From positions 496,001-560,000 of the forward strand of contig NZ_CP083663.1 in assembly GCF_020097815.1 (NCBI RefSeq): a stretch of DNA of 64,000 nt, written 5' to 3'. Of this stretch, positions 1 to 64,000 are shown one piece after another (the stretch's first letter is position 1; each line of letters opens with the position of its first letter). This stretch comes from Haloprofundus salinisoli. Lineage in GTDB: Archaea > Halobacteriota > Halobacteria > Halobacteriales > Haloferacaceae. Both the position numbers and the translations under genes were made by a program. Under the pieces are notes generated by a model. The model worked only from the letters and a program-made list of their open reading frames with translations. It had not been told where the DNA came from and made no database searches.

Positions 1-60
1 AAGATCGCCGACGGTGGTGTCGAGAGCGAATCGAGCGACACCTCGTCGCAAACGGAGTGA
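1..60 (+). CDS. C-terminal end of an unidentified gene (partial)
   Basis: The frame is open from the first base and ends at TGA 58-60. Only 19 residues are visible, rich in Ser, Glu, Asp and Thr, which is the usual acidic low-complexity tail of a haloarchaeal protein, so the family cannot be named. The same frame continues after the stop with similarly acidic codons, interrupted again by TGA 115-117, and finally ends at TAA 199-201. The stop may therefore have shortened an originally longer tail. Small membrane-protein genes follow on the same strand. Confidence 0.5.
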   Translation, partial: KIADGGVESESSDTSSQTE

Positions 61-307
61 AGCGACGGTGGTTCCGTCGAGGAAGGCGAGACGGAACCGC
101 GTCACGAACGCGAGTGAAGTGACGCTGGCGAAGAAGAGGCAGTGACGGTCGGCGGCGTCGTCGAAGGCGAGTCCGCGGACGAACTCGACGCCGACGAATA
201 ACACGGCCACCCTCTTTCGTTTTTCACCCGGCGAGCGGACGCTTCGACGGGTCGATTTGCGCCCGAACACCGACGTGCCTTTGTCGTTCGCCCTCCGAGC
301 GGTAGGT

Positions 308-391
308 ATGTCCGACAAAGACCTCCTCGGCATCATCCTCGGGGCCGTCGCACTGATGATGTTTGCGACCGGTATCATCCTCGTCATCTGA
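308..391 (+). CDS. Tiny single-span membrane protein (27 aa)
   Basis: A 27-residue ORF starts at ATG 308: a short charged head (MSDKDLL) followed by about 20 hydrophobic residues forming one membrane helix, with essentially no C-terminal tail. It lies about 60 bp before the next plus-strand membrane-protein gene. Its function is unknown. Small one-helix proteins of this kind occur as accessory subunits of membrane complexes, including respiratory oxidases, but nothing in the visible sequence proves that here. Confidence 0.55.
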   Translation: MSDKDLLGIILGAVALMMFATGIILVI

Positions 392-452
392 CTCGGGCGT
401 CGGCCGCGCGGTCGTCGAAAGCGCTAATCGCCTCGCGTTCGAGATTCGAGCC

Positions 453-719
453 GTGAGCGTGACACGACTCGAGGGTCCGCGGTTCGTCCTCATCCTCTAC
501 GTACTGCTCGTTGCGATTTCGGGCCTCGCCGGGTTTCTGACGGCGACGTTCGTCTCCGGACTCCGATCGCCGAAATTCCTCTTTCTGATTCCGTTTCCGC
601 CGACGCAACTCGGCTTCGCGGCGTACGGCACGCTGACCGTCGCGTTGGTGCTCGGCGTCCCGCTGTTGCTCGTGGTGTACGTCTCCAGATACGTCGACGA
701 CGCCGCCGCCCAGAACTGA
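453..719 (+). CDS. Small three-helix membrane protein, possibly a 'cox cluster' protein
   Basis: GTG 453 gives an 88-residue protein with hydrophobic segments at about residues 10-30 and 50-80 (two or three helices) and a short polar C-terminus. An upstream in-frame TTG at 363 would overlap the preceding small gene and add a Ser-rich non-hydrophobic leader, so GTG 453 is preferred. The opening (RLEGPRFVLILY) resembles haloarchaeal proteins annotated as 'cox cluster protein', found beside terminal-oxidase genes. That match is from memory and unproven. Role unknown. Confidence 0.6.
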   Translation: MSVTRLEGPRFVLILYVLLVAISGLAGFLTATFVSGLRSPKFLFLIPFPPTQLGFAAYGTLTVALVLGVPLLLVVYVSRYVDDAAAQN

Positions 720-746
720 TAAGCGCACGCCGCCGTATCTCTCGGT

Positions 747-1145
747 ATGTACCACGTGCTCGTTGGCGTCGACGACAACGTAGAGCGTGCCCGAACGTGC
801 GCACGTGAAGTTGCCAATCTTCCCGGAAGTACCGGCGAGATGACGGTCACGCTTTTGCACACGTTCGACGAGGACCCAGGCGGCGCATCGGCCGCAGACG
901 TCGAATCGGTTCGCGCCGCCGCCGACTACCTCGGCGACACCGGCGTGAGCTACGAACTGCTCGAATCCGGCGGCGACCCCGCGCAGTCGATTCTCGACGC
1001 CGCCAAGCGAGAAGACGCCGACCTCATCGTCGTCGCCGGCCGCAAGCGCTCGCCGGCCGGGAAAGCCATCTTCGGCAGCGTCAGTCAGTCGGTCATCCTG
1101 AGTTCGAGCCGACCGGTGCTGGTCGCCGGCGTCGCCGAGGCGTAA
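747..1145 (+). CDS. Universal stress protein (UspA family)
   Basis: A 132-residue single-domain Usp protein. It opens with the typical strand MYHVLVGVDDN and ends with the family's nucleotide-binding region: VVAGRKRSPAGKAIFGSVSQSV matches the G-2x-G-9x-G-[S/T] pattern of ATP-binding Usp proteins, followed by the last strand PVLVAGV. Usp proteins are soluble dimers linked to stress responses; the specific role is unknown. A TATA-like ctgataag sits about 22-30 nt upstream of ATG 747, overlapping the stop of the preceding gene and fitting a leaderless transcript. Confidence 0.9.
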   Translation: MYHVLVGVDDNVERARTCAREVANLPGSTGEMTVTLLHTFDEDPGGASAADVESVRAAADYLGDTGVSYELLESGGDPAQSILDAAKREDADLIVVAGRKRSPAGKAIFGSVSQSVILSSSRPVLVAGVAEA

Positions 1146-1154
1146 CGCCGCGCC

Positions 1155-1826
1155 TCAGAAGACGTCCTCGACGACGGCCGCGAACGCCGACGGCGAGAGG
1201 TATCCCTCGCGCGTCTCGACGTGGTCGCCGTCGGCGAAGAAGACGACCGCCGGTGCGGTGTTGACCGCGTGTCGAAGCCGAAAGCCTGAGGCCGAGGCAC
1301 CGTCGAGGCCGCCGACGGCGACGCGCTCCGGCACTGCGTCGAGCAGCGCCGGGAGGTCGGCTTTGAGCCGTTTGCACGGGTCGCAGTCGTGTTTCCAGAC
1401 GGTCACGACGGCGTCCGGATGGTCGTCGAGAAACGCCTCGTAGGAGTCGTCGTCGAGCGAGGCGACCGCCCGGGGAACCGGCGACGGCGGCGACACCTCA
1501 CAGACCAGGTGCGCCATCACGGCCGTCGTCTCCGGCGTCGGCGACGTGTCGAGAAACGACTCCACGGCGAGGTAGGCCGCCAGCTGCGCGCGCGTCACGC
1601 CGTTGGCGTCTATCTCTCTCGCTGCGGTCTCGGGAGCGAGTTCGAACGCCCCGGCGACGGCGTCGACGAACGTCTCGCGGTCGGCAGTTCGATACTGTCG
1701 GCTGTACTCCGCTCGCGTCGCCTCGAACGCTTCGGTGGTCGTGAGCGACCCGTCGTCGCCTTCGCGGACGACGCCGCCGTCGGTGAGACGGGCCAGCACG
1801 TCGCCGATCTCCGGCTCGTCCGTCAT
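1155..1826 (-). CDS. Thioredoxin-fold protein with haloarchaeal N-terminal domain
   Basis: A 223-residue protein starting at ATG 1826; the longer open frame upstream is non-coding in character. The N-terminal half (about residues 1-120) is a helical, acidic region without a recognised motif. The C-terminal half is a thioredoxin fold with the redox motif CDPC in VWKHDCDPCKRL, then the cis-Pro strand TAPAVVFF. It is probably a cytosolic thiol-disulfide oxidoreductase or redox partner. Its stop faces the UspA gene on the other strand with a 9-bp gap. The partner protein cannot be deduced. Confidence 0.8.
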   Translation of the reverse strand: MTDEPEIGDVLARLTDGGVVREGDDGSLTTTEAFEATRAEYSRQYRTADRETFVDAVAGAFELAPETAAREIDANGVTRAQLAAYLAVESFLDTSPTPETTAVMAHLVCEVSPPSPVPRAVASLDDDSYEAFLDDHPDAVVTVWKHDCDPCKRLKADLPALLDAVPERVAVGGLDGASASGFRLRHAVNTAPAVVFFADGDHVETREGYLSPSAFAAVVEDVF

Positions 1827-2060
1827 CGACGTCTCCCCGGGGGACGTCGGGGGCCTCTCTCTCGGTCGGTGCGGTTCATCGTCTCGATGTACGGGCGGAG
1901 ACAGTTGATAGCCGTTGCGCCTCGGACGGCCGCCGCTCGGAGGCCGTCCGGTCGCCGCGGGTGAGTGTACGGAGCGTCGACAAAAACCCCCCGACGGGAG
2001 GCGTTTCTGTGTGTGCGAGTGGCCGGGACTGTTTTGTGGTGGTACGGCGTAGCACAGTGT

Positions 2061-2819
2061 ATGGACCTTCGAGACGCCGAACCCACAGACGCGGAAGGGA
2101 TTCGAACCGTCGCTCGCGAGTCGCTTCTGGCCTCGTACAGCCCCGAGCTCTCCGAGGACGTCATCGACACCGCGGTGGGGAACTGGTACGACGACGACGA
2201 AGTCGGGTCGAACCTCGAAGACCCGCAGGCGGTGTGGAGCGTCGCCGTCGACGGTGACGACGTCGTCGCCGTCGTTCAGAGCTACCTCGTCGAGGCCGAC
2301 GAGACGGTCGGTCATATCGACTGGCTCCACGTCGACCCCGACTCGCGGGGGGAGGGCCTCGGAAAGCAACTGCTCAAGCGCGTCGAGACGGAACTGATGG
2401 ACCGCGGTGCCTCACGGCTCGAAGGAAAAGTGTTGACGGTCAACGAAGGCGGTGCGAGGTTCTACGAGAACGCCGGCTACGAGGCCGGTGAGACCCAAGA
2501 GGTCGAAATCAGCGGCGAGCAGTTCACCGAACGCGCCTTCGTGAAGACCGCCTCGGAGTCCGCCGAGGAGCTCGTCCCCGTCGAGGAACGGACGGGGCCG
2601 GAGGGAGAGACGCTGTTCATCGCCTACGACGAGAGCCAACGCGCCAAGAAGGGTCCGTTCTACGTCACCTACACCGACGAGGACCGAACCGAGCGTTACG
2701 GCTACTTCTGCGGCAACTGCGAGAGCATTGCGACCGCGATGGACTCGATGGACCGCATCCAGTGTAACGAGTGCGGTAACCAGAGCAAGTCGGGGCGCTG
2801 GGACGCGGCGTACCTGTAG
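2061..2819 (+). CDS. GNAT acetyltransferase fused to a DUF5816-type zinc domain
   Basis: A 252-residue protein from ATG 2061. Residues 1 to about 150 are a GNAT N-acetyltransferase domain: the acetyl-CoA loop is VDPDSRGEGLGKQLL (R-x-x-G-x-G/A pattern) and a later strand reads GGARFYENAGYE. The C-terminal part (about 165-252) resembles the haloarchaeal DUF5816 domain and carries two CxxC pairs, CGNC and CNEC, likely binding one zinc. The substrate is unknown; the zinc domain may recognise a protein or nucleic acid. Confidence 0.85.
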   Translation: MDLRDAEPTDAEGIRTVARESLLASYSPELSEDVIDTAVGNWYDDDEVGSNLEDPQAVWSVAVDGDDVVAVVQSYLVEADETVGHIDWLHVDPDSRGEGLGKQLLKRVETELMDRGASRLEGKVLTVNEGGARFYENAGYEAGETQEVEISGEQFTERAFVKTASESAEELVPVEERTGPEGETLFIAYDESQRAKKGPFYVTYTDEDRTERYGYFCGNCESIATAMDSMDRIQCNECGNQSKSGRWDAAYL

Positions 2820-3155
2820 TCTGAAGCGCGTCTCTCGCCGTTCGAGAAGATGTCGGTTGGTTCTCGACTCTAAGTCGTACATCGGTTACTGCGATACGAA
2901 ACCTCGCGTCGCGGGCGTCACGTTCTCGGAGGACGGCTACAGTGGGAACAGCTCCTATGCTATCTATCGATGGCATGGAATCAGTGTCTTCAGCTATTGT
3001 CGTGTGAATTTCGTCGGTCGTGCCGTACCCTCACAAGCTCTCTTAGCCGCCGTCACTGCTCGCCGACAGTCCGCAAAGCCAACTCTTGTCGCTGTACTTC
3101 GGGGGCGACGCTACTTCCCCAGGATATATTATCCACGAATACCACTGAGTTGTTA
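2820..3155. other. Gene-free spacer before thiC
   Basis: No ORF with coding character lies in this 336-bp spacer. Its composition is more AT-rich than the flanking genes, especially the last 80 bp. Just before and across the thiC start there is a short inverted repeat, ccact (3142-3146) and agtgg (3155-3159), which includes the GTG start codon. It could be an operator or an mRNA hairpin controlling thiC, but no TPP riboswitch signature (the CUGAGA core) was recognised. Confidence 0.4.
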
Positions 3156-4604
3156 GTGGCAAAAACCCAGCTCCAGCGGGCCCAATCAGATGAGATTACC
3201 CCCGCCATGAAACGCGTGGCTGAGCGCGAAAACTGCGACCCGGCTTTCGTTCGACGGCAGGTTGCCGACGGGCAAGCGGTCATCCCGAACAACCGTGCCC
3301 ACGACTCGCTCGACCCGATGATCATCGGGCGTGAATTCGCTACGAAGGTCAACGCCAACATCGGTAACAGCGACACGACCAGCGATATCGAGGGAGAGCT
3401 CCAAAAGCTCCACACTGCGGTTCATTACGGCGCGGACACCGTCATGGACCTTTCGACGGGGACGGAGCTCGATGCGATTCGCACGACCAACGTTCGACAT
3501 TCTCCCGTTCCGGTCGGCACCGTCCCGATTTATGAGGCCGTCAAGCGCGCCGACAGTCCAGCCGACATCACTCACGAACTCTTGCTCGACGTTATCGAGA
3601 AACAGGCCGAGCAGGGGGTCGATTACATGACCATTCACGCGGGCGTGCTGATGGAACATCTGCCGCTGACCGACGGTCGAAAAACCGGCATCGTCTCGCG
3701 GGGTGGTTCGATTTTGGCCCAGTGGATGGAAGAAAACGGGATGCAGAACCCGCTGTATACGACGTTCGAGCAGATTTGCGAAATATTCGCTGAACACGAC
3801 GTCACCTTCTCGCTGGGCGACGGACTTCGCCCGGGTTGTCTCGCCGACGCGAGCGACGACGCGCAGTTCGCTGAACTCGATACCCTCGGCGAACTTACAC
3901 GCGCTGCCTGGGACCACGGCGTTCAGGTGATGGTCGAAGGACCAGGTCACGTCCCGATGGACGAGATCGCCGACAACGTCGAACGACAACAGGACGTCTG
4001 TGGCGGTGCACCGTTCTACGTTCTCGGTCCGCTGGTTACCGATATCGCGCCGGGCTACGACCATATCACGAGCGCAATCGGTGCGACCGAGGCCGCCCGC
4101 GCAGGGGCGGCAATGTTGTGCTACGTGACGCCAAAGGAGCACCTCGGTCTTCCCGGCGAGGAGGACGTCAGAGACGGACTCGCAGCCTATCGAATCGCGG
4201 CCCATGCTGCTGATGTCGCGAACGACCATCCCGGCGCACGCGACTGGGATGACGCTCTCTCGGAGGCGCGCTACGACTTCGACTGGCGCAGGCAGTTCGA
4301 GTTTGCACTGGACCCCGAGCGTGCTCGGGAGTACCACGACCAGACGTTACCCGGCGACAACTACAAGGAGGCCCGCTTTTGTTCGATGTGCGGCGTCGAG
4401 TTCTGCTCGATGCGGATCGACCAAGATGCGCGGGACGCCGACGGAGAGATGACCTCGATCGACGACGAGACGGACCTGGGCGCTTCGCGAGCGGCGGAGG
4501 TGAATCTCCCACCCGCTGGAACGCACGATACCAGCCGTGTTCCCGACGAAGTCGAGATCGACGGCGTCACGTTCACCCCCGACGAATCACACGCAGACGA
4601 TTAG
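3156..4604 (+). CDS. thiC: Phosphomethylpyrimidine synthase ThiC
   Basis: A 482-residue radical-SAM enzyme that rearranges aminoimidazole ribotide to hydroxymethylpyrimidine phosphate in thiamine biosynthesis. Diagnostic stretches are [18 protein letters not shown], the Mg/substrate region [12 protein letters not shown] and the C-terminal cluster motif CSMCGVEFC (CX2CX4C) binding the [4Fe-4S] cluster. GTG 3156 ([10 protein letters not shown]) is chosen because archaeal ThiC proteins begin with this TQLQRA segment; the next ATG at 3207 would cut it off. The gene stands alone, and its codon usage looks less GC-rich than its neighbours. Confidence 0.96.
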
Positions 4605-4674
4605 CCGCAGCATCCGACGCGGTATCGCCTGGTTTGATGGCCGGCCCGCCGACGCGCGGTGAGGGAAGAGCCCC

Positions 4675-5031
4675 TCACACCTCGTCGCGGTCGGTGAACG
4701 TGTACCGCCGGGCGATTTCGCCGTTCTCGAACTCGTGGAAGTCGGCAAAGCCGAACTCGACGGCGTCGCCGCTCTGCAGGCCGCTGAACGACCCGCGGAC
4801 GGCGGCGGTGTCGCCGTCGACGACGACGTCGTGTACCTCGTGGCTGCCGTCTTCGAGCGGACGGCCCTCCTCGTAGAACGCGAGCAGCGCGTCGCGTCCC
4901 TCGATGGCGTTCTGTCCGGGGCGTTCGTAGCGAACGTCCTCACTGAAGAGCGCGACGAGGTCGTCGTAGCGATCGGCGTCGACGAGGTCGTAGTACTCGC
5001 GGACGACTGATTCGGGGTCTGTGTTGGTCAT
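4675..5031 (-). CDS. NTF2-like / SnoaL-type protein
   Basis: A 118-residue protein with the layout of the NTF2-like superfamily: an N-terminal helix SVVREYYDLVDADRYDDLVALFSEDV, then RYERPGQNAIEGRDALLAFYEEGR and four beta-strands (VVDGDTAAVRGSF, EFGFADFHEFENGEIARRYTF). Members are small cone-shaped dimers acting as isomerases, hydrolases or ligand binders, and the fold does not give the substrate. It lies about 100 bp downstream of the acyl-CoA synthetase on the same strand, so the two may be co-transcribed. Confidence 0.8.
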   Translation of the reverse strand: MTNTDPESVVREYYDLVDADRYDDLVALFSEDVRYERPGQNAIEGRDALLAFYEEGRPLEDGSHEVHDVVVDGDTAAVRGSFSGLQSGDAVEFGFADFHEFENGEIARRYTFTDRDEV

Positions 5032-5128
5032 GGGTGCGCTACGGACTGCAGCAAGTAGTAGCTCCCTTCCGTGGCAAAACGGGCTGACTCTCGCTCCGTC
5101 GGGAGCGCCGGCGCGGCGACGTCCTCGG

Positions 5129-6742
5129 CTACCCCTCGCCGACCAGCCGGTCTTCGTCTGCCCACTCCCGCTCGCGGAGCTCGTACTTCTGAATCTTGCC
5201 GGTCGCCGTCGTCGGCAACTCGGCGACGAACTCGATTTCGCCGGGCAGTTTGTACGTCGCGATTCGCTCGCGCAGGAACGCTATCACCTCGTCGCTCGTC
5301 GTCTCCGGGTTCGCCGGGTCGCCGTTGGCGGGGACGACGAACGCCTTCGGCGTCTCGCCCCACTCCTCGCTCGGCGCCGGGATGACCGCCACGTCGGCGA
5401 CGGCGTCGTGGTCGAACAGCGCGTCTTCCAGTTCAATGCTGGAGATGTTCTCGCCGCCGGAGATGATGATGTCTTTTTTCCGATCTTGGATACTCACGAA
5501 CCCGTTCTCGTCGACCGTCGCGAGGTCGCCCATGTGGTAGTAGCCCTCGACGCGGTCGCTGAACGCCTCTTCCGTCGCTTCGGGGTTCTCCCAGTAACCG
5601 TCCATCACCTGATTGCCGCGGACGACGATTTCGCCGATGGTGTTCCCGTCTCGCGGCACGTCCTCGCCGTCTTCGTCGACGACGCGGACCTCCGTCCCGA
5701 GGTAGCCGATACCCTGCGCCTTCTTGACGGCAAATCGCTCGGAGGAGTCCTGGTCGAAGAACCGCCTGGCGTCGGAGGTGGTGATGAGCGGACCGGTCTC
5801 CGTCGCGCCGTAGACGTGTTTGAGGTACCAGCCGAACTCGTCTTCGACCGTTCGGATGGTCGCCTCCGGCGGTGCGGCCCCCGCCGTCGCCACCCGAACC
5901 GGTCGCCCGGCGGTCGTCTCCGGTTCGTGTTCGGCGTAGTACTCTTGGAGCATGTTCAGCACCGTCGGTGCGGCGCAGAAGTACGAGACGCCCTCCCCCT
6001 GGATCGCGTCGAAGATGTCGCCGGCGTCGACGCCGCGCGTGCAGACGTGTTTCGCGCCCATCCCCGTCACCGAGAAGATGTGGCCCCACCCGTTGACGTG
6101 GAACATCGGCAGCGTCCACAGGTAGACGTCGTCGTCGCGGAGCTCCTGGTGAATCGAGACGAGGTACGCGTGCAGCGTCTCGGTTCGGTGGGTGCGGCAG
6201 ACGCCCTTCGGGTCGCCCGTCGTCCCGGAGGTGTAGTTGATGGTGACGATATCCGACTCGTCCATCTCGGGGCGGTCGTAGTCGGTCGATTCGCCGACGA
6301 TGTCGTCGAACGACTCCCAGTCACCTCCCTGCACCGCGTCGGGGTCGTCGGTCACGAACAGCTCCGTCGGCACCGAGTCGCGGACGGCTTCGATCCGCTC
6401 GGCGTACGCGTGGTCGGCGAAGACCGCTTTCACCCCCGCGTCGTTCAGAATGTACTCGAAGTCCGCGGGGACGAGTCGGTAGTTCAGCGGCGTGTGAATC
6501 GCACCGAGTTGCATCGACCCGTAGGCCGCCGCCAGATGGTAGTGGGTGTTCGGGTCCAGCACCGCCACCCGGTCGCCCTTCTCGACGCCTCTCGACTGCA
6601 ACGCCGCCGCCCAGCCGTCTGCGAGGTCGCCGAGTTCGGCGTACGTGTATCTGTCACCCGTCGTCGCCACGACGGCCTCCTCGTCGCCGTAGTGTCGCCG
6701 GGCGCGGTCTAGAAAGTCCGTCGCCAGCAGTGGTTTCTCCAT
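5129..6742 (-). CDS. Acyl-CoA synthetase (AMP-forming, fatty-acid type)
   Basis: A 537-residue adenylate-forming enzyme of the ANL superfamily. The P-loop motif YTSGTTGDPKG is at residues 170-180. Further motifs are YGATETGP, YHMGDLATVDENGFVSIQDRKKD (hinge Asp and following Lys) and the C-terminal catalytic Lys in TATGKIQKYELR. It activates a carboxylic acid to an acyl-CoA via an acyl-AMP. The sequence resembles medium/long-chain fatty acid or phenylacetate-like ligases of haloarchaea; chain length cannot be read. ATG 6742 is preferred over an in-frame TTG at 6751. Confidence 0.93.
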   Translation of the reverse strand: MEKPLLATDFLDRARRHYGDEEAVVATTGDRYTYAELGDLADGWAAALQSRGVEKGDRVAVLDPNTHYHLAAAYGSMQLGAIHTPLNYRLVPADFEYILNDAGVKAVFADHAYAERIEAVRDSVPTELFVTDDPDAVQGGDWESFDDIVGESTDYDRPEMDESDIVTINYTSGTTGDPKGVCRTHRTETLHAYLVSIHQELRDDDVYLWTLPMFHVNGWGHIFSVTGMGAKHVCTRGVDAGDIFDAIQGEGVSYFCAAPTVLNMLQEYYAEHEPETTAGRPVRVATAGAAPPEATIRTVEDEFGWYLKHVYGATETGPLITTSDARRFFDQDSSERFAVKKAQGIGYLGTEVRVVDEDGEDVPRDGNTIGEIVVRGNQVMDGYWENPEATEEAFSDRVEGYYHMGDLATVDENGFVSIQDRKKDIIISGGENISSIELEDALFDHDAVADVAVIPAPSEEWGETPKAFVVPANGDPANPETTSDEVIAFLRERIATYKLPGEIEFVAELPTTATGKIQKYELREREWADEDRLVGEG

Positions 6743-6943
6743 GCGTTCCAAATTTCGTGAACAATTATGATATACATTACGGGCGCGGAAACGTTCGCCG
6801 CCCGCGCAGTCAGGCGATTTGACGGTGGACGATCCTCGCTCTAGAGTGTTCTCGTGACCGGACTGTCGACTTTGGGCGGATAAATATCACGCTATAGCTC
6901 TACCCACAAAAGTGGTTTATCGGTGGGTGGCTTGCTCTCGACA

Positions 6944-7195
6944 ATGACGCTCTCGAAGTACACCGGTCGCCATCCGCGGGATGCGAACGACGGGGTCCGA
7001 ATCGGTCGCGCCGTCCAACACCACCACTGGCACCCGAACGGAACGCGCTCGGAACCATGTGCCAACTGCGAGTCGACGCTGTCGCTACACGAACGTCACG
7101 TGCTCGTCACGCTCGTCGAAGACAACCTCGGCGACGCCGCTCGGCGGTATCTCTGCAACGAGACCTGTCTCAGCGAGTGGGTCGACGAAACGTGA
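6944..7195 (+). CDS. Small haloarchaeal protein with putative zinc site
   Basis: An 83-residue soluble protein from ATG 6944. It has CANC at about residue 40 and CNETC near the C-terminus, a spacing compatible with one zinc-binding treble-clef or ribbon, and a histidine-rich HHHWH segment. It resembles a family of short, widely conserved haloarchaeal Cys-pair proteins of unknown function. It converges with the minus-strand membrane gene that follows. Confidence 0.65.
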   Translation: MTLSKYTGRHPRDANDGVRIGRAVQHHHWHPNGTRSEPCANCESTLSLHERHVLVTLVEDNLGDAARRYLCNETCLSEWVDET

Positions 7196-7223
7196 GAAGC
7201 GAACGGAGACGGCGGTCTCTGCG

Positions 7224-7439
7224 CTACGGTTCCTCTTTTGCGGCTTCCAGCGACCAGAAGAAGCCGTAGTAGGCGAGCACGCCGCTGAGCATGGCGAGGT
7301 AGTACGCCCATTGCGGTGCCTGCAGGAAGTCGAACAGAAGCGTGACGGCCGTCACCCACGCCATCGCGAACACGAGGTCGACGAACATGCCGCGGCGGTG
7401 CTCTTGGACGTGCTCGCCGATGGCTTCGAGCCGGCTCAT
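7224..7439 (-). CDS. Two-helix membrane protein (71 aa)
   Basis: A 71-residue protein with two hydrophobic stretches (about residues 18-37 and 44-63) and charged ends. It is the last gene of a minus-strand run (DUF4212 protein, symporter, UspA, then this gene after 60 bp) and may be co-transcribed with them. No functional motif is visible. Confidence 0.65.
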   Translation of the reverse strand: MSRLEAIGEHVQEHRRGMFVDLVFAMAWVTAVTLLFDFLQAPQWAYYLAMLSGVLAYYGFFWSLEAAKEEP

Positions 7440-7499
7440 CGGCGGCGCTCCCCGGGCGCGGTCGTCGCCGCTTTCGGCGGGTGTGCACGCGTCACGGCT

Positions 7500-7961
7500 T
7501 CACTCCGTGCCCTGGCTGTCGACGACGAGCACGGGAACGTGCGACGACCGCAGCACCCGCTCGGTGACGCTGCCGAGCAGGGCGCGACTGACGCCCGCAC
7601 GTCCGTGGCTGCCCATCACGACGAGGTCGACGTCCTCCTTCTCGGCGTAGTTGGCGACGACCGTGTGGGGTCGGCCGACGCGAATCTCTTCGACCACGTC
7701 GATACCGCGGTCACGGGCGGCGTCGGCGACGACGCCGGTCGCGTCGTTCGCTTTCGCTTCGAGTTCCTCCATCTCCCCGAGGTGGCCCTGTCGGATGCGG
7801 TCGACCTGTTCGGTTCCGAGACCGAGGTTCACCGCGTCGATGTCGACGACGTACAGCGCGTGTAGCTCGGCACCGTAGCGCTCGGCGAGGTCGACCGCGT
7901 GGCTCACCGCCACCTCGGCGACGGCGCTTCCGTCGGTCGGCACGAGGATGCGTTCGTACAT
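7500..7961 (-). CDS. Universal stress protein beside the solute symporter
   Basis: A 153-residue Usp-domain protein: N-terminal MYERILVPTDGSAVAE, a central Asp/Glu-rich helix, and the ATP-loop pattern VMGSHGRAGVSRALLGSVTERV (G-2x-G-9x-G-S), ending with VPVLVVDS. Its start codon lies 2 bp after the symporter stop, so it is almost certainly translated from the same mRNA. Usp proteins linked to transporters are often thought to sense nucleotide or energy status and modulate transport; here that is inference from the operon. Confidence 0.9.
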   Translation of the reverse strand: MYERILVPTDGSAVAEVAVSHAVDLAERYGAELHALYVVDIDAVNLGLGTEQVDRIRQGHLGEMEELEAKANDATGVVADAARDRGIDVVEEIRVGRPHTVVANYAEKEDVDLVVMGSHGRAGVSRALLGSVTERVLRSSHVPVLVVDSQGTE

Positions 7962-7963
7962 GG

Positions 7964-9643
7964 TCAGTCGTCGGAGACGGGTTCACCGCCGTCGGTTGCC
8001 GCGACCTCCTCGGCGGACTGCATGCGCGACATCGGTTCGGGGCTGTGACACTGCCGGACCATCCGTTTGGTCGCCAGGTCCGGTTCGTCGGTCGCGAGCG
8101 AGACGCCGATGGTGACGGCGAACACGATGGGGACGGCGATGAGCGCCGACCCGATGGCGGGCACCGCCGTCGCCAGCGCGGCAGAGTACGGCTCGCCGTT
8201 GCCGATGTACGACGGCAGCACCTCGTTTATCATCGGAACCGTCCAGATGACGAGACCGGTCGTCATTCCGGCGAGCGCGCCCTGTCGGTTCGTGTTCTCC
8301 CACCAGAGCCCGAGGAAGAACATCGGGAACAGCACCGCGCCCGCCAGCGAGAACGCGTACGAGACCAGCGCGGCGATGGGTGCCGCCGGGTCCAGCGCGG
8401 CGAGCGTCGTGATGATGCCGAGCGCGACGATGCTCAGTCGGCCGACGAGCACCTGCTGGCGCTGACTCGCGTCCTCGTTGATGATGTTCGCGTAGATGTC
8501 GTGCGAGATCGCGGACGACCCGGCGATGAACAGGCCGGCCACCGTCGCGATGGCCGCCGCGATACCGCCCGCCGCGACCAGTCCGACGAACCACTGCGGC
8601 AAGTTCGCCAACTGGGTCGCCAGCACGACGATGACGTCACCGGCCGCACTCGTCATACCGGGGTCGCCGTACACCGGGCCGATGTTCTGCGAGTAGAGGT
8701 CGGTCCCGAACGCCGCGAACGCCGGTGCCGAGAGGTAGAGCAGGCAGATGAAGAACAGTCCCCACACCGTCGACCAGCGGGCGGTCCGCTCGTTTTCGAC
8801 CGTGTAGAACCGGACGAGCACGTGCGGCAGTCCGCAGGTCCCGACGACCAGCGAGAACGCCGTCGCGATCCAGATGTAGTAGCTCTCGTTGACGAACGGT
8901 TCGCTGAACTCGGAGCTCAGTTGGCCGATCATCTGCCCGTACTCTATCTGCGGCAGTACCGTCGAGTACCCCTGCGTGAACCCGACCGTGTACAGCCCCG
9001 CGAGGAACGCGACGATGAGGATGACGTACTGGACGGCCATGTTCTTCGTCGCGCCGAGCATCCCCGAGAGCGTCAGATAGCCGACGGTGATAGCCATCAT
9101 CAGCACGACCATCGACTGGTAGCCGCTCAGTCCGGGAAGGCCGATGTCGCCGAAGATGTAGAGGCCGACGAGTCCCATCCCGCGGGCCTGTCCGATGGCG
9201 TAGACGAAGCCGATGAGGAACGTCGTCACCGCCGCGATGGCGCGCGCGCTGTCGGAGTTGAACCGGTCACCGACGAAGTCGGGCGCGGTGTACTTCCCGA
9301 ACCGGCGCATCTGCGCGGCCAGGAAGATGAGTAGGATGAAGTATCCGGTCGACCAGCCGACGACGAACGCGAGTCCGTAGAAGCCCGACAGCGCGATGAG
9401 CGCCGCCATCCCGAGATACGACGCGGCCGACATCCAGTTCGCGCCGATTGCCATCCCGTTTTCGACGTTCCCGATGGAGCGACCGGCGACCCACATTCCC
9501 TCGGTGTCGGCAACGCGGAACGCGTACCCGATTCCCAAGAACAGCGCCAGCATCGCCACGACCATGATGGCCGGGACGAGTTTGAACGAGACGTTCAGCC
9601 CCTCCGGGAGCAGTCCGCTCTGGAGCGCGAGTTCCGAAATCAT
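7964..9643 (-). CDS. Sodium:solute symporter, acetate-permease (ActP-like) type
   Basis: A 559-residue membrane protein of the SSS family with about 13 hydrophobic segments. Family marks include the N-terminal helix with GIGYAFRVADTEGMWVAGR, ANWMSAASYLGMAAL and GKYTAPDFVGDRF; the later AAAIATVAGLFIAGSSAISHD matches the sodium-site region of the family. It overlaps the DUF4212 gene by 4 bp, the typical pairing of a small subunit with an SSS permease. Acetate or a related monocarboxylate is the likely substrate because acetyl-CoA synthetase is the next gene upstream of the operon. Confidence 0.92.
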   Translation of the reverse strand: MISELALQSGLLPEGLNVSFKLVPAIMVVAMLALFLGIGYAFRVADTEGMWVAGRSIGNVENGMAIGANWMSAASYLGMAALIALSGFYGLAFVVGWSTGYFILLIFLAAQMRRFGKYTAPDFVGDRFNSDSARAIAAVTTFLIGFVYAIGQARGMGLVGLYIFGDIGLPGLSGYQSMVVLMMAITVGYLTLSGMLGATKNMAVQYVILIVAFLAGLYTVGFTQGYSTVLPQIEYGQMIGQLSSEFSEPFVNESYYIWIATAFSLVVGTCGLPHVLVRFYTVENERTARWSTVWGLFFICLLYLSAPAFAAFGTDLYSQNIGPVYGDPGMTSAAGDVIVVLATQLANLPQWFVGLVAAGGIAAAIATVAGLFIAGSSAISHDIYANIINEDASQRQQVLVGRLSIVALGIITTLAALDPAAPIAALVSYAFSLAGAVLFPMFFLGLWWENTNRQGALAGMTTGLVIWTVPMINEVLPSYIGNGEPYSAALATAVPAIGSALIAVPIVFAVTIGVSLATDEPDLATKRMVRQCHSPEPMSRMQSAEEVAATDGGEPVSDD

Positions 9644-10092
9644 TCGGCCGTCCCTCCGTCTACGGCGACGGCGGCGTCGCCGTCGTCGGTCTCTACGACG
9701 GAGTGGTCGATACCGTACTTCCTGTCGAGCGCGTCACGCTTTCGCGCGTACCAGAACGACAGCAGCAACGCTCCGCCCGGTGCCCCGATGGCGACGAGGA
9801 AGTAGTGCAGCGGGAAGCCGATGACCGGCAGCTGCGTGGTCATCACTCCCGGCGCGACGTACGTCAGCGTAACCGGGCCGAAGACGATGAGCGCCCAGAC
9901 GACGAAACCGGTCCAGACGACGCGCAGATGCTCGCGCATGAACGGCGTACTCGGCCGCAGGAGGTTCACCTCCCGATCGAGATAGTTCGTCTCTCGGTGG
10001 CTCCGCGCGGCTTGTGTGAGCGCGCCACCATCCGTCTCGACAGGTGACTCTTGCGTGTCTCTCTCTACCATCGAATATTCTGTCGTCATCAT
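9640..10092 (-). CDS. DUF4212 symporter small subunit
   Basis: A 150-residue protein with a soluble N-terminus and two membrane helices (about residues 60-82 and 92-112). The conserved family core is VWTGFVVWALIVFGPVTLTYVAPGVM followed by GFPLHYFLVAIGAPGGALLLSFWYARK. DUF4212 proteins are encoded directly before SSS-type permeases and are thought to form one transporter with them. The 4-bp overlap with the next gene implies coupled translation. In-frame ATG codons at 10092, 10089 and 10071 are possible starts; 10092 is used. Confidence 0.88.
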   Translation of the reverse strand: MMTTEYSMVERDTQESPVETDGGALTQAARSHRETNYLDREVNLLRPSTPFMREHLRVVWTGFVVWALIVFGPVTLTYVAPGVMTTQLPVIGFPLHYFLVAIGAPGGALLLSFWYARKRDALDRKYGIDHSVVETDDGDAAVAVDGGTAE

Positions 10093-10285
10093 TAGTTATA
10101 GTTGCTTTGTCTCGCGAAGTCGTTGCCACGAATCGTTCGACGAGAGAGACGGAGGGGTCGAGAGAATCGATTACAGTCGTTTTCGCCGCGTGTACAGAAG
10201 CGAGACGGTCGCAGCGTCGCCGTAGCGACCGCGAAACCCGGTCGAGCGGCGGTCGAGCGCCGGTCGAACCGTCGCTCGCGTCCGC

Positions 10286-12271
10286 TCAGTCGCCGCCGAC
10301 CTTCGCTTCGATATCGTTGACGACCTCGGGGTTACGCAGCGTCGACGTGTCGCCGAGCTCCTCGCCGTTGGCAATGTTCTCGAGCAGGCGACGCATAATC
10401 TTTCCAGAGCGCGTCTTCGGCAGCTCCGGCGTGAAGACGACCTGTTCGGGTCGCGCGATGGGACCGATGGCGTCCTCGACGCCCTCGACGATTCGGTCTC
10501 TGAGTTCGTCGTCGCCCTCGTAGCCGTCCTCGACGATGACGTAGGCGTAGACGGCCTCGCCTTTCACGTCGTGGGCTCCGCCGACGACGGCGGACTCGGC
10601 GACGCCCTCGACGCCGACGATGGCCGACTCGATCTCCATCGTCCCGAGGCGGTGCCCGGAGACGTTGAGGACGTCGTCGACGCGGCCGAGCACGGTGATG
10701 TAGCCGTCCTCGTCTATCTTCGCCCCGTCCTCCGGGAAGTAGACCCAGTGGTCCTCGTCGGGGTCGGAGTACGCCTCCCAGTACTCGCTGACGAACCGGT
10801 CGTCGTTGTTGTACAGCGTCCGGAGCATCCCCGGCCACGGTTTCTGGACCGTGAGGTAGCCCGCGTTACCGGCGTCGACCTCGTCGCCCTCGGCGTCGAC
10901 GATGCGCACGTCGACGCCCGGCAGCGCCGGTCCCGCGGAGCCGGGTTTCATCTTGTTGACGCCGGGCAGCGTCGTCACCATCATGCCGCCCGTCTCTGTC
11001 TGCCACCACGTGTCGACGACGGGGCACTCCTCACCGCCGATGTGCTTGTAGTACCACTTCCACGCGCGCGGGTTGATGGGTTCGCCCACCGTCCCGAGCA
11101 GGCGCAGCGACGAGAGGTCGCGTTTCTCGGGGAACTGCTTACCCCACTTCATGAACGCGCGAATCGCCGTCGGCGCGGTGTACAGCTGGTCGCACTCGTA
11201 CTCCTCGATGATCTCCCAGAGACGGTCGCGCTCGGGGTAGTCGGGCGTCCCCTCGTACATGAGCGAGGTGGTGCCGAGCGCGAGCGGCCCGTAGACGATG
11301 TAGGAGTGGCCCGTGATCCAGCCGATGTCTGCGGAACAGAAGTACGTGTCTTCGGGTTTGATGTCGAGCACCGCCTGCGAGGTCCACGCCGCCCACGCGA
11401 GATAGCCGCCGGTCGTGTGCTTGACGCCTTTCGGCTGACCCGTCGTGCCGGAGGTGTACATCAAGAAGAGCATGTCCTCGGCGTCGCGCTGGACGGGTTC
11501 GACCTCCGCGCCCTCCTGCTCGCTCACGAGGTCGGCGTAGGAGTGCTGGTTCTCGTCGAGGTCGTGACCGAAACCGTCGCCGTCGCGGAGTCGCTCGACG
11601 ACGACCGTCGTGGTGTCGTGGTCGACGCCCGCCAGTCCCTCGTTGGCTTTGCCGAGGTGGTCCAGCGGGTCGCCGCGGCGGTAGTAGCCGTCACAGGTGA
11701 CGAGATACTCGGAGTCGGCGGCGTTCATCCGCGTCGCCAGCGCGTCCGCGGAGAAACCCGCGAAGACGACCGAGTGCGGCGCGCCGATGCGAGCGCAGGC
11801 CAGCATGGCGATTGGCGACTCCGGAATCATCGGCATGTAGATGGTGACGACGTCGTCCTCGCCGACGCCCTGCTCGCGCAGCGCCGCCGCGAACTCGTTG
11901 ACCTCCGTCTGGAGCTCCTCGTAGGTGTACGTCCGGTTCTCCTCGTCGGTCGGTTCGCCGACCCACTCGATAGCGACCTCGTCGCCGCGGCCATCTTCGA
12001 TATGGCGGTCCACGCAGTTGTAGGAGGCGTTGAGCTTCCCGTTCGTGAACCAGTTGTAGAAGGGTCCGTCCGAGTCGTCGAGCACCTGGTCGTACCCCTC
12101 GTACCAGTCGAGGAGGTCGGCAGCGCCCTCCCAGCACTCCGGCCAGTTCTCCTCGAACTCCTCGTAGATCCCTTCGTCCGAGACGTTCGCCTGTTCGACG
12201 AACGACTCCGGCGGCTCGAACTCCTCCTGCTCTGCGAGACGCGCTTCGAGTTCTACATTGTCTTCTGTCAT
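10286..12271 (-). CDS. acs: Acetyl-CoA synthetase (AMP-forming)
   Basis: A 661-residue enzyme converting acetate, ATP and CoA to acetyl-CoA via acetyl-AMP. The P-loop YTSGTTGQPKG is at residues 272-282 and DTWWQTETGG carries the acetate-pocket Trp typical of acetyl/propionyl-CoA synthetases. Hinge and C-domain motifs VDDVLNVSGHRLGT and the catalytic Lys in KTRSGKIMRR are present, so the enzyme looks intact and full length. It precedes the symporter operon on the same strand, separated by about 190 bp. A TATA-like cttatg lies about 30 nt upstream of the start. Confidence 0.96.
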   Translation of the reverse strand: MTEDNVELEARLAEQEEFEPPESFVEQANVSDEGIYEEFEENWPECWEGAADLLDWYEGYDQVLDDSDGPFYNWFTNGKLNASYNCVDRHIEDGRGDEVAIEWVGEPTDEENRTYTYEELQTEVNEFAAALREQGVGEDDVVTIYMPMIPESPIAMLACARIGAPHSVVFAGFSADALATRMNAADSEYLVTCDGYYRRGDPLDHLGKANEGLAGVDHDTTTVVVERLRDGDGFGHDLDENQHSYADLVSEQEGAEVEPVQRDAEDMLFLMYTSGTTGQPKGVKHTTGGYLAWAAWTSQAVLDIKPEDTYFCSADIGWITGHSYIVYGPLALGTTSLMYEGTPDYPERDRLWEIIEEYECDQLYTAPTAIRAFMKWGKQFPEKRDLSSLRLLGTVGEPINPRAWKWYYKHIGGEECPVVDTWWQTETGGMMVTTLPGVNKMKPGSAGPALPGVDVRIVDAEGDEVDAGNAGYLTVQKPWPGMLRTLYNNDDRFVSEYWEAYSDPDEDHWVYFPEDGAKIDEDGYITVLGRVDDVLNVSGHRLGTMEIESAIVGVEGVAESAVVGGAHDVKGEAVYAYVIVEDGYEGDDELRDRIVEGVEDAIGPIARPEQVVFTPELPKTRSGKIMRRLLENIANGEELGDTSTLRNPEVVNDIEAKVGGD

Positions 12272-12487
12272 AGTCCACTGTCATCATCCCGCACCATCGG
12301 CATAAGAGTTACCACCGAATGCATTCTGTGAGGTTGCCGACCGCTGGCGGTTTTCCTCGTTTCGAGGCGGGCGTGACAACGTAAAAAGAACCTTCGACGA
12401 CGCGGAGACGGCGCGTTCGGGCGTCGCTCCCGGCAGCCTCGCGCTGCCGCCTCGTGACCGAGCGTTGCACCCTCTCGCGTCGCCTCA

Positions 12488-14188
<1,701 letters not shown>

Positions 14189-14281
14189 AGCGTGAAATTT
14201 GCCGGACTGTTCATTAAGGATTCGGGTCCGAGGTCCAATCGAGAAGACCTATAACCGATTACGCCTCGTCGGCGGACGACG

Positions 14282-14518
14282 ATGCCACCCGCCACGCTGG
14301 ACATCTCGCTTGGTCTCACGCTCCTCTGTCTGGGAGCGGTGGCCACCGTCGCACCGACTCGTATCGCCTCGCTCCGCGCACTTCTGTTTCCCGCCCGGCA
14401 CCGCAATCCCGACGCCCCGTCGCTCTCGTCGGACGCGGCGCTCGTGAAAGCCCTCGGCGTCACCGTTGCGAGCGTTGGCGGCGCGTTCGCACTGCTGGCG
14501 CTCACCGTCGGTCAGTAA
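14282..14518 (+). CDS. Small two-helix membrane protein
   Basis: A 78-residue protein with hydrophobic segments near both ends (about residues 8-27 and 57-76) joined by a basic, polar loop. It is divergent from the mutase gene, whose start is 93 bp away. The last codons and stop lie inside a 25-bp tandem duplication. Function unknown. Confidence 0.6.
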   Translation: MPPATLDISLGLTLLCLGAVATVAPTRIASLRALLFPARHRNPDAPSLSSDAALVKALGVTVASVGGAFALLALTVGQ

Positions 14519-14554
14519 CGTTTCGCTCCCCGTCGGTCAGTAACGTTTCGTTCC
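14505..14554. repeat. 25-bp tandem duplication at a gene end
   Basis: Two adjacent 25-bp copies (14505-14529 and 14530-14554) differ at one base. Each contains cgtcggtcagtaacgtttcg. The first copy encodes the last residues and stop of the small membrane protein, and the second lies wholly after the stop. It looks like a recent slippage or tandem duplication with no obvious function. Confidence 0.85.
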
Positions 14555-14647
14555 CCGGTTCGTCACCACGTTCTCGGCGAACCCGACGAGAACCGGTTTG
14601 AGGAGGTAGAGGAGGCGGTCAGAATCAGCAGTCGTACGGCTTCTGTG

Positions 14648-14998
14648 TTACTCGTTGAATCCGGCGGACGCGAGCGCGTAGCTCGCGTCGTCGGTCTCGT
14701 GGGTCGGCGTGACCTCTTTGCGCGAGGCGTTGTATTCGAGGAAGTCACGGGCGGCGAGTTTCGGGAGGTGGAGGTGATGCAGCGAGATCGCGATCTGGTC
14801 GGGGTGCGTCGTCTCCCCCGCCTCGGCCTCACGCTGATGGATTTCCTCGGCCAGCTCCTCGACCGTGACCGGGCCCGGTTGTGCCGAGAGCGCGTGGATG
14901 AGGTGGCGGCGACGCGGGCTCGTCAGCGCGTCGAACAACGCTTTGGTCTCTTCGGTTTCGGGCATCAGGGTGTCTGCCGCAGCTTCTTGCGAACTCAT
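14648..14998 (-). CDS. Winged-helix protein, DUF7344-like
   Basis: A 116-residue protein. ALFDALTSPRRRHLIHAL is the signature opening helix of small haloarchaeal winged-helix proteins (DUF7344 type), followed by VTVEELAEEI and a recognition-helix region AISLHHLHLPKLAARDFLEYN, where the LHH-HLPKL pattern is characteristic. Likely a DNA-binding regulator. It starts next to, and on the same strand as, the end of the large receiver/HTH regulator (48-bp gap). Confidence 0.85.
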   Translation of the reverse strand: MSSQEAAADTLMPETEETKALFDALTSPRRRHLIHALSAQPGPVTVEELAEEIHQREAEAGETTHPDQIAISLHHLHLPKLAARDFLEYNASRKEVTPTHETDDASYALASAGFNE

Positions 14999-15045
14999 GG
15001 TCTGTACTGATGAGTCGGATATATAAAGTACGAGTACCCAAAGAA

Positions 15046-16719
15046 TCAGGTACCGCCGCTAAATGTAACATTATCGAACAGCTTCGAGACGAGTTTCCGC
15101 TCTCCCGCTCGGATGTGCTGGTGGAACGTCGCCGACGAGATATCGAGCGAGGTCGCCACATCCTTCCCCGAACTCTCCCGCGGTTGGTCGAAGTAGCCGG
15201 CGAGATACGCCGCCTTCAGGACGTTGCGCTGCCGGTTCGTCAGGTCCGACTCGGCGGCGGAGACGAAGTCCTCGTCGGTCAGCGGCCGGCGTTCGATCTG
15301 TCGCCGCGAGCGGAGGCCGACGTCGTCGTAGCGCTCGCGGAGCCCGCGCATGCACGTCCCGACGTCGCCGTGCTGCGGCAGCAGTGCGACGGCGGTGGCG
15401 CCGTGCTCGTCAACGACTAGCGTATCGACGGTCGTGCCGAGGTCGGTCAACGTTTCGGCGATCGATTCCTCCTCGAAGACCAACTGCACGAGCGCGCCGT
15501 CGTCGGTTTCGCGGACGAGTCGCTGTCGGGCGATTGGCTCCGAATCGGCGGCGCGTTCGAGAAACGTCTCGACGTCGCCGTCGGTGACGGTGAAGAACTC
15601 GACGGAGGGGTCGGTTCCCGTGACGCCCTCCAACCGGAGTTCGGCGTTCGCTGCGGCGGCTAGTCCGAGCAGTGCGTCGTCGGCGTCGACGATTCGGAGC
15701 TCGATCTCCGTCGCTCCGTTCGTCAACAGCAGGCGCTTGCTCTCGACGGCGTTGATGGTGTGGCCGATGGTCTGTCCGAGCTCGTCGAGCACCGACCGCT
15801 CCTCCTCGTCGAAGGCGTCGGTCTCGGTGGTGTACACCTCCAACACGCCGTACACCGTATCACGATACCTGATCGGCACGCAGGCGAAGCCTCGGACATC
15901 ACCGCTGTCGGCCCACTGTCGCCACGTCGAGGAGGTCTCGCCGTAGAACTCCGCGGCGTTTTCGGGGTTCAGTTCGGCCGCGAGCGTCTCCCGGTCGGTA
16001 AACGCCCGCCAAGCGGCGGTCGCCTGCGAGCGGTCGCCGTTCGTCGTCGTTTCCGGGTTCGGCGGGTCGTCGAGGTCACCGACTTCCGTGCTGACGGTGA
16101 GCGCGTCGCGCGTCGCCCGCGGTTCGCAGATGCGGACGTAACAGTACGGCCCGGCGTTCGAGAGCCGAGTGCAGACGCGTTCTTCGACCTCTTCACGGCT
16201 CTTCGCGCCGACCAGCGCGGCGTTGACCTCCCGGATGACGGAGTTGACGCGGTTGAGTCGGTCGAGACGCTCGCGTTGTCTTCCCAGGGAGGCGGACTGC
16301 CGTCGCACGCGCAACAACGACTGCAGGCGGCCGCGCAGTTCGGCTTTCGACACCGGCGTCCGAATCAGGTCGTCGACGCCGGGCGGGAACTGCGCGCTGA
16401 TCTGTCGCCACACGTCGCTGCCGCTCAGGTTCCGCTCGGGGATGACGAGCAGAAACGGCAGGTGAACCGATCCGGCGCGCTCCTTCAGCGCTTCGAACGC
16501 GTCGTCTTTTTTCGCCAGCGTCTGCGGGTCGAGGATACAGAGGTCAACCTCCTCGGGCGACACGTCCTCGGGTCGGCCCTCAACGATCTCGTGCTCGGAC
16601 CCGAGCGTCTCGGCGAGCAGTGACCGGTTCTCGTCACGACTGACCGCGAGGAGAATCCGCGCCCTCTGCGGCCGGGACGCGCCACTCGCGGCCTGTCCGA
16701 CGAGAAGTCGATCGCTCAT
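15046..16719 (-). CDS. Bacterio-opsin-activator-type regulator: receiver + GAF + HTH
   Basis: A 557-residue signalling protein. Residues about 20-145 are receiver-like, with a possible phospho-acceptor Asp64 in CILDPQTL and the conserved Lys in RTPVSKAEL, although the N-terminal acidic pair is incomplete. A helical linker leads to a GAF domain (about 160-320, with GFACVPIRYRDTVYGVLEVY). A Bat-type sensor/association region follows, and the C-terminal HTH_10 domain (about 500-557) has LTNRQRNVLKAAYLAGYFDQPRE and TFHQHIRAGERKLV. It is probably a transcription factor responding to a ligand or phospho-relay, transcribed behind the KaiC-like gene. Confidence 0.88.
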   Translation of the reverse strand: MSDRLLVGQAASGASRPQRARILLAVSRDENRSLLAETLGSEHEIVEGRPEDVSPEEVDLCILDPQTLAKKDDAFEALKERAGSVHLPFLLVIPERNLSGSDVWRQISAQFPPGVDDLIRTPVSKAELRGRLQSLLRVRRQSASLGRQRERLDRLNRVNSVIREVNAALVGAKSREEVEERVCTRLSNAGPYCYVRICEPRATRDALTVSTEVGDLDDPPNPETTTNGDRSQATAAWRAFTDRETLAAELNPENAAEFYGETSSTWRQWADSGDVRGFACVPIRYRDTVYGVLEVYTTETDAFDEEERSVLDELGQTIGHTINAVESKRLLLTNGATEIELRIVDADDALLGLAAAANAELRLEGVTGTDPSVEFFTVTDGDVETFLERAADSEPIARQRLVRETDDGALVQLVFEEESIAETLTDLGTTVDTLVVDEHGATAVALLPQHGDVGTCMRGLRERYDDVGLRSRRQIERRPLTDEDFVSAAESDLTNRQRNVLKAAYLAGYFDQPRESSGKDVATSLDISSATFHQHIRAGERKLVSKLFDNVTFSGGT

Positions 16720-16759
16720 GACCTGCTCCGTCCCGTGCGTCTCCGTCGGTGTTGTCGTC

Positions 16760-18256
16760 TCATGGTTCGAGTTCTTCGTCCGGTTGTCTGGGTCGGCCGC
16801 TGAGGATGCCGCGGAGCCCGGTCAGCGGCTCGCCTATCTTCACGCCGTACTCGGTGATGCGGAACTCCCGAAGTTGTCGCTCGAAGTCGCTCGTCCGTTT
16901 CTTCAGCACGCCGACGACCTTCCGCATCTCTCCGTTCACTTCGAGGTGCTGAAGGAATAAAATATTGTCCGCCAAATAGCTTAGGCCGCCCTCGTCAGTC
17001 ACCTGGAAGTCCCCGGTGATGTCCTGCACCTCGTTTATGAGGATGACGGAGATGCCCTTCTTCTTGAGGTATTTACAGAGCGTGTGGAGATTCCGCGTGA
17101 GTTTGTCATTCTCGCCGAGCAGGGCGAACTTGTAGCCGATGATGCCGTCTATCATCACGATTTCGGCGCCTTTCTCCTCGACCTCCCGGCGGACCCGCTC
17201 GTTGAACTCGTCGACGCTGAGTTCGAGCGACCTCGTCTCGTTTATCGAGAGCGCATCGCGGTTGAGCATCTGCTCGACGGGGATGTTGACCGCGTCGCTT
17301 CGCTCCATGAGCGTCCGCTGGTTCTCCTCGAACAGGTAGACGACGGACCGTTCACCGCGACCCGCGGCCTCCTTCATGAACTGGATTCCGGTCGTCGTCT
17401 TGCCGACGCCGGTCGCCCCGGTGATGATGGTCACCGTCCCCCGCTCGATGCCACCGTTGAGCATCTGGTCGAGTTCTGGGACGCCCGAGGAGATGGTCTC
17501 GGACTCGAACTCGTGGTCGAACGTCTGCGGTAGTTTGTTGAGGTAGATGTCGATTCCGCCGTGGTTGATGGTGAGCGTGTGCGGGCCGCTCCGGAAGTCC
17601 GACCCGCGGAACTTCGTCACCGCCAACGTGCGCTTCTCGTCACCCCGTTTCAGGTTGAGCGTCCCATCGCAGATGAACTGTAAGTCGTCGTCCGGCCGCG
17701 TCTCCGTCGCCTGTGCCGTGAACAGCACCGTCGAGCCCTGGACGTTGAAAAACTGCATCAGCGAGAGAATCTGCTTTCGGAACTGGTAGTCGTCGGGGGC
17801 GAGATACCGCAGCTGCGTCAGCGGGTCGATGAACAGTCGGTCGGGGTTGAGCTCCTCGACGCGGTTCGTTATCTCCTCGGTGACGGACCCGCCCTCGACC
17901 TCGTCAGGGCTGAAGATGTCGTAGGAGAGATTTCGCGCGAAATACTCCGAGTCCGGGCTCAGGTCGAGAAAGTCGACGCCGTCCAGGTCCAAGCCGAGCG
18001 ACGCGGCGTTCTCCGTGACGTTCTTGGTCGACTCTTCGAGATTGATGTACAGTACGTCCTCGCCCGCCTCGAGGCCGGCACGGAGAAAGTGCATCCCGAG
18101 GATGCTCTTGCCGGCACCGGGCTCGCCTCGAACCATGTACGTCCGATTCGGGACGAAGCCACCGTACAGTACGTCGTCGAGTCCCTCGATGCCAGTCGAG
18201 AGACGCTCCTTTGCGGGCGCGTCTCGGCTAGGGGACTCGTGATTACCCTCTTCCAT
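16760..18256 (-). CDS. KaiC-like dual RecA-fold ATPase
   Basis: A 498-residue protein with two KaiC domains. Walker A motifs are GEPGAGKS (residues 44-51) and GATGVGKT (280-287). Each is followed by the expected acidic catalytic pair (NLEES at 72-76; LFEEN in domain 2) and Walker B strands (RLFIDPL; IVMIDGII). It has the length of cyanobacterial KaiC, but no kaiA or kaiB is nearby. In haloarchaea such proteins serve as signalling ATPases. Its stop lies 40 bp before the receiver/GAF/HTH regulator, so they probably act together. Confidence 0.92.
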   Translation of the reverse strand: MEEGNHESPSRDAPAKERLSTGIEGLDDVLYGGFVPNRTYMVRGEPGAGKSILGMHFLRAGLEAGEDVLYINLEESTKNVTENAASLGLDLDGVDFLDLSPDSEYFARNLSYDIFSPDEVEGGSVTEEITNRVEELNPDRLFIDPLTQLRYLAPDDYQFRKQILSLMQFFNVQGSTVLFTAQATETRPDDDLQFICDGTLNLKRGDEKRTLAVTKFRGSDFRSGPHTLTINHGGIDIYLNKLPQTFDHEFESETISSGVPELDQMLNGGIERGTVTIITGATGVGKTTTGIQFMKEAAGRGERSVVYLFEENQRTLMERSDAVNIPVEQMLNRDALSINETRSLELSVDEFNERVRREVEEKGAEIVMIDGIIGYKFALLGENDKLTRNLHTLCKYLKKKGISVILINEVQDITGDFQVTDEGGLSYLADNILFLQHLEVNGEMRKVVGVLKKRTSDFERQLREFRITEYGVKIGEPLTGLRGILSGRPRQPDEELEP

Positions 18257-18335
18257 CGTCCCGACTAGTACACCGCTGCTATTTTGCCGTTACGACGTGA
18301 CCCGGAGCCGCCTCGACGCGAACCGGGAGGCCGTT

Positions 18336-18968
18336 TCAGCCGAAGTTCTCGACCTTCGCGTCCGCCGGGTCGGCGTCGACGGCTTCGAGCGCGTCGAGCG
18401 CCTCCTGAACGAAGTCGGCGAACCCGTAGACGAACGCCTGCGCGCCGTCGGTGTAGACCTCGGAGACGTGGTCGGCGAGGTCGCCGTCGGTCACGACGAC
18501 CGTCGCGCCGCGCTCTCGGAGGTCCGCGAGTCGCTCCTCGTGCGCGGGCGCGTCGTCCTTGTAGATGACCGCGACCGACCCGCCGTCGCGGAGCGCGCGC
18601 TCACCCAGGCCGACGGCCGCGCCGACGCCCGGCCCGCCCCCGAGGACGACGACGTGGGACTCGTCCTCGTAGTACTCGTTGCCGAACGGCCCGGAGATGT
18701 CGAGCTCGTCGCCCGACTCCAACTCGAGGAGGTGCCGGCTGAACGGCCCGGCCTCCTCTGGGTCGACGCCGACGGTTATCTCGAACGTCTCGTGGGCGTC
18801 CGGCGACGAGAGCGTGTAGAAGCGCGCGTACTCCTCGCCGTCGACGGCGGCGGATATCTTGACGAACTGTCCAGGGCGTGCGTCGAACCCGTCGGGCGAT
18901 TCGAGCACGATCGCGACCGTGTTCGGGCCGACCGAACTGACGTCGGTGACGGCGACGGTTGCGTCCAT
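18336..18968 (-). CDS. FAD-dependent ferredoxin/NAD(P)H reductase-like protein
   Basis: A 210-residue flavoprotein of the ferredoxin-NADP reductase superfamily. An N-terminal beta-barrel contains the flavin motif ARFYTLSS (RxY[ST]) and the phosphate-binding GPFSRHLLEL region; the C-terminal nucleotide domain has VVVLGGGPGVGAAVGL. It is shorter than plant-type FNR and lacks an attached ferredoxin domain. It likely moves electrons between NAD(P)H and a ferredoxin or other carrier; the divergent korAB genes use ferredoxin, which makes a link plausible but unproven. ATG 18968 is chosen because the upstream extension is non-conserved in character. Confidence 0.85.
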   Translation of the reverse strand: MDATVAVTDVSSVGPNTVAIVLESPDGFDARPGQFVKISAAVDGEEYARFYTLSSPDAHETFEITVGVDPEEAGPFSRHLLELESGDELDISGPFGNEYYEDESHVVVLGGGPGVGAAVGLGERALRDGGSVAVIYKDDAPAHEERLADLRERGATVVVTDGDLADHVSEVYTDGAQAFVYGFADFVQEALDALEAVDADPADAKVENFG

Positions 18969-19206
18969 GTCGGGACGATTGGAGGGCCACCACAAAGTCG
19001 CTTCCCACTCCGGTCGGCGCGTACGAGAGCGAGTGAGATAAGACGGTTTACAGTTCCGGCGGCGACGATTGGCACTCTGTCACGGAGTCACACCGAAAGT
19101 AGGCTCTTTCGGGGACGCTCGGCCGAAAAAACGCCCGAATGCGGGAGGGCGGTACCCCGCTCCTTTCAGAAGGCTTTTGATTCGTCCGAAGGAACCATCG
19201 GTTAGC

Positions 19207-20964
19207 ATGCCTGCGGACTTCAACTGGGCCATCGGCGGCGAAGCCGGCGATGGCATCGACTCCACGGGGAAGATTTTCGCCCAGGCACTCTCACGGGCTG
19301 GCCGGCACGTGTTCACCTCGAAGGACTTCGCTTCGCGTATCCGCGGCGGATACACGGCGTACAAGGTCCGAACGTCGGTCGACCAGGTACAGAGTGTCGT
19401 GGACCGACTCGACGTACTCATCGCGCTCACACCGCGGACCATCGAGGAGAACCTCGACGAACTGCAGGAGGGCAGCGTCATCGTCTACGACGGCGAGCGC
19501 ACCACGATGCAGGGCGTCGAGATCCCGGAGGGAATGATCGGGCTGGACGTTCCCCTCCAGAGCATCGCCGAGGAGAAAGGCGGGGCCATCATGCGCAACG
19601 TCGTCGCGCTCGGCGCGGCGTGCGCCGTCGCCAACTTCCCCATCGAACACCTCGACAGTTCGCTGGAGAAGCGCTTCGGCGGCAAGGGACAGGCCATCGT
19701 CGACAACAACCGCAAGGCCGCCCGCGCCGGCCGCGACTACGTCGACGAGAACTTCGACCACGAGTTCGACTACGACCTCGAAACCACCGACAACGACTAC
19801 GTCCTCCTCAACGGCGACGAGGCCATCGGCATGGGTGCCATCGCCGCCGGGTGCCGGTTCTACGCCGGCTACCCCATCACGCCCGCGACGGACGTGATGG
19901 AGTACCTCACCGGTCGCATCGAGCAGTACGGCGGTCACGTCGTACAGGCCGAAGACGAGCTCGCGGCGATCAACCTCGCACTCGGCGGGGCACGAGCCGG
20001 CGCACGCGCGATGACCGCGACGTCCGGTCCGGGTATCGACCTGATGACCGAGACGTTCGGCCTCATCGCCACGTCCGAGACGCCGCTGGTCATCGTCGAC
20101 GTGATGCGCTCGGGTCCCTCGACAGGGATGCCGACCAAGCAGGAGCAGGGCGACCTGAACCAGATGGTGTACGGCGGCCACGGCGAGATTCCGCGCTTCA
20201 CGCTCGCGCCGACCACCGTCGCCGAGTGTTTCCACAAGACCGTCGAGGCGTTCAACCTCGCAGAGAAGTACCAGACGCCCGTCTACCTCGCCGCCGACCT
20301 CGCGATGGCGGTCACCGAGCAGACGTTCGCGCCCGAGGAGTTCGACATGGACGCCGTCGAGATCGACCGCGGGAAGGTCGTCGACGACGACACCATCGGC
20401 GAGTGGACCAACGAGAAGGGGCAGTTCAAGGCCCACGCGCTCACCGACGACGGCGTCAGTCCGCGTTCGTTCCCCGGAACGGCCGGCGGCGCGCACATGT
20501 CGACCGGTCTCGAACACGACGAACTCGGTCGCCGGACCGAGGACACCGACATGCGCGTCGAGCAGGTCGACAAGCGCAACCGGAAGGTCGAGACGGCGCA
20601 GGAACGCGAACCGTGGGAGTACCGCGAGTTCGGCGACGCCGACTCCGGAAACCTCGTCATCTCGTGGGGTTCCAACGAGGGTGCGATGGTCGAAGCCATC
20701 GAGTTCCTCGAAGAGGAGGGCATCGACGTCCGCTTCATCTCGATGCCGTACATCTTCCCGCGTCCGGACCTCACGGAGACCATCAACGACGCCGACGACG
20801 TCATCGTCGTCGAGTGTAACAACACCGGACAGTTCGCGGACATCCTCGAACACGACGCCCTTACCCGCGTCAAGCGCGTGAACAAGTACAACGGCGTCCG
20901 ATTCAAGGCCGACGAACTGGCCGAAGAGATCAAAGAGACGCTCTCACAGGAGATTACCGCATGA
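19207..20964 (+). CDS. korA: 2-oxoacid:ferredoxin oxidoreductase, fused gamma/alpha subunit
   Basis: A 585-residue subunit. The N-terminal ~190 residues are the gamma-type domain (GGEAGDGIDSTGKIFAQAL, SRIRGGYTAYKVR), the rest the alpha domain (GCRFYAGYPITPATDVMEYL, TATSGPGIDLMTETFGL, QEQGDLNQMVYGGHGE). The complex oxidatively decarboxylates a 2-oxoacid to an acyl-CoA with ferredoxin as acceptor. The lengths of this pair (585 and 288 aa) match my recollection of the haloarchaeal 2-oxoglutarate enzyme (KorAB) better than the pyruvate enzyme (PorAB), whose beta subunit is longer. Substrate assignment is therefore moderate; family assignment is secure. Confidence 0.88.
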   Translation: MPADFNWAIGGEAGDGIDSTGKIFAQALSRAGRHVFTSKDFASRIRGGYTAYKVRTSVDQVQSVVDRLDVLIALTPRTIEENLDELQEGSVIVYDGERTTMQGVEIPEGMIGLDVPLQSIAEEKGGAIMRNVVALGAACAVANFPIEHLDSSLEKRFGGKGQAIVDNNRKAARAGRDYVDENFDHEFDYDLETTDNDYVLLNGDEAIGMGAIAAGCRFYAGYPITPATDVMEYLTGRIEQYGGHVVQAEDELAAINLALGGARAGARAMTATSGPGIDLMTETFGLIATSETPLVIVDVMRSGPSTGMPTKQEQGDLNQMVYGGHGEIPRFTLAPTTVAECFHKTVEAFNLAEKYQTPVYLAADLAMAVTEQTFAPEEFDMDAVEIDRGKVVDDDTIGEWTNEKGQFKAHALTDDGVSPRSFPGTAGGAHMSTGLEHDELGRRTEDTDMRVEQVDKRNRKVETAQEREPWEYREFGDADSGNLVISWGSNEGAMVEAIEFLEEEGIDVRFISMPYIFPRPDLTETINDADDVIVVECNNTGQFADILEHDALTRVKRVNKYNGVRFKADELAEEIKETLSQEITA

Positions 20965-21827
20965 GCTCAGACGTTCGATTCACCGACTTCAAGTCCGACA
21001 AACAGCCGACGTGGTGCCCCGGATGTGGAGACTTCGGCACGATGAACGGCATGATGAAGGCGCTGGCGAACACGGGGAACGACCCCGACAACACGTTCGT
21101 CGTCGCCGGCATCGGCTGTTCCGGCAAGATCGGCACATACATGCACAGCTACGCGATGCACGGCGTCCACGGCCGCGCGCTCCCGGTCGGCGCGGGCGTG
21201 AAGATGGCCAACCCCGACCTCGAAGTGATGGTCGCGGGCGGCGACGGTGACGGCTACTCCATCGGCGCGGGCCACTTCGTCCACGCCGTCCGCCGCAACG
21301 TCGACATGACCTACGTCGTCATGGACAACCGCATCTACGGCCTCACCAAAGGTCAGGCCTCGCCGACCTCGCGCGAGGACTTCGAGACCTCGACGACCCC
21401 GGAAGGCCCGAAACAGCCGCCGGTCAACCCGATGGCGCTGGCGCTCGCGGCGGGCGCGACGTTCATCGCGCAGTCGTTCTCCTCGGACGCGATGCGACAC
21501 GCCGAAATCGTCCAGGAGGCCATCGAACACGACGGATTCGGCTTCGTCAACGTGTTCAGCCCGTGCGTGACGTTCAACGACGTCGACACGTACGACTACT
21601 TCCGCGACAACCTCGTCGACCTCGCGGAGGACGACGACTACGACCGCCACGACTACAACGCGGCGAAAGACCGGATTCTCGACGCCTCCAAGGAGTACCA
21701 GGGCGTCATCTACCAGAACGAGAACTCGGTGCCGTACGAGAAGCAGCACGGCCTCACCGAGAACATGGCGGAGATTCCGGACGGCGCGCCCGACGACGCG
21801 ATGGACCTCGTTCGAGAGTTCTACTGA
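20961..21827 (+). CDS. korB: 2-oxoacid:ferredoxin oxidoreductase, beta subunit
   Basis: A 288-residue thiamine-diphosphate subunit. Cysteines that bind the [4Fe-4S] cluster appear in WCPGCGDFG, GIGCSGKIG and FSPCVTF. The TPP motif starts at GGDGDGYSIGAGHF and ends with MDNRIYGLTKGQ. It overlaps the alpha gene by 4 bp (ATGA), so the subunits are made in a coupled way. The gene is complete and followed at once by a T-run. Confidence 0.9.
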   Translation: MSSDVRFTDFKSDKQPTWCPGCGDFGTMNGMMKALANTGNDPDNTFVVAGIGCSGKIGTYMHSYAMHGVHGRALPVGAGVKMANPDLEVMVAGGDGDGYSIGAGHFVHAVRRNVDMTYVVMDNRIYGLTKGQASPTSREDFETSTTPEGPKQPPVNPMALALAAGATFIAQSFSSDAMRHAEIVQEAIEHDGFGFVNVFSPCVTFNDVDTYDYFRDNLVDLAEDDDYDRHDYNAAKDRILDASKEYQGVIYQNENSVPYEKQHGLTENMAEIPDGAPDDAMDLVREFY

Positions 21828-21830
21828 CGC

Positions 21831-21840
21831 ACCTTTTTTA
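21831..21840 (+). terminator. T-run terminator after korB
   Basis: Just after the korB stop the coding strand reads cacctttttta, six consecutive T residues. Archaeal RNA polymerase terminates at such U-tracts, so this is a good candidate end for the korAB transcript. No strong hairpin precedes it, as is normal for archaeal intrinsic terminators. Confidence 0.6.
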
Positions 21841-22154
21841 ACGCGGTCCTCGCGCCACTTCGCGGCGCTCGAACCCCGCCAAAAAATCTGCACCCAATAG
21901 GCCGCTCGCTCGGCCTTCGGCCTCGCTCGCGGTACCACTTTTTACTGCGGACCACACCGCCACAGCGACCCTATCGCGACGAGGGTTTATCAGCGAAGGC
22001 GGGGCCAGACCCCCTGTGCGTTGACGAGTCGTCGCGGGGTCGGTCAAGGCGGGTGTGCGGCACGCCGTCCCGCGGGTCAGGGAATCCGGTGTGCCGTCTG
22101 TTCGCCAACGTTCTGAGCGGCGTGTTTCGCCCGCACGTCGTCCTCCGTTCTTCG
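21841..22154. other. Gene-free spacer after korAB
   Basis: About 310 bp with no convincing gene. It contains a GC-rich palindromic patch around 21900-21935 (ggccttcggcc and flanking gctcgctcgg/ctcgctcgc), typical of haloarchaeal intergenic low-complexity DNA. A long minus-strand open frame across it has no hydrophobic or motif signal and overlaps a better candidate gene, so it is not called. No tRNA or rRNA signature was seen. Confidence 0.5.
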
Positions 22155-22508
22155 CTACTTCGCTCGCCGAATACGTCGTCCCGTTCGGAGTAGCAGCAAG
22201 GTAGCGGCCAAGGACGTGGCGGTCACGGGAACGTACGGCCACTGAGTGCCACAACCGAAGCCGCCGTAACCGAGTAGGTCGTCGAAGACGCCTACCAGTA
22301 GCAGTCCGAAGAGGAACGCCGCAAAGCAGCACAGCGACGCGACTGTGGTCACGGCGAGCGAGAGAGACGGTTTCCCGAGCCACGGGCCATCTCGATTGCC
22401 GAGGCTCCAGACGAGACCGAACCCGAGCAGAAGAACCCCGACCACGGTCTGGGAAACACCGGTACCCGGTGTACAGAGCACCGTCTCGGAGGCGAAGAGC
22501 GGGACCAT
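22155..22508 (-). CDS. Four-helix membrane protein (117 aa)
   Basis: A 117-residue hydrophobic protein with about four membrane segments (near residues 18-37, 46-73 and 90-107, the middle one possibly double) and a basic C-terminus RTGRRIRRAK. No known family motif is visible. It lies 43 bp downstream of the lipoprotein gene on the same strand and may share its transcript. Confidence 0.55.
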   Translation of the reverse strand: MVPLFASETVLCTPGTGVSQTVVGVLLLGFGLVWSLGNRDGPWLGKPSLSLAVTTVASLCCFAAFLFGLLLVGVFDDLLGYGGFGCGTQWPYVPVTATSLAATLLLLRTGRRIRRAK

Positions 22509-22551
22509 ATCCGCCGTGCGCGGCGGGGAGTTGTAGGGTTTCCGTTACGTC

Positions 22552-23202
22552 TCAGCCCTCGTGTTCGATCCGCTCGAACAGCGACAGCAACGTCTCTTGC
22601 TCGTCGAGATCGGCGGGATGCATCGCCAGCGCGACCACGACGTCGTCGCCGTGGCTGACGGTGGCGACGTGGAACCGCACGGGAACCGACTCGTTCGACT
22701 GTGCCGCCGACCCGTCGACGGAGAGGTTGTTGGCCTTCACCGTGCCCTCGTAGGTGACGACGGTCGCCTGCTCGCCGAGAATCGTCCGCTCGGTCTCGCC
22801 GACGCGGCGGAGTTCGCCGACCGAGTCGCCGCTCACCTGATTCGAGAGACCGAGTAGTCGCTCGACGAGTTCGTCGTTCGTCTCGCCGGCGAGCGGGTTC
22901 GCGGAGACGCCGGCGACGCTCGGGTTCGGCGTCGAGAGCAGCACGACGGACGCGCCGCCGTCGGAGCGGGCGTACGAGGAGAGCCATCCGACGAGCGTCA
23001 CGTTCGCCTCGGTGCCGGCGACGCCGAGTTGCCGTTCGACGACGACGGAGCGACTCTCGCCGGGTTCGTAGTCGGCGTCGGTCAGCGCCGTATCGGGTAT
23101 CGATGCCGGGGACGACTCCAAGGTCAGTGCGTCGGTACCGACGCATCCGGAGAGGACGACGAGGAGTACGACCGCCGGGACCAGAAACTGTGTGCGACGC
23201 AT
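22552..23202 (-). CDS. Lipoprotein of the DUF6517 type
   Basis: A 216-residue secreted protein with an N-terminal hydrophobic signal ending in the lipobox LSGC, so the mature protein is probably lipid-anchored on the outer face of the membrane. The remaining sequence is beta-rich (RSVVVERQLGVAG, VVLLSTPNPSVAG, EQATVVTYEGTVKA, VRFHVATVSHGDDVVVALAMHP) and resembles haloarchaeal DUF6517 lipoproteins. Function unknown. Confidence 0.78.
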   Translation of the reverse strand: MRRTQFLVPAVVLLVVLSGCVGTDALTLESSPASIPDTALTDADYEPGESRSVVVERQLGVAGTEANVTLVGWLSSYARSDGGASVVLLSTPNPSVAGVSANPLAGETNDELVERLLGLSNQVSGDSVGELRRVGETERTILGEQATVVTYEGTVKANNLSVDGSAAQSNESVPVRFHVATVSHGDDVVVALAMHPADLDEQETLLSLFERIEHEG

Positions 23203-23291
23203 ACAGTCTGCAGGACGTAGGTGACTAAATCTCTTGTTGCTGTCGAGCAGCGGCAGTGAGAACAGCCATCGAACGTGAACGGATGCACGCG

Positions 23292-23300
23292 TTTTTTATG
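23292..23300 (+). promoter_or_regulatory. TATA-like box for the geranylgeranyl-reductase-family gene
   Basis: The sequence ttttttatg lies 24-32 nt upstream of ATG 23324, the expected TATA distance for a leaderless archaeal transcript. It is the only AT-rich stretch in an otherwise GC-rich spacer. Confidence 0.5.
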
Positions 23301-23323
23301 AGGCGGCGGGCAACTACCTGCTT

Positions 23324-24694
23324 ATGCCAGCGGATACGTATGATATCGTCGTAGTGGGGGGAGGTACCGCCGGAGCCTTCGCCGCCGCGACGACGGCCTC
23401 TGCGGGCCTCGACACCGTCATCATCGAGCGGAAGTCGGCGGAAGCGGCGGGTCACATCGCCTGCGGTGACGCCATCAAGGGTAAGAGCTCATTCCCGGAC
23501 ATCATCGACCTCGACTATCTGAAAGAGGAGTCGTTTACCAACCAGAGTATCCGACGCGCGGTGTTCGAGAGCCCGGACGGCGAGACGCTCGACATCCCGC
23601 TGTCGGAACCGGGTGCGGTGCTCGACCGCAAGCGCTACGGCGAGATAATCCTCGAAGAAGCCGAGCGCACCGGCGCGGAGATTCACTACGACACGGTCGT
23701 CCAGGACGTGACACAGGCCGACGACGGAACTGTCACCGGTGTTCGCGCCAAGCGAAAAGGCGAGGCTATCGACTACGAAGCACAGGTGACTATCGACGCT
23801 GCGGGTGCGCTCTCGCTGCTGCAGGACAAGACGGACTTCTCGGGGACGACGTTCGACACGAACGTCAACTACTCGCAGTTCTGCTCGGCGTACCGCGAAG
23901 TCGTCAACGTTCGAGAACCCGTCGACTGGGACGACGCCATCGTCTTCAAGCCGACCGAGGAACTGGGCTATCTCTGGTACTTCCCGCGCACGGCGACTGA
24001 GATCAACGTCGGCCTCGGCTTCCAGATGGACAAAAAACCGATGAAACTCGTCGAGGCGCTGAAGAAGGATCTCCACGGCCGGGCGGAGTTCGCGGGCGCG
24101 ACGGTCAAAGACAAACTCGGTGCGGCACTGCCGACCCGCCGACCGTACGACTCGGCGGTCGCAAACGGTTTCGTCGCCGTCGGCGACGCGGCGGGCCACG
24201 TCAACCCGACCACCGGCGGCGGCATCCCCGGGGCGGCCAAGTCCGCCCACCGGGCGGCCAACCGCGCCATCGCGGCCATCGGCGACGGCGACGTGAGCGA
24301 GGAGGCGCTGTGGATGTACAACCACGACGTGATGACCGACTTCGGCAAGCGCTTCGCGGCCATCGACCTCTACAACATCTGGGGCAGCGTCCACGACGTG
24401 GACGAACTCGTCGGCATCGTCACGTCGGTGCCCGGCCAGCAACTGGCCGACGCCGTCGGTCGCGGCGGCACCGACTCGATGCATCTCGGACTGAAACTCA
24501 AGACGCTCGTAGACACGTTCGGCCACTGGGACACGCTGTTCGAGTTGGCTCGCGTCCGCCGGAAGGCGGGCCAACTGAAGGAACACTACGACCGCTACCC
24601 GTCGCGTCCGGGCGGGTTCGAGACGTGGCGCGAGGTGCGCGACGACATCATGGACGACGTGTACGCCATTACCGGCGCGGACCCGAAGTACTGA
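23324..24694 (+). CDS. Geranylgeranyl reductase family flavoprotein
   Basis: A 456-residue FAD enzyme. The N-terminal dinucleotide fold starts YDIVVVGGGTAGAFAAATTA, and the second FAD motif is VAVGDAAGHVNPTTGGGIPGA. The layout matches archaeal geranylgeranyl reductases, which saturate the isoprenoid chains of membrane lipids, and their many haloarchaeal paralogues. The conserved substrate-domain stretch LGYLWYFPRTATEINVGLG supports the family. Whether it reduces phospholipid precursors, menaquinone or other polyprenyl chains cannot be decided from sequence alone. Confidence 0.88.
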   Translation: MPADTYDIVVVGGGTAGAFAAATTASAGLDTVIIERKSAEAAGHIACGDAIKGKSSFPDIIDLDYLKEESFTNQSIRRAVFESPDGETLDIPLSEPGAVLDRKRYGEIILEEAERTGAEIHYDTVVQDVTQADDGTVTGVRAKRKGEAIDYEAQVTIDAAGALSLLQDKTDFSGTTFDTNVNYSQFCSAYREVVNVREPVDWDDAIVFKPTEELGYLWYFPRTATEINVGLGFQMDKKPMKLVEALKKDLHGRAEFAGATVKDKLGAALPTRRPYDSAVANGFVAVGDAAGHVNPTTGGGIPGAAKSAHRAANRAIAAIGDGDVSEEALWMYNHDVMTDFGKRFAAIDLYNIWGSVHDVDELVGIVTSVPGQQLADAVGRGGTDSMHLGLKLKTLVDTFGHWDTLFELARVRRKAGQLKEHYDRYPSRPGGFETWREVRDDIMDDVYAITGADPKY

Positions 24695-24716
24695 AAGCGT
24701 CGATGAAAAAGGCCGC

Positions 24717-25282
24717 TCACTCCCCGTCCTCGGTCAGCCACGCGTACGCCGGGTCCGAGTCGTCGAGCCGACGTCGAATCGCCGCTACGTCCCCAGGTGT
24801 GACTCCGTCGAAGAACTCACGGTCTTCTTCGCGGAGTCGCCGAATCTCGGATTCGGGAACTCGTCGTAGTTCGGATCCGGGTCGACGGCGTAGTGGGTGT
24901 CTATCTCGTAGGCGTCGTCGAAACACTGCTCGAAGATATACCTCGCTCGTCGGAGGTGCATCCGCGAACTGACGACGTACACCGTCTCAGTTTCGGGTGC
25001 GTGTTCGTCGACGAGGAGTCGACTGAAGTAGCCGTTTCCGCGGGTGTCGTGCGCCTCGTCTTCGAGCAGGATGTAGTCCGGGTCGAACCCCCGTCGGATG
25101 GCGTAGTCGGCCATCACCTCGCACTCCGCCCGCGGCACCTCGGGGTTCGTCCGCGCGCCGGTGCAGAGCAGGTATTCGGCGTCGGTCTCCTCGAACGCTT
25201 CGACCCCGACGTCGACGCGTCGCCGGAGGTGCGAGTGAGCAGCGTCTGACCGGAGCCACTCGCCGAGAACGACGATGACCAT
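24717..25282 (-). pseudogene. YdcF/DUF218-family gene broken by a frameshift
   Basis: The reading frame from ATG 25282 encodes a DUF218 (YdcF/ElyC-like) domain: MVIVVLGEWLRSD, LLCTGARTNPEVPRAECEVMADYA, ILLEDEAHDTRGNGYFSRLLVDE and VYVVSSRMHLRRARYIFE are family hallmarks. After about residue 143 (NYDEFP) this frame loses sense. An adjacent frame then continues with a natural C-terminus, PESEIRRLREEDREFFDGV to AYAWLTEDGE, ending at 24717. The total span is 566 bp, one base short of 189 codons, so a single-base deletion near 24855-24865 explains it. It may be a real mutation or a sequencing error. Confidence 0.82.
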
Positions 25283-25327
25283 AGGCGGTGTTGGCCGCGG
25301 GGAGTGATATACCGTCGCCTCGGTGAG

Positions 25328-26002
25328 TCACTCCAAGTCCGCCGCCGACCGTGAGAGCAACACGCTCTGTAACACTGTCTCCGCTCCCCGCCGAACTCGC
25401 TCGGAGGCGGCCTGTTGGCTGATTCCCAACTCCTCGGCGATCTCTTTGAGCGAAATCCCTCGGGGGACGCTAAAGTAGCCGTGTTCGACGGCGAGCGTCA
25501 GTGCGCTCTGTTGTTCGGGCGTGAGGTCGAAGTTGTACTTCGCGTCCTGTTCCTCGTCGAGCGTGTAGATTCGCTCGACTCGAAAGGCGATCTCGTGGTC
25601 GAGACAGTAGTTGTGAAACTCTCTGAGGCCGCGGTGGTCTGCGAACCGGAGACGGAACCGCCACGGGTCGTCGCCGTGCGCCTCCAGAATCGTCGCCTCG
25701 TTGCTGACGAGCACTTCGGTGAGATTCGCCGCGCTGTCGGCCCAGACGACGTGGTAGAGCACCCGGTCGTCGACTCGGGCGACGGCAGTCAGTCGCTCGA
25801 CGACCTCGGCACCTCGGACAGCCGACTCGAACGCCTCGAACGCGCCGTGGTCTGGGCCGCTCGCCCAGAAAAACGGCATCACGCCGTCGTTTCCTGTCGG
25901 GACGACGCGCTCCAGTTCGATGTGAATTCCCTCCGTTACCTGCGAAAGACGGCCGAGATCGAACGCGTCGGCGGGAATTTCGAGTTCGGCGACGACGACC
26001 AT
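25328..26002 (-). CDS. HTH_10 (bacterio-opsin-activator family) transcription regulator
   Basis: A 224-residue regulator. The first ~150 residues form the Bat-associated sensor-like region (GVMPFFWASGPDHGAFEAFE, DDPWRFRLRFADHRGLREFHNYC). The C-terminal HTH_10 has LTPEQQSALTLAVEHGYFSVPRGISLKEIAEELGIS with the recognition helix QQAASERVRRGAETVL. It probably binds DNA and controls nearby or metabolic genes. ATG 26002 is preferred to an upstream GTG because homologous proteins start with a short MVVVAELEIP-like strand. Confidence 0.9.
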   Translation of the reverse strand: MVVVAELEIPADAFDLGRLSQVTEGIHIELERVVPTGNDGVMPFFWASGPDHGAFEAFESAVRGAEVVERLTAVARVDDRVLYHVVWADSAANLTEVLVSNEATILEAHGDDPWRFRLRFADHRGLREFHNYCLDHEIAFRVERIYTLDEEQDAKYNFDLTPEQQSALTLAVEHGYFSVPRGISLKEIAEELGISQQAASERVRRGAETVLQSVLLSRSAADLE

Positions 26003-26066
26003 ACCCCCGAGAAGAGCCGATACCACTTAACCGTCCGTACTGAACAAGCAGACTACGAATCCCTCC

Positions 26067-26453
26067 TTGGTAGCAACCTCAATCGAGGACGCCAACTTGA
26101 CGTACGACGACACGCGGACGCCCGACCCGATTCCGCCGAGAGTCGAACTGAACGCTGTGTTCGTCACATTCGCCAGCGCGACGCGTCGGCGAGTGCTGCT
26201 CACCCTCCTCGAAGAGAACCCCCAGGAGGTGCGAACGCTGAGCGGACGGCTCGCTGCGGTGTGGGATGTCGAACGGGCCCGCGTCCAAACGCAACTGCGT
26301 CACGTCCACCTCCCGCAACTGGTGGGCGCGGGCTACGTCCAGTGGAACGAGACGACCGGTGAGATCGACCGCGGGCCGGCTCTGGCCGACATCGAGCCGA
26401 TGCTCCGACTGCTCGACGACCACGCGGAGCGACTCCCCGGTCGGTGGCCCTGA
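26067..26453 (+). CDS. Small winged-helix regulator
   Basis: A 128-residue protein if TTG 26067 is used; TTG 26097 or a later codon is also possible because no ATG is present. The core FVTFASATRRRVLLTLLEENP, QTQLRHVHLPQLVGAGYVQWNETTGEIDRG is a winged-helix domain of the small haloarchaeal DUF7344/ArsR-like kind. It is divergent from the HTH_10 gene (64 bp between starts), so the two regulators may share a control region. Confidence 0.7.
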   Translation: MVATSIEDANLTYDDTRTPDPIPPRVELNAVFVTFASATRRRVLLTLLEENPQEVRTLSGRLAAVWDVERARVQTQLRHVHLPQLVGAGYVQWNETTGEIDRGPALADIEPMLRLLDDHAERLPGRWP

Positions 26454-26528
26454 ACGCGCCGAGAGACAGTCGGCAGCATCTACGACGGCCGCAACCGCTT
26501 TTGGCGTCTGGACCTTTCGTTTCGATAT

Positions 26529-27362
26529 ATGTCCAACGGACAGGAACTCACGAGCGAGGACGTACCACTCGCGAACGGGATGCCGATGCTCGGCCTCGGC
26601 ACTTGGGAGAACACAAACGCCGACGAGTGTCGAAACGCCGTTCAGACGGCCCTGGAGATGGGGTACCGTCACATCGACACCGCTCAGGCGTACGGCAACG
26701 AGTCCGAGGTCGGCGAGGGCATCGCCGCCGCCGACGTCCCCCGCGAGGACATCTTTCTGGCGACGAAGGTGTGGATCGACAACCTCGCCTACGACGACGT
26801 CATCGAGACGACGAAACAGAGCCTCGACGACCTCGGCGTCGACTACGTCGATCTGCTGTACATCCACTGGCCGGCCCGCGAGTACGACCCCGAGGAGACG
26901 CTCGCGGCGTTCGACGAGCTGTACGACGAAGGCCTCGTAAAGCGCATCGGCGTGAGTAACTTCGAACCGGAGCACGTCGACGAGGCCATCGAGCGCTCCG
27001 ACGCACCCATCTTCGCCAACCAGGTCGAACTTCACCCGCTGCTCCCGCAGGAGGAACTGCGCGAACACTGCGCCGAGCGCGACGTCGAGCTCGTCGCGTA
27101 CTCGCCGCTGGCCCGCGGCGCAATCGCCGACGACGAGACGATCTCCGCCATCGCCGACAAACACGACGCGAGTCCGTTCCAGGTGAGTCTCGCCTGGGTT
27201 CGAGAGAAGGGCGTCACCGCCATCCCGAAGGCGACGAGCGAGGAACACATCCGCGACAACTGGGAGTCGTTGGCGGTCGACCTCGACGACGAGGACGTCA
27301 CCGAAATCGACGCTATCGACCGAACCGACCGGCGCGTCGACCCGAGTTTCGCTCCTTGGTGA
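26529..27362 (+). CDS. Aldo/keto reductase
   Basis: A 277-residue (alpha/beta)8 NADPH-dependent oxidoreductase. The catalytic tetrad is complete: Asp50 and Tyr55 in HIDTAQAYGNE, Lys80 in ATKVW and His113 in LLYIHWP. The cofactor-binding end IPKATSEEHIRDNW matches the family. Length is normal for this class (2,5-diketogluconate reductase-like). The physiological substrate is unknown. Confidence 0.93.
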   Translation: MSNGQELTSEDVPLANGMPMLGLGTWENTNADECRNAVQTALEMGYRHIDTAQAYGNESEVGEGIAAADVPREDIFLATKVWIDNLAYDDVIETTKQSLDDLGVDYVDLLYIHWPAREYDPEETLAAFDELYDEGLVKRIGVSNFEPEHVDEAIERSDAPIFANQVELHPLLPQEELREHCAERDVELVAYSPLARGAIADDETISAIADKHDASPFQVSLAWVREKGVTAIPKATSEEHIRDNWESLAVDLDDEDVTEIDAIDRTDRRVDPSFAPW

Positions 27363-27513
27363 GTCCGAAAACGTCATCCGGCAGTGAGGTTTTCTTTTCG
27401 AGGTTGGTGATTCGTGAGCGACGTTTCCGGCGCGTCGCCTCCGGCAATGCGGCCGCGTCGCCGCGAGTGGCGACCCACAAAATTCACATCACCCGGTACG
27501 ACACTCTCTTTCG

Positions 27514-28254
27514 ATGAAAGCAGCCTCGCAACCGGGGGTGGTCGGTGCGATTCGCATCGACCTCGTCCGGTTACACGAGACGTGGATGGAACTCGTCTTC
27601 CCGCGGCAGTTGAACGTCGGTAACTCGGTCATCGGCAAGTGGAAACCCCAGACCGGACCGCAGCGCGCGACCTACTCGGCGTGGAGCGCGCTCGGCGTCC
27701 CGCTCGTCGCGTTGACGTATCCGCTGTTGTTGCTGGGTTTTGCGACGCGCTTCTACGCGAAGCGACTCGACAGCGCGGGAACGCGACTCGGTCTCGTCGG
27801 CGTGGTGCTCCTCTCGGTGGTCATCTGGGGTGCGCTGTCGGCGTTCGCCCGCTATCAGTTCACGACGAACGGCTTCTTCGCCGTCGTCGCCGCGAGCCTC
27901 GTCGCGACGGTATCGGCGGCGCTGGCGGTCGTCTTCTCGCGCGTCGGCGGGCGCGGAACGAGCGTCCTCCTCGCGTACCCGTCGGCGATGACGGCGCTGT
28001 TTCTCCCGCCGGTCGTCGCCGCGCTGTACTCGCCGACGCTCTCGGCGGTCGTCTTCCCGAACAGTCAGTCGGTCGCCGTCTGGCTTCTGGACAACGTGCT
28101 CACGGTCGGTGGTCTCAGCGAGTTCCTCCGCGAACAGTTCACCCTCGACGGGTTCGCGTACGTGCTGATGTGGTTCGGCGTCGCGGTACCGCTCGGCTGG
28201 CTTCTCGGTATCGTCGTCGCCCTCGCCGACGTCGTCCGGCCTCGCCGAAACTGA
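27514..28254 (+). CDS. Polytopic membrane protein of unknown family
   Basis: A 246-residue protein. After an amphipathic N-terminal ~50 residues it has five or six hydrophobic segments (about residues 57-76, 92-110, 119-140, 150-172, 180-195 and 215-240). The hydrophilic head KWKPQTGPQRATYSAWSALG is distinctive but not recognised. It appears to be a haloarchaea-specific membrane protein. Confidence 0.65.
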   Translation: MKAASQPGVVGAIRIDLVRLHETWMELVFPRQLNVGNSVIGKWKPQTGPQRATYSAWSALGVPLVALTYPLLLLGFATRFYAKRLDSAGTRLGLVGVVLLSVVIWGALSAFARYQFTTNGFFAVVAASLVATVSAALAVVFSRVGGRGTSVLLAYPSAMTALFLPPVVAALYSPTLSAVVFPNSQSVAVWLLDNVLTVGGLSEFLREQFTLDGFAYVLMWFGVAVPLGWLLGIVVALADVVRPRRN

Positions 28255-28285
28255 GAGTCCGTTCCCGACGACTCTCCCGGAGAAA

Positions 28286-28294
28286 CCCTTAATC
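28286..28294 (+). promoter_or_regulatory. TATA-like box before the 61-aa membrane protein
   Basis: The sequence cccttaatc lies 23-31 nt upstream of ATG 28317, giving the expected TATA spacing for a leaderless transcript. Confidence 0.4.
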
Positions 28295-28316
28295 GCGCTC
28301 CGTCCAACGCTCTCAC

Positions 28317-28502
28317 ATGCAGTTCGACCTCACGACGACAGTCGCGTTGTTCGCCGTTCCGCTGTTGGTAATCATCGGCGGAACGGTGACGAGTCCGATG
28401 CCGACGACGATCAGCGTCGGCGTCAGCGTCGGAATCGCGCTGTTCGGCGTTTTGGCGCTCGTCGTCGGCATCAAACACGGCGAGTACCGCTCGACGCGCT
28501 GA
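28317..28502 (+). CDS. Small two-helix membrane protein (61 aa)
   Basis: A 61-residue protein with two hydrophobic helices (about 7-26 and 33-52) and a basic tail GEYRSTR. It converges with the DUF373 gene (10 bp between stops). Function unknown; it resembles very short conserved haloarchaeal membrane proteins. Confidence 0.6.
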   Translation: MQFDLTTTVALFAVPLLVIIGGTVTSPMPTTISVGVSVGIALFGVLALVVGIKHGEYRSTR

Positions 28503-28512
28503 TTTTCCCGCC

Positions 28513-29622
28513 CTATCGAACGTCGAGCGTCTCGTCCGTCGCGGTCGACGCGACGGCGACGCCGACGATGCTGACGACCAGTCCCGCGACGATGAACGCC
28601 GCGAGTCGGTACGTCGCCGGTAGTTCGCCGGTCAGTCCCGGGACGGAGGCGTGCGGGAGAATCCCCTCGCGTTCGAGATACCACCCGGTGAAGCCGCGAA
28701 TCACGAGGCCGAGTGCGACGACGCCAAATGGAAGATTCCAGTACGGCGAGCGCACCTCGTCGGTCCGGATGAGTTCGTCGACGAGGCGGCCGGTGCTCGC
28801 GGTCAGCGCCGCCAGCGCCAGCCACGGCACGCTGCTGTAGAGGAACTGAATCGCCGGCACGACGACCGCGTCGCCCGTCGAGAGCGCCGAGGCTTCCAGT
28901 CCGCCGAGGAAGACCCCGACGAGCGTCAGACCCGCGGCGACGACGTAGGTGACGACCGACACCTGCCCCGAGTAGAGCGCGTCGCGCACTCGTTCGGGGA
29001 CGTTGGCGAGGCGCTCGTCGATAGCCAGCCCCTTGTACAGAAGCACCGCGCCGAGAAGCGACGCGATGAACGCCCCCGCGAGCGCCGGAGAGTCGAACCG
29101 CAACAGCAGAAGCGGCAGGAGCAGCAGTCCGATACCCATCGGGACGAGCACGGTCTGTCTGAGTTCCTCGTCGGCGAGAAACTGCTTGAGGAGGTAGTAC
29201 GTCGACTCGATGTCGCGGGCCTGCCGGACGACGATTCGGTCGACGGCGTCGACGCGGAGGCGACTCTCGACGACGGGGACCAGACGCTCGTCCTCGGCGC
29301 TGTCGACGACGACGACGACGCCCTCGGGGTCGTACAGGTCGACGAGTTCGTCGAGCTGCGCGGCCACCGACCGGTCGGCCCCGACGAGCGAGTCGCTCGT
29401 GCCGGAGACGACGGCGACGACGGCCTCCTCGCGTTCGTCGCGGAGGTCGCGGGCGACGCGGAGCGCTTCGAGCAGACAGTTGACACTCGTGTCCTCGGGG
29501 TCGGCGAGTCCGATGTCGACGACGAGCGACTGCACCGCCTCCCACCCGGAGACGGGCGTCTGCAAGCCGGTCTTGCGGCCGATGTCGTTCGCGCGGTCGA
29601 CACAGAGGACCAGCGTAGTCAC
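28513..29622 (-). CDS. DUF373 family membrane protein
   Basis: A 369-residue protein starting at GTG 29622. The soluble N-terminal domain begins TTLVLCVDRANDIGRKTGLQTPVSG, the hallmark opening of archaeal DUF373 proteins, and includes VVAVVSGTSDSLVGADRSVAAQLDEL. The C-terminal half has about seven membrane helices, from VLVPMGIGLLLLPLLLL onward. DUF373 is nearly restricted to archaea and has no assigned function. Confidence 0.88.
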   Translation of the reverse strand: MTTLVLCVDRANDIGRKTGLQTPVSGWEAVQSLVVDIGLADPEDTSVNCLLEALRVARDLRDEREEAVVAVVSGTSDSLVGADRSVAAQLDELVDLYDPEGVVVVVDSAEDERLVPVVESRLRVDAVDRIVVRQARDIESTYYLLKQFLADEELRQTVLVPMGIGLLLLPLLLLRFDSPALAGAFIASLLGAVLLYKGLAIDERLANVPERVRDALYSGQVSVVTYVVAAGLTLVGVFLGGLEASALSTGDAVVVPAIQFLYSSVPWLALAALTASTGRLVDELIRTDEVRSPYWNLPFGVVALGLVIRGFTGWYLEREGILPHASVPGLTGELPATYRLAAFIVAGLVVSIVGVAVASTATDETLDVR

Positions 29623-29689
29623 ACGTCAGCGAAACACCCGATAGGGTAAAAACCCTCCCGGTCGGCGGGATTCCGTCGTCCGCGTCGGC

Positions 29690-30679
29690 TCAGAGTTTGA
29701 ACTCGACGCCCTCTCCGTCGAAGCGACTCGACAGTCCCGCTCCGAGGGCGTAGGCAACACTCTCGGCCCCCCGACGGAGTCGGACGGTGAGTCCCTGCTT
29801 CGGCTCGAACTCCTGGACCACCGCATCGGTGTCGAGCAACTCCGAAACTCTGTCCTCCACGTCGTCGCGGGTCCCGAGCTCGTCGACCAGCCCGAGTTCG
29901 TGGGCGTCGGTGCCGATGTAGACGCGGGCCTCCGTCTCCCGAATCGTCTCGGGGTCCATCTCCCGCCCTTCGGCGACGCGCTCGACGAAGTGGTCGTAGA
30001 GGCGGTCGACGATGCCCTGGAGATACGCTCGCTCGTCGTCGGAGAGTTCCTTCAGCGCCACGCCCGCGTCCTTGTACTTCCCGGCGGCGAAGCGCTCGTA
30101 GGAGACGCCCAGCTGCTCGGCGAGTTCGTGGACGTTCACCGACGACCCGATGACGCCGATGCTGCCGACGATGCTCGCCTCGCGCGCCCAGAGTTCGTCG
30201 CACCCGCTGGCGATCCAGTAGCCACCGCTGGCGCAGGTGTCGGTGGCGTAGGCGACGGTCGGCCCGTCGAAGTCGAGGGCGGCGTTTCGGATGTCGTCGC
30301 TCGGGACGACTTCGCCGCCCGGCGTGTTCAAGCGCAAGAGAAGCGCCTCCGCGCCCCCCTCGTCGGCGCGCTCGATCTGGTCGACGATGTCGTCGGCGGG
30401 AGTGCCGACGTTGCCGGCCGGGAGCGGGCCGCGGCCCCCCCGGGAGATGGGTCCCTCGACGGCGACTTCGGCGACGTTGTACGACGAGACGCGCGACGCG
30501 GCGATTCGGGCGGCGACCCGCGCGCCGACGCCGGCGGTTGCGAGCACGAGGACGACGCCGAGGAGGTCTTCGAGCGAGTCCGGGACGTCGTAGAACAGCC
30601 ACCAGCCGACGAGGGCGGCGACGACTGCGCCGATGGCGACGACGAGGAGGCGCTCGACTGTCGCTATCCGTCTGTTCAC
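29690..30679 (-). CDS. sppA: Signal peptide peptidase SppA (S49 family)
   Basis: A 329-residue membrane-anchored serine peptidase, GTG start at 30679. Two N-terminal hydrophobic segments (about 8-29 and 36-57) anchor it. The S49 core has LRLNTPGGEVVPSDDIRNA, the nucleophile Ser151 in TCASGGYWIASG and the general-base Lys201 in RFAAGKYKDAG. Such enzymes degrade cleaved signal peptides or other small membrane peptides. An in-cluster link to the downstream DUF373 gene is possible (67-bp gap, same strand). Confidence 0.9.
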   Translation of the reverse strand: MNRRIATVERLLVVAIGAVVAALVGWWLFYDVPDSLEDLLGVVLVLATAGVGARVAARIAASRVSSYNVAEVAVEGPISRGGRGPLPAGNVGTPADDIVDQIERADEGGAEALLLRLNTPGGEVVPSDDIRNAALDFDGPTVAYATDTCASGGYWIASGCDELWAREASIVGSIGVIGSSVNVHELAEQLGVSYERFAAGKYKDAGVALKELSDDERAYLQGIVDRLYDHFVERVAEGREMDPETIRETEARVYIGTDAHELGLVDELGTRDDVEDRVSELLDTDAVVQEFEPKQGLTVRLRRGAESVAYALGAGLSSRFDGEGVEFKL

Positions 30680-30749
30680 GGCGGGATACCTGCCATAGCC
30701 GTAGCTGAGGGCGCCATCGGCTTAAAACTGCGAAGAGAAAACGACGCGC

Positions 30750-31658
30750 TTAGAGAAGACCGGCGCGCTGCAGTTTCATCAGGTCCTCGGTGTCGAGGGT
30801 CTCGCCTTCCTGGAACGCCTGGTAGATCTCCTCGGCTTCCTGCTTGGCGGCCTCGCGTTCCTCGGCGCGGGAGTCCTTGCGCTGGCGCTCTTCCTTTTTG
30901 TCGAGCTCGCGCAGGCGCTTCTGGACGCGGACGAAGTCCTCGTGGTGGCGGTCCGCCGCTTCCTGGGCCTCGACGAACAGCTCGTGCATCTCGTCTGCAC
31001 GGTCACGGATGTCGTCGGCCTCGCGGTAGGCCTCGATCATCTGGTTGTGGTGTTCCTGGGCCTCGTCGGCGAGCTCGGTCACCTTCTGGTGGTGCTTCGA
31101 CGCCTCGGAGCGGACCTCCTCGGCCTCCTCGATGAGCTCTTCGAGTTCGCCGCTGTCCTCGACCTTCTCCTTTCGGTTCTGGTACTCCTCGCGCTTCTTC
31201 TCGATCTTCTCGATGAGTTCGCGCTCGTCCTCGGTGGAGAGTACCTCGGTCTGCTGGCGGAATTCGAGCTGCTTGATCTCCTCTTCGAGCTCCTCGAGGT
31301 CCTTACCGTCGTCGAGCTCAAGGTCGCTTTTCATCTCCTCGACTTTGTCGAAGAGCTCGTTGGCCTCGGCGTTCAGCTCGTTGCGCGACTTCTTGTGCTC
31401 CTGAACCTGCTCGTTGAGCGAGTCGCGCTTTTCGCGGTGTTCCTGGGCCTCGTCGACCTTCTCGCGCGTTTTCGCGTTGAGTTCGTCGCGCTTGGAGGCG
31501 CGCTCGGAGGCCATCTGGTTGAGTTCGTTTCGTCGGTCGCGGAGCTGACCGGCGAGTTTGATGAGCTGGCCTTTCGAGCCGCTCTCCAGTTTCTCGTCGG
31601 TCAGTTCTACGTTGTTCGATTCGTCCAATGCTTTGATTCCGTATTGTTCCGCTGCCAT
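30750..31658 (-). CDS. Long coiled-coil protein
   Basis: A 302-residue highly charged protein, predicted almost entirely as coiled coil from about residue 30 to 280 (heptads with Glu/Lys/Arg/Gln such as LRDRRNELNQMASERASKRDEL and EELEEEIKQLEFRQQTEV). There are no enzymatic motifs. Haloarchaeal homologues are sometimes misnamed phosphoserine phosphatase. It ends with EDLMKLQRAGLL. Its length and regularity suggest a structural or scaffold role, perhaps chromosome- or envelope-related. It is separated from SppA by 70 bp. Confidence 0.75.
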   Translation of the reverse strand: MAAEQYGIKALDESNNVELTDEKLESGSKGQLIKLAGQLRDRRNELNQMASERASKRDELNAKTREKVDEAQEHREKRDSLNEQVQEHKKSRNELNAEANELFDKVEEMKSDLELDDGKDLEELEEEIKQLEFRQQTEVLSTEDERELIEKIEKKREEYQNRKEKVEDSGELEELIEEAEEVRSEASKHHQKVTELADEAQEHHNQMIEAYREADDIRDRADEMHELFVEAQEAADRHHEDFVRVQKRLRELDKKEERQRKDSRAEEREAAKQEAEEIYQAFQEGETLDTEDLMKLQRAGLL

Positions 31659-32084
31659 ACTTGATCAATCCTCGATACCATCACCGCTCCGGTCGGATGG
31701 CGGTCGCTCTGACGATGTGCGTCTGACCGTGGATAAGAAATTCCTGATCATTCCCCGTGCGATTCCGCCAGATGCCGGAGGCGCTCTGGTACCCTCACGT
31801 ACTGGCGTTGTACATATAAACACTTCGGTGAGAACATGAGTGAAAACGGCTACCGTGCGTGGCACTGTACCACGATTCGGCCCTGAACGCGCCGGGCGTT
31901 GCCAACCGTTGACGTACTTAAACGGCATGTCTGCCGTACGAATCTAACTAGTCCCAAACAAAGAAACTCTCGAAAATCGTACTGGCCGAGCGGATGGTTG
32001 ACTATCCTGTGCGGTGGCTCCGTTCGGTCGCCTCGCCGCGCGCCGAAACGCCACAGATTTCCGTCGTCCCGCCGCGTTTTCGGT
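31659..32084. other. 426-bp spacer between the coiled-coil gene and DUF371
   Basis: No convincing gene. It must hold the promoter of the minus-strand coiled-coil gene near 31660-31700 and that of the plus-strand DUF371 gene. AT-rich patches such as gtacatataaacact (about 31810-31824) and gtacttaaacgg (about 31914-31925) are TATA-like, and could start a short or non-coding transcript. Open frames on either strand here look like chance. Confidence 0.4.
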
Positions 32085-32507
32085 ATGAAGGAAATCGTCC
32101 GCGCACGCGGGCACGAGAACGTCTCCGCGCGCCACGCGAGCACGTTCGAGGTGACGAGCGACGAGTGGCTCACTCCGGCGGGCGACTGCATCCTCGCCGT
32201 CGAGGCAGACCGCACGCCCGCCGACTTCGATCCGGCGTTCGTCGACGCCTGTCGAGACGAGGACGCGCGCATCGTCGCCACGTTCGAGGTCGACGGTCTC
32301 ACCGAACGCGTCGCGGGCCACGGCCACCCGGACCTGACGTTCGAGGGCGACCGGAGTATGGTCGGCCGGACGAGCGAGCACACCGACGACCGGACCATCA
32401 TGCTCGGTGCCGAGTTCGCCGCCGAGGGGTTCGACCGCGAGTTAGTCGGCGCCCTCGTCGACGGCGCGGAACTGACGCTGACGCTCCGCGTCGACACCGA
32501 CGACTGA
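32085..32507 (+). CDS. DUF371 family protein
   Basis: A 140-residue archaeal protein with the DUF371 opening KEIVRARGHENVSARHASTFEVTSDEWLTPAGDCILAVEAD and beta-rich remainder (IVATFEVDGLTERVAGHGHPDLT, MVGRTSEHTDDRTIMLGAEFAA). It is a soluble double-barrel-like fold with no known activity. ATG 32085 corresponds to the conserved family start. Confidence 0.88.
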   Translation: MKEIVRARGHENVSARHASTFEVTSDEWLTPAGDCILAVEADRTPADFDPAFVDACRDEDARIVATFEVDGLTERVAGHGHPDLTFEGDRSMVGRTSEHTDDRTIMLGAEFAAEGFDRELVGALVDGAELTLTLRVDTDD

Positions 32508-32574
32508 ACGCCGTCCGGATTCCTCGTTCGCTTCTGCCCCCATCGCTTTTGCCGACTTAGCTCTACCTCGGGGT

Positions 32575-33393
32575 ATGGTAGACGAACCGGCGGAGAACAT
32601 CAGCGGCGGCGTCGGTGACGGCGGCGGCGAGGTGACGTTCGACCCCCGGGAAGCTGAGACCCGCGCCGAAGCCGTCGTCGACGAACTCGGCGAACTGTAC
32701 TGGCGCAAGGCGTACGGCGGGCAGGACGCCTTCGAGTGTCTCGTCCGGACGATCCTGAGCCAGAACACCAGCGACGTCGCCAGCCAACCGGCGCACGACA
32801 GCCTGATGGCCCGCTACGGGTCGACGGACGACGGGACCGACCTCGCTCGGACGCTCGCCGACGCCGAGCAGTCGGAACTGGCCGAAAGTATCCGATCGGC
32901 GGGGCTGTACAACCAGAAGTCGGAGATGATAATCGACGCCGCCGCCGAAATCGTCGGCGAATTCGGGAGTAAGCAGGCCTTCGACGCCTACGTGCGCGAG
33001 GAGGACCCCCAGACCGTGCGAGAGCGGCTGATGGCGATTCGGGGTGTCGGCCCGAAGACCGCCGACTGCGTGCTGTTGTTCTCGGGCGGTCGAGGCGGAA
33101 TCTTCCCCGTCGACACGCACGTCCACCGAATCAGTCGGCGGATGGGCCTCGCACCGCCGAGCGCCGACCACGAGGGAGTCCGCGAACACCTCGAACGCGA
33201 CGTCCCCGCCGAGAAGTGCGGCTTCGGCCACACGGCGATGCTCCAGTTCGGCCGCGAGTACTGCAAAGCGCGCAAACCCGCGTGCCTCGATGGCCCGGAG
33301 GCGTGTCCGCTGTACGACTACTGCGACCGAGTCGGCGTCGACGAGGTCGAGGAGTCCGTCGTCGACCCCGCCGAAGTCGTCGCAGACGACTGA
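32575..33393 (+). CDS. nth: Endonuclease III-type DNA glycosylase/AP lyase
   Basis: A 272-residue HhH-GPD base-excision enzyme. The helix-hairpin-helix is MAIRGVGPKTADCVLLF, containing the catalytic Lys, and the essential Asp is in FPVDTHVHRISRRMG. A C-terminal [4Fe-4S] loop is marked by four cysteines from REYCKARKPACLDGPE to ACPLYDYC (CX6CX6CX5C, a wider middle spacing than the bacterial CX2C). It removes oxidised pyrimidines. The acidic N-terminal ~20 residues are an extension. Confidence 0.93.
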   Translation: MVDEPAENISGGVGDGGGEVTFDPREAETRAEAVVDELGELYWRKAYGGQDAFECLVRTILSQNTSDVASQPAHDSLMARYGSTDDGTDLARTLADAEQSELAESIRSAGLYNQKSEMIIDAAAEIVGEFGSKQAFDAYVREEDPQTVRERLMAIRGVGPKTADCVLLFSGGRGGIFPVDTHVHRISRRMGLAPPSADHEGVREHLERDVPAEKCGFGHTAMLQFGREYCKARKPACLDGPEACPLYDYCDRVGVDEVEESVVDPAEVVADD

Positions 33394-33426
33394 GCGCACA
33401 GAAAACATCCGGCGCGGATGCCGGAA

Positions 33427-33825
33427 CTACTCGTAATCCTCGAACCCGTTGCCCTCCCGCTCCCGAACGAGTTCGTCCAACACGGCGTCCGCGCTGGCGA
33501 GGTTCGTCGCCAGCGGGATGTCGTGGACGTCGCAGATGCGTAGCAGCGCCGTGATGTCTGGTTCGTGCGGTTGCGCGGTCAGCGGGTCGCGCAGGAAGAT
33601 GACGCCGTCGCAGGTCTCGTCGGCGATCTCGGCACCGATCTGCATATCGCCGCCGAGCGGTCCCGACTGCTTGCGTTCGACGTCGAGCCCCGTCTCGTCG
33701 ATGAGTTGCTGTCCGGTCGTCCCGGTCGCCATCAGTTCCATCTCCGCGAGGTCGTCGCTTCGGGCGGTGGCGAACTTGATGAGGTCGGCTTTCTTCTCGT
33801 CGTGGGCGATGAGCGCGAGACGCAT
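33427..33825 (-). CDS. mgsA: Methylglyoxal synthase
   Basis: A 132-residue enzyme converting dihydroxyacetone phosphate to methylglyoxal and phosphate. Phosphate-binding and catalytic segments are [63 protein letters not shown] and [13 protein letters not shown]. It is compact and full length. It converges with nth (33 bp between stops). Confidence 0.94.
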
Positions 33826-33939
33826 ACCCCAACTCGCGGCGTCGACCTCTTGAATCCTCCTGCGAACGTGCTCTCCGACACATTATTTCGCTGACACCGA
33901 CCCCGAGACTCAAGACTGTCGGCGTGGCACCTCCCGTGT

Positions 33940-34257
33940 ATGTCGATGCAGACCTACACGCTGCGAATCGAGGAGACAGAAACGCACGAGGGCATCTCCG
34001 CCGACGTGTACGACGAGGACGACGTCATCGCGGCGTCGACGTACGTCGCCTACGACGACCACGGTCTCGCGGCGAACGGAGACGATCGAAATCCGGAGGC
34101 AGCGACGGAGACGGTCACCGCCGACGCCCTCTCGCTCAACGTGCAGGTCGAACGAATCGACGGCCGGTTCGAGTTCCGTCTGCTCGGCGACGGCGAGGAA
34201 CTGGCCCGCGAGTCGGTGACCGACGACGACTGGCGGCTCGAACGCTCCGAGGGGTAG
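33940..34257 (+). CDS. Small acidic soluble protein of unknown function
   Basis: A 105-residue beta-rich protein (YTLRIEETETHEGISADVYDEDDVIAAST, LSLNVQVERIDGRFEFRLLGDGEELARESV) with no cysteines or catalytic motif. ATG 33940 or ATG 33946 may be the start. It lies 53 bp from the convergent end of fttA. The compact, regular sequence suggests a real, conserved haloarchaeal protein. Confidence 0.6.
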   Translation: MSMQTYTLRIEETETHEGISADVYDEDDVIAASTYVAYDDHGLAANGDDRNPEAATETVTADALSLNVQVERIDGRFEFRLLGDGEELARESVTDDDWRLERSEG

Positions 34258-34310
34258 GAAGCGAACGCGAGAACGGTCCGCTTGGATTACGCCGAAACGT
34301 CCGGTTCCGC

Positions 34311-36242
34311 TTACTTAAACCGGAACGTTTCGAGATTCTTCGGCGCGAACGTTCGCATGTTGAACTCGTGGTACAGCGCCGACGAGAGGTCCTGCACGGA
34401 GCGCTCGTCGCCGTGAACGCAGAGCACCTTCTCGGGGCGGGGGTTCATCGTGCGGACGAAGTTCATCAGCCCGTTGCGGTCGGCGTGGCCGGAGAACCCG
34501 TCGACGGTTTCGACGTCCATCTTCAGCGTGAGCGTGCTCGACCGCCCGGAGTTGCGGTCGTTGGGTCCGTTGACGGGAATCTCGTCCCAGCCGTTCTGGA
34601 TGCGACGCCCGAGCGTCCCCTGCGCCTGGTACCCGACGAAGACGAGGTTCGAGTCCGGGTCGGGGCCGAGATGGCGGAGCCACGACATGATGGGGCCGCC
34701 GGTGACCATCCCGGAGGTCGAGAGGATGATGCAGGGACCGTCGTCGGCGACCTCCTGTCTCTCCTCTTCGCCGCCGTCGATGTGGTTGAACTGCGGCGCG
34801 AGGAACGGGTTCTCGTCCTCGTGGAAGATGCGGTCGCGGAGTTCGTCGCGGAGATACTCGGGGTAGGTCGTGTGGATGGCCGTCGCCTCCCAGATCATCC
34901 CGTCGAGGTGGACGGGCATCTCCGGAATCTTGCCGCTGCGCATCGCCTGCTCGAGGACGAGCATGATCTCTTGGGAGCGACCGACGGCGAACGCCGGGAT
35001 GAGGACTTTACCGCCCTGGTCGGCCGTCTCGTTGATGACGTCGACGAGTTTCTGCTCGGAGTCCTCCTGGTCGGTCTGGTAGTCGTTGCGCCCGCCGTAG
35101 GTCGACTCCATCACGAGCGTCTCCACGCGCGGGAAGTCGTTGACCGCGCCGTTGAACAGGCGGGTGTCCTTGTAGTGGATGTCGCCGGAGAACGCGACGT
35201 TGTAGAGGCCGTCGCCGATGTGGAAGTGCGTCACCGCCGACCCGAGGATGTGACCCGCGTTGTGGAAGGTGAGCTTCACGTCGGGGGCGATGTCGGTGAC
35301 GTCGCCGTACTCGAGCGGGATGCAGTGTTTGATGGCCTCGCGGACCATCTCGGACTCGTACGGCGGCGTCCGGCCCTCCTTGGCCGCGACGTCGAGGTAG
35401 TCGAGCGTGAGCAGTCCCATTAGGTCGCGCGTCGGTTCGGTACAGTAAATCGGGCCGTCGTAGCCGTATTTGAACAGCAGCGGGAGCAGCGCCGAGTGGT
35501 CGAGGTGAGCGTGGGTGAGGATGACCGCGTCGATGGAGTTCGCGCCCGACCCGAGCGCCTCGGGCACCTGGAGATACGGCACCTCGCCCTCGGCACCGGG
35601 TTTGTCGCCGCAGTCGATGAGGATGCGCGTGTCGGCCGTCGAGAGGATGAAGGAAGCACGACCGACTTCGCGGCAACAGCCGAGCGTCGAGATGCGAACC
35701 CACTGTTCGCGGCTGAGTTGCTCGCGGTGAATCTGACGGCCGACCTTCTCCAGAATGTCGCGTCGCTCCTCGCGTTCTTGTTTCAGGAAGTTACGGACGT
35801 TGGAGACGGTAGACGATTCGATAGGCGGTGTGCGGACGACTTCGGGTGTCCAGCCGACCTGTTGGGTTATCTCGCGCAGCGTCGAGCCGTGGCGGCCGAT
35901 GACCATCCCGGGTTTCGCCGCCTCGATGACGACTTCGCCGGTGTCGGCGTGGAAGTCGAGGTCGGTGACGTTCGCCTCCTCCGGAATCACGTCGAGGACC
36001 TGCTCGCGCGCTTTCTTCGGGTCGGTGAGCACGTCGGGGTCCGGTCGAACCGTGATCCGCTTTCGGAGTTTACTGGCGAGCTTACGGATCAGGTCGCCGT
36101 TCTGCGCGAACTCCTTGGGATTGCGCGTGTAGACGACGAGTTCCGGTCCCTCGTACTTCACGTCCGAGACCACGATGTCACTCGGAAGTTCGCTGTCGAT
36201 CTCTGCTTTCAGTTCCTCAAGTTGCTTATCTACTGAGCTCAT
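34311..36242 (-). CDS. fttA: FttA / aCPSF1 transcription-termination ribonuclease
   Basis: A 643-residue archaeal CPSF-like protein. Two KH-type RNA-binding domains occupy about residues 1-145 (VVIEAAKPGMVIGRHGSTLREI). A metallo-beta-lactamase domain follows with the zinc motif ILTHAHLDHSALLP, then the beta-CASP insertion with motif GTLGRRIQNGWD and the final His motifs (GFSGHADRNGLMNF, VCVHGDERS). This family cleaves RNA 3' ends and terminates transcription in archaea. ATG 36242 (MSSVDKQLEELKAEI) matches the conserved N-terminus. The divergent neighbour begins 249 bp away. Confidence 0.96.
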   Translation of the reverse strand: MSSVDKQLEELKAEIDSELPSDIVVSDVKYEGPELVVYTRNPKEFAQNGDLIRKLASKLRKRITVRPDPDVLTDPKKAREQVLDVIPEEANVTDLDFHADTGEVVIEAAKPGMVIGRHGSTLREITQQVGWTPEVVRTPPIESSTVSNVRNFLKQEREERRDILEKVGRQIHREQLSREQWVRISTLGCCREVGRASFILSTADTRILIDCGDKPGAEGEVPYLQVPEALGSGANSIDAVILTHAHLDHSALLPLLFKYGYDGPIYCTEPTRDLMGLLTLDYLDVAAKEGRTPPYESEMVREAIKHCIPLEYGDVTDIAPDVKLTFHNAGHILGSAVTHFHIGDGLYNVAFSGDIHYKDTRLFNGAVNDFPRVETLVMESTYGGRNDYQTDQEDSEQKLVDVINETADQGGKVLIPAFAVGRSQEIMLVLEQAMRSGKIPEMPVHLDGMIWEATAIHTTYPEYLRDELRDRIFHEDENPFLAPQFNHIDGGEEERQEVADDGPCIILSTSGMVTGGPIMSWLRHLGPDPDSNLVFVGYQAQGTLGRRIQNGWDEIPVNGPNDRNSGRSSTLTLKMDVETVDGFSGHADRNGLMNFVRTMNPRPEKVLCVHGDERSVQDLSSALYHEFNMRTFAPKNLETFRFK

Positions 36243-36491
36243 ATGTGTGTTGCCCGTCGGTCCACTCCGGTCGGGCCTCGTACTGCCGCCTCGGGTCCCG
36301 TCGGTTCGTCGAGCGCGCGTGAAATCCGAACGCACGTCGTGACCGGCGGTTCCAGAGAGACATACTCAACGGAGTAACTCTGTATGCTATGTGCGGGAAG
36401 AGGCAGTGAAAACCCGCTTGTCCGGCAGTATTACCTTCGTATTATAAAAGCCTTCGCAAAAGGAAAGCCCTCGGCGGTTCTCGGTCCCCAC

Positions 36492-37001
36492 ATGGAACTC
36501 ACTCCCGACTCCGTCGCCGCCGAACGCGAGACGCTGAAATCCCGCGCTTCGACCACTGTCGCGCTCATCAACGAGGTTCGGCAGGCGCTCGACGAGCGCT
36601 TCGGCGTCGACGTCGCGCCCGTGACCGAGGACCGATACCGCGCCGAAGTCGACGCCGTCTTCGCCGACGGCGACGTGGCGGTCAACGTCGCGGCGTACGC
36701 CGGACTCCTCAGAGAGCTGGACGTCGAGGGCGACTATCCCGGTTTCGTCGTCGACGAGATACTGGGTCGAGAGTTGGCGTCGACTATCGCGGGGGGGCAA
36801 CCGCTCGCGCTGCTCGCGCAGGCGACGTTCCACTTCGCGGATACGATGACCCACACCGGGGACGTCGCCGGCGCGGACGATCTGGACGCGGCGCTGGCGG
36901 CGGGCTTTCAGACCAGACTGCCGGGGTGGGAGTGGACGGAGCGAGAGAGTCCGTTCAGCGTCGGCGAGCGACGCGGTTCGAGCGACCGAACGGAGCGGTG
37001 A
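36492..37001 (+). CDS. Uncharacterised 169-aa soluble protein next to fttA
   Basis: A 169-residue mostly helical protein starting at ATG 36492 (MELTPDSVAAERETLKSRASTTVALINEVRQALDERFGVDV). The middle YRAEVDAVFADGDVAVNVAAYAGLLRELDVEGDYPGFVVDEILGRELA is well ordered and looks conserved. No motif is recognised. It is divergent from fttA and 84 bp before prolyl-tRNA synthetase, so it sits among RNA-related genes, which hints at but does not prove an RNA role. Confidence 0.65.
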   Translation: MELTPDSVAAERETLKSRASTTVALINEVRQALDERFGVDVAPVTEDRYRAEVDAVFADGDVAVNVAAYAGLLRELDVEGDYPGFVVDEILGRELASTIAGGQPLALLAQATFHFADTMTHTGDVAGADDLDAALAAGFQTRLPGWEWTERESPFSVGERRGSSDRTER

Positions 37002-37085
37002 GACGGCGGGAACGCCCCGCTACCCGATGTCACACCGTCTCACAGCTTCGGACGTTTTAAGCCGCGGTGACGCCACCTCCCCACA

Positions 37086-38561
37086 ATGACCGACAACCAG
37101 GACCTCGGCATCACCGAGTCCAAGGAGTACAACACCGGCGAGTGGTACGCCGAAGTCGTCCAGAAGGCGGGGCTGGCGAACTACGCCCCCGAGGGGATGA
37201 GCGGCTTCATCATCACGCGGCCCCGCGGCTACGCGCTCTGGGAGGCCGTCCAGAGCTACCTCGACGAGAAGTTCAAAGCGACCGAGGTGCAGAACGCGTA
37301 CTTCCCGCTTTTCATCCCCGAGAGCTACCTCGAACGCGAGAAGGACATCGTCGAAGGGTTCGACCCCGAGGTGGCGTGGGTCACCCACGGCGGCCACGAG
37401 GAACTCGAAGAGCGCCTCGCCGTCCGCCCCACCAGCGAGAGCATCATCGCCCCCTACATGAGCCAGTGGGTCCGCAGCCACCGCGACCTGCCGCTTCGCG
37501 TCAACCAGTGGGCCTCCGTCGTTCGCTGGGAAGCGACGGACACGAAGCCCTTCTTCCGCACGAAGGAGTTCCTCTGGCAGGAGGGCCACACCGCCCACGC
37601 CAGCGACGAGGACGCCTGGGAGGAGACGATGCTCCGACTCGACCAGTACGAGTCCGCGTACGAGGACCTGCTGGCCATCCCCGTGCTCCGCGGGCAGAAA
37701 CCCGACCATGACAAGTTCCCGGGGGCGGACACGACGACGACCGTCGAGGCGCTGATGCCCGACGGGAAGTCGGTGCAGGGCGCGACCAGCCACCACCTCG
37801 GCACGAGTTTCGCCGAGGCGTTCGACATCACCTACTCCGACGAGGACGAGGAAGACCGAAGCGCCCACACCACCTCGTGGGGCTTCTCGTGGCGCTCCAT
37901 CGGCGCGCTCATCATGACGCACTCCGACGACCAGGGCCTCGTACTGCCCCCGACGGTCGCGCCCACGCAGGTCGTCGTCGTCCCCATCTGGCAGGAGGAG
38001 AACCAGGAGAAGGTCCTCGACTACGCCGGAAGCGTCGCCGACGACCTCGAAGCGGCGGGAGTCCGCGTCGAATTCGACGACCGCGACGAGCGCAACCCCG
38101 GCTTCAAGTTCAACGAGCACGAACTCAACGGCGTCCCCCTCCGCCTCGAAATCGGCCCCAACGAGGTCGACGACGACGAGGTCACCGTCGTCCACCGCCC
38201 CGACGGCGAGTCAGCGGTCGAGGCCCGCGGGGGTATCGCCGAGACCGTCGAGAGCCACTTCGACGAGGTGTACGCGAAACTGTACGCCGCTGCCGAGGAG
38301 AACCTCGACGAGAACGTCCGCGACGCGTTCGCCCGCAGCGAGATTCTCGGTACCATCGGTCAGCACGGCGGCTACGTCCGCGCGCCGTGGTGCGGCGAAG
38401 AAGCGTGTGAGACCGAGATCAAAGACCAGATTTCGGCCGAGATCGTCATGGTCCCCTTCCCCGACGACGAGGAGAAGCAGTTGGACCTCGACGAGCACGA
38501 CGAGTGCGCCATCTGCGGCGAGTCGTCCGAGGAGACGGCGTACTTCGCCAAGTCGTACTGA
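37086..38561 (+). CDS. proS: Prolyl-tRNA synthetase (archaeal/eukaryotic type)
   Basis: A 491-residue class II aminoacyl-tRNA synthetase. Motif 1 region SGFIITRPRGYALWEAVQSYLD, proline-pocket RPTSESIIAPYMSQWV, motif 2 FFRTKEFLWQEGHTAHA and motif 3 GALIMTHSDDQGLVLPPTVAPTQVV are present. There is an anticodon-binding domain and the C-terminal zinc-binding-like extension of the archaeal form (CGEEACETEIK and CAICGESSEETAYFAKSY). The enzyme charges tRNA-Pro and appears intact. Confidence 0.97.
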   Translation: MTDNQDLGITESKEYNTGEWYAEVVQKAGLANYAPEGMSGFIITRPRGYALWEAVQSYLDEKFKATEVQNAYFPLFIPESYLEREKDIVEGFDPEVAWVTHGGHEELEERLAVRPTSESIIAPYMSQWVRSHRDLPLRVNQWASVVRWEATDTKPFFRTKEFLWQEGHTAHASDEDAWEETMLRLDQYESAYEDLLAIPVLRGQKPDHDKFPGADTTTTVEALMPDGKSVQGATSHHLGTSFAEAFDITYSDEDEEDRSAHTTSWGFSWRSIGALIMTHSDDQGLVLPPTVAPTQVVVVPIWQEENQEKVLDYAGSVADDLEAAGVRVEFDDRDERNPGFKFNEHELNGVPLRLEIGPNEVDDDEVTVVHRPDGESAVEARGGIAETVESHFDEVYAKLYAAAEENLDENVRDAFARSEILGTIGQHGGYVRAPWCGEEACETEIKDQISAEIVMVPFPDDEEKQLDLDEHDECAICGESSEETAYFAKSY

Positions 38562-38595
38562 GCGGACGACTCAGTTCGCTTCGCACTCGTAGCGA

Positions 38596-38637
38596 GACGC
38601 CGTCACCTCGCACCGAAACGCCGTCACCTCGCACCGA
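38596..38637. repeat. 21-bp perfect tandem duplication downstream of proS
   Basis: Two identical adjacent copies, 38596-38616 and 38617-38637, each containing cgccgtcacctcgcaccg. They lie in the 142-bp spacer between proS and the convergent small gene and look like a recent duplication by slippage. No function is apparent. Confidence 0.85.
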
Positions 38638-38703
38638 AACGTAACCGGTGCCGTCAAATGCCGTCGAGTGCCGTCGGTCGACGAACTGCGGACTAGCCGA
38701 CCT

Positions 38704-38901
38704 CTACGGCGACGAGTAGCTCATTTTTCCTTCCTCCTCGCTCATCCGTATCGAGTAGAGGCGACTGTACGGGAGGTGCAGGTAACCTCGGTCGGCGAGT
38801 TTGACCCGGACGCCGGCGACCTTTCCGGAGTCGGAGATGTTCTCGGCCGGTACCTCGTCTTCCGCCACACCGTCGGGAGTTTCGTACACGATGGTTGCCA
38901 T
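38704..38901 (-). CDS. Small conserved haloarchaeal protein (65 aa)
   Basis: A 65-residue soluble protein from ATG 38901: MATIVYETPDGVAEDEVPAE, then ISDSGKVAGVRVKLADRGYLHLPYSRLYSIR. The regular beta pattern and sequence quality suggest a conserved small protein. There is no metal or catalytic motif. It diverges from gltB, whose start is 194 bp away. Confidence 0.65.
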   Translation of the reverse strand: MATIVYETPDGVAEDEVPAENISDSGKVAGVRVKLADRGYLHLPYSRLYSIRMSEEEGKMSYSSP

Positions 38902-39023
38902 GGCCGCTAATGCCGTCTCCACGAGGATAAATCGTCGCGTGAGCGTTCAGGCGAACCGCCCGTCGGCCGTGAACTGTCCCGAATCCATCACGGTCGTTGG
39001 GGCCATAAATTCTATCCGAATAA

Positions 39024-39075
39024 CCTTATATGCCATAAGAACACCCTTATTCTTTCAGGAGTACGCTAATAAGCC
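39024..39075 (+). promoter_or_regulatory. Candidate gltB promoter region
   Basis: Two TATA-like boxes precede gltB: ccttatatgcc (39024-39034, about 65 nt upstream of the start) and cgctaataagcc (39064-39075, about 25 nt upstream). The second has the spacing of a leaderless start. The whole stretch 38998-39075 is much more AT-rich than the surroundings, as expected for a regulated promoter region. Confidence 0.45.
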
Positions 39076-39094
39076 GTAGCGCTCAGGGTGTAGT

Positions 39095-42000
39095 ATGACC
39101 AAGCCACACAGAGACACCCGCAGGGTCGGCCTCGCGGATCCGACCGACGAGCGCTCGAACTGCGGCGTCGGCGTCGTCATGGACCTCGACGGCGGCGCGT
39201 CCCACGGCGTACTCGCCGACGGGATAGAACTACTCGTAAACCTCGAACACCGCGGCACCACCGGTGCAGAGGAGAACACCGGCGACGGCGCGGGCGTCAT
39301 GATTCAACGGCCCGACGCCTTCTTCGCCGACGAACTCGACTGCGACCTCCCCGATCTATGGGCGGTGGGGTCCATCTTCTTCCCGCGAGACGACGACCAG
39401 CGCGAACGGACCGCCGCCGTCGTCGAGGACGCACTCGCCGACCACGACCTCGAGGTCTTCCAGTGGCGCGACGTTCCGACCGACAACTCGGACCTCGGCG
39501 CGACGGCGTTGGAGTCGGAGCCGGACGTCTGGCAACTGTTCGTCAGTCCGTCCGACGAGTCGGTCGACGCCGAGGCGTTCGACCGCGCGCTGTACGTCGG
39601 CCGCCGCGCCGCCGAGAACGCCGTCGACGACTCGGGTATCGAGGGCAGCGGCCGATTCTACGCCTGCTCGCTCTCGCGGCGGACGCTCGTCTACAAGGGG
39701 CTCTTGAAAGCCGAGCAGCTGCCGACGTACTACCCGGACCTCCGCGACGAGCGGATGACGTCGGCGCTGGCGCTGGTCCACGCCCGCTTCTCGACGAACA
39801 CGCTCGGCGCGTGGCATCTCGCGCACCCGTACCGCAACGTCGTCCACAACGGCGAGATAAACACCATCCGCGGCAACGTCAACTGGATGCGCGCCCGCGA
39901 GACGGAGCTCGATCACCCCGAGTTCGGGACCGATATCGAGACGATCAAACCCGTCACGCACGCCGACCAGAGCGACACCGCCAGCGTCGACAACGTCGTC
40001 GAACTGCTGTTGCAGGGCGGCCGCGACCTGCCGCACGTCCTTCGGATGCTGATTCCGGAGGCGTACCGCAACGACCCCGCGATGGACGAGGCTCGACGCG
40101 ACTGGTACGATTTCCACGCCAGCCTCGTCGAACCGTGGGACGGGCCGGCGCTCGTCGCCGCCACCGACGGCGACAGGGTCGCCGCGGTGCTCGACCGCAA
40201 CGGCCTCCGCCCGTGCCGCTACGACGTGACGACCGATAACCGCCTCGTGATGGCGAGCGAGGTTGGCGCGCTCGACCACGACCCGAGCGAAATCGAATCT
40301 CGGGGGCGGCTCCAACCCGGTCAGCTGTTCGTGGCCGACCCCGCGGAGGGCCGCGTCATCCCCGACGGGGAGGTGTTCGACTCGCTCGTCGACGAACGGT
40401 ACGGCGAGTGGGTGCGCGACGAACAGCACCACCTCTCTGAGTTCGCCGACCCCGAGGCGTTCGGCACCCGCGGTCAGCTGGAGTCACTGCGCGCCCAGCA
40501 GGCGGCGTTCGGGTACACGCAGGACCAACTGAACCACCTCATCGAACCGATGGCCAGACAGGGGAAAGACCCCGTCGGCTCGATGGGCGACGACACGCCG
40601 CTGTCGGTTCTTTCCGACTTCAACCGGCCGCTTTTCACCTACTTCAAACAGCTGTTCGCGCAGGTGTCGAACCCGCCCATCGACTACATCCGCGAGAAAC
40701 TGGTGACGAGCCTCGAATCCCGTCTCGGTAACCAGCGGAACATGCTCGCTGAGTCGCCCGAGCACGCCCGCCAACTCGTGCTCGACTCGCCGGTCGTCAC
40801 CGACGAGCAGACGGCAGGAATCAAGAGTTTGGACGGCAGCGACGGGCTGCGCAGCGAGACGCTCGACATGACGTACGCCCGCGACGGCGAAGAACTCGAA
40901 GCGGCCGTCGAGCGCCTCCGCGAGAACGCCCGCGAAGCCATCGAGGGCGGCGCGGACATCGTCGTCCTCTCGGACCGCTCGGCCGGCCCCGACCGGGTAC
41001 CGATTCCGAGTCTGCTGGCGACTGGGGCGGTCCACCACAGCCTCGTCAGAAACGGCCTGCGGAACCGCGCCGGGTTGGTCGTCGAGTCCGGCGACCCGCG
41101 CGAGGTCCACCACATCGCGACGCTCGTCGGCTACGGCGCGGGCGCGGTCAACCCGTACCTCGCCTACCAGACCATCGAGGACATCGTCGCCGGCCCCGAC
41201 GGCGCGGACCCCGAGGCGGCCATCGCGGCGTACGTGAAGGCGCTCGAAGACGGTCTGCTGAAGACGATGGCGAAGATGGGCATCTCGACGGTCGAGAGCT
41301 ACCGCGGCGCACAGATCTTCGAGGCGGTCGGCCTCTCCTCGGAGTTCGTCCGCGAGTACTTCGAGGGCACCGAAATTCGCACCGAGGGCATCGGCATGCC
41401 CCAGATAGAGGCGGACCTGCTCACGCGTCACACCGTCGCCTACGGCGAGGACCCGAAACTCGAAGTCCAGGGCGAGTACGAGAACCGCTCGTCGGGTATC
41501 CACCACCAGTGGAACCCGAAGACGGTCGGCGCGCTCCAGCGGGCGGTCCGCTCCGGAAGCTACGAGACGTACCAGGAGTTCGCCGAACTCGTCAACGACC
41601 AGAGCGAGGAGTTGCAGACGCTCCGCGGGCTGTTGGAGTTCGACTCCGACCGCGACTCCGTCCCCATCGAAGACGTCGAACCCGTCGAAGAGATCGTAAC
41701 GCGGTTCTCGACGGCGGCGATGAGCCTCGGGTCGCTCTCGCCGGAAGCTCACGAGAACAACTCCATCGCGATGAACCGCATCGGCGGCAAGTCGAACTCC
41801 GGCGAGGGCGGCGAACCGCCCGAACGCTTCGGCACCGAGAAGGAGTGCAACGTCAAGCAGGTGGCGTCGGGTCGCTTCGGCGTCACGAGCCACTACCTCT
41901 CGTCGGCCGACGAGCTGCAGATCAAGATGGCGCAGGGGTCGAAGCCCGGCGAGGGCGGCCACCTCCCCGGCAAGAAGGTCAACGAGATGATCGCGCACGT

Positions 42001-43630
42001 CCGCTACTCGACGCCGGGCGTCGGCCTCATCTCGCCGCCGCCGCTGCACGACATCTACTCCATCGAGGACCTCAAACAGCTCATCCACGACCTGAAGGTC
42101 GCAAACGAGGACGCCGACATCAACGTGAAACTCGTCTCCGAGGCGGGCATCGGCACCATCGCGGCGGGCGTCGCAAAGGCCAACGCCGACGTCGTCCACA
42201 TCTCCGGCGACTCCGGCGGCACCGGCGCGTCGCCGAAGACGAGCATCAAGAACGCGGGACTGCCGTGGGAACTCGGTCTCGCGGAGGCGAACCAGATGCT
42301 CTGTGCGACGGGGCTGCGCGACCGCATCCGCGTCTCGACCGACGGCGGCATGAAGACGGGCCGCGACGTCGCCATCGCCGCGCTGCTGGGCGCGGAGGAG
42401 TACATCTTCGGGACGGCGTCGCTGGTCACCGCGGGCTGTGTGATGGCGCGGCAGTGCCACGAGAACACCTGCCCGGTCGGCGTCGCCACCCAGAACGAGA
42501 ACCTCCGCAACCGGTTCCCGGGCCAACCCGACCACGTCATCAACTACATGACGTTCATCGCCGAGGAACTGCGCGAGATCATGGCCGAGCTCGGCTTCGA
42601 GACGGTCGACGAGATGGTCGGTCGCCCGCAGTACCTCCGCCAGCGCGAGACCGAACACGAGAAGGCCAAGCATCTGGACCTCTCGGCGGTACTCGCGCAG
42701 CCGGCGGGCGAACAGCGCCGGAAGACCCGGGCGCAGTCGCACTCGGACCTCGACACGCAACTGGACCGCCAACTCATTGAGGAGGCCGAACCCGCCCTCG
42801 AAGACGGCGAACCCGTCCAACTCCGCCACGAGATATCGAACGTCGACCGCGCGGTCGGCGCGATGCTCTCGGACCGAATCTCGAGGCGGTACGGCGGGAA
42901 GGGTCTCTCCGACGACACCATCACCTGTGAGTTCGACGGCGTCGCCGGCCAGAGCTTCGGCGCGTTCCTCGCCTCCGGCGTGACGATGCGCCTCACCGGC
43001 GCGGCGAACGACTACGTCGGCAAGGGGCTCTCCGGCGGCAAGGTCGTCGTCGAGACGCCCGCAGAGGCCAACTACGCGCCGGACGAGAACGTCCTCATCG
43101 GCAACGTCGCGCTGTACGGCGCGACGCAGGGCGATATGTACGTCAACGGCGTCGCGGGCGAGCGCTTCGCCGTCCGCAACTCGGGCGTGAAAGCCGTCGT
43201 CGAGGGCGTCGGCGACCACGGCTGCGAGTACATGACTGGCGGCGTCGTCGCCGTCCTCGGGGAGACGGGCCGCAACTTCGCCGCGGGGATGTCCGGCGGC
43301 GTCGCCTACGTCTACGACCCCGACGACGAACTCGCCGGGAAGGCGAACACCGAGATGGCGTCGCTCTCTGGAGCGCTCGAAGACGCCGACGAAGCGATGC
43401 TGCGCCGCCTCGTGGAGAACCACGCCGCCTACGCCGACAGCGAGCGTGCGAAAGCGCTGCTCGAGGAGTGGCCCAACGAGGTCCGTAACTTCGTGAAGGT
43501 GATGCCGGACGCGTACGCGAAAGTAATCGCCGAGGAGGGTCGCGCCGACGTCCGCGAGGAACTGCCGGTGCCCGCTGGCTCTGTCGAAGACGCCCGCATC
43601 GACCGCGAAGTCGCACAGAGCGACGACTGA
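39095..43630 (+). CDS. gltB: Glutamate synthase, large subunit
   Basis: A 1511-residue enzyme transferring the amide of glutamine to 2-oxoglutarate to form glutamate. A short propeptide ends before Cys23 (SNCGVGVV), the N-terminal nucleophile of the glutaminase domain. The central and FMN-binding domains (HISGDSGGTGASPKTSIKNAG) and the [3Fe-4S] cysteines in CVMARQCHENTCPVG follow. The C-terminal GXGXG structural domain includes VAGERFAVRNSGVKAVVEGVG. It is full length. No small subunit lies next to it, so electrons probably come from ferredoxin or a distant partner. Confidence 0.97.
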   Translation: MTKPHRDTRRVGLADPTDERSNCGVGVVMDLDGGASHGVLADGIELLVNLEHRGTTGAEENTGDGAGVMIQRPDAFFADELDCDLPDLWAVGSIFFPRDDDQRERTAAVVEDALADHDLEVFQWRDVPTDNSDLGATALESEPDVWQLFVSPSDESVDAEAFDRALYVGRRAAENAVDDSGIEGSGRFYACSLSRRTLVYKGLLKAEQLPTYYPDLRDERMTSALALVHARFSTNTLGAWHLAHPYRNVVHNGEINTIRGNVNWMRARETELDHPEFGTDIETIKPVTHADQSDTASVDNVVELLLQGGRDLPHVLRMLIPEAYRNDPAMDEARRDWYDFHASLVEPWDGPALVAATDGDRVAAVLDRNGLRPCRYDVTTDNRLVMASEVGALDHDPSEIESRGRLQPGQLFVADPAEGRVIPDGEVFDSLVDERYGEWVRDEQHHLSEFADPEAFGTRGQLESLRAQQAAFGYTQDQLNHLIEPMARQGKDPVGSMGDDTPLSVLSDFNRPLFTYFKQLFAQVSNPPIDYIREKLVTSLESRLGNQRNMLAESPEHARQLVLDSPVVTDEQTAGIKSLDGSDGLRSETLDMTYARDGEELEAAVERLRENAREAIEGGADIVVLSDRSAGPDRVPIPSLLATGAVHHSLVRNGLRNRAGLVVESGDPREVHHIATLVGYGAGAVNPYLAYQTIEDIVAGPDGADPEAAIAAYVKALEDGLLKTMAKMGISTVESYRGAQIFEAVGLSSEFVREYFEGTEIRTEGIGMPQIEADLLTRHTVAYGEDPKLEVQGEYENRSSGIHHQWNPKTVGALQRAVRSGSYETYQEFAELVNDQSEELQTLRGLLEFDSDRDSVPIEDVEPVEEIVTRFSTAAMSLGSLSPEAHENNSIAMNRIGGKSNSGEGGEPPERFGTEKECNVKQVASGRFGVTSHYLSSADELQIKMAQGSKPGEGGHLPGKKVNEMIAHVRYSTPGVGLISPPPLHDIYSIEDLKQLIHDLKVANEDADINVKLVSEAGIGTIAAGVAKANADVVHISGDSGGTGASPKTSIKNAGLPWELGLAEANQMLCATGLRDRIRVSTDGGMKTGRDVAIAALLGAEEYIFGTASLVTAGCVMARQCHENTCPVGVATQNENLRNRFPGQPDHVINYMTFIAEELREIMAELGFETVDEMVGRPQYLRQRETEHEKAKHLDLSAVLAQPAGEQRRKTRAQSHSDLDTQLDRQLIEEAEPALEDGEPVQLRHEISNVDRAVGAMLSDRISRRYGGKGLSDDTITCEFDGVAGQSFGAFLASGVTMRLTGAANDYVGKGLSGGKVVVETPAEANYAPDENVLIGNVALYGATQGDMYVNGVAGERFAVRNSGVKAVVEGVGDHGCEYMTGGVVAVLGETGRNFAAGMSGGVAYVYDPDDELAGKANTEMASLSGALEDADEAMLRRLVENHAAYADSERAKALLEEWPNEVRNFVKVMPDAYAKVIAEEGRADVREELPVPAGSVEDARIDREVAQSDD

Positions 43631-43867
43631 GTCGGAGACCCGTCGACGTTTCGGCGACTCCACGTCCTTCGTTCGACCACACGGTCGCCGGTTGCCGGCC
43701 GGTTCTTGATTATCGTCTTCCCACCCAGAGTGACAGTCGGTGGTGTAGTTCTCCGAGCACCGAATCAATGAATTGAGTTTCTCACACGAGAGAGCGACTG
43801 TAGGGCACGAACGTGCCGTTTCTCTGAATTGGATTTATACTATGTCGTACTGTCAAAAACCACAGCG

Positions 43868-44650
43868 ATGGAAAAAAACGACAGTTCTGCCGGTCCGGCC
43901 GGATGCACAGTTGGACGCCGCGACGCGCTCAAAACCCTCGGAGTCGTTTCGGGACTCTCATTGAGTGCGGTCCCGATGTTCGGTAGTTCGACGGCCGCGG
44001 CCCGGCGACAGCAGCAGCAGCAACAGCAGATCGTCGTCGAGGACTTCGAGTACGACAACCAGCGACTGACCAATCGGTATCAGTTCGCCGGCGGACGACC
44101 CGGGATCTCGATCGCACAGAACGTCTCGCGCTCCGGCGAACAGTCGTTGCGGGTCGACGGCGTCGACGGCCAACTGTTCGCACCGTCGCTGCCGGAGCGT
44201 CCGACCGCTGGAGACGCCTTCTCGTACTGGGTGCGCGCGTCTGGTGGTGCGGACACAGTCAACTTCGGCTACGCGGTCACCGACCCGAACAACATGTACT
44301 ACGTGAAGTTGCAGTTCCCCTCCAGCAGTATGTTTCTCTACCGGGAGGTCGGCGGGACCAAGGAACTCCTCGGCGTCTCGAACTCGGGATTCTCGCTCGG
44401 ACAGAACCGCTGGTATCGAGTCGTCGTCCAGTGGAGCCAGTCGGGGTCGCACACGGTGCGACTGTTCGGCGCGAACGGCAACCAACTCACGCAGTTCTCC
44501 GGAAACGACTCGCAGTACGACGGCGGCGGTATCGGCTTCTTCGCGTATCTCGCATCCGGCGGAACCGCCTTCTACGACGGGGTGACGAAGCTCTCGTCGG
44601 CGGGAGGCGGGCAGAACGGTTCGGGAGGACAGAGCGGTTCAGGTGGGTGA
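43868..44650 (+). CDS. Tat-secreted beta-rich protein with interrupted Gly/Ser tail
   Basis: A 260-residue protein from ATG 43868. The Tat signal is GRRDALKTLGVVSGLSL, then a Gln run (RQQQQQQQ). The mature part (about 55-250) is a beta-sandwich-like domain reminiscent of LamG/concanavalin-type modules (EDFEYDNQRLTNRYQF, YYVKLQFPSSSMFLYREVGG, NRWYRVVVQWSQSGSHTVRLFG). A Gly/Ser-rich tail starts near residue 250 and is cut by TGA 44648-44650. The same frame continues for 38 codons of identical Gly/Ser/Asn/Thr composition to TAA 44765-44767, so the stop is probably a nonsense mutation in the tail. It is likely extracellular or wall-associated. Confidence 0.8.
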   Translation: MEKNDSSAGPAGCTVGRRDALKTLGVVSGLSLSAVPMFGSSTAAARRQQQQQQQIVVEDFEYDNQRLTNRYQFAGGRPGISIAQNVSRSGEQSLRVDGVDGQLFAPSLPERPTAGDAFSYWVRASGGADTVNFGYAVTDPNNMYYVKLQFPSSSMFLYREVGGTKELLGVSNSGFSLGQNRWYRVVVQWSQSGSHTVRLFGANGNQLTQFSGNDSQYDGGGIGFFAYLASGGTAFYDGVTKLSSAGGGQNGSGGQSGSGG

Positions 44651-44824
44651 AGTGGTTCGGGCGGGCAGTACGGCTCCGGTGGGTCGACCACGTCGGATGG
44701 TTCGACCGCGTCCGGCGGTTCGAACGTCTCTGGGAACTCGAACAACTCCGCCGTGGAGAGTCGATAACGACTCGACAACCGACCGCGGGAAACGACTGTT
44801 AAGTCGGCGACCGTAGGGTACCGT

Positions 44825-45250
44825 ATGACCTCGCAACCAAGTGACGACCTCGCCGACAGCATCGTCTATCTCGCGCGGACCGCACTCGGCGATGCGCTCC
44901 GCAGCGTCATCTACTTCACACCCGACGACTTCGAGGTGTTGTACCTCCGCGCCGGGCTCTACGCGGACGACCCTTCGCGCGTCCGCTCGGTGAAGGGACC
45001 GCTCGTCGAGAACGAGCGCCTCGGCTTCTCCTCGCAGGAGAGGTACCGCGACCCGTTCGGCGGCGAGTCGGCCGAACCCGACATCGGCGAGTACGAGTAC
45101 ACCATCCGCGTCTTCTCGAAGGGTTTTCTCTGTCGCGTGCTCGTCGACGGCCACGGAGTCATCATCACGACCGACGAGCTGGACATCGCGGAGTTCGAGG
45201 CGCAGGCGGTGAGTCTCCGGTCGCTGCTCGCGACCGAGGATCGAACTTAA
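44825..45250 (+). CDS. DUF7522-like small soluble protein
   Basis: A 141-residue acidic protein: LADSIVYLARTALGDALRSVIYFTPDDFEVLYLRAGLYADD, then IRVFSKGFLCRVLVDGHGVIITTDELDIAEFEAQAVSLRSLL. It matches my recollection of a haloarchaeal family (DUF7522) of unknown function. No membrane segments or enzyme motifs are visible. Confidence 0.72.
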   Translation: MTSQPSDDLADSIVYLARTALGDALRSVIYFTPDDFEVLYLRAGLYADDPSRVRSVKGPLVENERLGFSSQERYRDPFGGESAEPDIGEYEYTIRVFSKGFLCRVLVDGHGVIITTDELDIAEFEAQAVSLRSLLATEDRT

Positions 45251-45322
45251 CGCTACCGGGGGCGTGTAGCGACGACGCCCGGTCGAGTCGTGATTCCCAC
45301 CGTGGCGTCCACCTCACGAACC

Positions 45323-45379
45323 ATGCCGGACGTCGGCGACGACGCGCCCGACTTCGAGCTGCAGGCCAGTTCCGCTTGA
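45323..45379 (+). pseudogene. Remnant of a peroxiredoxin gene (first 18 codons)
   Basis: An 18-codon frame from ATG 45323 reads MPDVGDDAPDFELQASSA and stops at TGA 45377-45379. The opening is the canonical N-terminus of AhpC/BCP-type peroxiredoxins (x-VGDxAPDFEL), but the active-site strand and everything after it are missing. The fragment is followed at once by the epimerase gene. It is best read as the 5' end left by a deletion, though a chance short peptide cannot be excluded. Confidence 0.6.
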
Positions 45380-45414
45380 CGTACGCTTTTCGCACTCCTC
45401 CGCGAGCAGAACAT

Positions 45415-46452
45415 ATGAAAACCGCTCTCTGTATCGGCGGGACCCGCTTCATCGGCCGCCACACGGTCGAAGAGCTCCTGACACACGACTACGACGTGAC
45501 GACGTTCACCCGCGGTACACACGAGGACCCTTTCGCCGACCGCGCGGGCGTCTCGCACATCCCCGGCGACCGGACCGACCGCGAGGCGCTGGCGTCGGCG
45601 GCCGCCGAGGTCGACCCCGACGTCGTCGTCGACTTCTGCGCGTACCGTCCTCGGGAGGTGGAGACCGCAACAGAGGTGTTCGCAGACTCCCGGTACGTCT
45701 ACGTCTCCAGCGGGAGCGCCTACGCCCGAGCGGACGTGCCGATGCGCGAGGACGAGACGCCGATTCACGACTGTTCGCCCGAACAGGCCGACGACGACTC
45801 CGCCGAGAGCTACGGTCCCAGAAAGGCCGAAGGCGACAGAGCGGTCGCCGTGGCGGCCACCGAAAGTCGAAGAGTTTCGAGGTCTCGAAGCGCATCCGGC
45901 GTTTCGGCGACGGCGGAGGGCGTCGAGGCGATGTCGGTCCGGCCGATGCTCGTCTACGGACCGCACGACTACACCGAGCGCTTCGCCTACTGGGTCGGCC
46001 GCGTCGCCGAGTACGACCGCGTGCTCGTCCCCGGAGACGGCGGGAGTCTCCTCCACCGGTCGTACGTCGAGGATGTCGCCAGCGCCCTCAGAGTCGTCGC
46101 CGAGGAAGGCAACCCCGGAGAGGCGTACAACGTGGCCGACCGGAACGCCTTCTCGCTGGCCGAGTCGCTCGAACTCGTCGCCGACGCGCTCGACACCGAG
46201 GTCGAAATCGTCGGTGCGAGCGACCGCGAGTTGGCCGAGGGCGGGATAGAGCCGGCGGAGTTCCCGTTGTACGCGCCGCGTCCGATGCTGGTGTCGACCG
46301 AGAAACTCAGCGCACTGGGTTGGGAGTCGACGCCGAAAACCGAGGCCGTCGCGGCCACGGCGATCGCGCACGTCGAAAACGGGCGCAACGGGACGGAGAA
46401 CGGCCCCGCGAGAGAGGCTGAACGTCGAGTGCTGGACACGTTGGACGCCTGA
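45415..46452 (+). CDS. NAD-dependent epimerase/dehydratase (paralogue 1)
   Basis: A 345-residue short-chain dehydrogenase-like nucleotide-sugar enzyme. The NAD-binding motif is near the start (LCIGGTRFIGRHTVEEL), and YVSSGSAYARAD and SAESYGPRKAEGDRA supply the catalytic Ser/Thr and Tyr-x-x-x-Lys equivalents. It is closely similar to the gene at 47181-48173 but carries an insertion of about 20 residues after the KAEGDR segment (ESRRVSRSRSASGVSATAEG). The substrate is unknown, perhaps an activated sugar. ATG 45415 matches the paralogue's start. Confidence 0.88.
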   Translation: MKTALCIGGTRFIGRHTVEELLTHDYDVTTFTRGTHEDPFADRAGVSHIPGDRTDREALASAAAEVDPDVVVDFCAYRPREVETATEVFADSRYVYVSSGSAYARADVPMREDETPIHDCSPEQADDDSAESYGPRKAEGDRAVAVAATESRRVSRSRSASGVSATAEGVEAMSVRPMLVYGPHDYTERFAYWVGRVAEYDRVLVPGDGGSLLHRSYVEDVASALRVVAEEGNPGEAYNVADRNAFSLAESLELVADALDTEVEIVGASDRELAEGGIEPAEFPLYAPRPMLVSTEKLSALGWESTPKTEAVAATAIAHVENGRNGTENGPAREAERRVLDTLDA

Positions 46453-47049
46453 TTAGGCCGACCGACGCGACTCTTGATACTGCTCGCGGGAGACGGTGTA
46501 CCGGTGGAGGTCTCTCACCTCGTCGCCCTTCGGAATCCAGTTGCGGAGGACGCCGTCGTACTGGCCGCCGTGGGCGTCGACGTAGCGCTCGATGGCTCGC
46601 TTCGACTTCTCGTTGCCGTCTTGGTGCGCCGCGCCGACGAGGTCGAGGTCCAACCGCTCGAACGCCAGTTCGAACAGCGCCGCCGCGCGCTCGCCGGAGT
46701 AGCCGCGGCCCCAGAACGGTTCGCGGAGCCAGATACCGAGTTCCGCAGAGCGGCGCTTCCAGCCGAGATGGAGGTTCGTGACGCCCGCGAAGTCGTCGTC
46801 GCCGTCGGCATCTCTCGAATAGACGACGTAGGTCGCTTGCTCTCTCTCGTCCCACTGTTCTTCGATGTCGACCAGATAATCGTGGGTCTCCTTGAGCGTC
46901 CGGTGGGGGTTCCACATCGTGTACCGGGTCAGTTCGCTCACGGCCGGAGCGTCGCGGCCCACGTGTCGATAGAGTTCTCTCGCGGGAAGGTTCTCACGGC
47001 AGCATCGAAGGAGCGTGAGACGGTCGGTCTCGATTTCGGTCGGGAACAT
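46453..47049 (-). CDS. GNAT acetyltransferase, RimJ/RimL-like
   Basis: A 198-residue enzyme from ATG 47049. The beginning ETDRLTLLRCCRENL is typical of RimJ/RimL-type acetyltransferases, and the acetyl-CoA loop is WLREPFWGRGYSGERAAAL. It acetylates an amino group of a protein or small molecule using acetyl-CoA. Its stop abuts that of the first epimerase gene with no gap, and it sits between the two epimerase paralogues. Confidence 0.88.
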   Translation of the reverse strand: MFPTEIETDRLTLLRCCRENLPARELYRHVGRDAPAVSELTRYTMWNPHRTLKETHDYLVDIEEQWDEREQATYVVYSRDADGDDDFAGVTNLHLGWKRRSAELGIWLREPFWGRGYSGERAAALFELAFERLDLDLVGAAHQDGNEKSKRAIERYVDAHGGQYDGVLRNWIPKGDEVRDLHRYTVSREQYQESRRSA

Positions 47050-47180
47050 ACGGTTCGGTTGGGTGCCTGATAGATGAGCGTTGTCGTGGCGTGTGAACGG
47101 CTTGCGCTCGGAATCGAATCTCGGCCAATCGGACCGGCACTCGTACACTTTTCATCCCGCCGCACTGACCGAGAACCGAC

Positions 47181-48173
47181 ATGACCGACTCAGCACTCGT
47201 CGTCGGCGGGACGCGCTTCATCGGACGTCACGTCGTCGACGACCTTCTGGAGAACGGCTACGAGGTCACGATCTTCAACCGCGGCAACCACGAGAACCCC
47301 TTCGCCGACGACGACCGCGTCAGTCGCGTCGAGGGCGACCGAACGAACCGAGACGACCTCGAACGCGCCCGCGACGAAGCGGAGCCGAATATCGTCGTCG
47401 ACTGCGTCGCGTACAAACCCGCCGAGGTCGAGGAGGCGGTCGACGTGTTCGCCGACGTCGACGGCTACGTCTACATCTCAAGCGGGAGCGCCTACGGCAA
47501 CGAGGAGATTCCCAAGCGCGAGGGCGTCACCGAACTCTGCGACTGCACACCCGAGCAGGCCGACGACGACTCCGCCGAGAGCTACGGGCCGCGGAAGGCC
47601 GAGGGCGACCGCATCGTCTCCGAGGCCGCCGAGCGCGGCGTCAACGCCACCTCCGTCCGGCCGTGCATCGTCTACGGACCGCACGACTACACCGAGCGCC
47701 TCGACTACTGGCTCGACCGCGTCGACAACTACGACCGCGTCATCGTGCCGGGCGACGGCACGAACATCTGGCACCGCGCCTACGTCGAGGACGTGGCGAG
47801 CGCGCTCCGCATCGTCGCCGAGTCGGGCGAACCGGGCGAGGCGTACAACGTCGGCGACCAGCGTCTCGTCACGCTCGAAGAGATGGTCGAAGTCATCGCC
47901 GACGCCGCGGACACGGATGTAGAAATCGTCCACGCGGGCGAGCGCGAACTCGCCGCTGCGGAGCTCGAACCGACGGACTTCGTCCTCTACCGGTCGTATC
48001 CGCACGTCCTCGACACGAACAAGCTCGCGTCGCTGGGGTGGGAGTCGACGCCCGTCGAGGAGGCGATGCGCCGGACCGTGAAGGAACACCGCGAGAGCGA
48101 CCGCGACGGCTCCGAACACGACCCCGGCCGGGAGGCCGAGGAACGGGTGCTCGGCGTGCTGGATACGATATAA
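47181..48173 (+). CDS. NAD-dependent epimerase/dehydratase (paralogue 2)
   Basis: A 330-residue enzyme nearly collinear with the gene at 45415-46452: VVGGTRFIGRHVVDDL, YISSGSAYGNEEIPKREG, SAESYGPRKAEGDRI, IVYGPHDYTERLDYWLDRVDNYDRVIVPGDG. The active site (Ser/Tyr/Lys region) is intact and the insertion of paralogue 1 is absent. The two genes probably arose by tandem duplication, with the GNAT gene between them. Role in sugar-nucleotide or surface-glycan metabolism is inferred from the family only. Confidence 0.9.
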   Translation: MTDSALVVGGTRFIGRHVVDDLLENGYEVTIFNRGNHENPFADDDRVSRVEGDRTNRDDLERARDEAEPNIVVDCVAYKPAEVEEAVDVFADVDGYVYISSGSAYGNEEIPKREGVTELCDCTPEQADDDSAESYGPRKAEGDRIVSEAAERGVNATSVRPCIVYGPHDYTERLDYWLDRVDNYDRVIVPGDGTNIWHRAYVEDVASALRIVAESGEPGEAYNVGDQRLVTLEEMVEVIADAADTDVEIVHAGERELAAAELEPTDFVLYRSYPHVLDTNKLASLGWESTPVEEAMRRTVKEHRESDRDGSEHDPGREAEERVLGVLDTI

Positions 48174-48215
48174 AAACGAACCGTTCGAGCCGCGTCGTCT
48201 CGTTTTCGGCCCGAC

Positions 48216-48905
48216 TCAGAGCCCGAACCGCTCGTGGTTCATCTCGGGCACTTCCTCTTCGAGCCACTCGCGGAACCACTTGACGCGCTTCAGGCGGCGG
48301 TGGGCGACGCTCTCTGCGGTGTCGCTCTCGATGCGTCGGGAGGCGTCGACGCCGCGCTGGAGGACGCGTTCGACCATCTCGGCGGCGTCCATGTGCGTGC
48401 GGGCTTCGTAGCCCATCCGGAGCAGCATGAGCGCCGTGCCGTTCGCGCCGACCTTGTCGAGGATGTCGGCCTCGATGAGACACTGCGTCTCGAGCGACAC
48501 GTCCGAGAGCGGTCCCTGATACGAGTGGTCCTCGATGGCCTGGCAGACTTCGTCGACGAACGACTGCGGGAAGTCGCCGTGCGAGGAGAGGTACTCGCGG
48601 GCGACGCGCGCGCCCTCTTCGGCGTGGACGTCCTGGTCGGCGTCGAGTTTTGCGATGTCGTGAAACAGCGACGCGACGGCGACGACGTCCACGTCGGCGC
48701 TCTCGCGTTCGGCGATGTGGGTCGCGAGCGCGACGACGTTGAGGATGTGGTTGAACCGGTACTCGGCGCTGTGCCAGGGGTACCACCGCATCCGTCCGCC
48801 GTCGTCCTCGTTCTCCACGCTGGCGGCGAGATAGTCGTAGACGAACCGCTTCATCTCCTCGAACTGTTCTTCTGTAACCTCCGTTTCTTTTATCTCGACC
48901 CCCAC
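48216..48905 (-). CDS. HD-domain phosphohydrolase
   Basis: A 229-residue protein of the HD superfamily. Metal ligands are in HILNVVALATHIAERESADVDVVAVASLFHDIAKLD (paired His-Asp) and in the later DVHAEEGARVAREYL and IEDHSYQG stretches. GTG 48905 (VGVEIKETEVTEEQFEEM) is taken as start because the open frame upstream looks non-coding. The substrate is unknown; HD proteins cleave nucleotides or cyclic dinucleotides. Confidence 0.83.
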   Translation of the reverse strand: MGVEIKETEVTEEQFEEMKRFVYDYLAASVENEDDGGRMRWYPWHSAEYRFNHILNVVALATHIAERESADVDVVAVASLFHDIAKLDADQDVHAEEGARVAREYLSSHGDFPQSFVDEVCQAIEDHSYQGPLSDVSLETQCLIEADILDKVGANGTALMLLRMGYEARTHMDAAEMVERVLQRGVDASRRIESDTAESVAHRRLKRVKWFREWLEEEVPEMNHERFGL

Positions 48906-49107
48906 GGAGTCCACCTCCGATGGGAAGGGCTTTCGGTCATAGTTGCTCGAAGAGAGGTTCGTTTCGCTCTTAGGCGTTACGACAGGGGCGACGACTCGGA
49001 AAATTCGGTGACAGTGGCTGTCTCCGCCGGTGTTTCGCTCCCGATGCCGCGGGTGTGAACACGTCGCAAAGCGAAGCAGTAAGTGGGTTCGGCGGTTCCT
49101 CACGCGT

Positions 49108-49845
49108 ATGTCCGAGCTACTCTACCTCGACGACTCCGGCGCCCGCGAGTTCGAGGCGACGGTCGAACGCGTCCTCGACGACCGAGTCGTCCTCGACCGA
49201 ACCGCGTTCTACCCGACCGGCGGCGGCCAACCGAACGACACCGGGACGCTCGCCGTCGGTGGCGGCGAGGCGGGCGACGAAGCGCAGACGTGGACCGTCA
49301 CCGACGTCTCGAAGAAGGATACGGTGTACCACACGCTGTCGGAGGAACCGCCCCAAGCGGGGACGACAGTGACGGGCCGACTCGACTGGGAGCGTCGGCA
49401 CTCGCACATGAAGTACCACACCGCCCAGCATCTCCTCTCGGCGCTGCTACTCGACGAATACGACGCCGAGACGACCGGCAACCAACTGTACGCCGATCGC
49501 GCGTATCTCGACTGCGCGTACGAGCGGTTCGACGAGGACGACCTCGCCGACATCGAGGCGCGGATGAACGACCTCGTCGACGACGCGATGCCCGTCCGGT
49601 GGTACGTGATGGACCGCGAGGAGGCCGAGGCGTCGCTCGACCCCGAACGGACTCGCCTCAGCCTCCTGCCCGACTCCATCACCGAGATTCGGCTGGTCGA
49701 AATCGGTCCCGAGGACGACCCCTACGACCGAACCGCCTGCGCGGGAACCCACGTCGAGAACACCGACGAACTCGGCACCGTCGAGGTCACGGGGCGGGAG
49801 ACGAAAGGCGGCGAGAAAGAGCGCGTGAAGTTCCGTCTGGTCTAA
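49108..49845 (+). CDS. alaX: Alanyl-tRNA editing protein AlaX
   Basis: A 245-residue free-standing editing domain that hydrolyses Ser- or Gly-mischarged tRNA-Ala. The zinc ligands are His104 and His108 in MKYHTAQHLL and the pair in CAGTHVENTDELG; the glycine motif GGGQP (38-42) is present. The length fits the larger AlaX types, which keep the N-terminal beta-barrel. ATG 49108 gives the conserved start. It overlaps the convergent FkbM gene by 4 bp. Confidence 0.93.
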   Translation: MSELLYLDDSGAREFEATVERVLDDRVVLDRTAFYPTGGGQPNDTGTLAVGGGEAGDEAQTWTVTDVSKKDTVYHTLSEEPPQAGTTVTGRLDWERRHSHMKYHTAQHLLSALLLDEYDAETTGNQLYADRAYLDCAYERFDEDDLADIEARMNDLVDDAMPVRWYVMDREEAEASLDPERTRLSLLPDSITEIRLVEIGPEDDPYDRTACAGTHVENTDELGTVEVTGRETKGGEKERVKFRLV

Positions 49846-50633
49846 TCGACCGTTTCGGCCGCCTCGGCCGCCGTCGGGATGCAGAGCCACGCCCCGGGCC
49901 GTACCCGAATCCGATAGCCGAGCGACCGAAGCAACGACGCGATTTCGTCGGTCCGGTCCTCGCCGCCTTCGGTGTGCGGTTCGAAGTAGACGGTGGGACG
50001 TGCCGACCGGAGTGTCTCGCGCGCGCCCCGAAGCACCTCCAGTCCGTAGCCCTCGACGTCGACTTTGAGGTGGTCCGGCGCCGGCAGCTCGCCACTGGCG
50101 ATGTCGTCGAGGGCGACGACGCGAACGTCGATCTCGTCGCGGACGCTGGCCTCCCACGCTCCGGCGTTTCTGGCGTCGAACGACCCGAGCTCGTCGTACG
50201 TGGAGCGGTGGAACCGGCGCGTTTCGGTCTCCTCGCCGACACCCTCCTCGCGGACGGCGACTCTGTCTCCGAACCCGTTTCGGTCGACGTTCGTCCGGAG
50301 CTGCGCGGCTACGTCGGGGTTCGGTTCGAAGGCGACGACCCGCGCTGTGGGTTCGACGGCGGCGACGGCCAGCGAGTAGACGCCGGTGTTCGCGCCCACG
50401 TCGTAGACGACATCGCCGGGTTCGCAGGCGCGGAGGAGCCGTCCGAGCAACACGTCGTCGACGTGTTTGTCGCTGAGTTCGTAGCTGCGAAAGCTCGCCG
50501 GCCCGGCGTGCTTTCGGGACGCGTACAGTTCGTGGCGGTGATTGAACCCGGAGACGGCGTAGTACGCCGAGAAGAGCGCGTACCGGAGGCCGTAGAACGG
50601 ATGGCGGAGAACGTACCGAACGTCGCTTCTCAT
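49842..50633 (-). CDS. FkbM family methyltransferase
   Basis: A 263-residue SAM-dependent methyltransferase. The SAM motif I is VVYDVGANTGVYSLAVA and motif II is ARVVAFEPNPDVAAQL. The family's LKVDVEGYGLEVLRGA and TVYFEPHTEG stretches follow. An N-terminal ~40 residues with aromatic character (YVLRHPFYGLRYALFSAYYAV) could lie at the membrane. FkbM enzymes methylate sugars or polyketides; here a surface-glycan substrate is plausible but unproven. Confidence 0.88.
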   Translation of the reverse strand: MRSDVRYVLRHPFYGLRYALFSAYYAVSGFNHRHELYASRKHAGPASFRSYELSDKHVDDVLLGRLLRACEPGDVVYDVGANTGVYSLAVAAVEPTARVVAFEPNPDVAAQLRTNVDRNGFGDRVAVREEGVGEETETRRFHRSTYDELGSFDARNAGAWEASVRDEIDVRVVALDDIASGELPAPDHLKVDVEGYGLEVLRGARETLRSARPTVYFEPHTEGGEDRTDEIASLLRSLGYRIRVRPGAWLCIPTAAEAAETVD

Positions 50634-50893
50634 ACTGTCTCTGTCTTTCGGTCGACACTTTGGCGTTCCGGCGTGTCGCACGTCGGTACTTCCGCACGGA
50701 CGGGACGGTCGCAGTCTGCGTATTATCCACCGAACCGCGCGGTTCCGATATCAGGGCCAACGCTTTAGGAACTTCTCTCAGATATTTGACATACCGCCGG
50801 TGCAGTGTGCCGACAAGCCGCTGCGGACCGACGACCGGTGGTCGAGACCGAACGCGACGACGCCCGACCAAACGGATCACAGACTCAAACACC

Positions 50894-51295
50894 ATGTCAC
50901 AGAAACAGAACACTTCCGACACGGGGCAGAGTGACTCGACGCGTCGAACCGTCCTCAAAGCCAGCGCGCTCTCAGCGGGCGGACTCGCGCTGGGACTCGG
51001 GGGGACGAACACCGCCGCCGCCCAGCAGGGCGGCGGTCAGCAACAGCAGTACGACGCGCGGATGTTCGTCCAGGACTACCGCCCGGGGGCGCGGCTACAG
51101 ATCGTCTCCAATCCGATCAACTACACCCCGCAGAATCTCGGGTTCACTCCCTTCAACGACTACAACACCCGGATAGGGATGTACCGGAATACGAACGAGC
51201 GTGTGCTCGTCTTCACGCCGCAGAACGCGCAGATTCAGTCGGGGCAGAGCTTCACGCTCCAGCCGGACTTTTCGCTCTTTCAGGACAACGACTAG
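50894..51295 (+). CDS. Tat-secreted small protein with interrupted Gly-rich tail
   Basis: A 133-residue protein from ATG 50894. Tat signal STRRTVLKASALSAGGLALG is followed by AQQGGGQQQQY. The mature domain (DARMFVQDYRPGARLQIV, YNTRIGMYRNTNERVLVFTPQNAQIQSGQSFTLQPDFSLF) is beta-rich and stops at TAG 51293-51295. The same frame continues for 25 codons (GVISVTLASTGGGGQGGN and more Gly/Ser) to TAA 51371-51373, looking like the natural final strand plus Gly-rich tail. The stop thus removes probable native sequence. It shares the Tat plus Gln-run plus Gly-tail plan with the gene at 43868. Confidence 0.75.
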   Translation: MSQKQNTSDTGQSDSTRRTVLKASALSAGGLALGLGGTNTAAAQQGGGQQQQYDARMFVQDYRPGARLQIVSNPINYTPQNLGFTPFNDYNTRIGMYRNTNERVLVFTPQNAQIQSGQSFTLQPDFSLFQDND

Positions 51296-51452
51296 GGTGT
51301 GATCTCGGTTACGCTCGCTTCGACCGGCGGTGGCGGTCAGGGCGGTAATCAAAGCGGAGGCGGCGGCAGCTAAGATAACAGCGTAACGCAGGAATCGGAG
51401 AACCCTGCGTCAACCACCGTCGAAGAATCGAGTTCTTTCTCGGACGTGCCGT

Positions 51453-51570
51453 GTAGTCCCGGCGGATTCGACCCGCGGTCGCTCACTCCGTTCGCTCTCT
51501 GCTTCGAATCCGCGTAGTCACTATCACTGCTCGCTGACGCTCCCAGAAAGTAGTCCCGGGCGGATTCTGC
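51453..51570. other. Candidate integration site (attL-like repeats) next to integrase
   Basis: Two near-identical direct repeats lie just before the recombinase gene: gtagtcccggcggattc at 51453-51469 and gtagtcccgggcggattc at 51550-51567 (one extra g). A third partial copy in inverted form, gaatccgcgtagtc, is at 51506-51519. DNA composition changes at this point, from core-like GC-rich to accessory. The first repeat's reverse complement looks like a tRNA T-arm/acceptor end, but no complete tRNA could be built. This fits an attachment site; a matching copy should exist at the far end of the element outside the window. Confidence 0.4.
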
Positions 51571-51612
51571 TCGTAAAGGTAATAATCCTCTTCTGAGAAC
51601 AACTGAGCAATC

Positions 51613-53117
51613 GTGCCGAACCTCAACGATCTCAACAATGATAAAAGTAGGTTAGAAAGCCGCATCGAAGACCTACAAGAGCTCCCCCGAGAGGACCGGC
51701 AGCTCTTGCAGTACTGGCTAACGAACTTTCGCGACTCGAACGCCGACTCAACCACACTCGGCCATCTCGGGCACTTACTCACCCTCCAAGAAGAGCTCGA
51801 AGTACCACTCTCAGAAGCAACAAAGTTCGACTGGACCGACGCCGTCTCCACTCTCGCCAACGACCGCAACTGGACGAACGGCACAAAGCGGAACTACCAA
51901 AAATCAATCCGATCGTTTCTCGACGAAGTTGAGGAGGATGTAGCGGCGAACAAAGATGAGATCTCGCTAGCGAAGGACGACTCAGGGGGTAAGATCGACG
52001 AAGACGACATCCTCAGCCCGAAGAAGTCCGTATCCTGATTGACGAAGCCAGCAACCGCCTCAGGGATCAATCCATGTTTGCTGTCCTAATCGATTTAGGT
52101 CTCCGAATCGCTGCTCTGTGTTCTCTCAGGGTCAAGGACTTCGAATTCGAGGATGGCGCGAGCGTTGGGGAAATCACATTGAACGACGAAGCCCTCGGTC
52201 AGAAAGGAAGCGGTGGTCGTACACATGTCGCGACCATCAGCAGTGGGTACATCCGATCGTATCTCCGATCGGAGCATCCACGCCCAGAGGAGCCTGAGGC
52301 TCCCCTTTTTCACAAAATCGGGAGACACTATCGAGAAGATGACCCGAGCGACGACGGGTCCATCAGCCCCGCAGCGTTTCGCCGACGGATGCGTCGGTTA
52401 GCGACAAATACCGACATCGATTTTGAGAAACTGCATCCGCACAACATGAAACACTCAGCAGTAACAATCTGGGCACTTCGCGGGATGTCCGACCGGGAAA
52501 TCGAGTATCGAGCGGGTTGGGCACGCGAGTCTGGGCAGCTCAAACGCTATGAGCACCTTACCGGGGACAATGTCAACAGTCAAATCATCGACACGCTCGG
52601 TATTGAACATGAAAACGACGACGCCCGTACTGTCGCACCAATCAAATCTTGTCCAAACTGTAACGTCTCGATTGATTCGAGTATGCGATTCTGTCCGCAG
52701 TGTGGTCAAAAAATCGACTTGGAGATGCGCCCAGAATGGTTCGTGCAGTATATTGAGGAGTACGGGGAGGACGATGACCTCGCCACGACTCTGCTCAACA
52801 GTCCGTCCCAGATTGTTTCAACGCCCGAAGATCTGCCTGAGTCACATCGAAGCCGTCACCAGGATAAAATCGAACAAGTTGTGGGGTACTCGCTATTCGG
52901 ATCGGCGAGTCCAACCGACACCGACACCGCACCTCTGACCCTCCCATACGCTGACAACGAGACTGAAGAAACGACGGTTTGGGTTCCATTCGGTGTCCTC
53001 GAAGAACACGGTGACTCCCTACGCGTAAAACGCACCAGCGACGGATTACTCTCGCTGCTCGATAACGATGACAATGTTGTCGAGACAGTCGATCCGCTTG
53101 GGATTGATGACACGTAA
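51613..53117 (+). pseudogene. Tyrosine recombinase (integrase), frameshifted
   Basis: From GTG 51613 an N-terminal SAM-like DNA-binding domain (141 codons) runs into a premature TGA at 52036-52038. A neighbouring frame, opening about 52018, continues with EEVRILIDEASNRLRDQS and the catalytic domain: first Arg in IDLGLRIAALCSLRV, box II HPHNMKHSAVTIWALRG and the C-terminal Tyr in LKRYEHLT. A zinc ribbon follows (CPNCNVS, RFCPQCGQK) and an acidic tail. Total length is 1505 bp, one base short of 502 codons, so one base was lost at AGCCCGAAG near 52017-52021. In box II the usual second Arg of HxxR is Lys (HNMK). Confidence 0.85.
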
Positions 53118-53300
53118 CCTCGAAAGCAGGCTCTCACAACTCTAAAACAGGGGTATTTGCGTTCGTGAGTCTATCTCTACACCCCATGTGAGACTGGACG
53201 GAGAAGTCTATTCTGAATTCAACATAATTTGAACAACCATATTTTGGAAAAGCCACTCTCGATGTCCGAAATTAGGGTATACACGTCTCGTACCCCCAAT

Positions 53301-53537
53301 TCACCAGCTAGTAGCGGCGAGTATTTCCGTTACTTCTTCGAAGACACGGTACTGGTAGATGTTCGAAGTCAATCGAACAGACATGCTCGCAGACCACTGG
53401 TACTCTGAACTCAGTATGCACTGTGTATGCAGCACGCGCGGCCCAAACTGCTCAACTTCCGTCAGGATCAGCGTGACCGACTTAGAGGTTATATTCCGCA
53501 CTGTATTATCCAATTCATCACCTGCTGAAAAACTCAT
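53301..53537 (-). CDS. Small hypothetical protein after the winged-helix gene
   Basis: A 78-residue frame from ATG 53537 (MSFSAGDELDNTVRNITSKSVTLILTEVEQFGPRVLHTQCIL) ending EVTEILAATSW. It begins 22 bp after the stop of the winged-helix gene on the same strand, giving an operon-like pair. The sequence looks structured (beta/alpha alternation) but matches no family I recognise. An opposite-strand frame covers the same region and is considered the shadow. Confidence 0.38.
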   Translation of the reverse strand: MSFSAGDELDNTVRNITSKSVTLILTEVEQFGPRVLHTQCILSSEYQWSASMSVRLTSNIYQYRVFEEVTEILAATSW

Positions 53538-53558
53538 CTCCGATATCAAGGTTATATC

Positions 53559-53930
53559 TCACGGGGATTTTCCGAGCTGAGAGACGACAAAATCGTTGGT
53601 CTGGGAGGGTTGTTCAAGAGCCTCGCTAACAGAGAGGATCACGTCAGCCTCTGCTGACAGTCCCGAGATACGGACTTGCTCATTGGTGCGGTCGTATTCG
53701 ACGTGTGTAGCATCCTCAAGTTTCGGAAGGTGAGAGTGTTCTAGCGAGAGAATTACCTTTTGTAGCTCATCGTCGGGGATAGTGTCACACGACCCGTTCT
53801 CTTCCCACTCATAGATTTTCTCTGCGAGTTCGTCGATTGATACCGGGCTTTCCGCGCCCTTCAGGTAGTACAATGCAAACCGTCGTCGTTCCGTGCTGAA
53901 TAGCGAAAAGACCTCGTCTAGTAATTCCAT
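53559..53930 (-). CDS. Winged-helix (DUF7344-like) regulator of the accessory region
   Basis: A 123-residue protein. EVFSLFSTERRRFALYYLKGAESPVSIDELAEKIYEWE opens the DUF7344-type winged helix, and VILSLEHSHLPKLEDATHVEYDRTNEQVRISGLS is its recognition helix and wing. It is related in layout to the core-genome protein at 14648-14998. It probably regulates genes of the integrated region, including its own operon. Confidence 0.85.
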   Translation of the reverse strand: MELLDEVFSLFSTERRRFALYYLKGAESPVSIDELAEKIYEWEENGSCDTIPDDELQKVILSLEHSHLPKLEDATHVEYDRTNEQVRISGLSAEADVILSVSEALEQPSQTNDFVVSQLGKSP

Positions 53931-54100
53931 ACCACCCCCAAGTCAGTACCTGGAATATGAATTGCTCTCACTCAATTCATTAATCGTAGCGCGTGTAGAC
54001 TCACTCGCTACGGCGAGTATCTGTGCCGTATATCCATCTTCCCGAGGTCGAGCAATCGTGGCAACTCAGGGTATGTGTGTTTCCTACCCTTGACTATGCG

Positions 54101-54185
54101 AGATTCGCGCCTTCTATTCAGCACAGCCGCTGAAACCTTCCCAATCTATGTCAAATGTTGTATGCTGAATAGAGAGGGTATATTT
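54101..54185 (+). repeat. Palindromic dispersed repeat, copy 1
   Basis: Left arm 54101-54123 (with cttctattcagca), centre 54124-54162 (39 nt, includes atgtca), right arm 54163-54185 (tgctgaatagagaggg). Here the arms are a perfect 11-12 bp inverted repeat, tctattcagca/tgctgaataga. The end of the right arm contains gggtatattt, a TATA-like box 29-36 nt before ATG 54213. Confidence 0.8.
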
Positions 54186-54212
54186 CTCTTGTACTATACT
54201 ATTATAGGTACT

Positions 54213-54476
54213 ATGGACGACGACCAGCCAGAGGATCAGTCTCAAAAGTCACAACAGAGTTTACGAGTGGAGACAATGACGACTCAGTTCAATCCATCTC
54301 TCCGATTCGATAGCCAACTCTTGGGGCTAATTATTGCATTGGTTTTGATATTTCTGGCCGTATCGACGCATACGTGGGGTGACTACAGTATCATTATAAC
54401 GGGTAGTATTCTCGCCCTTGCCCTACTCGTCGTATTTATTTCGTTTCCGTACAGGATATTCCGAGAAGAGCGCTAA
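54213..54476 (+). CDS. Two-helix membrane protein (87 aa)
   Basis: An 87-residue protein from ATG 54213: a hydrophilic Gln/Ser-rich N-terminus (about 33 residues) and two membrane helices (LLGLIIALVLIFLAVST and YSIIITGSILALALLVVFISF) with a basic tail. It lies between repeat copies 1 and 2 as the sole gene of that unit. Function unknown. Confidence 0.6.
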   Translation: MDDDQPEDQSQKSQQSLRVETMTTQFNPSLRFDSQLLGLIIALVLIFLAVSTHTWGDYSIIITGSILALALLVVFISFPYRIFREER

Positions 54477-54518
54477 GCGACCGTTTTACACTGAGTGTCG
54501 AGACAAACGTAACGATGT

Positions 54519-54610
54519 GACCGATACGCGCGCTGTATTCAGCAGGCGGTGAGCGAACACCTCAATTGCTGTCAGTAACGGAGTGCGAGATACAGAGGTT
54601 CTATTCGGCA
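54519..54610 (+). repeat. Palindromic dispersed repeat, copy 2
   Basis: Left arm 54519-54544 (gaccgatacgcg then cgctgtattcagca), centre 54545-54583 (39 nt, with ctgtcagtaac), right arm 54584-54610 (tgcgagatacagagg then ttctattcggca). It starts 42 bp after the stop of the preceding plus-strand gene. Confidence 0.85.
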
Positions 54611-54662
54611 ACTCGGCGAAGAACATACATATGATTATATTTTATTGCTGAGGAGAGTAGGT

Positions 54663-55100
54663 GTGCAACACCTTCGACCCTCTCGGCGAAACGTGGCGAT
54701 TGGGGGCGTAACTGGGGTCGCTCACTTGTTGCTAATCACTATAGTGTGGCTCTGGTTTGCGTCTCGTGAGCCGTATCCAACGATGTATGAGGAGCCGGTG
54801 GCAGTGCTTTCCTATTCGTATCCGATGAACGTCTGGTTTATCGGTACCGTCGTAGGGCTTGTACTTCTCGGGCTGGTTCCGACTGTCCTGTTCCTCGAAC
54901 AGCAACTGGTCGTCCCCTCACTCAGCGTCGCCGTGTGGTTCGTGATTCACTTCGATAGTCACTGGCAAACGATTCATGAGCCATGGCGGGTGATGGGGAT
55001 TCCTCCGCTGGATTTCTACATTTTTGGCGGCGTCTACACGCTCACGACTGCCGTTCTTGGAGGAGTCGTCGAATACGCTGTCCGCCGATATCTAGCCTGA
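54663..55100 (+). CDS. Four-helix membrane protein (about 145 aa)
   Basis: A hydrophobic protein with helices around NVAIGGVTGVAHLLLITIVW, NVWFIGTVVGLVLLGLVPTV, LVVPSLSVAVWFVIHF and FYIFGGVYTLTTAVLGGVV. There is no ATG; GTG 54663 is chosen, but TTG 54645 is in frame. It is the only gene between repeat copies 2 and 3. It resembles other small accessory haloarchaeal membrane proteins without known function. Confidence 0.6.
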   Translation: MQHLRPSRRNVAIGGVTGVAHLLLITIVWLWFASREPYPTMYEEPVAVLSYSYPMNVWFIGTVVGLVLLGLVPTVLFLEQQLVVPSLSVAVWFVIHFDSHWQTIHEPWRVMGIPPLDFYIFGGVYTLTTAVLGGVVEYAVRRYLA

Positions 55101-55182
55101 ACAATCCGCTCAGACACTGGACAGTAATTGCGTGTTCTGAATCTCTGACTCTGTCCCTCTGTCAAGGAGACGATCGATAGGT

Positions 55183-55260
55183 GACCGATAAGCGCTCTCT
55201 ATTCAGCATAGCCACGATAAACACTCAATCCGGCGTCAGAACCGTGTGCTGAGACTCTTC
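55183..55260 (+). repeat. Palindromic dispersed repeat, copy 3 (right arm divergent)
   Basis: Left arm 55183-55208 (gaccgataagcg then ctctctattcagca), centre 55209-55246 (38 nt, with gcgtcagaac), right arm reduced to tgctgagactcttc (55247-55260). It ends at the stop of the minus-strand lipoprotein gene. Confidence 0.7.
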
Positions 55261-56128
55261 ACAAATCGTCTGTGGTTTCTGTCGATGTGCTGGTGGTAAT
55301 CGTGGTTTCTGTTGAACGCCGTCCACCACTCGATTGCATATTGAACTTCATGTTCGCATCACCGGTAGGCGAACTGATGTAGGGTGTACGTGAATACGTC
55401 CACGTTGCCGACTCACCCGCTTCGACTTCAAGCGCAATAGCCTCGACGGGTATGTAAGCAATTTCAGGACCAATACGGTTGAGCGCCCCGATGAAGGTCC
55501 CAGCTACCTCTCCAACATTCTCAACGACGAGCGTGAGAGTAACCGTGTCTCCATTCGCAACCGACGCAGGTGTGGAAAACTCACTTACCTCGAACTCGGT
55601 AGGCGGTCGCGCCAATTTTCTCACCATGTCCTCACTCAACTCATAGTTTCCAGTCGTCCCCTGAATCGCGATTTCGGTTGCCTCGAGAGGTTTAGGAACA
55701 GAGAACCAGACCGTGTCTGTCGGGTCAACCGTGTAGGTATCACCATTAACCCACGGAGAATCACTCCACGTAATTTCCTCGAGATTTTGAGGTGAGTAAA
55801 TCGTTCCGTCAGCTGTGAAAGTGATTGAATCTGTGGGAGAAATCGCGGAGATGTCTCTTGCAACTTTGGCGAAAACGAACTGCTCGCTTTCTCTTCCGTA
55901 CGTTCCGATCGAGTCTGGAGAATTTGGGATGACCAATGTTGGCGTGGTAACCACACTTTCGACGGACAACTCCGCTGTGCCCGTTGGGAGTGGTGTCTGG
56001 GTTTGTCTCGAAGGACTCTTTGTGTCGGTACCCGATTGGTTCGTTGAGTTACTGAGACACCCTGTGAGTGAGCTGAGGGCTGCTCCAGTGAGGCAAAGGG
56101 CATTGCGTCGGGACCAGAGGGAAGGCAT
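55259..56128 (-). CDS. Lipoprotein with Tat-like signal (289 aa)
   Basis: A 289-residue protein from ATG 56128. The signal WSRRNALCLTGAALSSLTGC combines a twin-arginine start with a lipobox LTGC, so it is likely exported by Tat and lipid-anchored. A Ser/Thr linker (about 25-50) leads to beta-rich segments (ISAISPTDSITFTADGTIY; FSTPASVANGDTVTLTLVVENVGEVAGTF; ESATWTYSRTPYI), the last resembling CARDB-type beta-sandwich domains that assist adhesion. It ends in a Thr/Ser tail. It is the single gene between repeats 3 and 4, and transcribed against the repeat direction. Confidence 0.78.
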   Translation of the reverse strand: MPSLWSRRNALCLTGAALSSLTGCLSNSTNQSGTDTKSPSRQTQTPLPTGTAELSVESVVTTPTLVIPNSPDSIGTYGRESEQFVFAKVARDISAISPTDSITFTADGTIYSPQNLEEITWSDSPWVNGDTYTVDPTDTVWFSVPKPLEATEIAIQGTTGNYELSEDMVRKLARPPTEFEVSEFSTPASVANGDTVTLTLVVENVGEVAGTFIGALNRIGPEIAYIPVEAIALEVEAGESATWTYSRTPYISSPTGDANMKFNMQSSGGRRSTETTITTSTSTETTDDL

Positions 56129-56582
56129 CGATTGAAGACAGTGTTCTGTGACGACGAATAAGCTTTCTGTGAAGTGTGTCGGCTGAAACGATGGAGGAAG
56201 TCAAAACGAGTGAAGTCTTCGCACAGTTGGTTGGGAGTCAGTGACCGAGACGCGCTCTGTATTCAACACGGCGTCAACAAAACTATTAGAAACTGAGGGC
56301 CTCAACAGAGCCGCGCCGTTCCCACGTGAGGGAACAGTCGGTGCTTGTGCTGACCGCGAGGTTGGGGAGGGCTGAGGCGGGTAGTTGCTGTGCGCTCGGC
56401 AGTCGTCTTCGTTACCTCAAGAACGCATCCGATAGCTGAATCACGAAAAGTCCGCTCCGGTACATCGACCACCACCTAACGCGGGGTATCTGCCGATTAA
56501 CTATATTTTGTTAAATTGACTTTATAGACAACAGCAATGTCAGGACCAGAACGTGTAAATAGAACCCACAGTGGTGTAACAG
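56129..56582. other. Gene-free spacer carrying repeat copy 4
   Basis: No ORF with coding character. It holds a degenerate repeat at 56243-56312, a GC-rich block (about 56313-56480) of different composition that may be relic DNA, and an AT-rich end with possible TATA boxes ctatatttt (about 56502) and ctttatag (about 56520) ahead of the gene starting at 56583. Confidence 0.45.
56243..56312 (+). repeat. Palindromic dispersed repeat, copy 4 (degenerate)
   Basis: The left arm 56243-56268 is well kept (gaccgagacgcg then ctctgtattcaaca). The centre is shortened and the right arm survives only as a short acagag segment around 56305-56310. Orientation matches all other copies. Confidence 0.65.
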
Positions 56583-57071
56583 ATGACTAATTCACTCGAC
56601 AGAAAGGCACAAACCGTTATTCGAATTGTCGGAGTTCTCTTTGCAATCGCTTCGGCAATTGCGCTCGTTGTCTCCTCGTATCCATTCACGCTCACTCTCG
56701 CTCTGATTCTTCTCCTTCTGCTATCCGTGTTTGCCGCCTTCAGACCAGGTGATGGCAAATCTGCCGGGAAGTACTTCGCTCCGATTATTTTCGTTTGTGT
56801 TCTCGTAATTAGCGTACTCACATTTTCGAGCTTCGACGTGGTCTATACTCTTCTCATGCTCACGTTTGCCGGACTCGCACTCTCACTGTTTCTTTTCGGA
56901 CTGGAATACGGCGTGGAAACCTTCCTCGTATCCGGTCTCGTCTGTCTCGCCTCTGCGTTCTACTTCTATCCGGCGAGGATCCTTGCAGCACTGATTGGTA
57001 TCACTACGGCCCTCATTCTCTTCTTCTACGCAGCAGTCACTAAGCGGAAACAAAAACACCAACTGGCGTAG
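56583..57071 (+). CDS. Polytopic membrane protein (162 aa)
   Basis: A 162-residue protein with about six membrane helices from residue 12 on (VGVLFAIASAIALVVS, FTLTLALILLLLLSVFAAF, YFAPIIFVCVLVISVLTF, LLMLTFAGLALSLFLFG, TFLVSGLVCLASAFYF, ILAALIGITTALILFF) and a basic end KRKQKHQLA. There is no recognised family. It is the main gene between repeats 4 and 5. Confidence 0.7.
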   Translation: MTNSLDRKAQTVIRIVGVLFAIASAIALVVSSYPFTLTLALILLLLLSVFAAFRPGDGKSAGKYFAPIIFVCVLVISVLTFSSFDVVYTLLMLTFAGLALSLFLFGLEYGVETFLVSGLVCLASAFYFYPARILAALIGITTALILFFYAAVTKRKQKHQLA

Positions 57072-57186
57072 AACTCGTCTTCTTCGATTATACTCCGGAT
57101 GGTACCTCTCCAGCATGTTCTCGACGTACTTCACCACCACGTCGATTTCAACGTGAACCGAGTCACAATCGGATTTTTCTGAGAGC

Positions 57187-57372
57187 GTGGTCGCAGGATA
57201 CTTTCCGCTCTTTCTCGTCGGAGCGTTCGTCTTCACCGTCACCTCCCCCGTCGGGCTTCCGTCGGTGTTTTTCGATATCGCGTATCCGCTCGTGTTCGGG
57301 GCCGTAGGAGGGTTGTTGGCGGACAAACGCGGCAGCGCATCAACGCCGACCGGAGAAGTCGCTGACGCATAA
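57187..57372 (+). CDS. Short two-helix membrane ORF, possibly a fragment
   Basis: A 61-residue frame from GTG 57187 (VVAGYFPLFLVGAFVFTVTS, FFDIAYPLVFGAVGGLLADKR). Two helices are visible and the tail is polar. The region between 57072 and 57187 has no matching frame. It may be a small gene, or the C-terminal relic of a larger membrane protein. It ends 62 bp before repeat 5. Confidence 0.4.
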   Translation: MVAGYFPLFLVGAFVFTVTSPVGLPSVFFDIAYPLVFGAVGGLLADKRGSASTPTGEVADA

Positions 57373-57433
57373 CGAGACTCAAGGTAACTTTTCGGAAAAG
57401 GTGAAACCCCTCTCAGATTCACTAGAGGGACAT

Positions 57434-57526
57434 TCTGCATTTGCGCCCTCTATTCAGCAGTCGGTGAGCGAACTCCTCAACGGCTGTCAGTAACGGAATG
57501 CGAGATACAGAGGGATGTATTCAGCA
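57434..57526 (+). repeat. Palindromic dispersed repeat, copy 5
   Basis: The left arm ends ccctctattcagca (57446-57459; the outer part is diverged), the centre is 57460-57498 (39 nt, ctgtcagtaac), and the right arm is 57499-57526 (tgcgagatacagag then ggatgtattcagca). Similarity to copy 6 continues for roughly another 60 nt after the right arm. Confidence 0.85.
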
Positions 57527-57610
57527 ATCGGGTATCGTTCTTTTCAAGTCCTCGGTGATGAAGCAGCCGTTAGGACGGTGAGCGTATTGATCGCTCGTCA
57601 TATATCTGAG

Positions 57611-58096
57611 TCAGAGAATTTCCACTCCGATATGATTAAGGACATACAGATGCAGTAAAAAACCACCCATAATTGTGGTCAGCATGAAAATCCTCGCTTC
57701 CTGTAAAAACACAACCGCCCACCACCCCCAGAGAAACATTGACGCACCGAAAAGCAACCCACTAATCGCAATTGCTACCGCGCCAACCCAGATCCACCGC
57801 CGCGTCTCCTTCCAGTCTTGGTATTCTGGTGGGTCATCCCGAGAGTACCGACGTCCCCTGCTGTAAAAGACGGCACCTCGAAGGAGAAAAAAGAGGACGA
57901 TGAGGAGGGTGAATGCGCCAAAGGCCGAAAGAGTAGGATTGAACGAACCAGTCTTAACATCTATGAAAAACGCCCCGAGGGTGCTGAGCAGAAGGACAGT
58001 AATGCCTGGCCCAATTATCATTCCTTCTGCAAGATAGAGGAGTGTTCGCACACGTTGAGACTGACTCGGAAGCGGCCAGTCAGAGTCATCTGTCAT
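57611..58096 (-). CDS. Four-helix membrane protein (161 aa)
   Basis: A 161-residue protein from ATG 58096 with helices around YLAEGMIIGPGITVLLLSTLGAFF, AFGAFTLLIVLFFLLRGAVFY, WIWVGAVAIAISGLLFGASM and IFMLTTIMGGFLLHLYVL. A polar loop (RGRRYSRDDPPEYQDWKETRR) lies in the middle. It is the sole gene between repeats 5 and 6, transcribed against the repeat direction. Function unknown. Confidence 0.68.
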   Translation of the reverse strand: MTDDSDWPLPSQSQRVRTLLYLAEGMIIGPGITVLLLSTLGAFFIDVKTGSFNPTLSAFGAFTLLIVLFFLLRGAVFYSRGRRYSRDDPPEYQDWKETRRWIWVGAVAIAISGLLFGASMFLWGWWAVVFLQEARIFMLTTIMGGFLLHLYVLNHIGVEIL

Positions 58097-58180
58097 CGCA
58101 ATAGAGACAATGCAATCCCCTGATAGATAGTTTCTCTGTATCTAATACTCGGTACGACCACCAATGGCGACTGACCGATA

Positions 58181-58271
58181 GCCGATACGCGCTCTGTATT
58201 CAGCACGGTTACGACGAACTACCCATTCCCTGTCAGAAGGCGCGTGCGAGATGCAGAGGGTGTATTCAACA
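58181..58271 (+). repeat. Palindromic dispersed repeat, copy 6
   Basis: Left arm 58181-58205 (gccgatacgcg then ctctgtattcagca), centre 58206-58244 (39 nt, ctgtcagaag), right arm 58245-58271 (tgcgagatgcagag then ggtgtattcaaca). It lies 85 bp upstream of the start of the minus-strand membrane protein. Confidence 0.85.
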
Positions 58272-58491
58272 ATCGAGCATCATTCGTTTCACGCCCTTAG
58301 TGGCGAAACAACCGGTAGGTGGGTGTGCGTACTTCCCAAACTCAGTTGTAATACTGGACTCTCATCTTGTTGACCACCTTTATCGCTATCGACCTCGGCG
58401 AGAGTTCCTCGGCGGTATTCTTCCGCTGGGGGATTTCGAAGTGACTATATCCGACGGTGAGAGTGACACCGAGAGTAGAGCCAAGGAAATA

Positions 58492-58752
58492 ATGTCCACA
58501 AAGAGAATGAGCCAGATGGACGTATTCTTCCGAATGGCCCGTGAGTTCCCCGTCCGCACCGGGATCTTCACGTTTGGCCTTCCGTTGTTTGCGCTTCTCC
58601 AGTTGATCAACGGCATCGTATACGACGGTTTGCTCCCCCTGATCGGTCTCTTTGCGGCGCTGACGGCTGCGTATTCGGTACAAGTCACTACCTATCACGT
58701 CGCAGCGTATCGGCGTGAAACGCTCTCACAACAGTGGATTGAAAATAAATAG
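58492..58752 (+). CDS. Two-helix membrane protein (86 aa)
   Basis: From ATG 58492 an 86-residue protein: MSTKRMSQMDVFFRMAREF, then helices FTFGLPLFALLQLINGIVY and LLPLIGLFAALTAAYSVQVT. The frame is open back to about 58300, but that upstream part is shared with repeat-flanking sequence and looks non-coding, so ATG 58492 is favoured. It shares a unit with the SPW-repeat gene. Confidence 0.55.
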   Translation: MSTKRMSQMDVFFRMAREFPVRTGIFTFGLPLFALLQLINGIVYDGLLPLIGLFAALTAAYSVQVTTYHVAAYRRETLSQQWIENK

Positions 58753-58786
58753 CGTGGCGTCCGAAGATGCCCTTTAGGTAACCTTC

Positions 58787-59233
58787 TCAGGTTGCAGTTC
58801 TTCGGTTTTCCGCTTCCTTGCGCTCCTCACGTGCCTCATAGGCGCTGTAGGCACCGAGGGCGAACGCGAGGAGGCCGACTATGACGTCGTTCCAGAACGC
58901 CAAGTCGTTGGTAGCTTCTGTGAACCCCGCGTCAGCGCCGAACATGAACGGCGCTGCGATGAGCCACAGGCCCAACAACGCAGCGACTGAAGCGGCAGCG
59001 ATGCTTCCAACTCTTTCGTTCGATCGACGGGAGTAGTTGTACGCGCCGACGGCAAACAGGAGGCCGCCAATGATGACATCGTTCCCGAACTGCGTGGCGG
59101 TGATGTCGAACATGATGGCTTGAATTATCATCCACAGCCCAAGCAGCGCGATGACGGCCGATAATCCCTTGCCGCTCTCGTCCGGGTTCGCGCTCTGACT
59201 GCGCGACCGCTCGTCCGTAGTATTGGTACTCAT
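58787..59233 (-). CDS. SPW-repeat membrane protein
   Basis: A 148-residue protein with a polar Ser-rich N-terminus and four helices forming two similar halves: ALLGLWMIIQAIMFD with NDVIIGGLLFAVGAYNY, and ALLGLWLIAAPFMFG with WNDVIVGLLAFALGAYSAYE. This doubled GLW...ND-I-GLL pattern is the SPW repeat, common in bacterial and haloarchaeal membrane proteins of unknown function. It converges with the preceding small gene. Confidence 0.85.
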   Translation of the reverse strand: MSTNTTDERSRSQSANPDESGKGLSAVIALLGLWMIIQAIMFDITATQFGNDVIIGGLLFAVGAYNYSRRSNERVGSIAAASVAALLGLWLIAAPFMFGADAGFTEATNDLAFWNDVIVGLLAFALGAYSAYEAREERKEAENRRTAT

Positions 59234-59412
59234 ATCAGTTTCCTCTCTTGTTAAGAGGCTGTCAATGGATGTAAGCGCGCTACTTGTAATTCCCAGTAGA
59301 AAAGAAGCAGAACTTCCTCTTCGCTAAGTTGTGTAATAAACGATGTCTGCGCTGATCAATAGCGTCTCTGTAGTGATCGATTCAGTTCGCTCACATTCGA
59401 ATGCCGATCAGA

Positions 59413-59504
59413 GACCGATACGCGCCCTCTATTCAGCATACCCACAGAAATCTGCTCAGTCCCTGTCAGAAACATCGTGCGGGATACAGAGGGTGTATTC
59501 AGCA
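59413..59504 (+). repeat. Palindromic dispersed repeat, copy 7
   Basis: Left arm 59413-59438 (gaccgatacgcg then ccctctattcagca), centre 59439-59477 (39 nt, ctgtcagaaac), right arm 59478-59504 (tgcgggatacagag then ggtgtattcagca). This is one of the best-preserved copies. Confidence 0.88.
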
Positions 59505-59566
59505 GCCTGTCGTTCGTTTCTCTGCTACTCAGGTTAGTGAACAGGCTACGATGAATAGGGTTGAGC

Positions 59567-60751
59567 TTACGGTAGCGCCGTCTGAAGATCCTCGCAGAGG
59601 TCATCGGCGTCTTCGAGGCCAACGGAAATTCGGACCAGCGTCTCGGGAATCTCCGCTGAATCGCCACTACGACTGAACTCGTCGGGGATCATTAGTGACG
59701 GCACCTCAACAAGGCTCTCAACCCCACCGAGACTTGCTCCCGGCGTGAATACTTCAAGTCCCTCGATGAACGCCTCAAGTTCGATGAGTGTACCATCGAA
59801 TTCGAAGGACAGCATCCCGCTGTACCCTGACATCTGCTCACTCGCAAGGTCGTGTTGCGGGTGGCTCTCAAGACCCGGATAGTGGACACGAACGACTCGA
59901 TCGTGGTTTTCGAGGAACCGGGCAACTGCCATCGCGTTCTTCTCGTGATGTTCCATCCGCGCGGGCAGCGTCTTGATGCCTCGCGCAACGAGGTAGCAGT
60001 CGAACGGCGAAAGCATATTCCCAAGTCCAACCCGCTGCGCGAACGCTAATTGCTCGAAAACCTCCTTGTCGTCGGTGATAACGGCACCGCCGATCGAGTC
60101 GGAGTGCCCGTTGAGATACTTGGTGGTGCTGTGAACGACGACGTCGGCACCCCGTTCGAGTGGGGCTTGGTAGTACGGACTCGCAAAGGTACTGTCCACG
60201 CCGAACAGGGCATCGTGGTCATCGGCGATGTCGGCTATCGTTTGGATATCGCACAACCTAATCAAGGGGTTCGACGGTGTTTCTGCCCAGATCAAGTCAG
60301 TGTCCGCGTTGACTGCATCGGCGACGTTGTCGGCGTCACGGGCGTCAACAAAGTCGATGTCAACGCCGAGATGTCCGGCCATGTGTTCCGTGAGCAGTTT
60401 TTCGGTTCCGCTATAGATGGAGTCCGAGGAGACGACGTGGCCTCCCGGGGGGACCAGCGACAGCATCGTCGTCGATGTGGCGGCCATTCCGGAAGCGAAC
60501 ACCAACCCATGCTCGCCGCCTTCGAGGCGGGCTAACTGCTCTTCGAGGGCTGCCCGAGTCGGATTGCTCTCGCGTGAATAGTCGTGTTCATTGGCGTCCT
60601 CCCCGCTGACCCACTCGAACGTAGTTGAGAGGTGGATCGGTGGGACGACGTCATTCGTTCCCTCCCTGTGAGGATGCGTCTCGGTTTTAGCTGCGCCGAC
60701 TGCGATGGTTGCGAATCGATTTCTGTCGGGCTGGTTATTGTGTCGTGTCAT
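59567..60751 (-). CDS. Trans-sulfuration PLP enzyme (cystathionine gamma-synthase/lyase type)
   Basis: A 394-residue PLP enzyme of the Cys/Met metabolism family. Substrate-phosphate motif DYSRESNPTRAALEEQLARLEGG, GLVFASGMAATSTTML, VDSTFASPYYQAPLERGADVVVHS and the PLP-binding Lys211 in HSTTKYLNGHSD are all present; the C-terminal SLGGVESLVEVPSLM fits. It catalyses gamma-replacement or elimination on homoserine or cysteine derivatives; the exact reaction is not readable. ATG 60751 is chosen because the long upstream open frame is non-coding. It is a metabolic gene inside the accessory region. Confidence 0.93.
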   Translation of the reverse strand: MTRHNNQPDRNRFATIAVGAAKTETHPHREGTNDVVPPIHLSTTFEWVSGEDANEHDYSRESNPTRAALEEQLARLEGGEHGLVFASGMAATSTTMLSLVPPGGHVVSSDSIYSGTEKLLTEHMAGHLGVDIDFVDARDADNVADAVNADTDLIWAETPSNPLIRLCDIQTIADIADDHDALFGVDSTFASPYYQAPLERGADVVVHSTTKYLNGHSDSIGGAVITDDKEVFEQLAFAQRVGLGNMLSPFDCYLVARGIKTLPARMEHHEKNAMAVARFLENHDRVVRVHYPGLESHPQHDLASEQMSGYSGMLSFEFDGTLIELEAFIEGLEVFTPGASLGGVESLVEVPSLMIPDEFSRSGDSAEIPETLVRISVGLEDADDLCEDLQTALP

Positions 60752-60897
60752 CGGATACTCACCACGGGACCCACTCGGACCCGATTTAGAGGGGTATTCA
60801 TAGTGATGTTCTCTGTTGTGAAGGATAGGCGTGAAGTTCCCGGCGAGGGTGGCCAGAAACCCAACCCCGACTTGCGTGTGGGTCAGCGAGTCGTTGG

Positions 60898-60920
60898 TTG
60901 CTAAATGTTGTATGCTTTGA
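60898..60920 (+). repeat. Possible remnant of a dispersed-repeat right arm
   Basis: The stretch aaatgttgtatgct, followed by ttgaggg, matches the end of the centre and start of the right arm of copy 1 (aaatgttgtatgct, then gaatagagaggg). No left arm is present. It lies in the spacer between the PLP enzyme and ABM genes, where an array copy would be expected from the spacing of the others. Confidence 0.4.
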
Positions 60921-60960
60921 GGGGAAGCGTCTTGTTCGCGTGGACGGGTGAATAGTCCAG

Positions 60961-61281
60961 ATGTATTTGGTAACGTTCCGCCTCGCTCCCGGTGAGTACG
61001 ATGCGGAGTTTCATGAGCTGAATGACGCGATACAAGCGGCTGCCGAGGACACGGAGGGATATCGGGGCAAGCAGACGTGGCATGCACCAGATAGTGAGGA
61101 GATTCTTGTCGTCTACTACTGGGAGTCGTTGGACGCAATCGAGTCGTTTGGAGTGGATACGGACCACAAACGTGCGAAACAGCGGTGGACGGAGTGGTAC
61201 GATGCGTATGAGGTCACCGTTACAGAAGTCGTTGAGAGATATGGAAGTGGGTTCGGTGACGATGCGAGCCCACTCGGGTAG
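60961..61281 (+). CDS. ABM (antibiotic-biosynthesis-monooxygenase) fold protein
   Basis: A 106-residue protein with the dimeric alpha/beta-barrel pattern of ABM domains: MYLVTFRLAPGEYDAEFHELNDAIQAAAEDTEGYRGKQTWHA, then ILVVYYWESLDAIESFGVDTDHKRAKQRWTEWYDAYEVTVTEVV. Members are small monooxygenases or degradases; no substrate can be assigned. It is divergent from the PLP-enzyme gene. Confidence 0.78.
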   Translation: MYLVTFRLAPGEYDAEFHELNDAIQAAAEDTEGYRGKQTWHAPDSEEILVVYYWESLDAIESFGVDTDHKRAKQRWTEWYDAYEVTVTEVVERYGSGFGDDASPLG

Positions 61282-61332
61282 GGGTTCGCCATGTTGGTTC
61301 AGGTGAAACTATATTTTAATAGTAATACATAT

Positions 61333-62217
61333 TCATTGGAGTTTCCCATCTAAGACCGGAATCACGCGCCCTCCGACTTCGACAATAATACCATCTGGCA
61401 TTTTCGCTGCTCGAAGTTGGAGGTGTGAGGGGCGATCCATCTCGTAGCCCTGTTCAACGGTGACCTCAATCTCGTCCGTGTCACAGTAGTCGTGCTCGAC
61501 GAGATAGGCGGCGAGGCAACCGTTTGAGGAGCCTGTAGCGGGGTCTTCTGGGACGCCAGCGCAGTCAGCGAATACACGGACATGCAGGTCGTTGTCCTCA
61601 GCCGTCTCAGAAGAGAACACGAGCACGTTCAAGTTGCCGTAGGAATCGATGAGCCGATTATAGTACGGTTCCAGTTGCGTCTCGGCTCGTTGGACGGCGC
61701 TGAGGGAGGTCAAGGGGACAACGACGGTGGGAAGACCCGTCGAGACAAGCCTGATTGGGTGGGAGTCATCGATATCCGCCGTGTTGAGACCGAGAATATC
61801 TGCGAACAGTTCCGATGAGAACTCGTCCTCGAAGGTCGGCTGAATTTGCCGCATCCAGTAGGTCTCGTAGCCGTCGTGGTTTTCGACCCAAACCGGAATC
61901 TGGCCGACGCCGAGATTAAGCACAACTTCCTCCGGGAGATCGTCTCGGAGGTGTTCACGAATTACGAATGCTGTTCCGAGTGTTGGGTGGCCGGCAAAGG
62001 GGATCTCCTCAGCGGGGTCAAAGATTCGGACATCGTATCCGGCCTCTGTCGTGTCAGGCGATTCGATGAACGTCGCTTCGGAGAAGTTTGTCTCACGGGT
62101 GAAAGCGAGCATCTCATCAGTAGACAAGTTCGATGCGTCACGGACGACTGCCAGTTGGTTTCCTGTGTACTTCCCTTGAGCGAATACATCGACGAAATGA
62201 ACTCGGTTAGTCGACAT
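61333..62217 (-). CDS. PhzF family isomerase/epimerase
   Basis: A 294-residue protein of the PhzF (diaminopimelate-epimerase-fold) family. The catalytic Glu47 lies in TNFSEATFIESP; IPFAGHPTLGTA and DPATGSSNGCLAAYLVEH are the conserved glycine-rich active-site loops. PhzF isomerises a phenazine precursor in Pseudomonas, but most homologues act in other, mostly unknown, pathways. No phenazine genes are nearby. It starts 73 bp from repeat copy 8. Confidence 0.92.
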   Translation of the reverse strand: MSTNRVHFVDVFAQGKYTGNQLAVVRDASNLSTDEMLAFTRETNFSEATFIESPDTTEAGYDVRIFDPAEEIPFAGHPTLGTAFVIREHLRDDLPEEVVLNLGVGQIPVWVENHDGYETYWMRQIQPTFEDEFSSELFADILGLNTADIDDSHPIRLVSTGLPTVVVPLTSLSAVQRAETQLEPYYNRLIDSYGNLNVLVFSSETAEDNDLHVRVFADCAGVPEDPATGSSNGCLAAYLVEHDYCDTDEIEVTVEQGYEMDRPSHLQLRAAKMPDGIIVEVGGRVIPVLDGKLQ

Positions 62218-62289
62218 TTGCGTCTATCGGTGTACGGTACATGAATATTTGTAGCGATTCTGACGAGGTTAAATCGTGGCGGTCTCTGT

Positions 62290-62381
62290 GAACGATATGC
62301 GCCCTGTATTCAGCACGCTTGCTGAAACCTACCCAATCCTTGTCAGAAACAGTATGCGAGATACAGAGAATGCATCTCTCA
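62290..62381 (+). repeat. Palindromic dispersed repeat, copy 8
   Basis: Left arm 62290-62315 (gaacgatatgcg then ccctgtattcagca), centre 62316-62354 (39 nt, ttgtcagaaac), right arm 62355-62381 (tgcgagatacagag then aatgcatctctca). Confidence 0.85.
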
Positions 62382-62457
62382 CGGAGACCTCGTTTATTCC
62401 GTCTCATCGGGGCTGAACTAACTGCGAGTAGAGCGTGCGCACCGAGTGATTTGGCAT

Positions 62458-62805
62458 TTAGTGCACTTCGGCTTGCTTCCTGCTCTGGAATCTGCTCCTT
62501 GCGAAATATAGACCCATGAGTACGACTCCGATTACGAGCCCCGCCATGAGATTGACCAAAAGCCACTCACGAGGATGAACCGCGATTGGTCGGGGTTTCA
62601 GTACCTGAAAGTACAGGTATCGTAGTTCCTGCGAAAACACGTATGGGACGAGGAAACTACCGAAACTGCCCCCACCACAAACGAGTGCCCGTACGAAGCG
62701 ACTGGTTGATGAGACTCCCCGTCTCACACAGGCGAGATACACGAGAACAGCTACAGCTACCCCGACAACAAGTCCGGTTCCGAACAGAATTTCGAGGAGA
62801 GTCAT
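62458..62805 (-). CDS. Three-helix membrane protein (115 aa)
   Basis: A 115-residue protein from ATG 62805: helices LLEILFGTGLVVGVAVAVLVYLAC, FVRALVCGGGSFGSFLVPYVF and WLLVNLMAGLVIGVVLMGLYF, then a basic end RSRFQSRKQAEVH. No family is recognised. It is the only gene between repeat copies 8 and 9. Confidence 0.62.
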   Translation of the reverse strand: MTLLEILFGTGLVVGVAVAVLVYLACVRRGVSSTSRFVRALVCGGGSFGSFLVPYVFSQELRYLYFQVLKPRPIAVHPREWLLVNLMAGLVIGVVLMGLYFARSRFQSRKQAEVH

Positions 62806-62917
62806 AGCGTCGGCGTACACGACAGACTATCTCGATTCGTATAAGATGTTTCGTCTGAGTGACCAGTGCAATATCTATACGGAGCAGTTCGACTCCCCAC
62901 ATCCAGATCGAACTTAT

Positions 62918-63009
62918 AACCGATACGCGCTCTGTATTCAGCAGCACCTCTGCGAACTACCAAGGTTCAGCCAGAAACACCGTGCGAGATACAGAAGCTC
63001 GATTCAGTA
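62918..63009 (+). repeat. Palindromic dispersed repeat, copy 9
   Basis: Left arm 62918-62943 (taccgatacgcg-like then ctctgtattcagca), centre 62944-62982 (39 nt, cagccagaaac), right arm 62983-63009 (tgcgagatacagaag then ctcgattcagta). It is the last copy seen before the remnants at the right end. Confidence 0.85.
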
Positions 63010-63073
63010 CGACCAAAACCGTGGACTCACACGGTTACAGCTCTGGGTCAGGTTTTGTGCTTTACACCGAGTC

Positions 63074-63233
63074 TCAATAGAAGCCGGGTTTCCAATCCTT
63101 CACCAGCTCAATCTCAGCCAAGTACAGAGACGGCAATTCCGTCTCATCATCTACCATCTGATACTGCGGCCACCACATATCCCTGTTAAAGTTCAGCGAG
63201 CGTCTCCAATTCATCAGGCGTGAGTGCGTCCAT
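63074..63233 (-). pseudogene. Fragments of a small gene in two frames
   Basis: From ATG 63233 a frame reads MDALTPDELETLAEL and stops at 63186-63188. A neighbouring frame continues with NRDMWWPQYQMVDDETELPSLYLAEIELVKDWKPGFY and ends at 63074. Together they look like one short protein split by an indel. The family is unknown and the call is weak. Confidence 0.3.
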
Positions 63234-63281
63234 AGCGATCTCGGAGAATACGAGTCTAGAGCCTCACCAGACTCAACTGAT

Positions 63282-63600
63282 GTGAAAATAAGCACGCAAC
63301 AGGACCTAAACTCCGAACTGTGGGGGCTCCTCGGTATCGCGTGGTTCGCGTTCGTCCTCGGGTTCGCACACGAGGAGAAGTTCGAGATCATCGCGCTCTG
63401 TACCGGGTCGAACTACTGCCTCGAACTCATGAGTGCGTGGTCTCACGGTCATCGTGGGTATCGTCGGACTGACGATGCTGTTGATTGCAGGCTACCACCA
63501 CTCCGAAAAACTGGTCGTGCGGTACACGCCGTATCTCCCCGCGTTCTCCGCTGCCGTTCTCACCATTATGGGCGTTGGTTTCATCGCAGGGGTCTTCTGA
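63282..63600 (+). pseudogene. Truncated, frameshifted nickel/cobalt-type transporter remnant
   Basis: The frame from 63282 contains LWGLLGIAWFAFVLGFAHEE followed by KFEIIALCTGSNYC, reminiscent of the C-terminal part of NicO/UreH-type metal transporters, which keep a conserved HEE motif. At about 63440 the sense moves to another frame, continuing LTVIVGIVGLTMLLIAGYHH to GVGFIAGVF and TGA 63598-63600. The N-terminal half of such a protein is missing. It is therefore a decayed fragment; the family assignment is tentative. Confidence 0.55.
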
Positions 63601-63703
63601 GGAGGATTGAACAAGGTGGAGCAAAGGAGCCAAAGATAATCGAAAACGCCATTCTACGTGCCGTCGGTAGAAAGTTACGCGAGAGTTCTTATCCTATCAA
63701 ATA

Positions 63704-64000
63704 TCACCTACCGAACCTAAAGTTCCAAAGATGTCGCAATTGACCTCGAAGACTAGCTGAGACAGCTCCATTGAGATACTGACGTCCGAGCGCCGTTATC
63801 CGGTATTTCCCCCGGTCGACTTTAGTCACGAACCCACGCTTTTCCAACTCAATGAGTCTGCGGTTCACCTCGTCACGGCTGTAATCGATGTTATGAGCAA
63901 TGATCGACGGGGTCAAGACGAGATCCGCTGAGTCGAACAGATTCAGAACTGTATCGTCAATCGGCAACATCCAGTCGGCGGGCTCGCGAACTTGGCTTGG
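63704..64000 (-). CDS. Winged-helix regulator (PhiH1-repressor-like), partial
   Basis: The frame runs from 63704 to the window edge; the last residues at the edge read PSQVREPADWMLPIDD, and proteins of this type normally have a few residues before the ADWM segment, so the start is probably outside. LTPSIIAHNIDYSRDEVNRRLIELEKRGFVTKVDRGKYRITALGRQYL is a clear winged helix related to haloarchaeal PhiH1-repressor-like proteins. It probably regulates mobile or accessory genes. Confidence 0.82.
   Translation of the reverse strand, partial: PSQVREPADWMLPIDDTVLNLFDSADLVLTPSIIAHNIDYSRDEVNRRLIELEKRGFVTKVDRGKYRITALGRQYLNGAVSASLRGQLRHLWNFRFGR

What the first reader, a model, noticed from the sequence alone, without database searches (positions are those of the whole stretch)
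51453..63009. Integron-like array: a recombinase followed by same-oriented hairpin repeats separating small gene units
Seen: nine copies (plus one remnant) of an imperfect palindrome lie at 54.10, 54.52, 55.18, 56.24, 57.43, 58.18, 59.41, 62.29 and 62.92 kb. All have the same orientation, each pair usually encloses one or two genes, and the series is preceded by a tyrosine recombinase with an attachment-site-like repeat. Gene orientation varies but repeat orientation does not, so the repeats are not promoters or terminators tied to the genes, and nine equal orientations are unlikely for random MITE insertions. Known: integrons are gene-plus-attC arrays with hairpin recombination sites read by a tyrosine recombinase, and have been reported in some archaea. 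Inference: this may be a haloarchaeal cassette system with a non-classical attC-like site.
Basis: partly seen in the sequence, partly recalled or inferred. Interest (0 to 1): 0.85.

Follow-up and report, generated by a model that had tools for sequence, protein, structure and literature searches.

The report
Transposon-borne gene-cassette arrays in haloarchaea
Salt-loving archaea carry rows of small swappable genes separated by about 90-letter signals; the signals are shrunken copies of a small recombinase gene module and the rows ride on IS5-type transposons, so this looks like a separately built counterpart of bacterial integrons.

Summary
The repeats are real, far above chance, and co-oriented: 58 copies in the genome, 46 of 47 close neighbours alike. 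They occur in 112 of 148 genomes of the family. Homologous gene units (83-97% identical) recur in other arrays and genomes, flanked by repeats mostly no more alike than random ones. Identity stops inside two short dyad sites, one in each half of the repeat. Two transposon copies in different organisms share 99.8-100% identical ends and quite different cargo, cut at the same two points.

(1) The adjacent, frameshifted recombinase is probably not the enzyme. In seven loci a different, small (about 234 aa) PhiCh1-Int1-like tyrosine recombinase gene sits inside the repeat; the repeat looks like that module with its gene deleted. (2) Arrays are bounded by IS5-family transposon ends with 8-bp target duplications, and complete autonomous copies (transposase plus 1-5 cargo units) exist.

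It works like an integron but is not one: no IntI, no attC boxes, no hairpin covariation. That Int1 performs the exchange is inferred, not shown.

The parts
53415..53496 (+). degenerate internal repeat (LR remnant)
   Evidence: 34.5 bits
54097..54185 (+). internal repeat LR: site a (GATTC-GCGC..-TATTCAGC) + middle + site b (GAATAGAGAGGGT..)
   Evidence: 70 bits
54518..54606 (+). internal repeat LR
   Evidence: 82 bits
55182..55250 (+). truncated internal repeat (right half damaged)
   Evidence: 33.7 bits, model 2-71
56242..56312 (+). transposon left end (L-END): site a, middle box, inverted tip CCTCAACAGAGCC at 56300-56312
   Evidence: 58 bits to the L-END profile (L068:12243); tip position
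57436..57522 (+). internal repeat LR
   Evidence: 75 bits
58179..58267 (+). internal repeat LR
   Evidence: 81 bits
59413..59500 (+). internal repeat LR
   Evidence: 84 bits
62289..62376 (+). internal repeat LR
   Evidence: 81 bits
62917..63005 (+). internal repeat LR
   Evidence: 75 bits
53497..54096 (.). cassette: DUF7344 gene (53559-53930 -); 94% identical unit in another genome (G002) between other repeats
   Evidence: Pfam; shared unit
54186..54517 (.). cassette: small membrane protein (54216-54476 +)
   Evidence: ORF and weak Pfam only
54607..55181 (.). cassette: membrane protein (54645-55100 +); 80% similar DNA in G004
55251..56241 (.). cassette: 289-aa CARDB-like protein, probably a lipoprotein (55259-56128 -)
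57523..58178 (.). cassette: membrane protein (57611-58096 -)
58268..59412 (.). cassette: small protein (58300-58752 +) and SPW-repeat protein (58787-59233 -); 90% identical unit in G002 directly after an R-END
59501..62288 (.). fused cassette: PLP Cys/Met enzyme (59567-60751 -), ABM/DUF4188-type monooxygenase (60961-61281 +), PhzF (61333-62217 -); a repeat separates the first two from PhzF in the C2 copy
62377..62916 (.). cassette: membrane protein (62458-62820 -)
51613..53117 (+). frameshifted tyrosine recombinase with zinc ribbon, next to the array but of another family than the repeat-borne Int1-like enzyme; probably not part of the system

Best explanation
The window holds a decayed haloarchaeal cassette array with two layers. 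Layer 1 (shown on complete copies elsewhere): arrays are cargo of an IS5-family transposon, with tips GGCTCTGTTGAAAYCC, 8-bp target duplications and, in autonomous copies, a DDE transposase gene at the 5' end followed by site b, cargo units and site a. Layer 2 (breakpoints shown, enzyme inferred): cargo units are swapped at two core-like sites, b (GCTGAATAC-AGAGGNT-GTATTCAGC) and a (GACCGATAC-GCGCYCT-GTATTCAGC), each a 7-bp centre between dyad arms. The internal repeat is site a + middle + site b. It matches both edges of an a-int-b module that encodes a small PhiCh1-Int1-like tyrosine recombinase, and is best read as that module after loss of the int gene between short direct repeats (GANACTCCYCAA). 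That recombinase, acting in trans from intact modules such as the one in this genome (C1:1480.9k), is inferred to exchange cassettes at a and b, as an integron integrase does at attI and attC.
For: Co-oriented clustering: (166 same against 10 opposite). Array grammar R-END - (unit - LR)n - unit - L-END. TSDs: searches (L155 GTTATCAG, L157 AAAAATCT, L158 GTAGATTT; L151 TTAATAAAT), and complete autonomous copies (L366 ATTTTTAG with two units and one LR; L360 AGCCGTTT with four LR; L359 AATCGTTC; L336 CCTAGCCC). Transposase: PF01609, and NCBIfam IS5 at 216 bits over a cut-off of 140. Unit exchange. Same backbone with different cargo. Variable unit number at one locus (G001 four units, G004 one, G000 and G002 none). 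int between a and b in seven loci; alignment of the repeat to both module edges. Relation to PhiCh1/ChaoS9 Int1 (42-44%); that recombinase inverts tail-fibre genes: PMC6471424.
Against: No recombination event was observed, only its footprints, and between species rather than strains. Intact Int1-like frames were found only in G000 and G004 of the five genus genomes, so most arrays would depend on enzyme in trans or be inactive. One 75%-identical homologue lacks a and b (L371), and two have an inverted a downstream (L372, L375). The upstream a site of the G000 module scores only 8 bits. In the window itself no R-END and no TSD remain. Sites a and b might instead be transposase-binding boxes.
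Confidence: 0.68

Rival explanations
1. The arrays are simply IS5-family transposons with passenger genes; a and b are inner transposase-binding boxes, and passengers are exchanged by the transposase or by abortive gap repair, without a site-specific recombinase.
For: TIRs, TSDs and transposase are shown. In a sister clade of the same IS the boxes next to the cargo differ and the cargo also turns over, so boxes may co-evolve with the transposase.
Against: In autonomous copies b lies behind the transposase gene, over 900 bp from the tip, an odd place for an end-binding box. Breakpoints are sharp inside 7-bp-centred dyads, and a tyrosine recombinase gene sits between a and b.
Confidence: 0.22
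2. The internal repeats are MITEs: non-autonomous copies of an a-int-b tyrosine-recombinase element that insert at dyad targets in already contiguous genes; arrays then reflect repeated insertion at a fixed target, not cassette movement.
For: The repeat matches both edges of a-int-b; near-identical repeats occur with different neighbours.
Against: The same transposon backbone carries wholly different cargo between the same sites. Cassettes 83-97% identical have unrelated neighbours on both sides. No precise empty site of a repeat was found; the one presence/absence case is an imprecise deletion of about 200 bp.
Confidence: 0.07
3. A true haloarchaeal integron driven by the adjacent zinc-ribbon recombinase at 51.6-53.1 kb.
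For: It lies directly upstream in the array direction; another recombinase lies about 180 bp from an R-END at C1:377.6k.
Against: Frameshifted, of another family than the repeat-borne enzyme, not consistently next to arrays, no IntI signature, no attC boxes or covariation.
Confidence: 0.03

Closest known systems
Integrons (IntI, attI, attC), including those reported in archaeal MAGs (PMC9668308)
   Same: Arrays of small, diverse gene units between co-oriented recombination sites; paired inverted simple sites per repeat; a tyrosine recombinase linked to the sites; orphan arrays without the enzyme.
   Different: Recombinase is catalytic-domain-only and PhiCh1-Int1-like, encoded inside a repeat rather than beside attI; core sites lack the GTTRRRY/RYYYAAC boxes; no conserved hairpin; gene orientation 65:65; arrays are IS5-transposon cargo. 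The survey text has no mention of Halobacteria or haloarchaea.
IS5-family insertion sequences, ISHla2-like (PGAP name on a homologue about 70% identical to the L161 transposase)
   Same: DDE_Tnp_1 transposase, inverted tips, 8-bp target duplications; non-autonomous derivatives.
   Different: Several cargo units separated by recombinase-module remnants, with precise turnover of cargo between fixed sites b and a.
PhiCh1/PhiH1/ChaoS9 Int1 tail-fibre inversion module (PMC6471424)
   Same: Homologous small tyrosine recombinase; in both cases the gene lies inside the segment that its sites bound (phage arrangement from the paper).
   Different: The phage enzyme switches two tail-fibre genes; here the module separates unrelated genes in arrays and is mostly reduced to its sites.
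IS26 translocatable-unit arrays
   Same: Tandem gene units separated by co-oriented copies of one mobile sequence.
   Different: Separators are about 90-bp sites without transposase or tips; IS6-family transposases were not found in G000, G001, G002 or G004, and only a remnant in G003; haloarchaeal IS6 tips differ. The IS26 arrangement is from general knowledge and abstracts.

Membership tests
Integron | IntI-type integrase | tested here: not met
   Repeat-borne recombinase 20 bits against a cut-off of 265 for TIGR02249; window recombinase gives no match to that model.
Integron | attC sites: conserved R/L boxes and hairpin structure kept by compensatory change | tested here: not met
   Conserved blocks are GCGC..GTATTCAGCA and GATACAGAGG; covariation equals shuffles, 38 of 109 copies mispaired at one pair.
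Integron | Array of small gene units between co-oriented sites, exchanged as units at the sites | tested here: met
Integron | Recombinase gene with attI at one end of the array | tested here: not met
   The recombinase lies inside a repeat; the gene at the 5' end of complete arrays is an IS5 transposase.
Integron | Demonstrated attC x attI recombination | not testable with these tools
   Needs an assay.
IS5-family transposon | DDE transposase of the family | tested here: met
   Autonomous copies: PF01609, NF033579 at 216 bits. Not present in the window.
IS5-family transposon | Inverted tips and target duplications | tested here: met
   Elsewhere: perfect 8-bp TSDs.
IS5-family transposon | Both ends and a TSD on the window's own array | tested here: inconclusive
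   One L-END at 56242-56312; no R-END or TSD found.
MITE | The repeat alone inserts, with a TSD or precise empty site | tested here: not met
   No flanking duplication seen at the repeat edges; the only presence/absence pair is an imprecise deletion.
PhiCh1 Int1-like recombinases | Homologous small tyrosine recombinase lying between inverted sites | tested here: met
   42-49% identity to phage Int1 and relatives; a-int-b in seven loci.
Known structured RNA | Rfam match | tested here: not met
   None in 51000-64000.

The most novel reading that the evidence does not exclude
Haloarchaea evolved their own cassette-capture system, separate from integrons: a PhiCh1-Int1-type recombinase recombines double dyad sites, its gene is repeatedly deleted to leave bare sites as spacers, and IS5 transposons with the DDE transposase at the array head spread the growing arrays between chromosomes, plasmids and genera.
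Probability: 0.55. Interest if true: 0.93.

Novelty: new variant of a known kind. Interest (0 to 1): 0.83.

Why it matters
If true, gene-cassette arrays arose at least twice with different enzymes. It would give haloarchaea, known for extensive gene exchange, a concrete mechanism, and explain many orphan genes as mobile cassettes in a genus-spanning pool. The repeat profile lets one list the cassettes of all Halobacteria, and the complete TSD-bounded copies are ready-made test objects for a two-layer system (transposase plus recombinase).

Tried and rejected
IS6 origin of the ends (tips look similar): no IS6 transposase in G000, G001, G002 or G004 and only a remnant in G003; haloarchaeal IS6 tips differ. 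IS1595: absent from the genus, tips CGCTCTT... tRNA attachment site: no tRNA in the window. Structured RNA: none. Conserved hairpin: no covariation. Repeat orientation tied to gene direction: cassette genes 65 forward, 65 reverse. Recombinase homologues in viral contigs: none confirmed. Array C empty sites (spacer before grpE, identified by eye from the flanking frame) were too variable to give a TSD. Literature: no paper on ISHla2, none found on such haloarchaeal arrays; subscription papers are not held.

Full report
WHAT IS THERE. The window is C1:496001-560000 of a 3.42-Mb haloarchaeal genome. A sister genome of the genus matches Haloprofundus halobius plasmids by record length and position, so the genus is taken to be Haloprofundus. 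One listed copy, 56.24 kb, is in fact a transposon left end. In the genome 58 copies of at least 25 bits lie in clusters, 46 of 47 close neighbour pairs co-oriented, while random placement would give about 11 such pairs. 31 of 40 relatives and 112 of 148 genomes of the family carry copies. Shuffled DNA gives none.

ANATOMY OF THE REPEAT. The copy is about 90 nt: site a (TGACCGATAC-GCGCYCT-GTATTCAGCA), a middle with GAACTCCYCA-N5-TGTCAG, and site b (GTGCGAGATAC-AGAGGNT-GTATTCAGCA). Sites a and b are 7-bp centres between dyad arms and are inverted to one another, hence the palindrome. The pairing shows no covariation beyond shuffles, so a folded hairpin is not supported as a conserved feature.

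ARRAY GRAMMAR. Half repeats are not random. Arrays start with a right half that carries an outer box GGCTCTGTTGAAAYCCTCA (R-END) and finish with a left half that carries the same box inverted (L-END). Internal copies lack the box. Elements with one unit and no internal copy also exist.

TRANSPOSON LAYER. Elements are flanked by 8-bp target duplications: GTTATCAG, AAAAATCT, GTAGATTT, TTAATAAAT (9 bp shared), and many more in a tip scan over Halobacteria. The transposase was identified from elements with the same tips: DDE_Tnp_1, NCBIfam IS5, 216 bits over a cut-off of 140. IS6 and IS1595 were tested and rejected. Complete autonomous arrays with perfect TSDs are in Halorussus halophilus (3325 bp: transposase, b, TrkA_C, LR, formate/nitrite transporter, L-END; ATTTTTAG), Halomicrobium urmianum (6752 bp, four LR, AGCCGTTT) and Natrinema sp. 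DC36 (3152 bp, multicopper oxidase, AATCGTTC). One genus copy carries what reads as a cytochrome P450 (G003; named by eye, no family search); no TSD was found on it.

CASSETTE EXCHANGE. Fourteen unit pairs, 83-97% identical, occur in different arrays or genomes, most with both edges reached. Their flanking repeats are generally no more alike than random pairs (most 0.60-0.72 against 0.63 +/- 0.08 upstream and 0.65 +/- 0.08 downstream; a few reach 0.76-0.86). Identity starts just after GATACAGAGG and stops at CGCGC, that is inside both 7-bp centres. Strongest case: L336 and L366 share 939 bp at 99.8% on the left and 60 bp at 100% on the right, with different TSDs and wholly different cargo between b and a. 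At one chromosomal site G001 has four units, G004 one, G000 and G002 none. Of 134 cassettes the median is 660 bp, genes run 65:65 in both directions, and 97 of 130 longest ORFs fall in single-member clusters (an interim notebook entry says 110, the call's cluster list gives 97). In the window the PLP-enzyme/monooxygenase pair recurs at 78-93% on many plasmids. In C2 of the same genome it is separated from PhzF by a repeat that the window copy appears to have lost by an imprecise deletion.

THE RECOMBINASE. The adjacent recombinase is frameshifted and unrelated beyond the fold to the enzyme proposed here. A small tyrosine recombinase (234 aa in G000, C1:1480.9k; a complete R-K-HxxR-W-Y set as read by eye) has its gene between site a and site b in G000, G004, Halorubrum ezzemoulense, Salinirubellus salinus, Natrinema salinisoli, Natrinema sp. 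DC36 and Haloarcula marina. The repeat aligns to both edges of this module, and the GANACTCCYCAA motif occurs at both edges of int and once in the repeat. The simplest reading is that the repeat is the module after deletion between these short direct repeats. Phage relatives are Int1 of PhiCh1 and ChaoS9 (42-44%); the central recombinase there inverts tail-fibre genes (PMC6471424). Exceptions: L371 lacks both sites, L372 and L375 have an inverted a. G001-G003 show no recombinase frame of this size, so their arrays would be orphans.

INFERENCE AND LIMITS. Shown by sequence: co-oriented arrays, transposon boundaries, breakpoints, int inside the repeat. Inferred: that Int1 acts on a and b, and that units move as circles. 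Not shown in the window itself: an R-END, a TSD, an intact int nearby. The transposase-only rival remains open, since a sister IS clade with other boxes also shows cargo turnover.

COMPARISON. It works like an integron, but tested defining features are not met (IntI; attC boxes and structure; int position). It meets the IS5-family features on complete copies. Archaeal integrons reported so far come from MAGs of nine phyla, and the paper's text does not mention Halobacteria. I therefore call it a new variant: an integron-like cassette system of separate make, carried by IS5 transposons.

Noticed in passing
window 51453 and 51550: A 17-18 bp direct repeat (GTAGTCCCGG(G)CGGATTC) 97 bp apart just upstream of the frameshifted recombinase; no tRNA nearby, so the remnant of another integrated element is possible.
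   Followed up: partly
window 51613-53117: The tyrosine recombinase with a C-terminal zinc ribbon is split by a frameshift near 52018.
   Followed up: yes
L228, L231, L207, L266, L325 and others (ISHla2-like clade): A sister IS5 clade has other inner boxes (GTTAGATATAG / CTAACTAACGGC type) and also shows complete turnover of a 0.3-1 kb cargo behind a nearly identical transposase.
   Followed up: partly
G000:C1:2808940 and one copy in each of the other four genus genomes: A conserved 350-354 aa tyrosine recombinase, one per genome; probably a core gene, function not examined.
   Followed up: no
L062 and L076 (G000:C1:1480-1485k, G004:C2:80-85k): An 804-aa PAS histidine kinase gene and a relative travel with the recombinase module in both genomes.
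   Followed up: partly
L372, L375 (Natrinema caseinilyticum, Natronococcus AD-5 plasmids): The Int1-like gene is followed by site a in inverted orientation, perhaps an invertible version.
   Followed up: no
L220, a Methanoregula MAG contig: The 20-bp transposon tip box occurs exactly in a methanogen MAG, outside Halobacteria; contamination not excluded.
   Followed up: no

Follow-up and report, generated by a model that had tools for sequence, protein, structure and literature searches.

Comparison of sequences makes it probable that the split tyrosine recombinase gene in the window (the whole 64,000 bp stretch of Haloprofundus salinisoli DNA analysed here) encodes the integrase of an island of ~30 kb at a tRNA-Gln gene, that the lysine it carries in place of the second catalytic arginine (Arg-II) is inherited, and that the enzyme most likely works like other tyrosine integrases. 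The window integrase represents a minor variant of the active site that is already known and that is inherited here in about three lineages of haloarchaea; the window holds one interrupted copy of it. The gene and its catalytic positions are as follows:

51613–52038, plus strand: N-terminal piece of the integrase (SAM-like/core-binding part), an ORF of 141 aa that stops early in a shifted frame
51993–53117, plus strand: C-terminal piece (catalytic domain, zinc ribbon and C-terminal tail), an open frame
52017–52021, plus strand: place first proposed for the frame change, which fits the frames of the two collinear pieces
52104–52106, plus strand: box I Arg codon (GLRIAAL), from sequence and alignment
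52203–52205, plus strand: beta-hairpin Lys codon (GQKGSGG), from sequence and alignment
52449–52451, plus strand: Lys codon AAA at the box II Arg-II position (LHPHNMKHS), from alignment and structures
52548–52550, plus strand: nucleophile Tyr codon (KRYEHL), from sequence and alignment
52650–52703, plus strand: zinc ribbon CPNC...CPQC, from sequence and Pfam

The ORF listed within the C-terminal piece spans 52074–53117 (347 aa), and its frame stays open for 374 residues from 51993. The first piece, taken with neighbouring bases, aligns with residues 1–148 of a homologue from Halolamina pelagica (L006) at 76%, and the second with residues 135–498 at 75%; because both align to this one homologue they represent a single gene, with the frame change between about 51993 and 52059. 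Start to stop measures 1505 nt, which by arithmetic matches a 501-residue protein minus one base. The original prediction of a one-base loss near 52017–52021 splitting a gene of ~501 residues is thus borne out by the collinearity of the pieces on L006 and by the agreement of frames and length. When the host genome was searched with the second piece (E ≤ 0.001), the sole further match covered the zinc-ribbon stretch.

The C-terminal piece matches the Pfam family Phage_integrase (PF00589) at 42.6 bits against a cut-off of 27.1 (E 7.2e-11), and the zinc ribbon predicted to follow the catalytic Tyr is confirmed, although its PF13240 match is barely above the cut-off (25.4 bits against 25); the match of Phage_int_SAM_1 to the N-terminal piece is below cut-off. 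The box I Arg, beta Lys, box II His, Trp and Tyr are all kept, and five of the six positions in the R-K-H-R-H/W plus Tyr set are present, the exception being Arg-II. When aligned to PaXerA (4a8e) and XerD (1a0p) the window Lys sits on the Arg of their HxxR motifs, which confirms the reading of box II as HNMKHS and rules out a misalignment. A Lys at this position does not disqualify a tyrosine recombinase, because passages in the literature place it there in a small subset of tyrosine recombinases (PMC4499138) and in a few recombinases (PMC4381057); the residue is uncommon, as first stated, yet already described.

An initial structure model was too poor (pLDDT 46.2) and gave no fold match at E ≤ 0.001. 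That of L006 is of moderate confidence (mean pLDDT 62.6, with residues 310–366 under 50) and has 26 PDB matches at E ≤ 0.001, all of them tyrosine recombinases by title (best E 6.6e-8), including XerA, Tn1549 Int, an integron integrase, XerD, XerH, lambda Int and Cre. The best sequence and fold matches are to Xer/XerA-type recombinases, and XerA-like 4a8e, XerA 5hxy and XerD 1a0p share with the window integrase the core-binding and catalytic domains, Arg-I, box II and Tyr. Xer recombinases act at dif, whereas the window integrase has a tRNA-Gln site and also differs in having Lys-II, a zinc ribbon and a further C-terminal tail. In L006 (L006:4596-6092) this tail, residues 375–499 beyond the zinc ribbon, is conserved in the window subfamily (clade A), and neither a Pfam family nor a confident fold was found for it. 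NCBIfam and PHROGs searches with five relatives, the window protein not being among them, gave Xer, integron, invertase and integrase families far below the NCBIfam cut-offs, and also a few weak zinc-ribbon or unknown families.

The Lys is not peculiar to the interrupted copy. Three homologues are full ORFs, from Natronomonas gomsonensis (L005, 496 aa), H. pelagica (L006, 499 aa) and a third genome (L007, 521 aa), and a fourth (L008; genome G140, L171 5389-6918) is open throughout and lies beside the end of its contig, with no ATG, GTG or TTG where its relatives start. All four read HPHN[LM]KH and are 58–76% identical to the window piece. Clade A thus has Lys in five of the five members found, three of them full ORFs, which contradicts the envisaged alternative that all homologues would have Arg and this copy would be a lone mutant; a lone mutation is excluded by the Lys in L005–L008. 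Nor is the Lys a product of decay, since the uninterrupted L005, L006 and L007 and the open L008 share it.

We compared 88 distinct haloarchaeal rows, obtained from 129 ORF hits at 128 loci by collapsing those with identical last 250 residues. At Arg-II, 79 have Arg and nine have Lys, although these relatives were picked for their resemblance to the window protein and L006, and 9/88 is therefore no measure of the frequency of Lys among integrases at large. Tyr is present in all 88 rows, the box II His in 84, and Arg-I and the beta Lys in 85 each (two rows have gaps at both of these, one has Arg-I replaced by Gln and one the Lys by Thr); the nine Lys rows keep the other catalytic positions. A CxxC...CxxC pair occurs in 87 of the 88, in Lys and Arg types alike, and the zinc ribbon, for which DNA targeting was first suggested as a possible role, is therefore common to the group and not peculiar to the window gene. 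A maximum-likelihood tree was built from 86 rows (the two short ones dropped and the Lys/Arg column removed); on it the distribution of Lys and Arg needs three changes, a number forced by well-supported branches and seen across 200 bootstrap trees (5–95% range 3–3), although, as the tree tool warns, three changes are not necessarily three gains. Clade A comprises the window protein and L005–L008, and its sister, L009, has Arg; the second Lys lineage is L010, whose sister L011 has Arg; and a further clade (C) consists of L035, L054 and L055, whose closest relatives have Arg. A search for co-changing residues common to the three Lys lineages and absent from Arg rows returned only the Lys column itself.

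On viral contigs no relatives were found of the window protein or of queries A1, A3 and A5; query A4 gave eight, five of which entered the structure alignment. The six viral relatives listed and the integrase of Halorubrum virus HRTV-27, which are outside the 88 rows, all have Arg. Plasmid and phage searches gave only matches under 60% identity (8, 140 and 12 records).

The integrase gene occupies the left end of an island that is defined by a synteny break, an att repeat and Pfam matches:

51551–64000, no strand: left 12.4 kb of an island of ~30.2 kb, whose right end at 81806 is outside the window
51551–51567, plus strand: attL core, a 17-bp copy of the 3' end of a tRNA-Gln(TTG) gene (exact 17-mer TAGTCCCGGGCGGATTC)
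51568–51595, plus strand: element-side arm of attL (AAGG..AATCCTC), roughly an inverted copy of GAGGATTCG..CCTTT beside attR

The partner of attL, at 81790–81806 beyond the window, is the 3' end of the tRNA-Gln(TTG) gene (L167:17790-17862). Host synteny with four genomes of the same genus breaks at 51247–51363 and returns at 81763–81789. At this site G002 has the tRNA and a gap of about 0.3 kb, with the island absent. Direct repeats at both ends, one of which completes the tRNA gene, together with the empty site in G002, identify the region as an element integrated at a tRNA gene. In G001, G003 and G004 the same site holds about 8.6, 2.0 and 9.9 kb of other DNA, respectively, which marks it as an insertion hot spot; these sequences, between the host gene and tRNA-Gln(TTG), are in L161, L163 and L165–L166. 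A second, imperfect stretch resembling a tRNA 3' end (GTAGTCCCGGCGGATTCGA...) is present at 51450–51475, about 80–100 bp outside attL, and is perhaps a trace left by a previous insertion at this hot spot.

End repeats were sought in ten elements; the six in which they were found, five of Lys type and one of Arg type, are all at tRNA-Gln. The 17-mer of the window recurs a short way upstream of the Lys-type integrases in H. pelagica and G242, where its partner is at a distance of 19.0 and 26.5 kb, respectively, and the 20.6 kb element of N. gomsonensis has its own version of the repeat at tRNA-Gln(CTG). The Lys-type L010 (24.0 kb) and its Arg-type sister L011 (20.4 kb) are both at tRNA-Gln(TTG) with the same site layout. 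For the attR gene of H. pelagica (L172 1049-1131) the ARAGORN call is tRNA-Thr; we read the sequence as that of a tRNA-Gln interrupted by an insert that is probably an intron. No end repeat of 13 or more bases was found in G202, which carries the Arg-type sister L009, and none of at least 14 bases within the DNA examined of the clade C elements of G088, G032 and G013; the contig of G140 stops beside its integrase. With the six elements lined up, GGATTCG stands at a fixed distance on the attR side, each of its bases being present in at least five of the six. The best 9-mer dyad with the attL arm was equalled in 1 of 2000 shuffles for the window, 29 for H. pelagica and 191–394 for the other four elements, and the inverted partner of the attR-side motif is correspondingly clear in the first two and weak in the others.

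Beyond these ends the six elements have little in common. When their ORFs were compared (a mechanical selection without overlaps, each ORF at least 60 aa long), the integrase was the only one matching in all six; some pairs share a few further ORFs, and the other ORFs of the window island match none of the other five. Pfam searches of 19 of the 43 island ORFs gave metabolic, transport and regulatory families, with three ORFs lacking a match, and no replication or capsid families among those scanned. The cargo (window 59567–62217 and L167 1718-17523) includes a Cys/Met-metabolism PLP enzyme, a PhzF-like protein, a GH15/trehalase-like protein, an SDR, a P-type ATPase, DoxX, a glyoxalase, a zinc alcohol dehydrogenase, two HxlR regulators and others; the PLP enzyme and the PhzF-like protein are in the left 12.4 kb within the window.

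The second Lys clade, clade C, offers further evidence on whether the Lys type works. Its integrases in three genera (G088, G032 and G013) are 97–98% identical; the later-found copies of this set are not in the 88 rows. With dN/dS of 0.07–0.10 among the three close copies, clade C is, as judged from these substitutions, evolving under purifying selection. Lys is kept in five open clade C frames, and a decayed copy (L134) has Asn in its place and no CxxC pair. G088 and G032 are 72–85% identical in their host-side pieces; an unaligned gap of ~1.1 kb follows, and identity then rises to 94% where the integrase block begins. G013 and G088 have a 2.8 kb block in common at 94%, and matching (82–92%) resumes only about 2.2 kb further on, showing that the cargo of G013 differs. 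The integrase neighbourhood also contains a gene that we take, from its sequence, to be rlmE-like:

L145 14564–19442: clade C integrase and rlmE-like neighbourhood, with matching places in L147, L149 and L187–L190

The rlmE-like gene is 1–3 kb from the integrase in G088, G032, G013 and G033, and about 15 kb away in G278. No tRNA genes were found in the clade C loci L145–L148.

The presence of Lys-type integrases in elements with tRNA-Gln end repeats, together with the conservation and dN/dS of clade C, argues that Lys-II integrases most likely work, and speaks against the earlier suggestion that the enzyme was inactive before the frameshift. The broken window copy, the decayed L134, the lack of a usual start codon in L008 and the absence of replication and capsid families from the ORFs scanned would fit Lys-II integrases that are dead or crippled, as remnants fixed after integration of which the window copy is one further step in decay, but we consider this improbable: Lys is retained in three full clade A ORFs and five open clade C frames, the nine Lys rows keep their other catalytic residues, clade C shows low dN/dS, and nearly identical copies occur in three genera, one of them (G013) with different cargo. 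The integration itself could also have been performed by another recombinase in trans, or by Arg-bearing ancestors prior to the switch.

We infer catalytic activity and the role of Lys-II along the following lines. The enzyme is one of a group of Xer-like haloarchaeal tyrosine recombinases that carry a zinc ribbon in their C-terminal part, and its branch of this group has Lys-II by descent. A circular element would be integrated by the tyrosine recombinase into the 3' end of tRNA-Gln, with Tyr attacking the scissile phosphate within the core derived from the tRNA, the usual roles falling to Arg-I, beta-Lys, His and Trp, and Lys-II giving the phosphate the positive charge that normally comes from Arg-II. 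The window copy is interrupted, either by a recent mutation or by a sequence error. Lys-II probably takes the place of Arg-II in contacting the scissile phosphate. Cre R292K is the identical single-residue swap, engineered in Cre but natural and inherited here; a passage of PMC4499138, crediting Gibb et al. 2010, describes it as "reasonably well tolerated". The same source reports that Flp R308K on methylphosphonate DNA uses water in place of Tyr, behaviour that, by analogy, would count against ordinary catalysis with Lys-II. The idea that this subfamily uses a different active site holds for the one residue, Arg-II to Lys, but not further, with the other catalytic positions kept and no common co-change.

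A different reading is that Arg-II changed to Lys about three times without shared compensation because Lys is a selected tuning beyond a tolerated swap, being kept for altering the integration/excision balance or the speed of recombination (making it, for example, slower or more one-way). The three changes on the tree and the conservation of Lys within clades A and C would be expected of such selection, but drift between similar residues fits the data equally, no co-changing residue is common to the Lys lineages, and the Arg-type L011 and Lys-type L010 have the same kind of target and the same site layout; we regard this reading as rather unlikely.

As to the frame change, it may quite possibly be a sequencing or assembly error, in which case the living strain has an intact gene. 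No other lesion was found in the integrase gene, and dN from the second piece to L005–L007 (0.19–0.23) is no higher than among those three themselves (0.20–0.28; L006 to L008, 0.36), suggesting that the lesion is recent or a sequence error, although the comparison is rough with the N-terminal part absent. With synonymous sites near saturation in clade A (pS 0.69–0.85), its dN/dS is likewise rough. A rough look at split genes in the flanks gave 3/58, 5/57 and 4/59 mechanical ORFs split, some probably antisense, which indicates a sequence neither clean nor error-laden. If the frame change is real, the island is probably unable to excise by itself.

Among known archaeal systems, SNJ2 targets tRNA-Met, another tRNA than here, and small accessory genes orf2 and orf3 in the integrase operon are a further mark of the SNJ2 type. 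No SNJ2 integrase is among the plasmid and phage matches listed. SNJ2-type systems are nonetheless alike in being haloarchaeal, residing in mobile elements and integrating with a short core at a tRNA 3' end, the group being delimited by at least 30% identity over 60% of the protein (passages of PMC8371274). SSV1- and pNOB8-type archaeal integrases have an altered box II, KxxR or YxxR (passages of PMC8371274), and so vary the His and keep the Arg, whereas the window integrase keeps the His and varies the Arg. In the suicidal SSV type the att site is inside the gene, whereas the window att is outside it, the start codon being 45 bp downstream of the 17-bp repeat. Passages of PMC8138268 describe active-site variants at Arg-I and the box II His only, and the review PMC8371274 mentions neither 'lysine' nor 'zinc'. 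Literature searches by HxxK or arginine-to-lysine wording found no matching paper, and one on zinc ribbons and haloarchaea found nothing related.

The enzymes described here only add members to a class in which Lys-II has been described before, in a few recombinases, and new chemistry is not demonstrated. They caution that a box II reading HxxK is poor ground for calling an integrase dead, and they add a tRNA-Gln integrase module with largely different cargo across several haloarchaeal genera. L010 and L011 form a natural Lys/Arg pair for probing the role of Arg-II, whereas the studies cited used engineered Cre and Flp. The Lys, which looks inherited and not like damage, makes this family a modest but useful natural experiment on the well-known mechanism of tyrosine recombinases.
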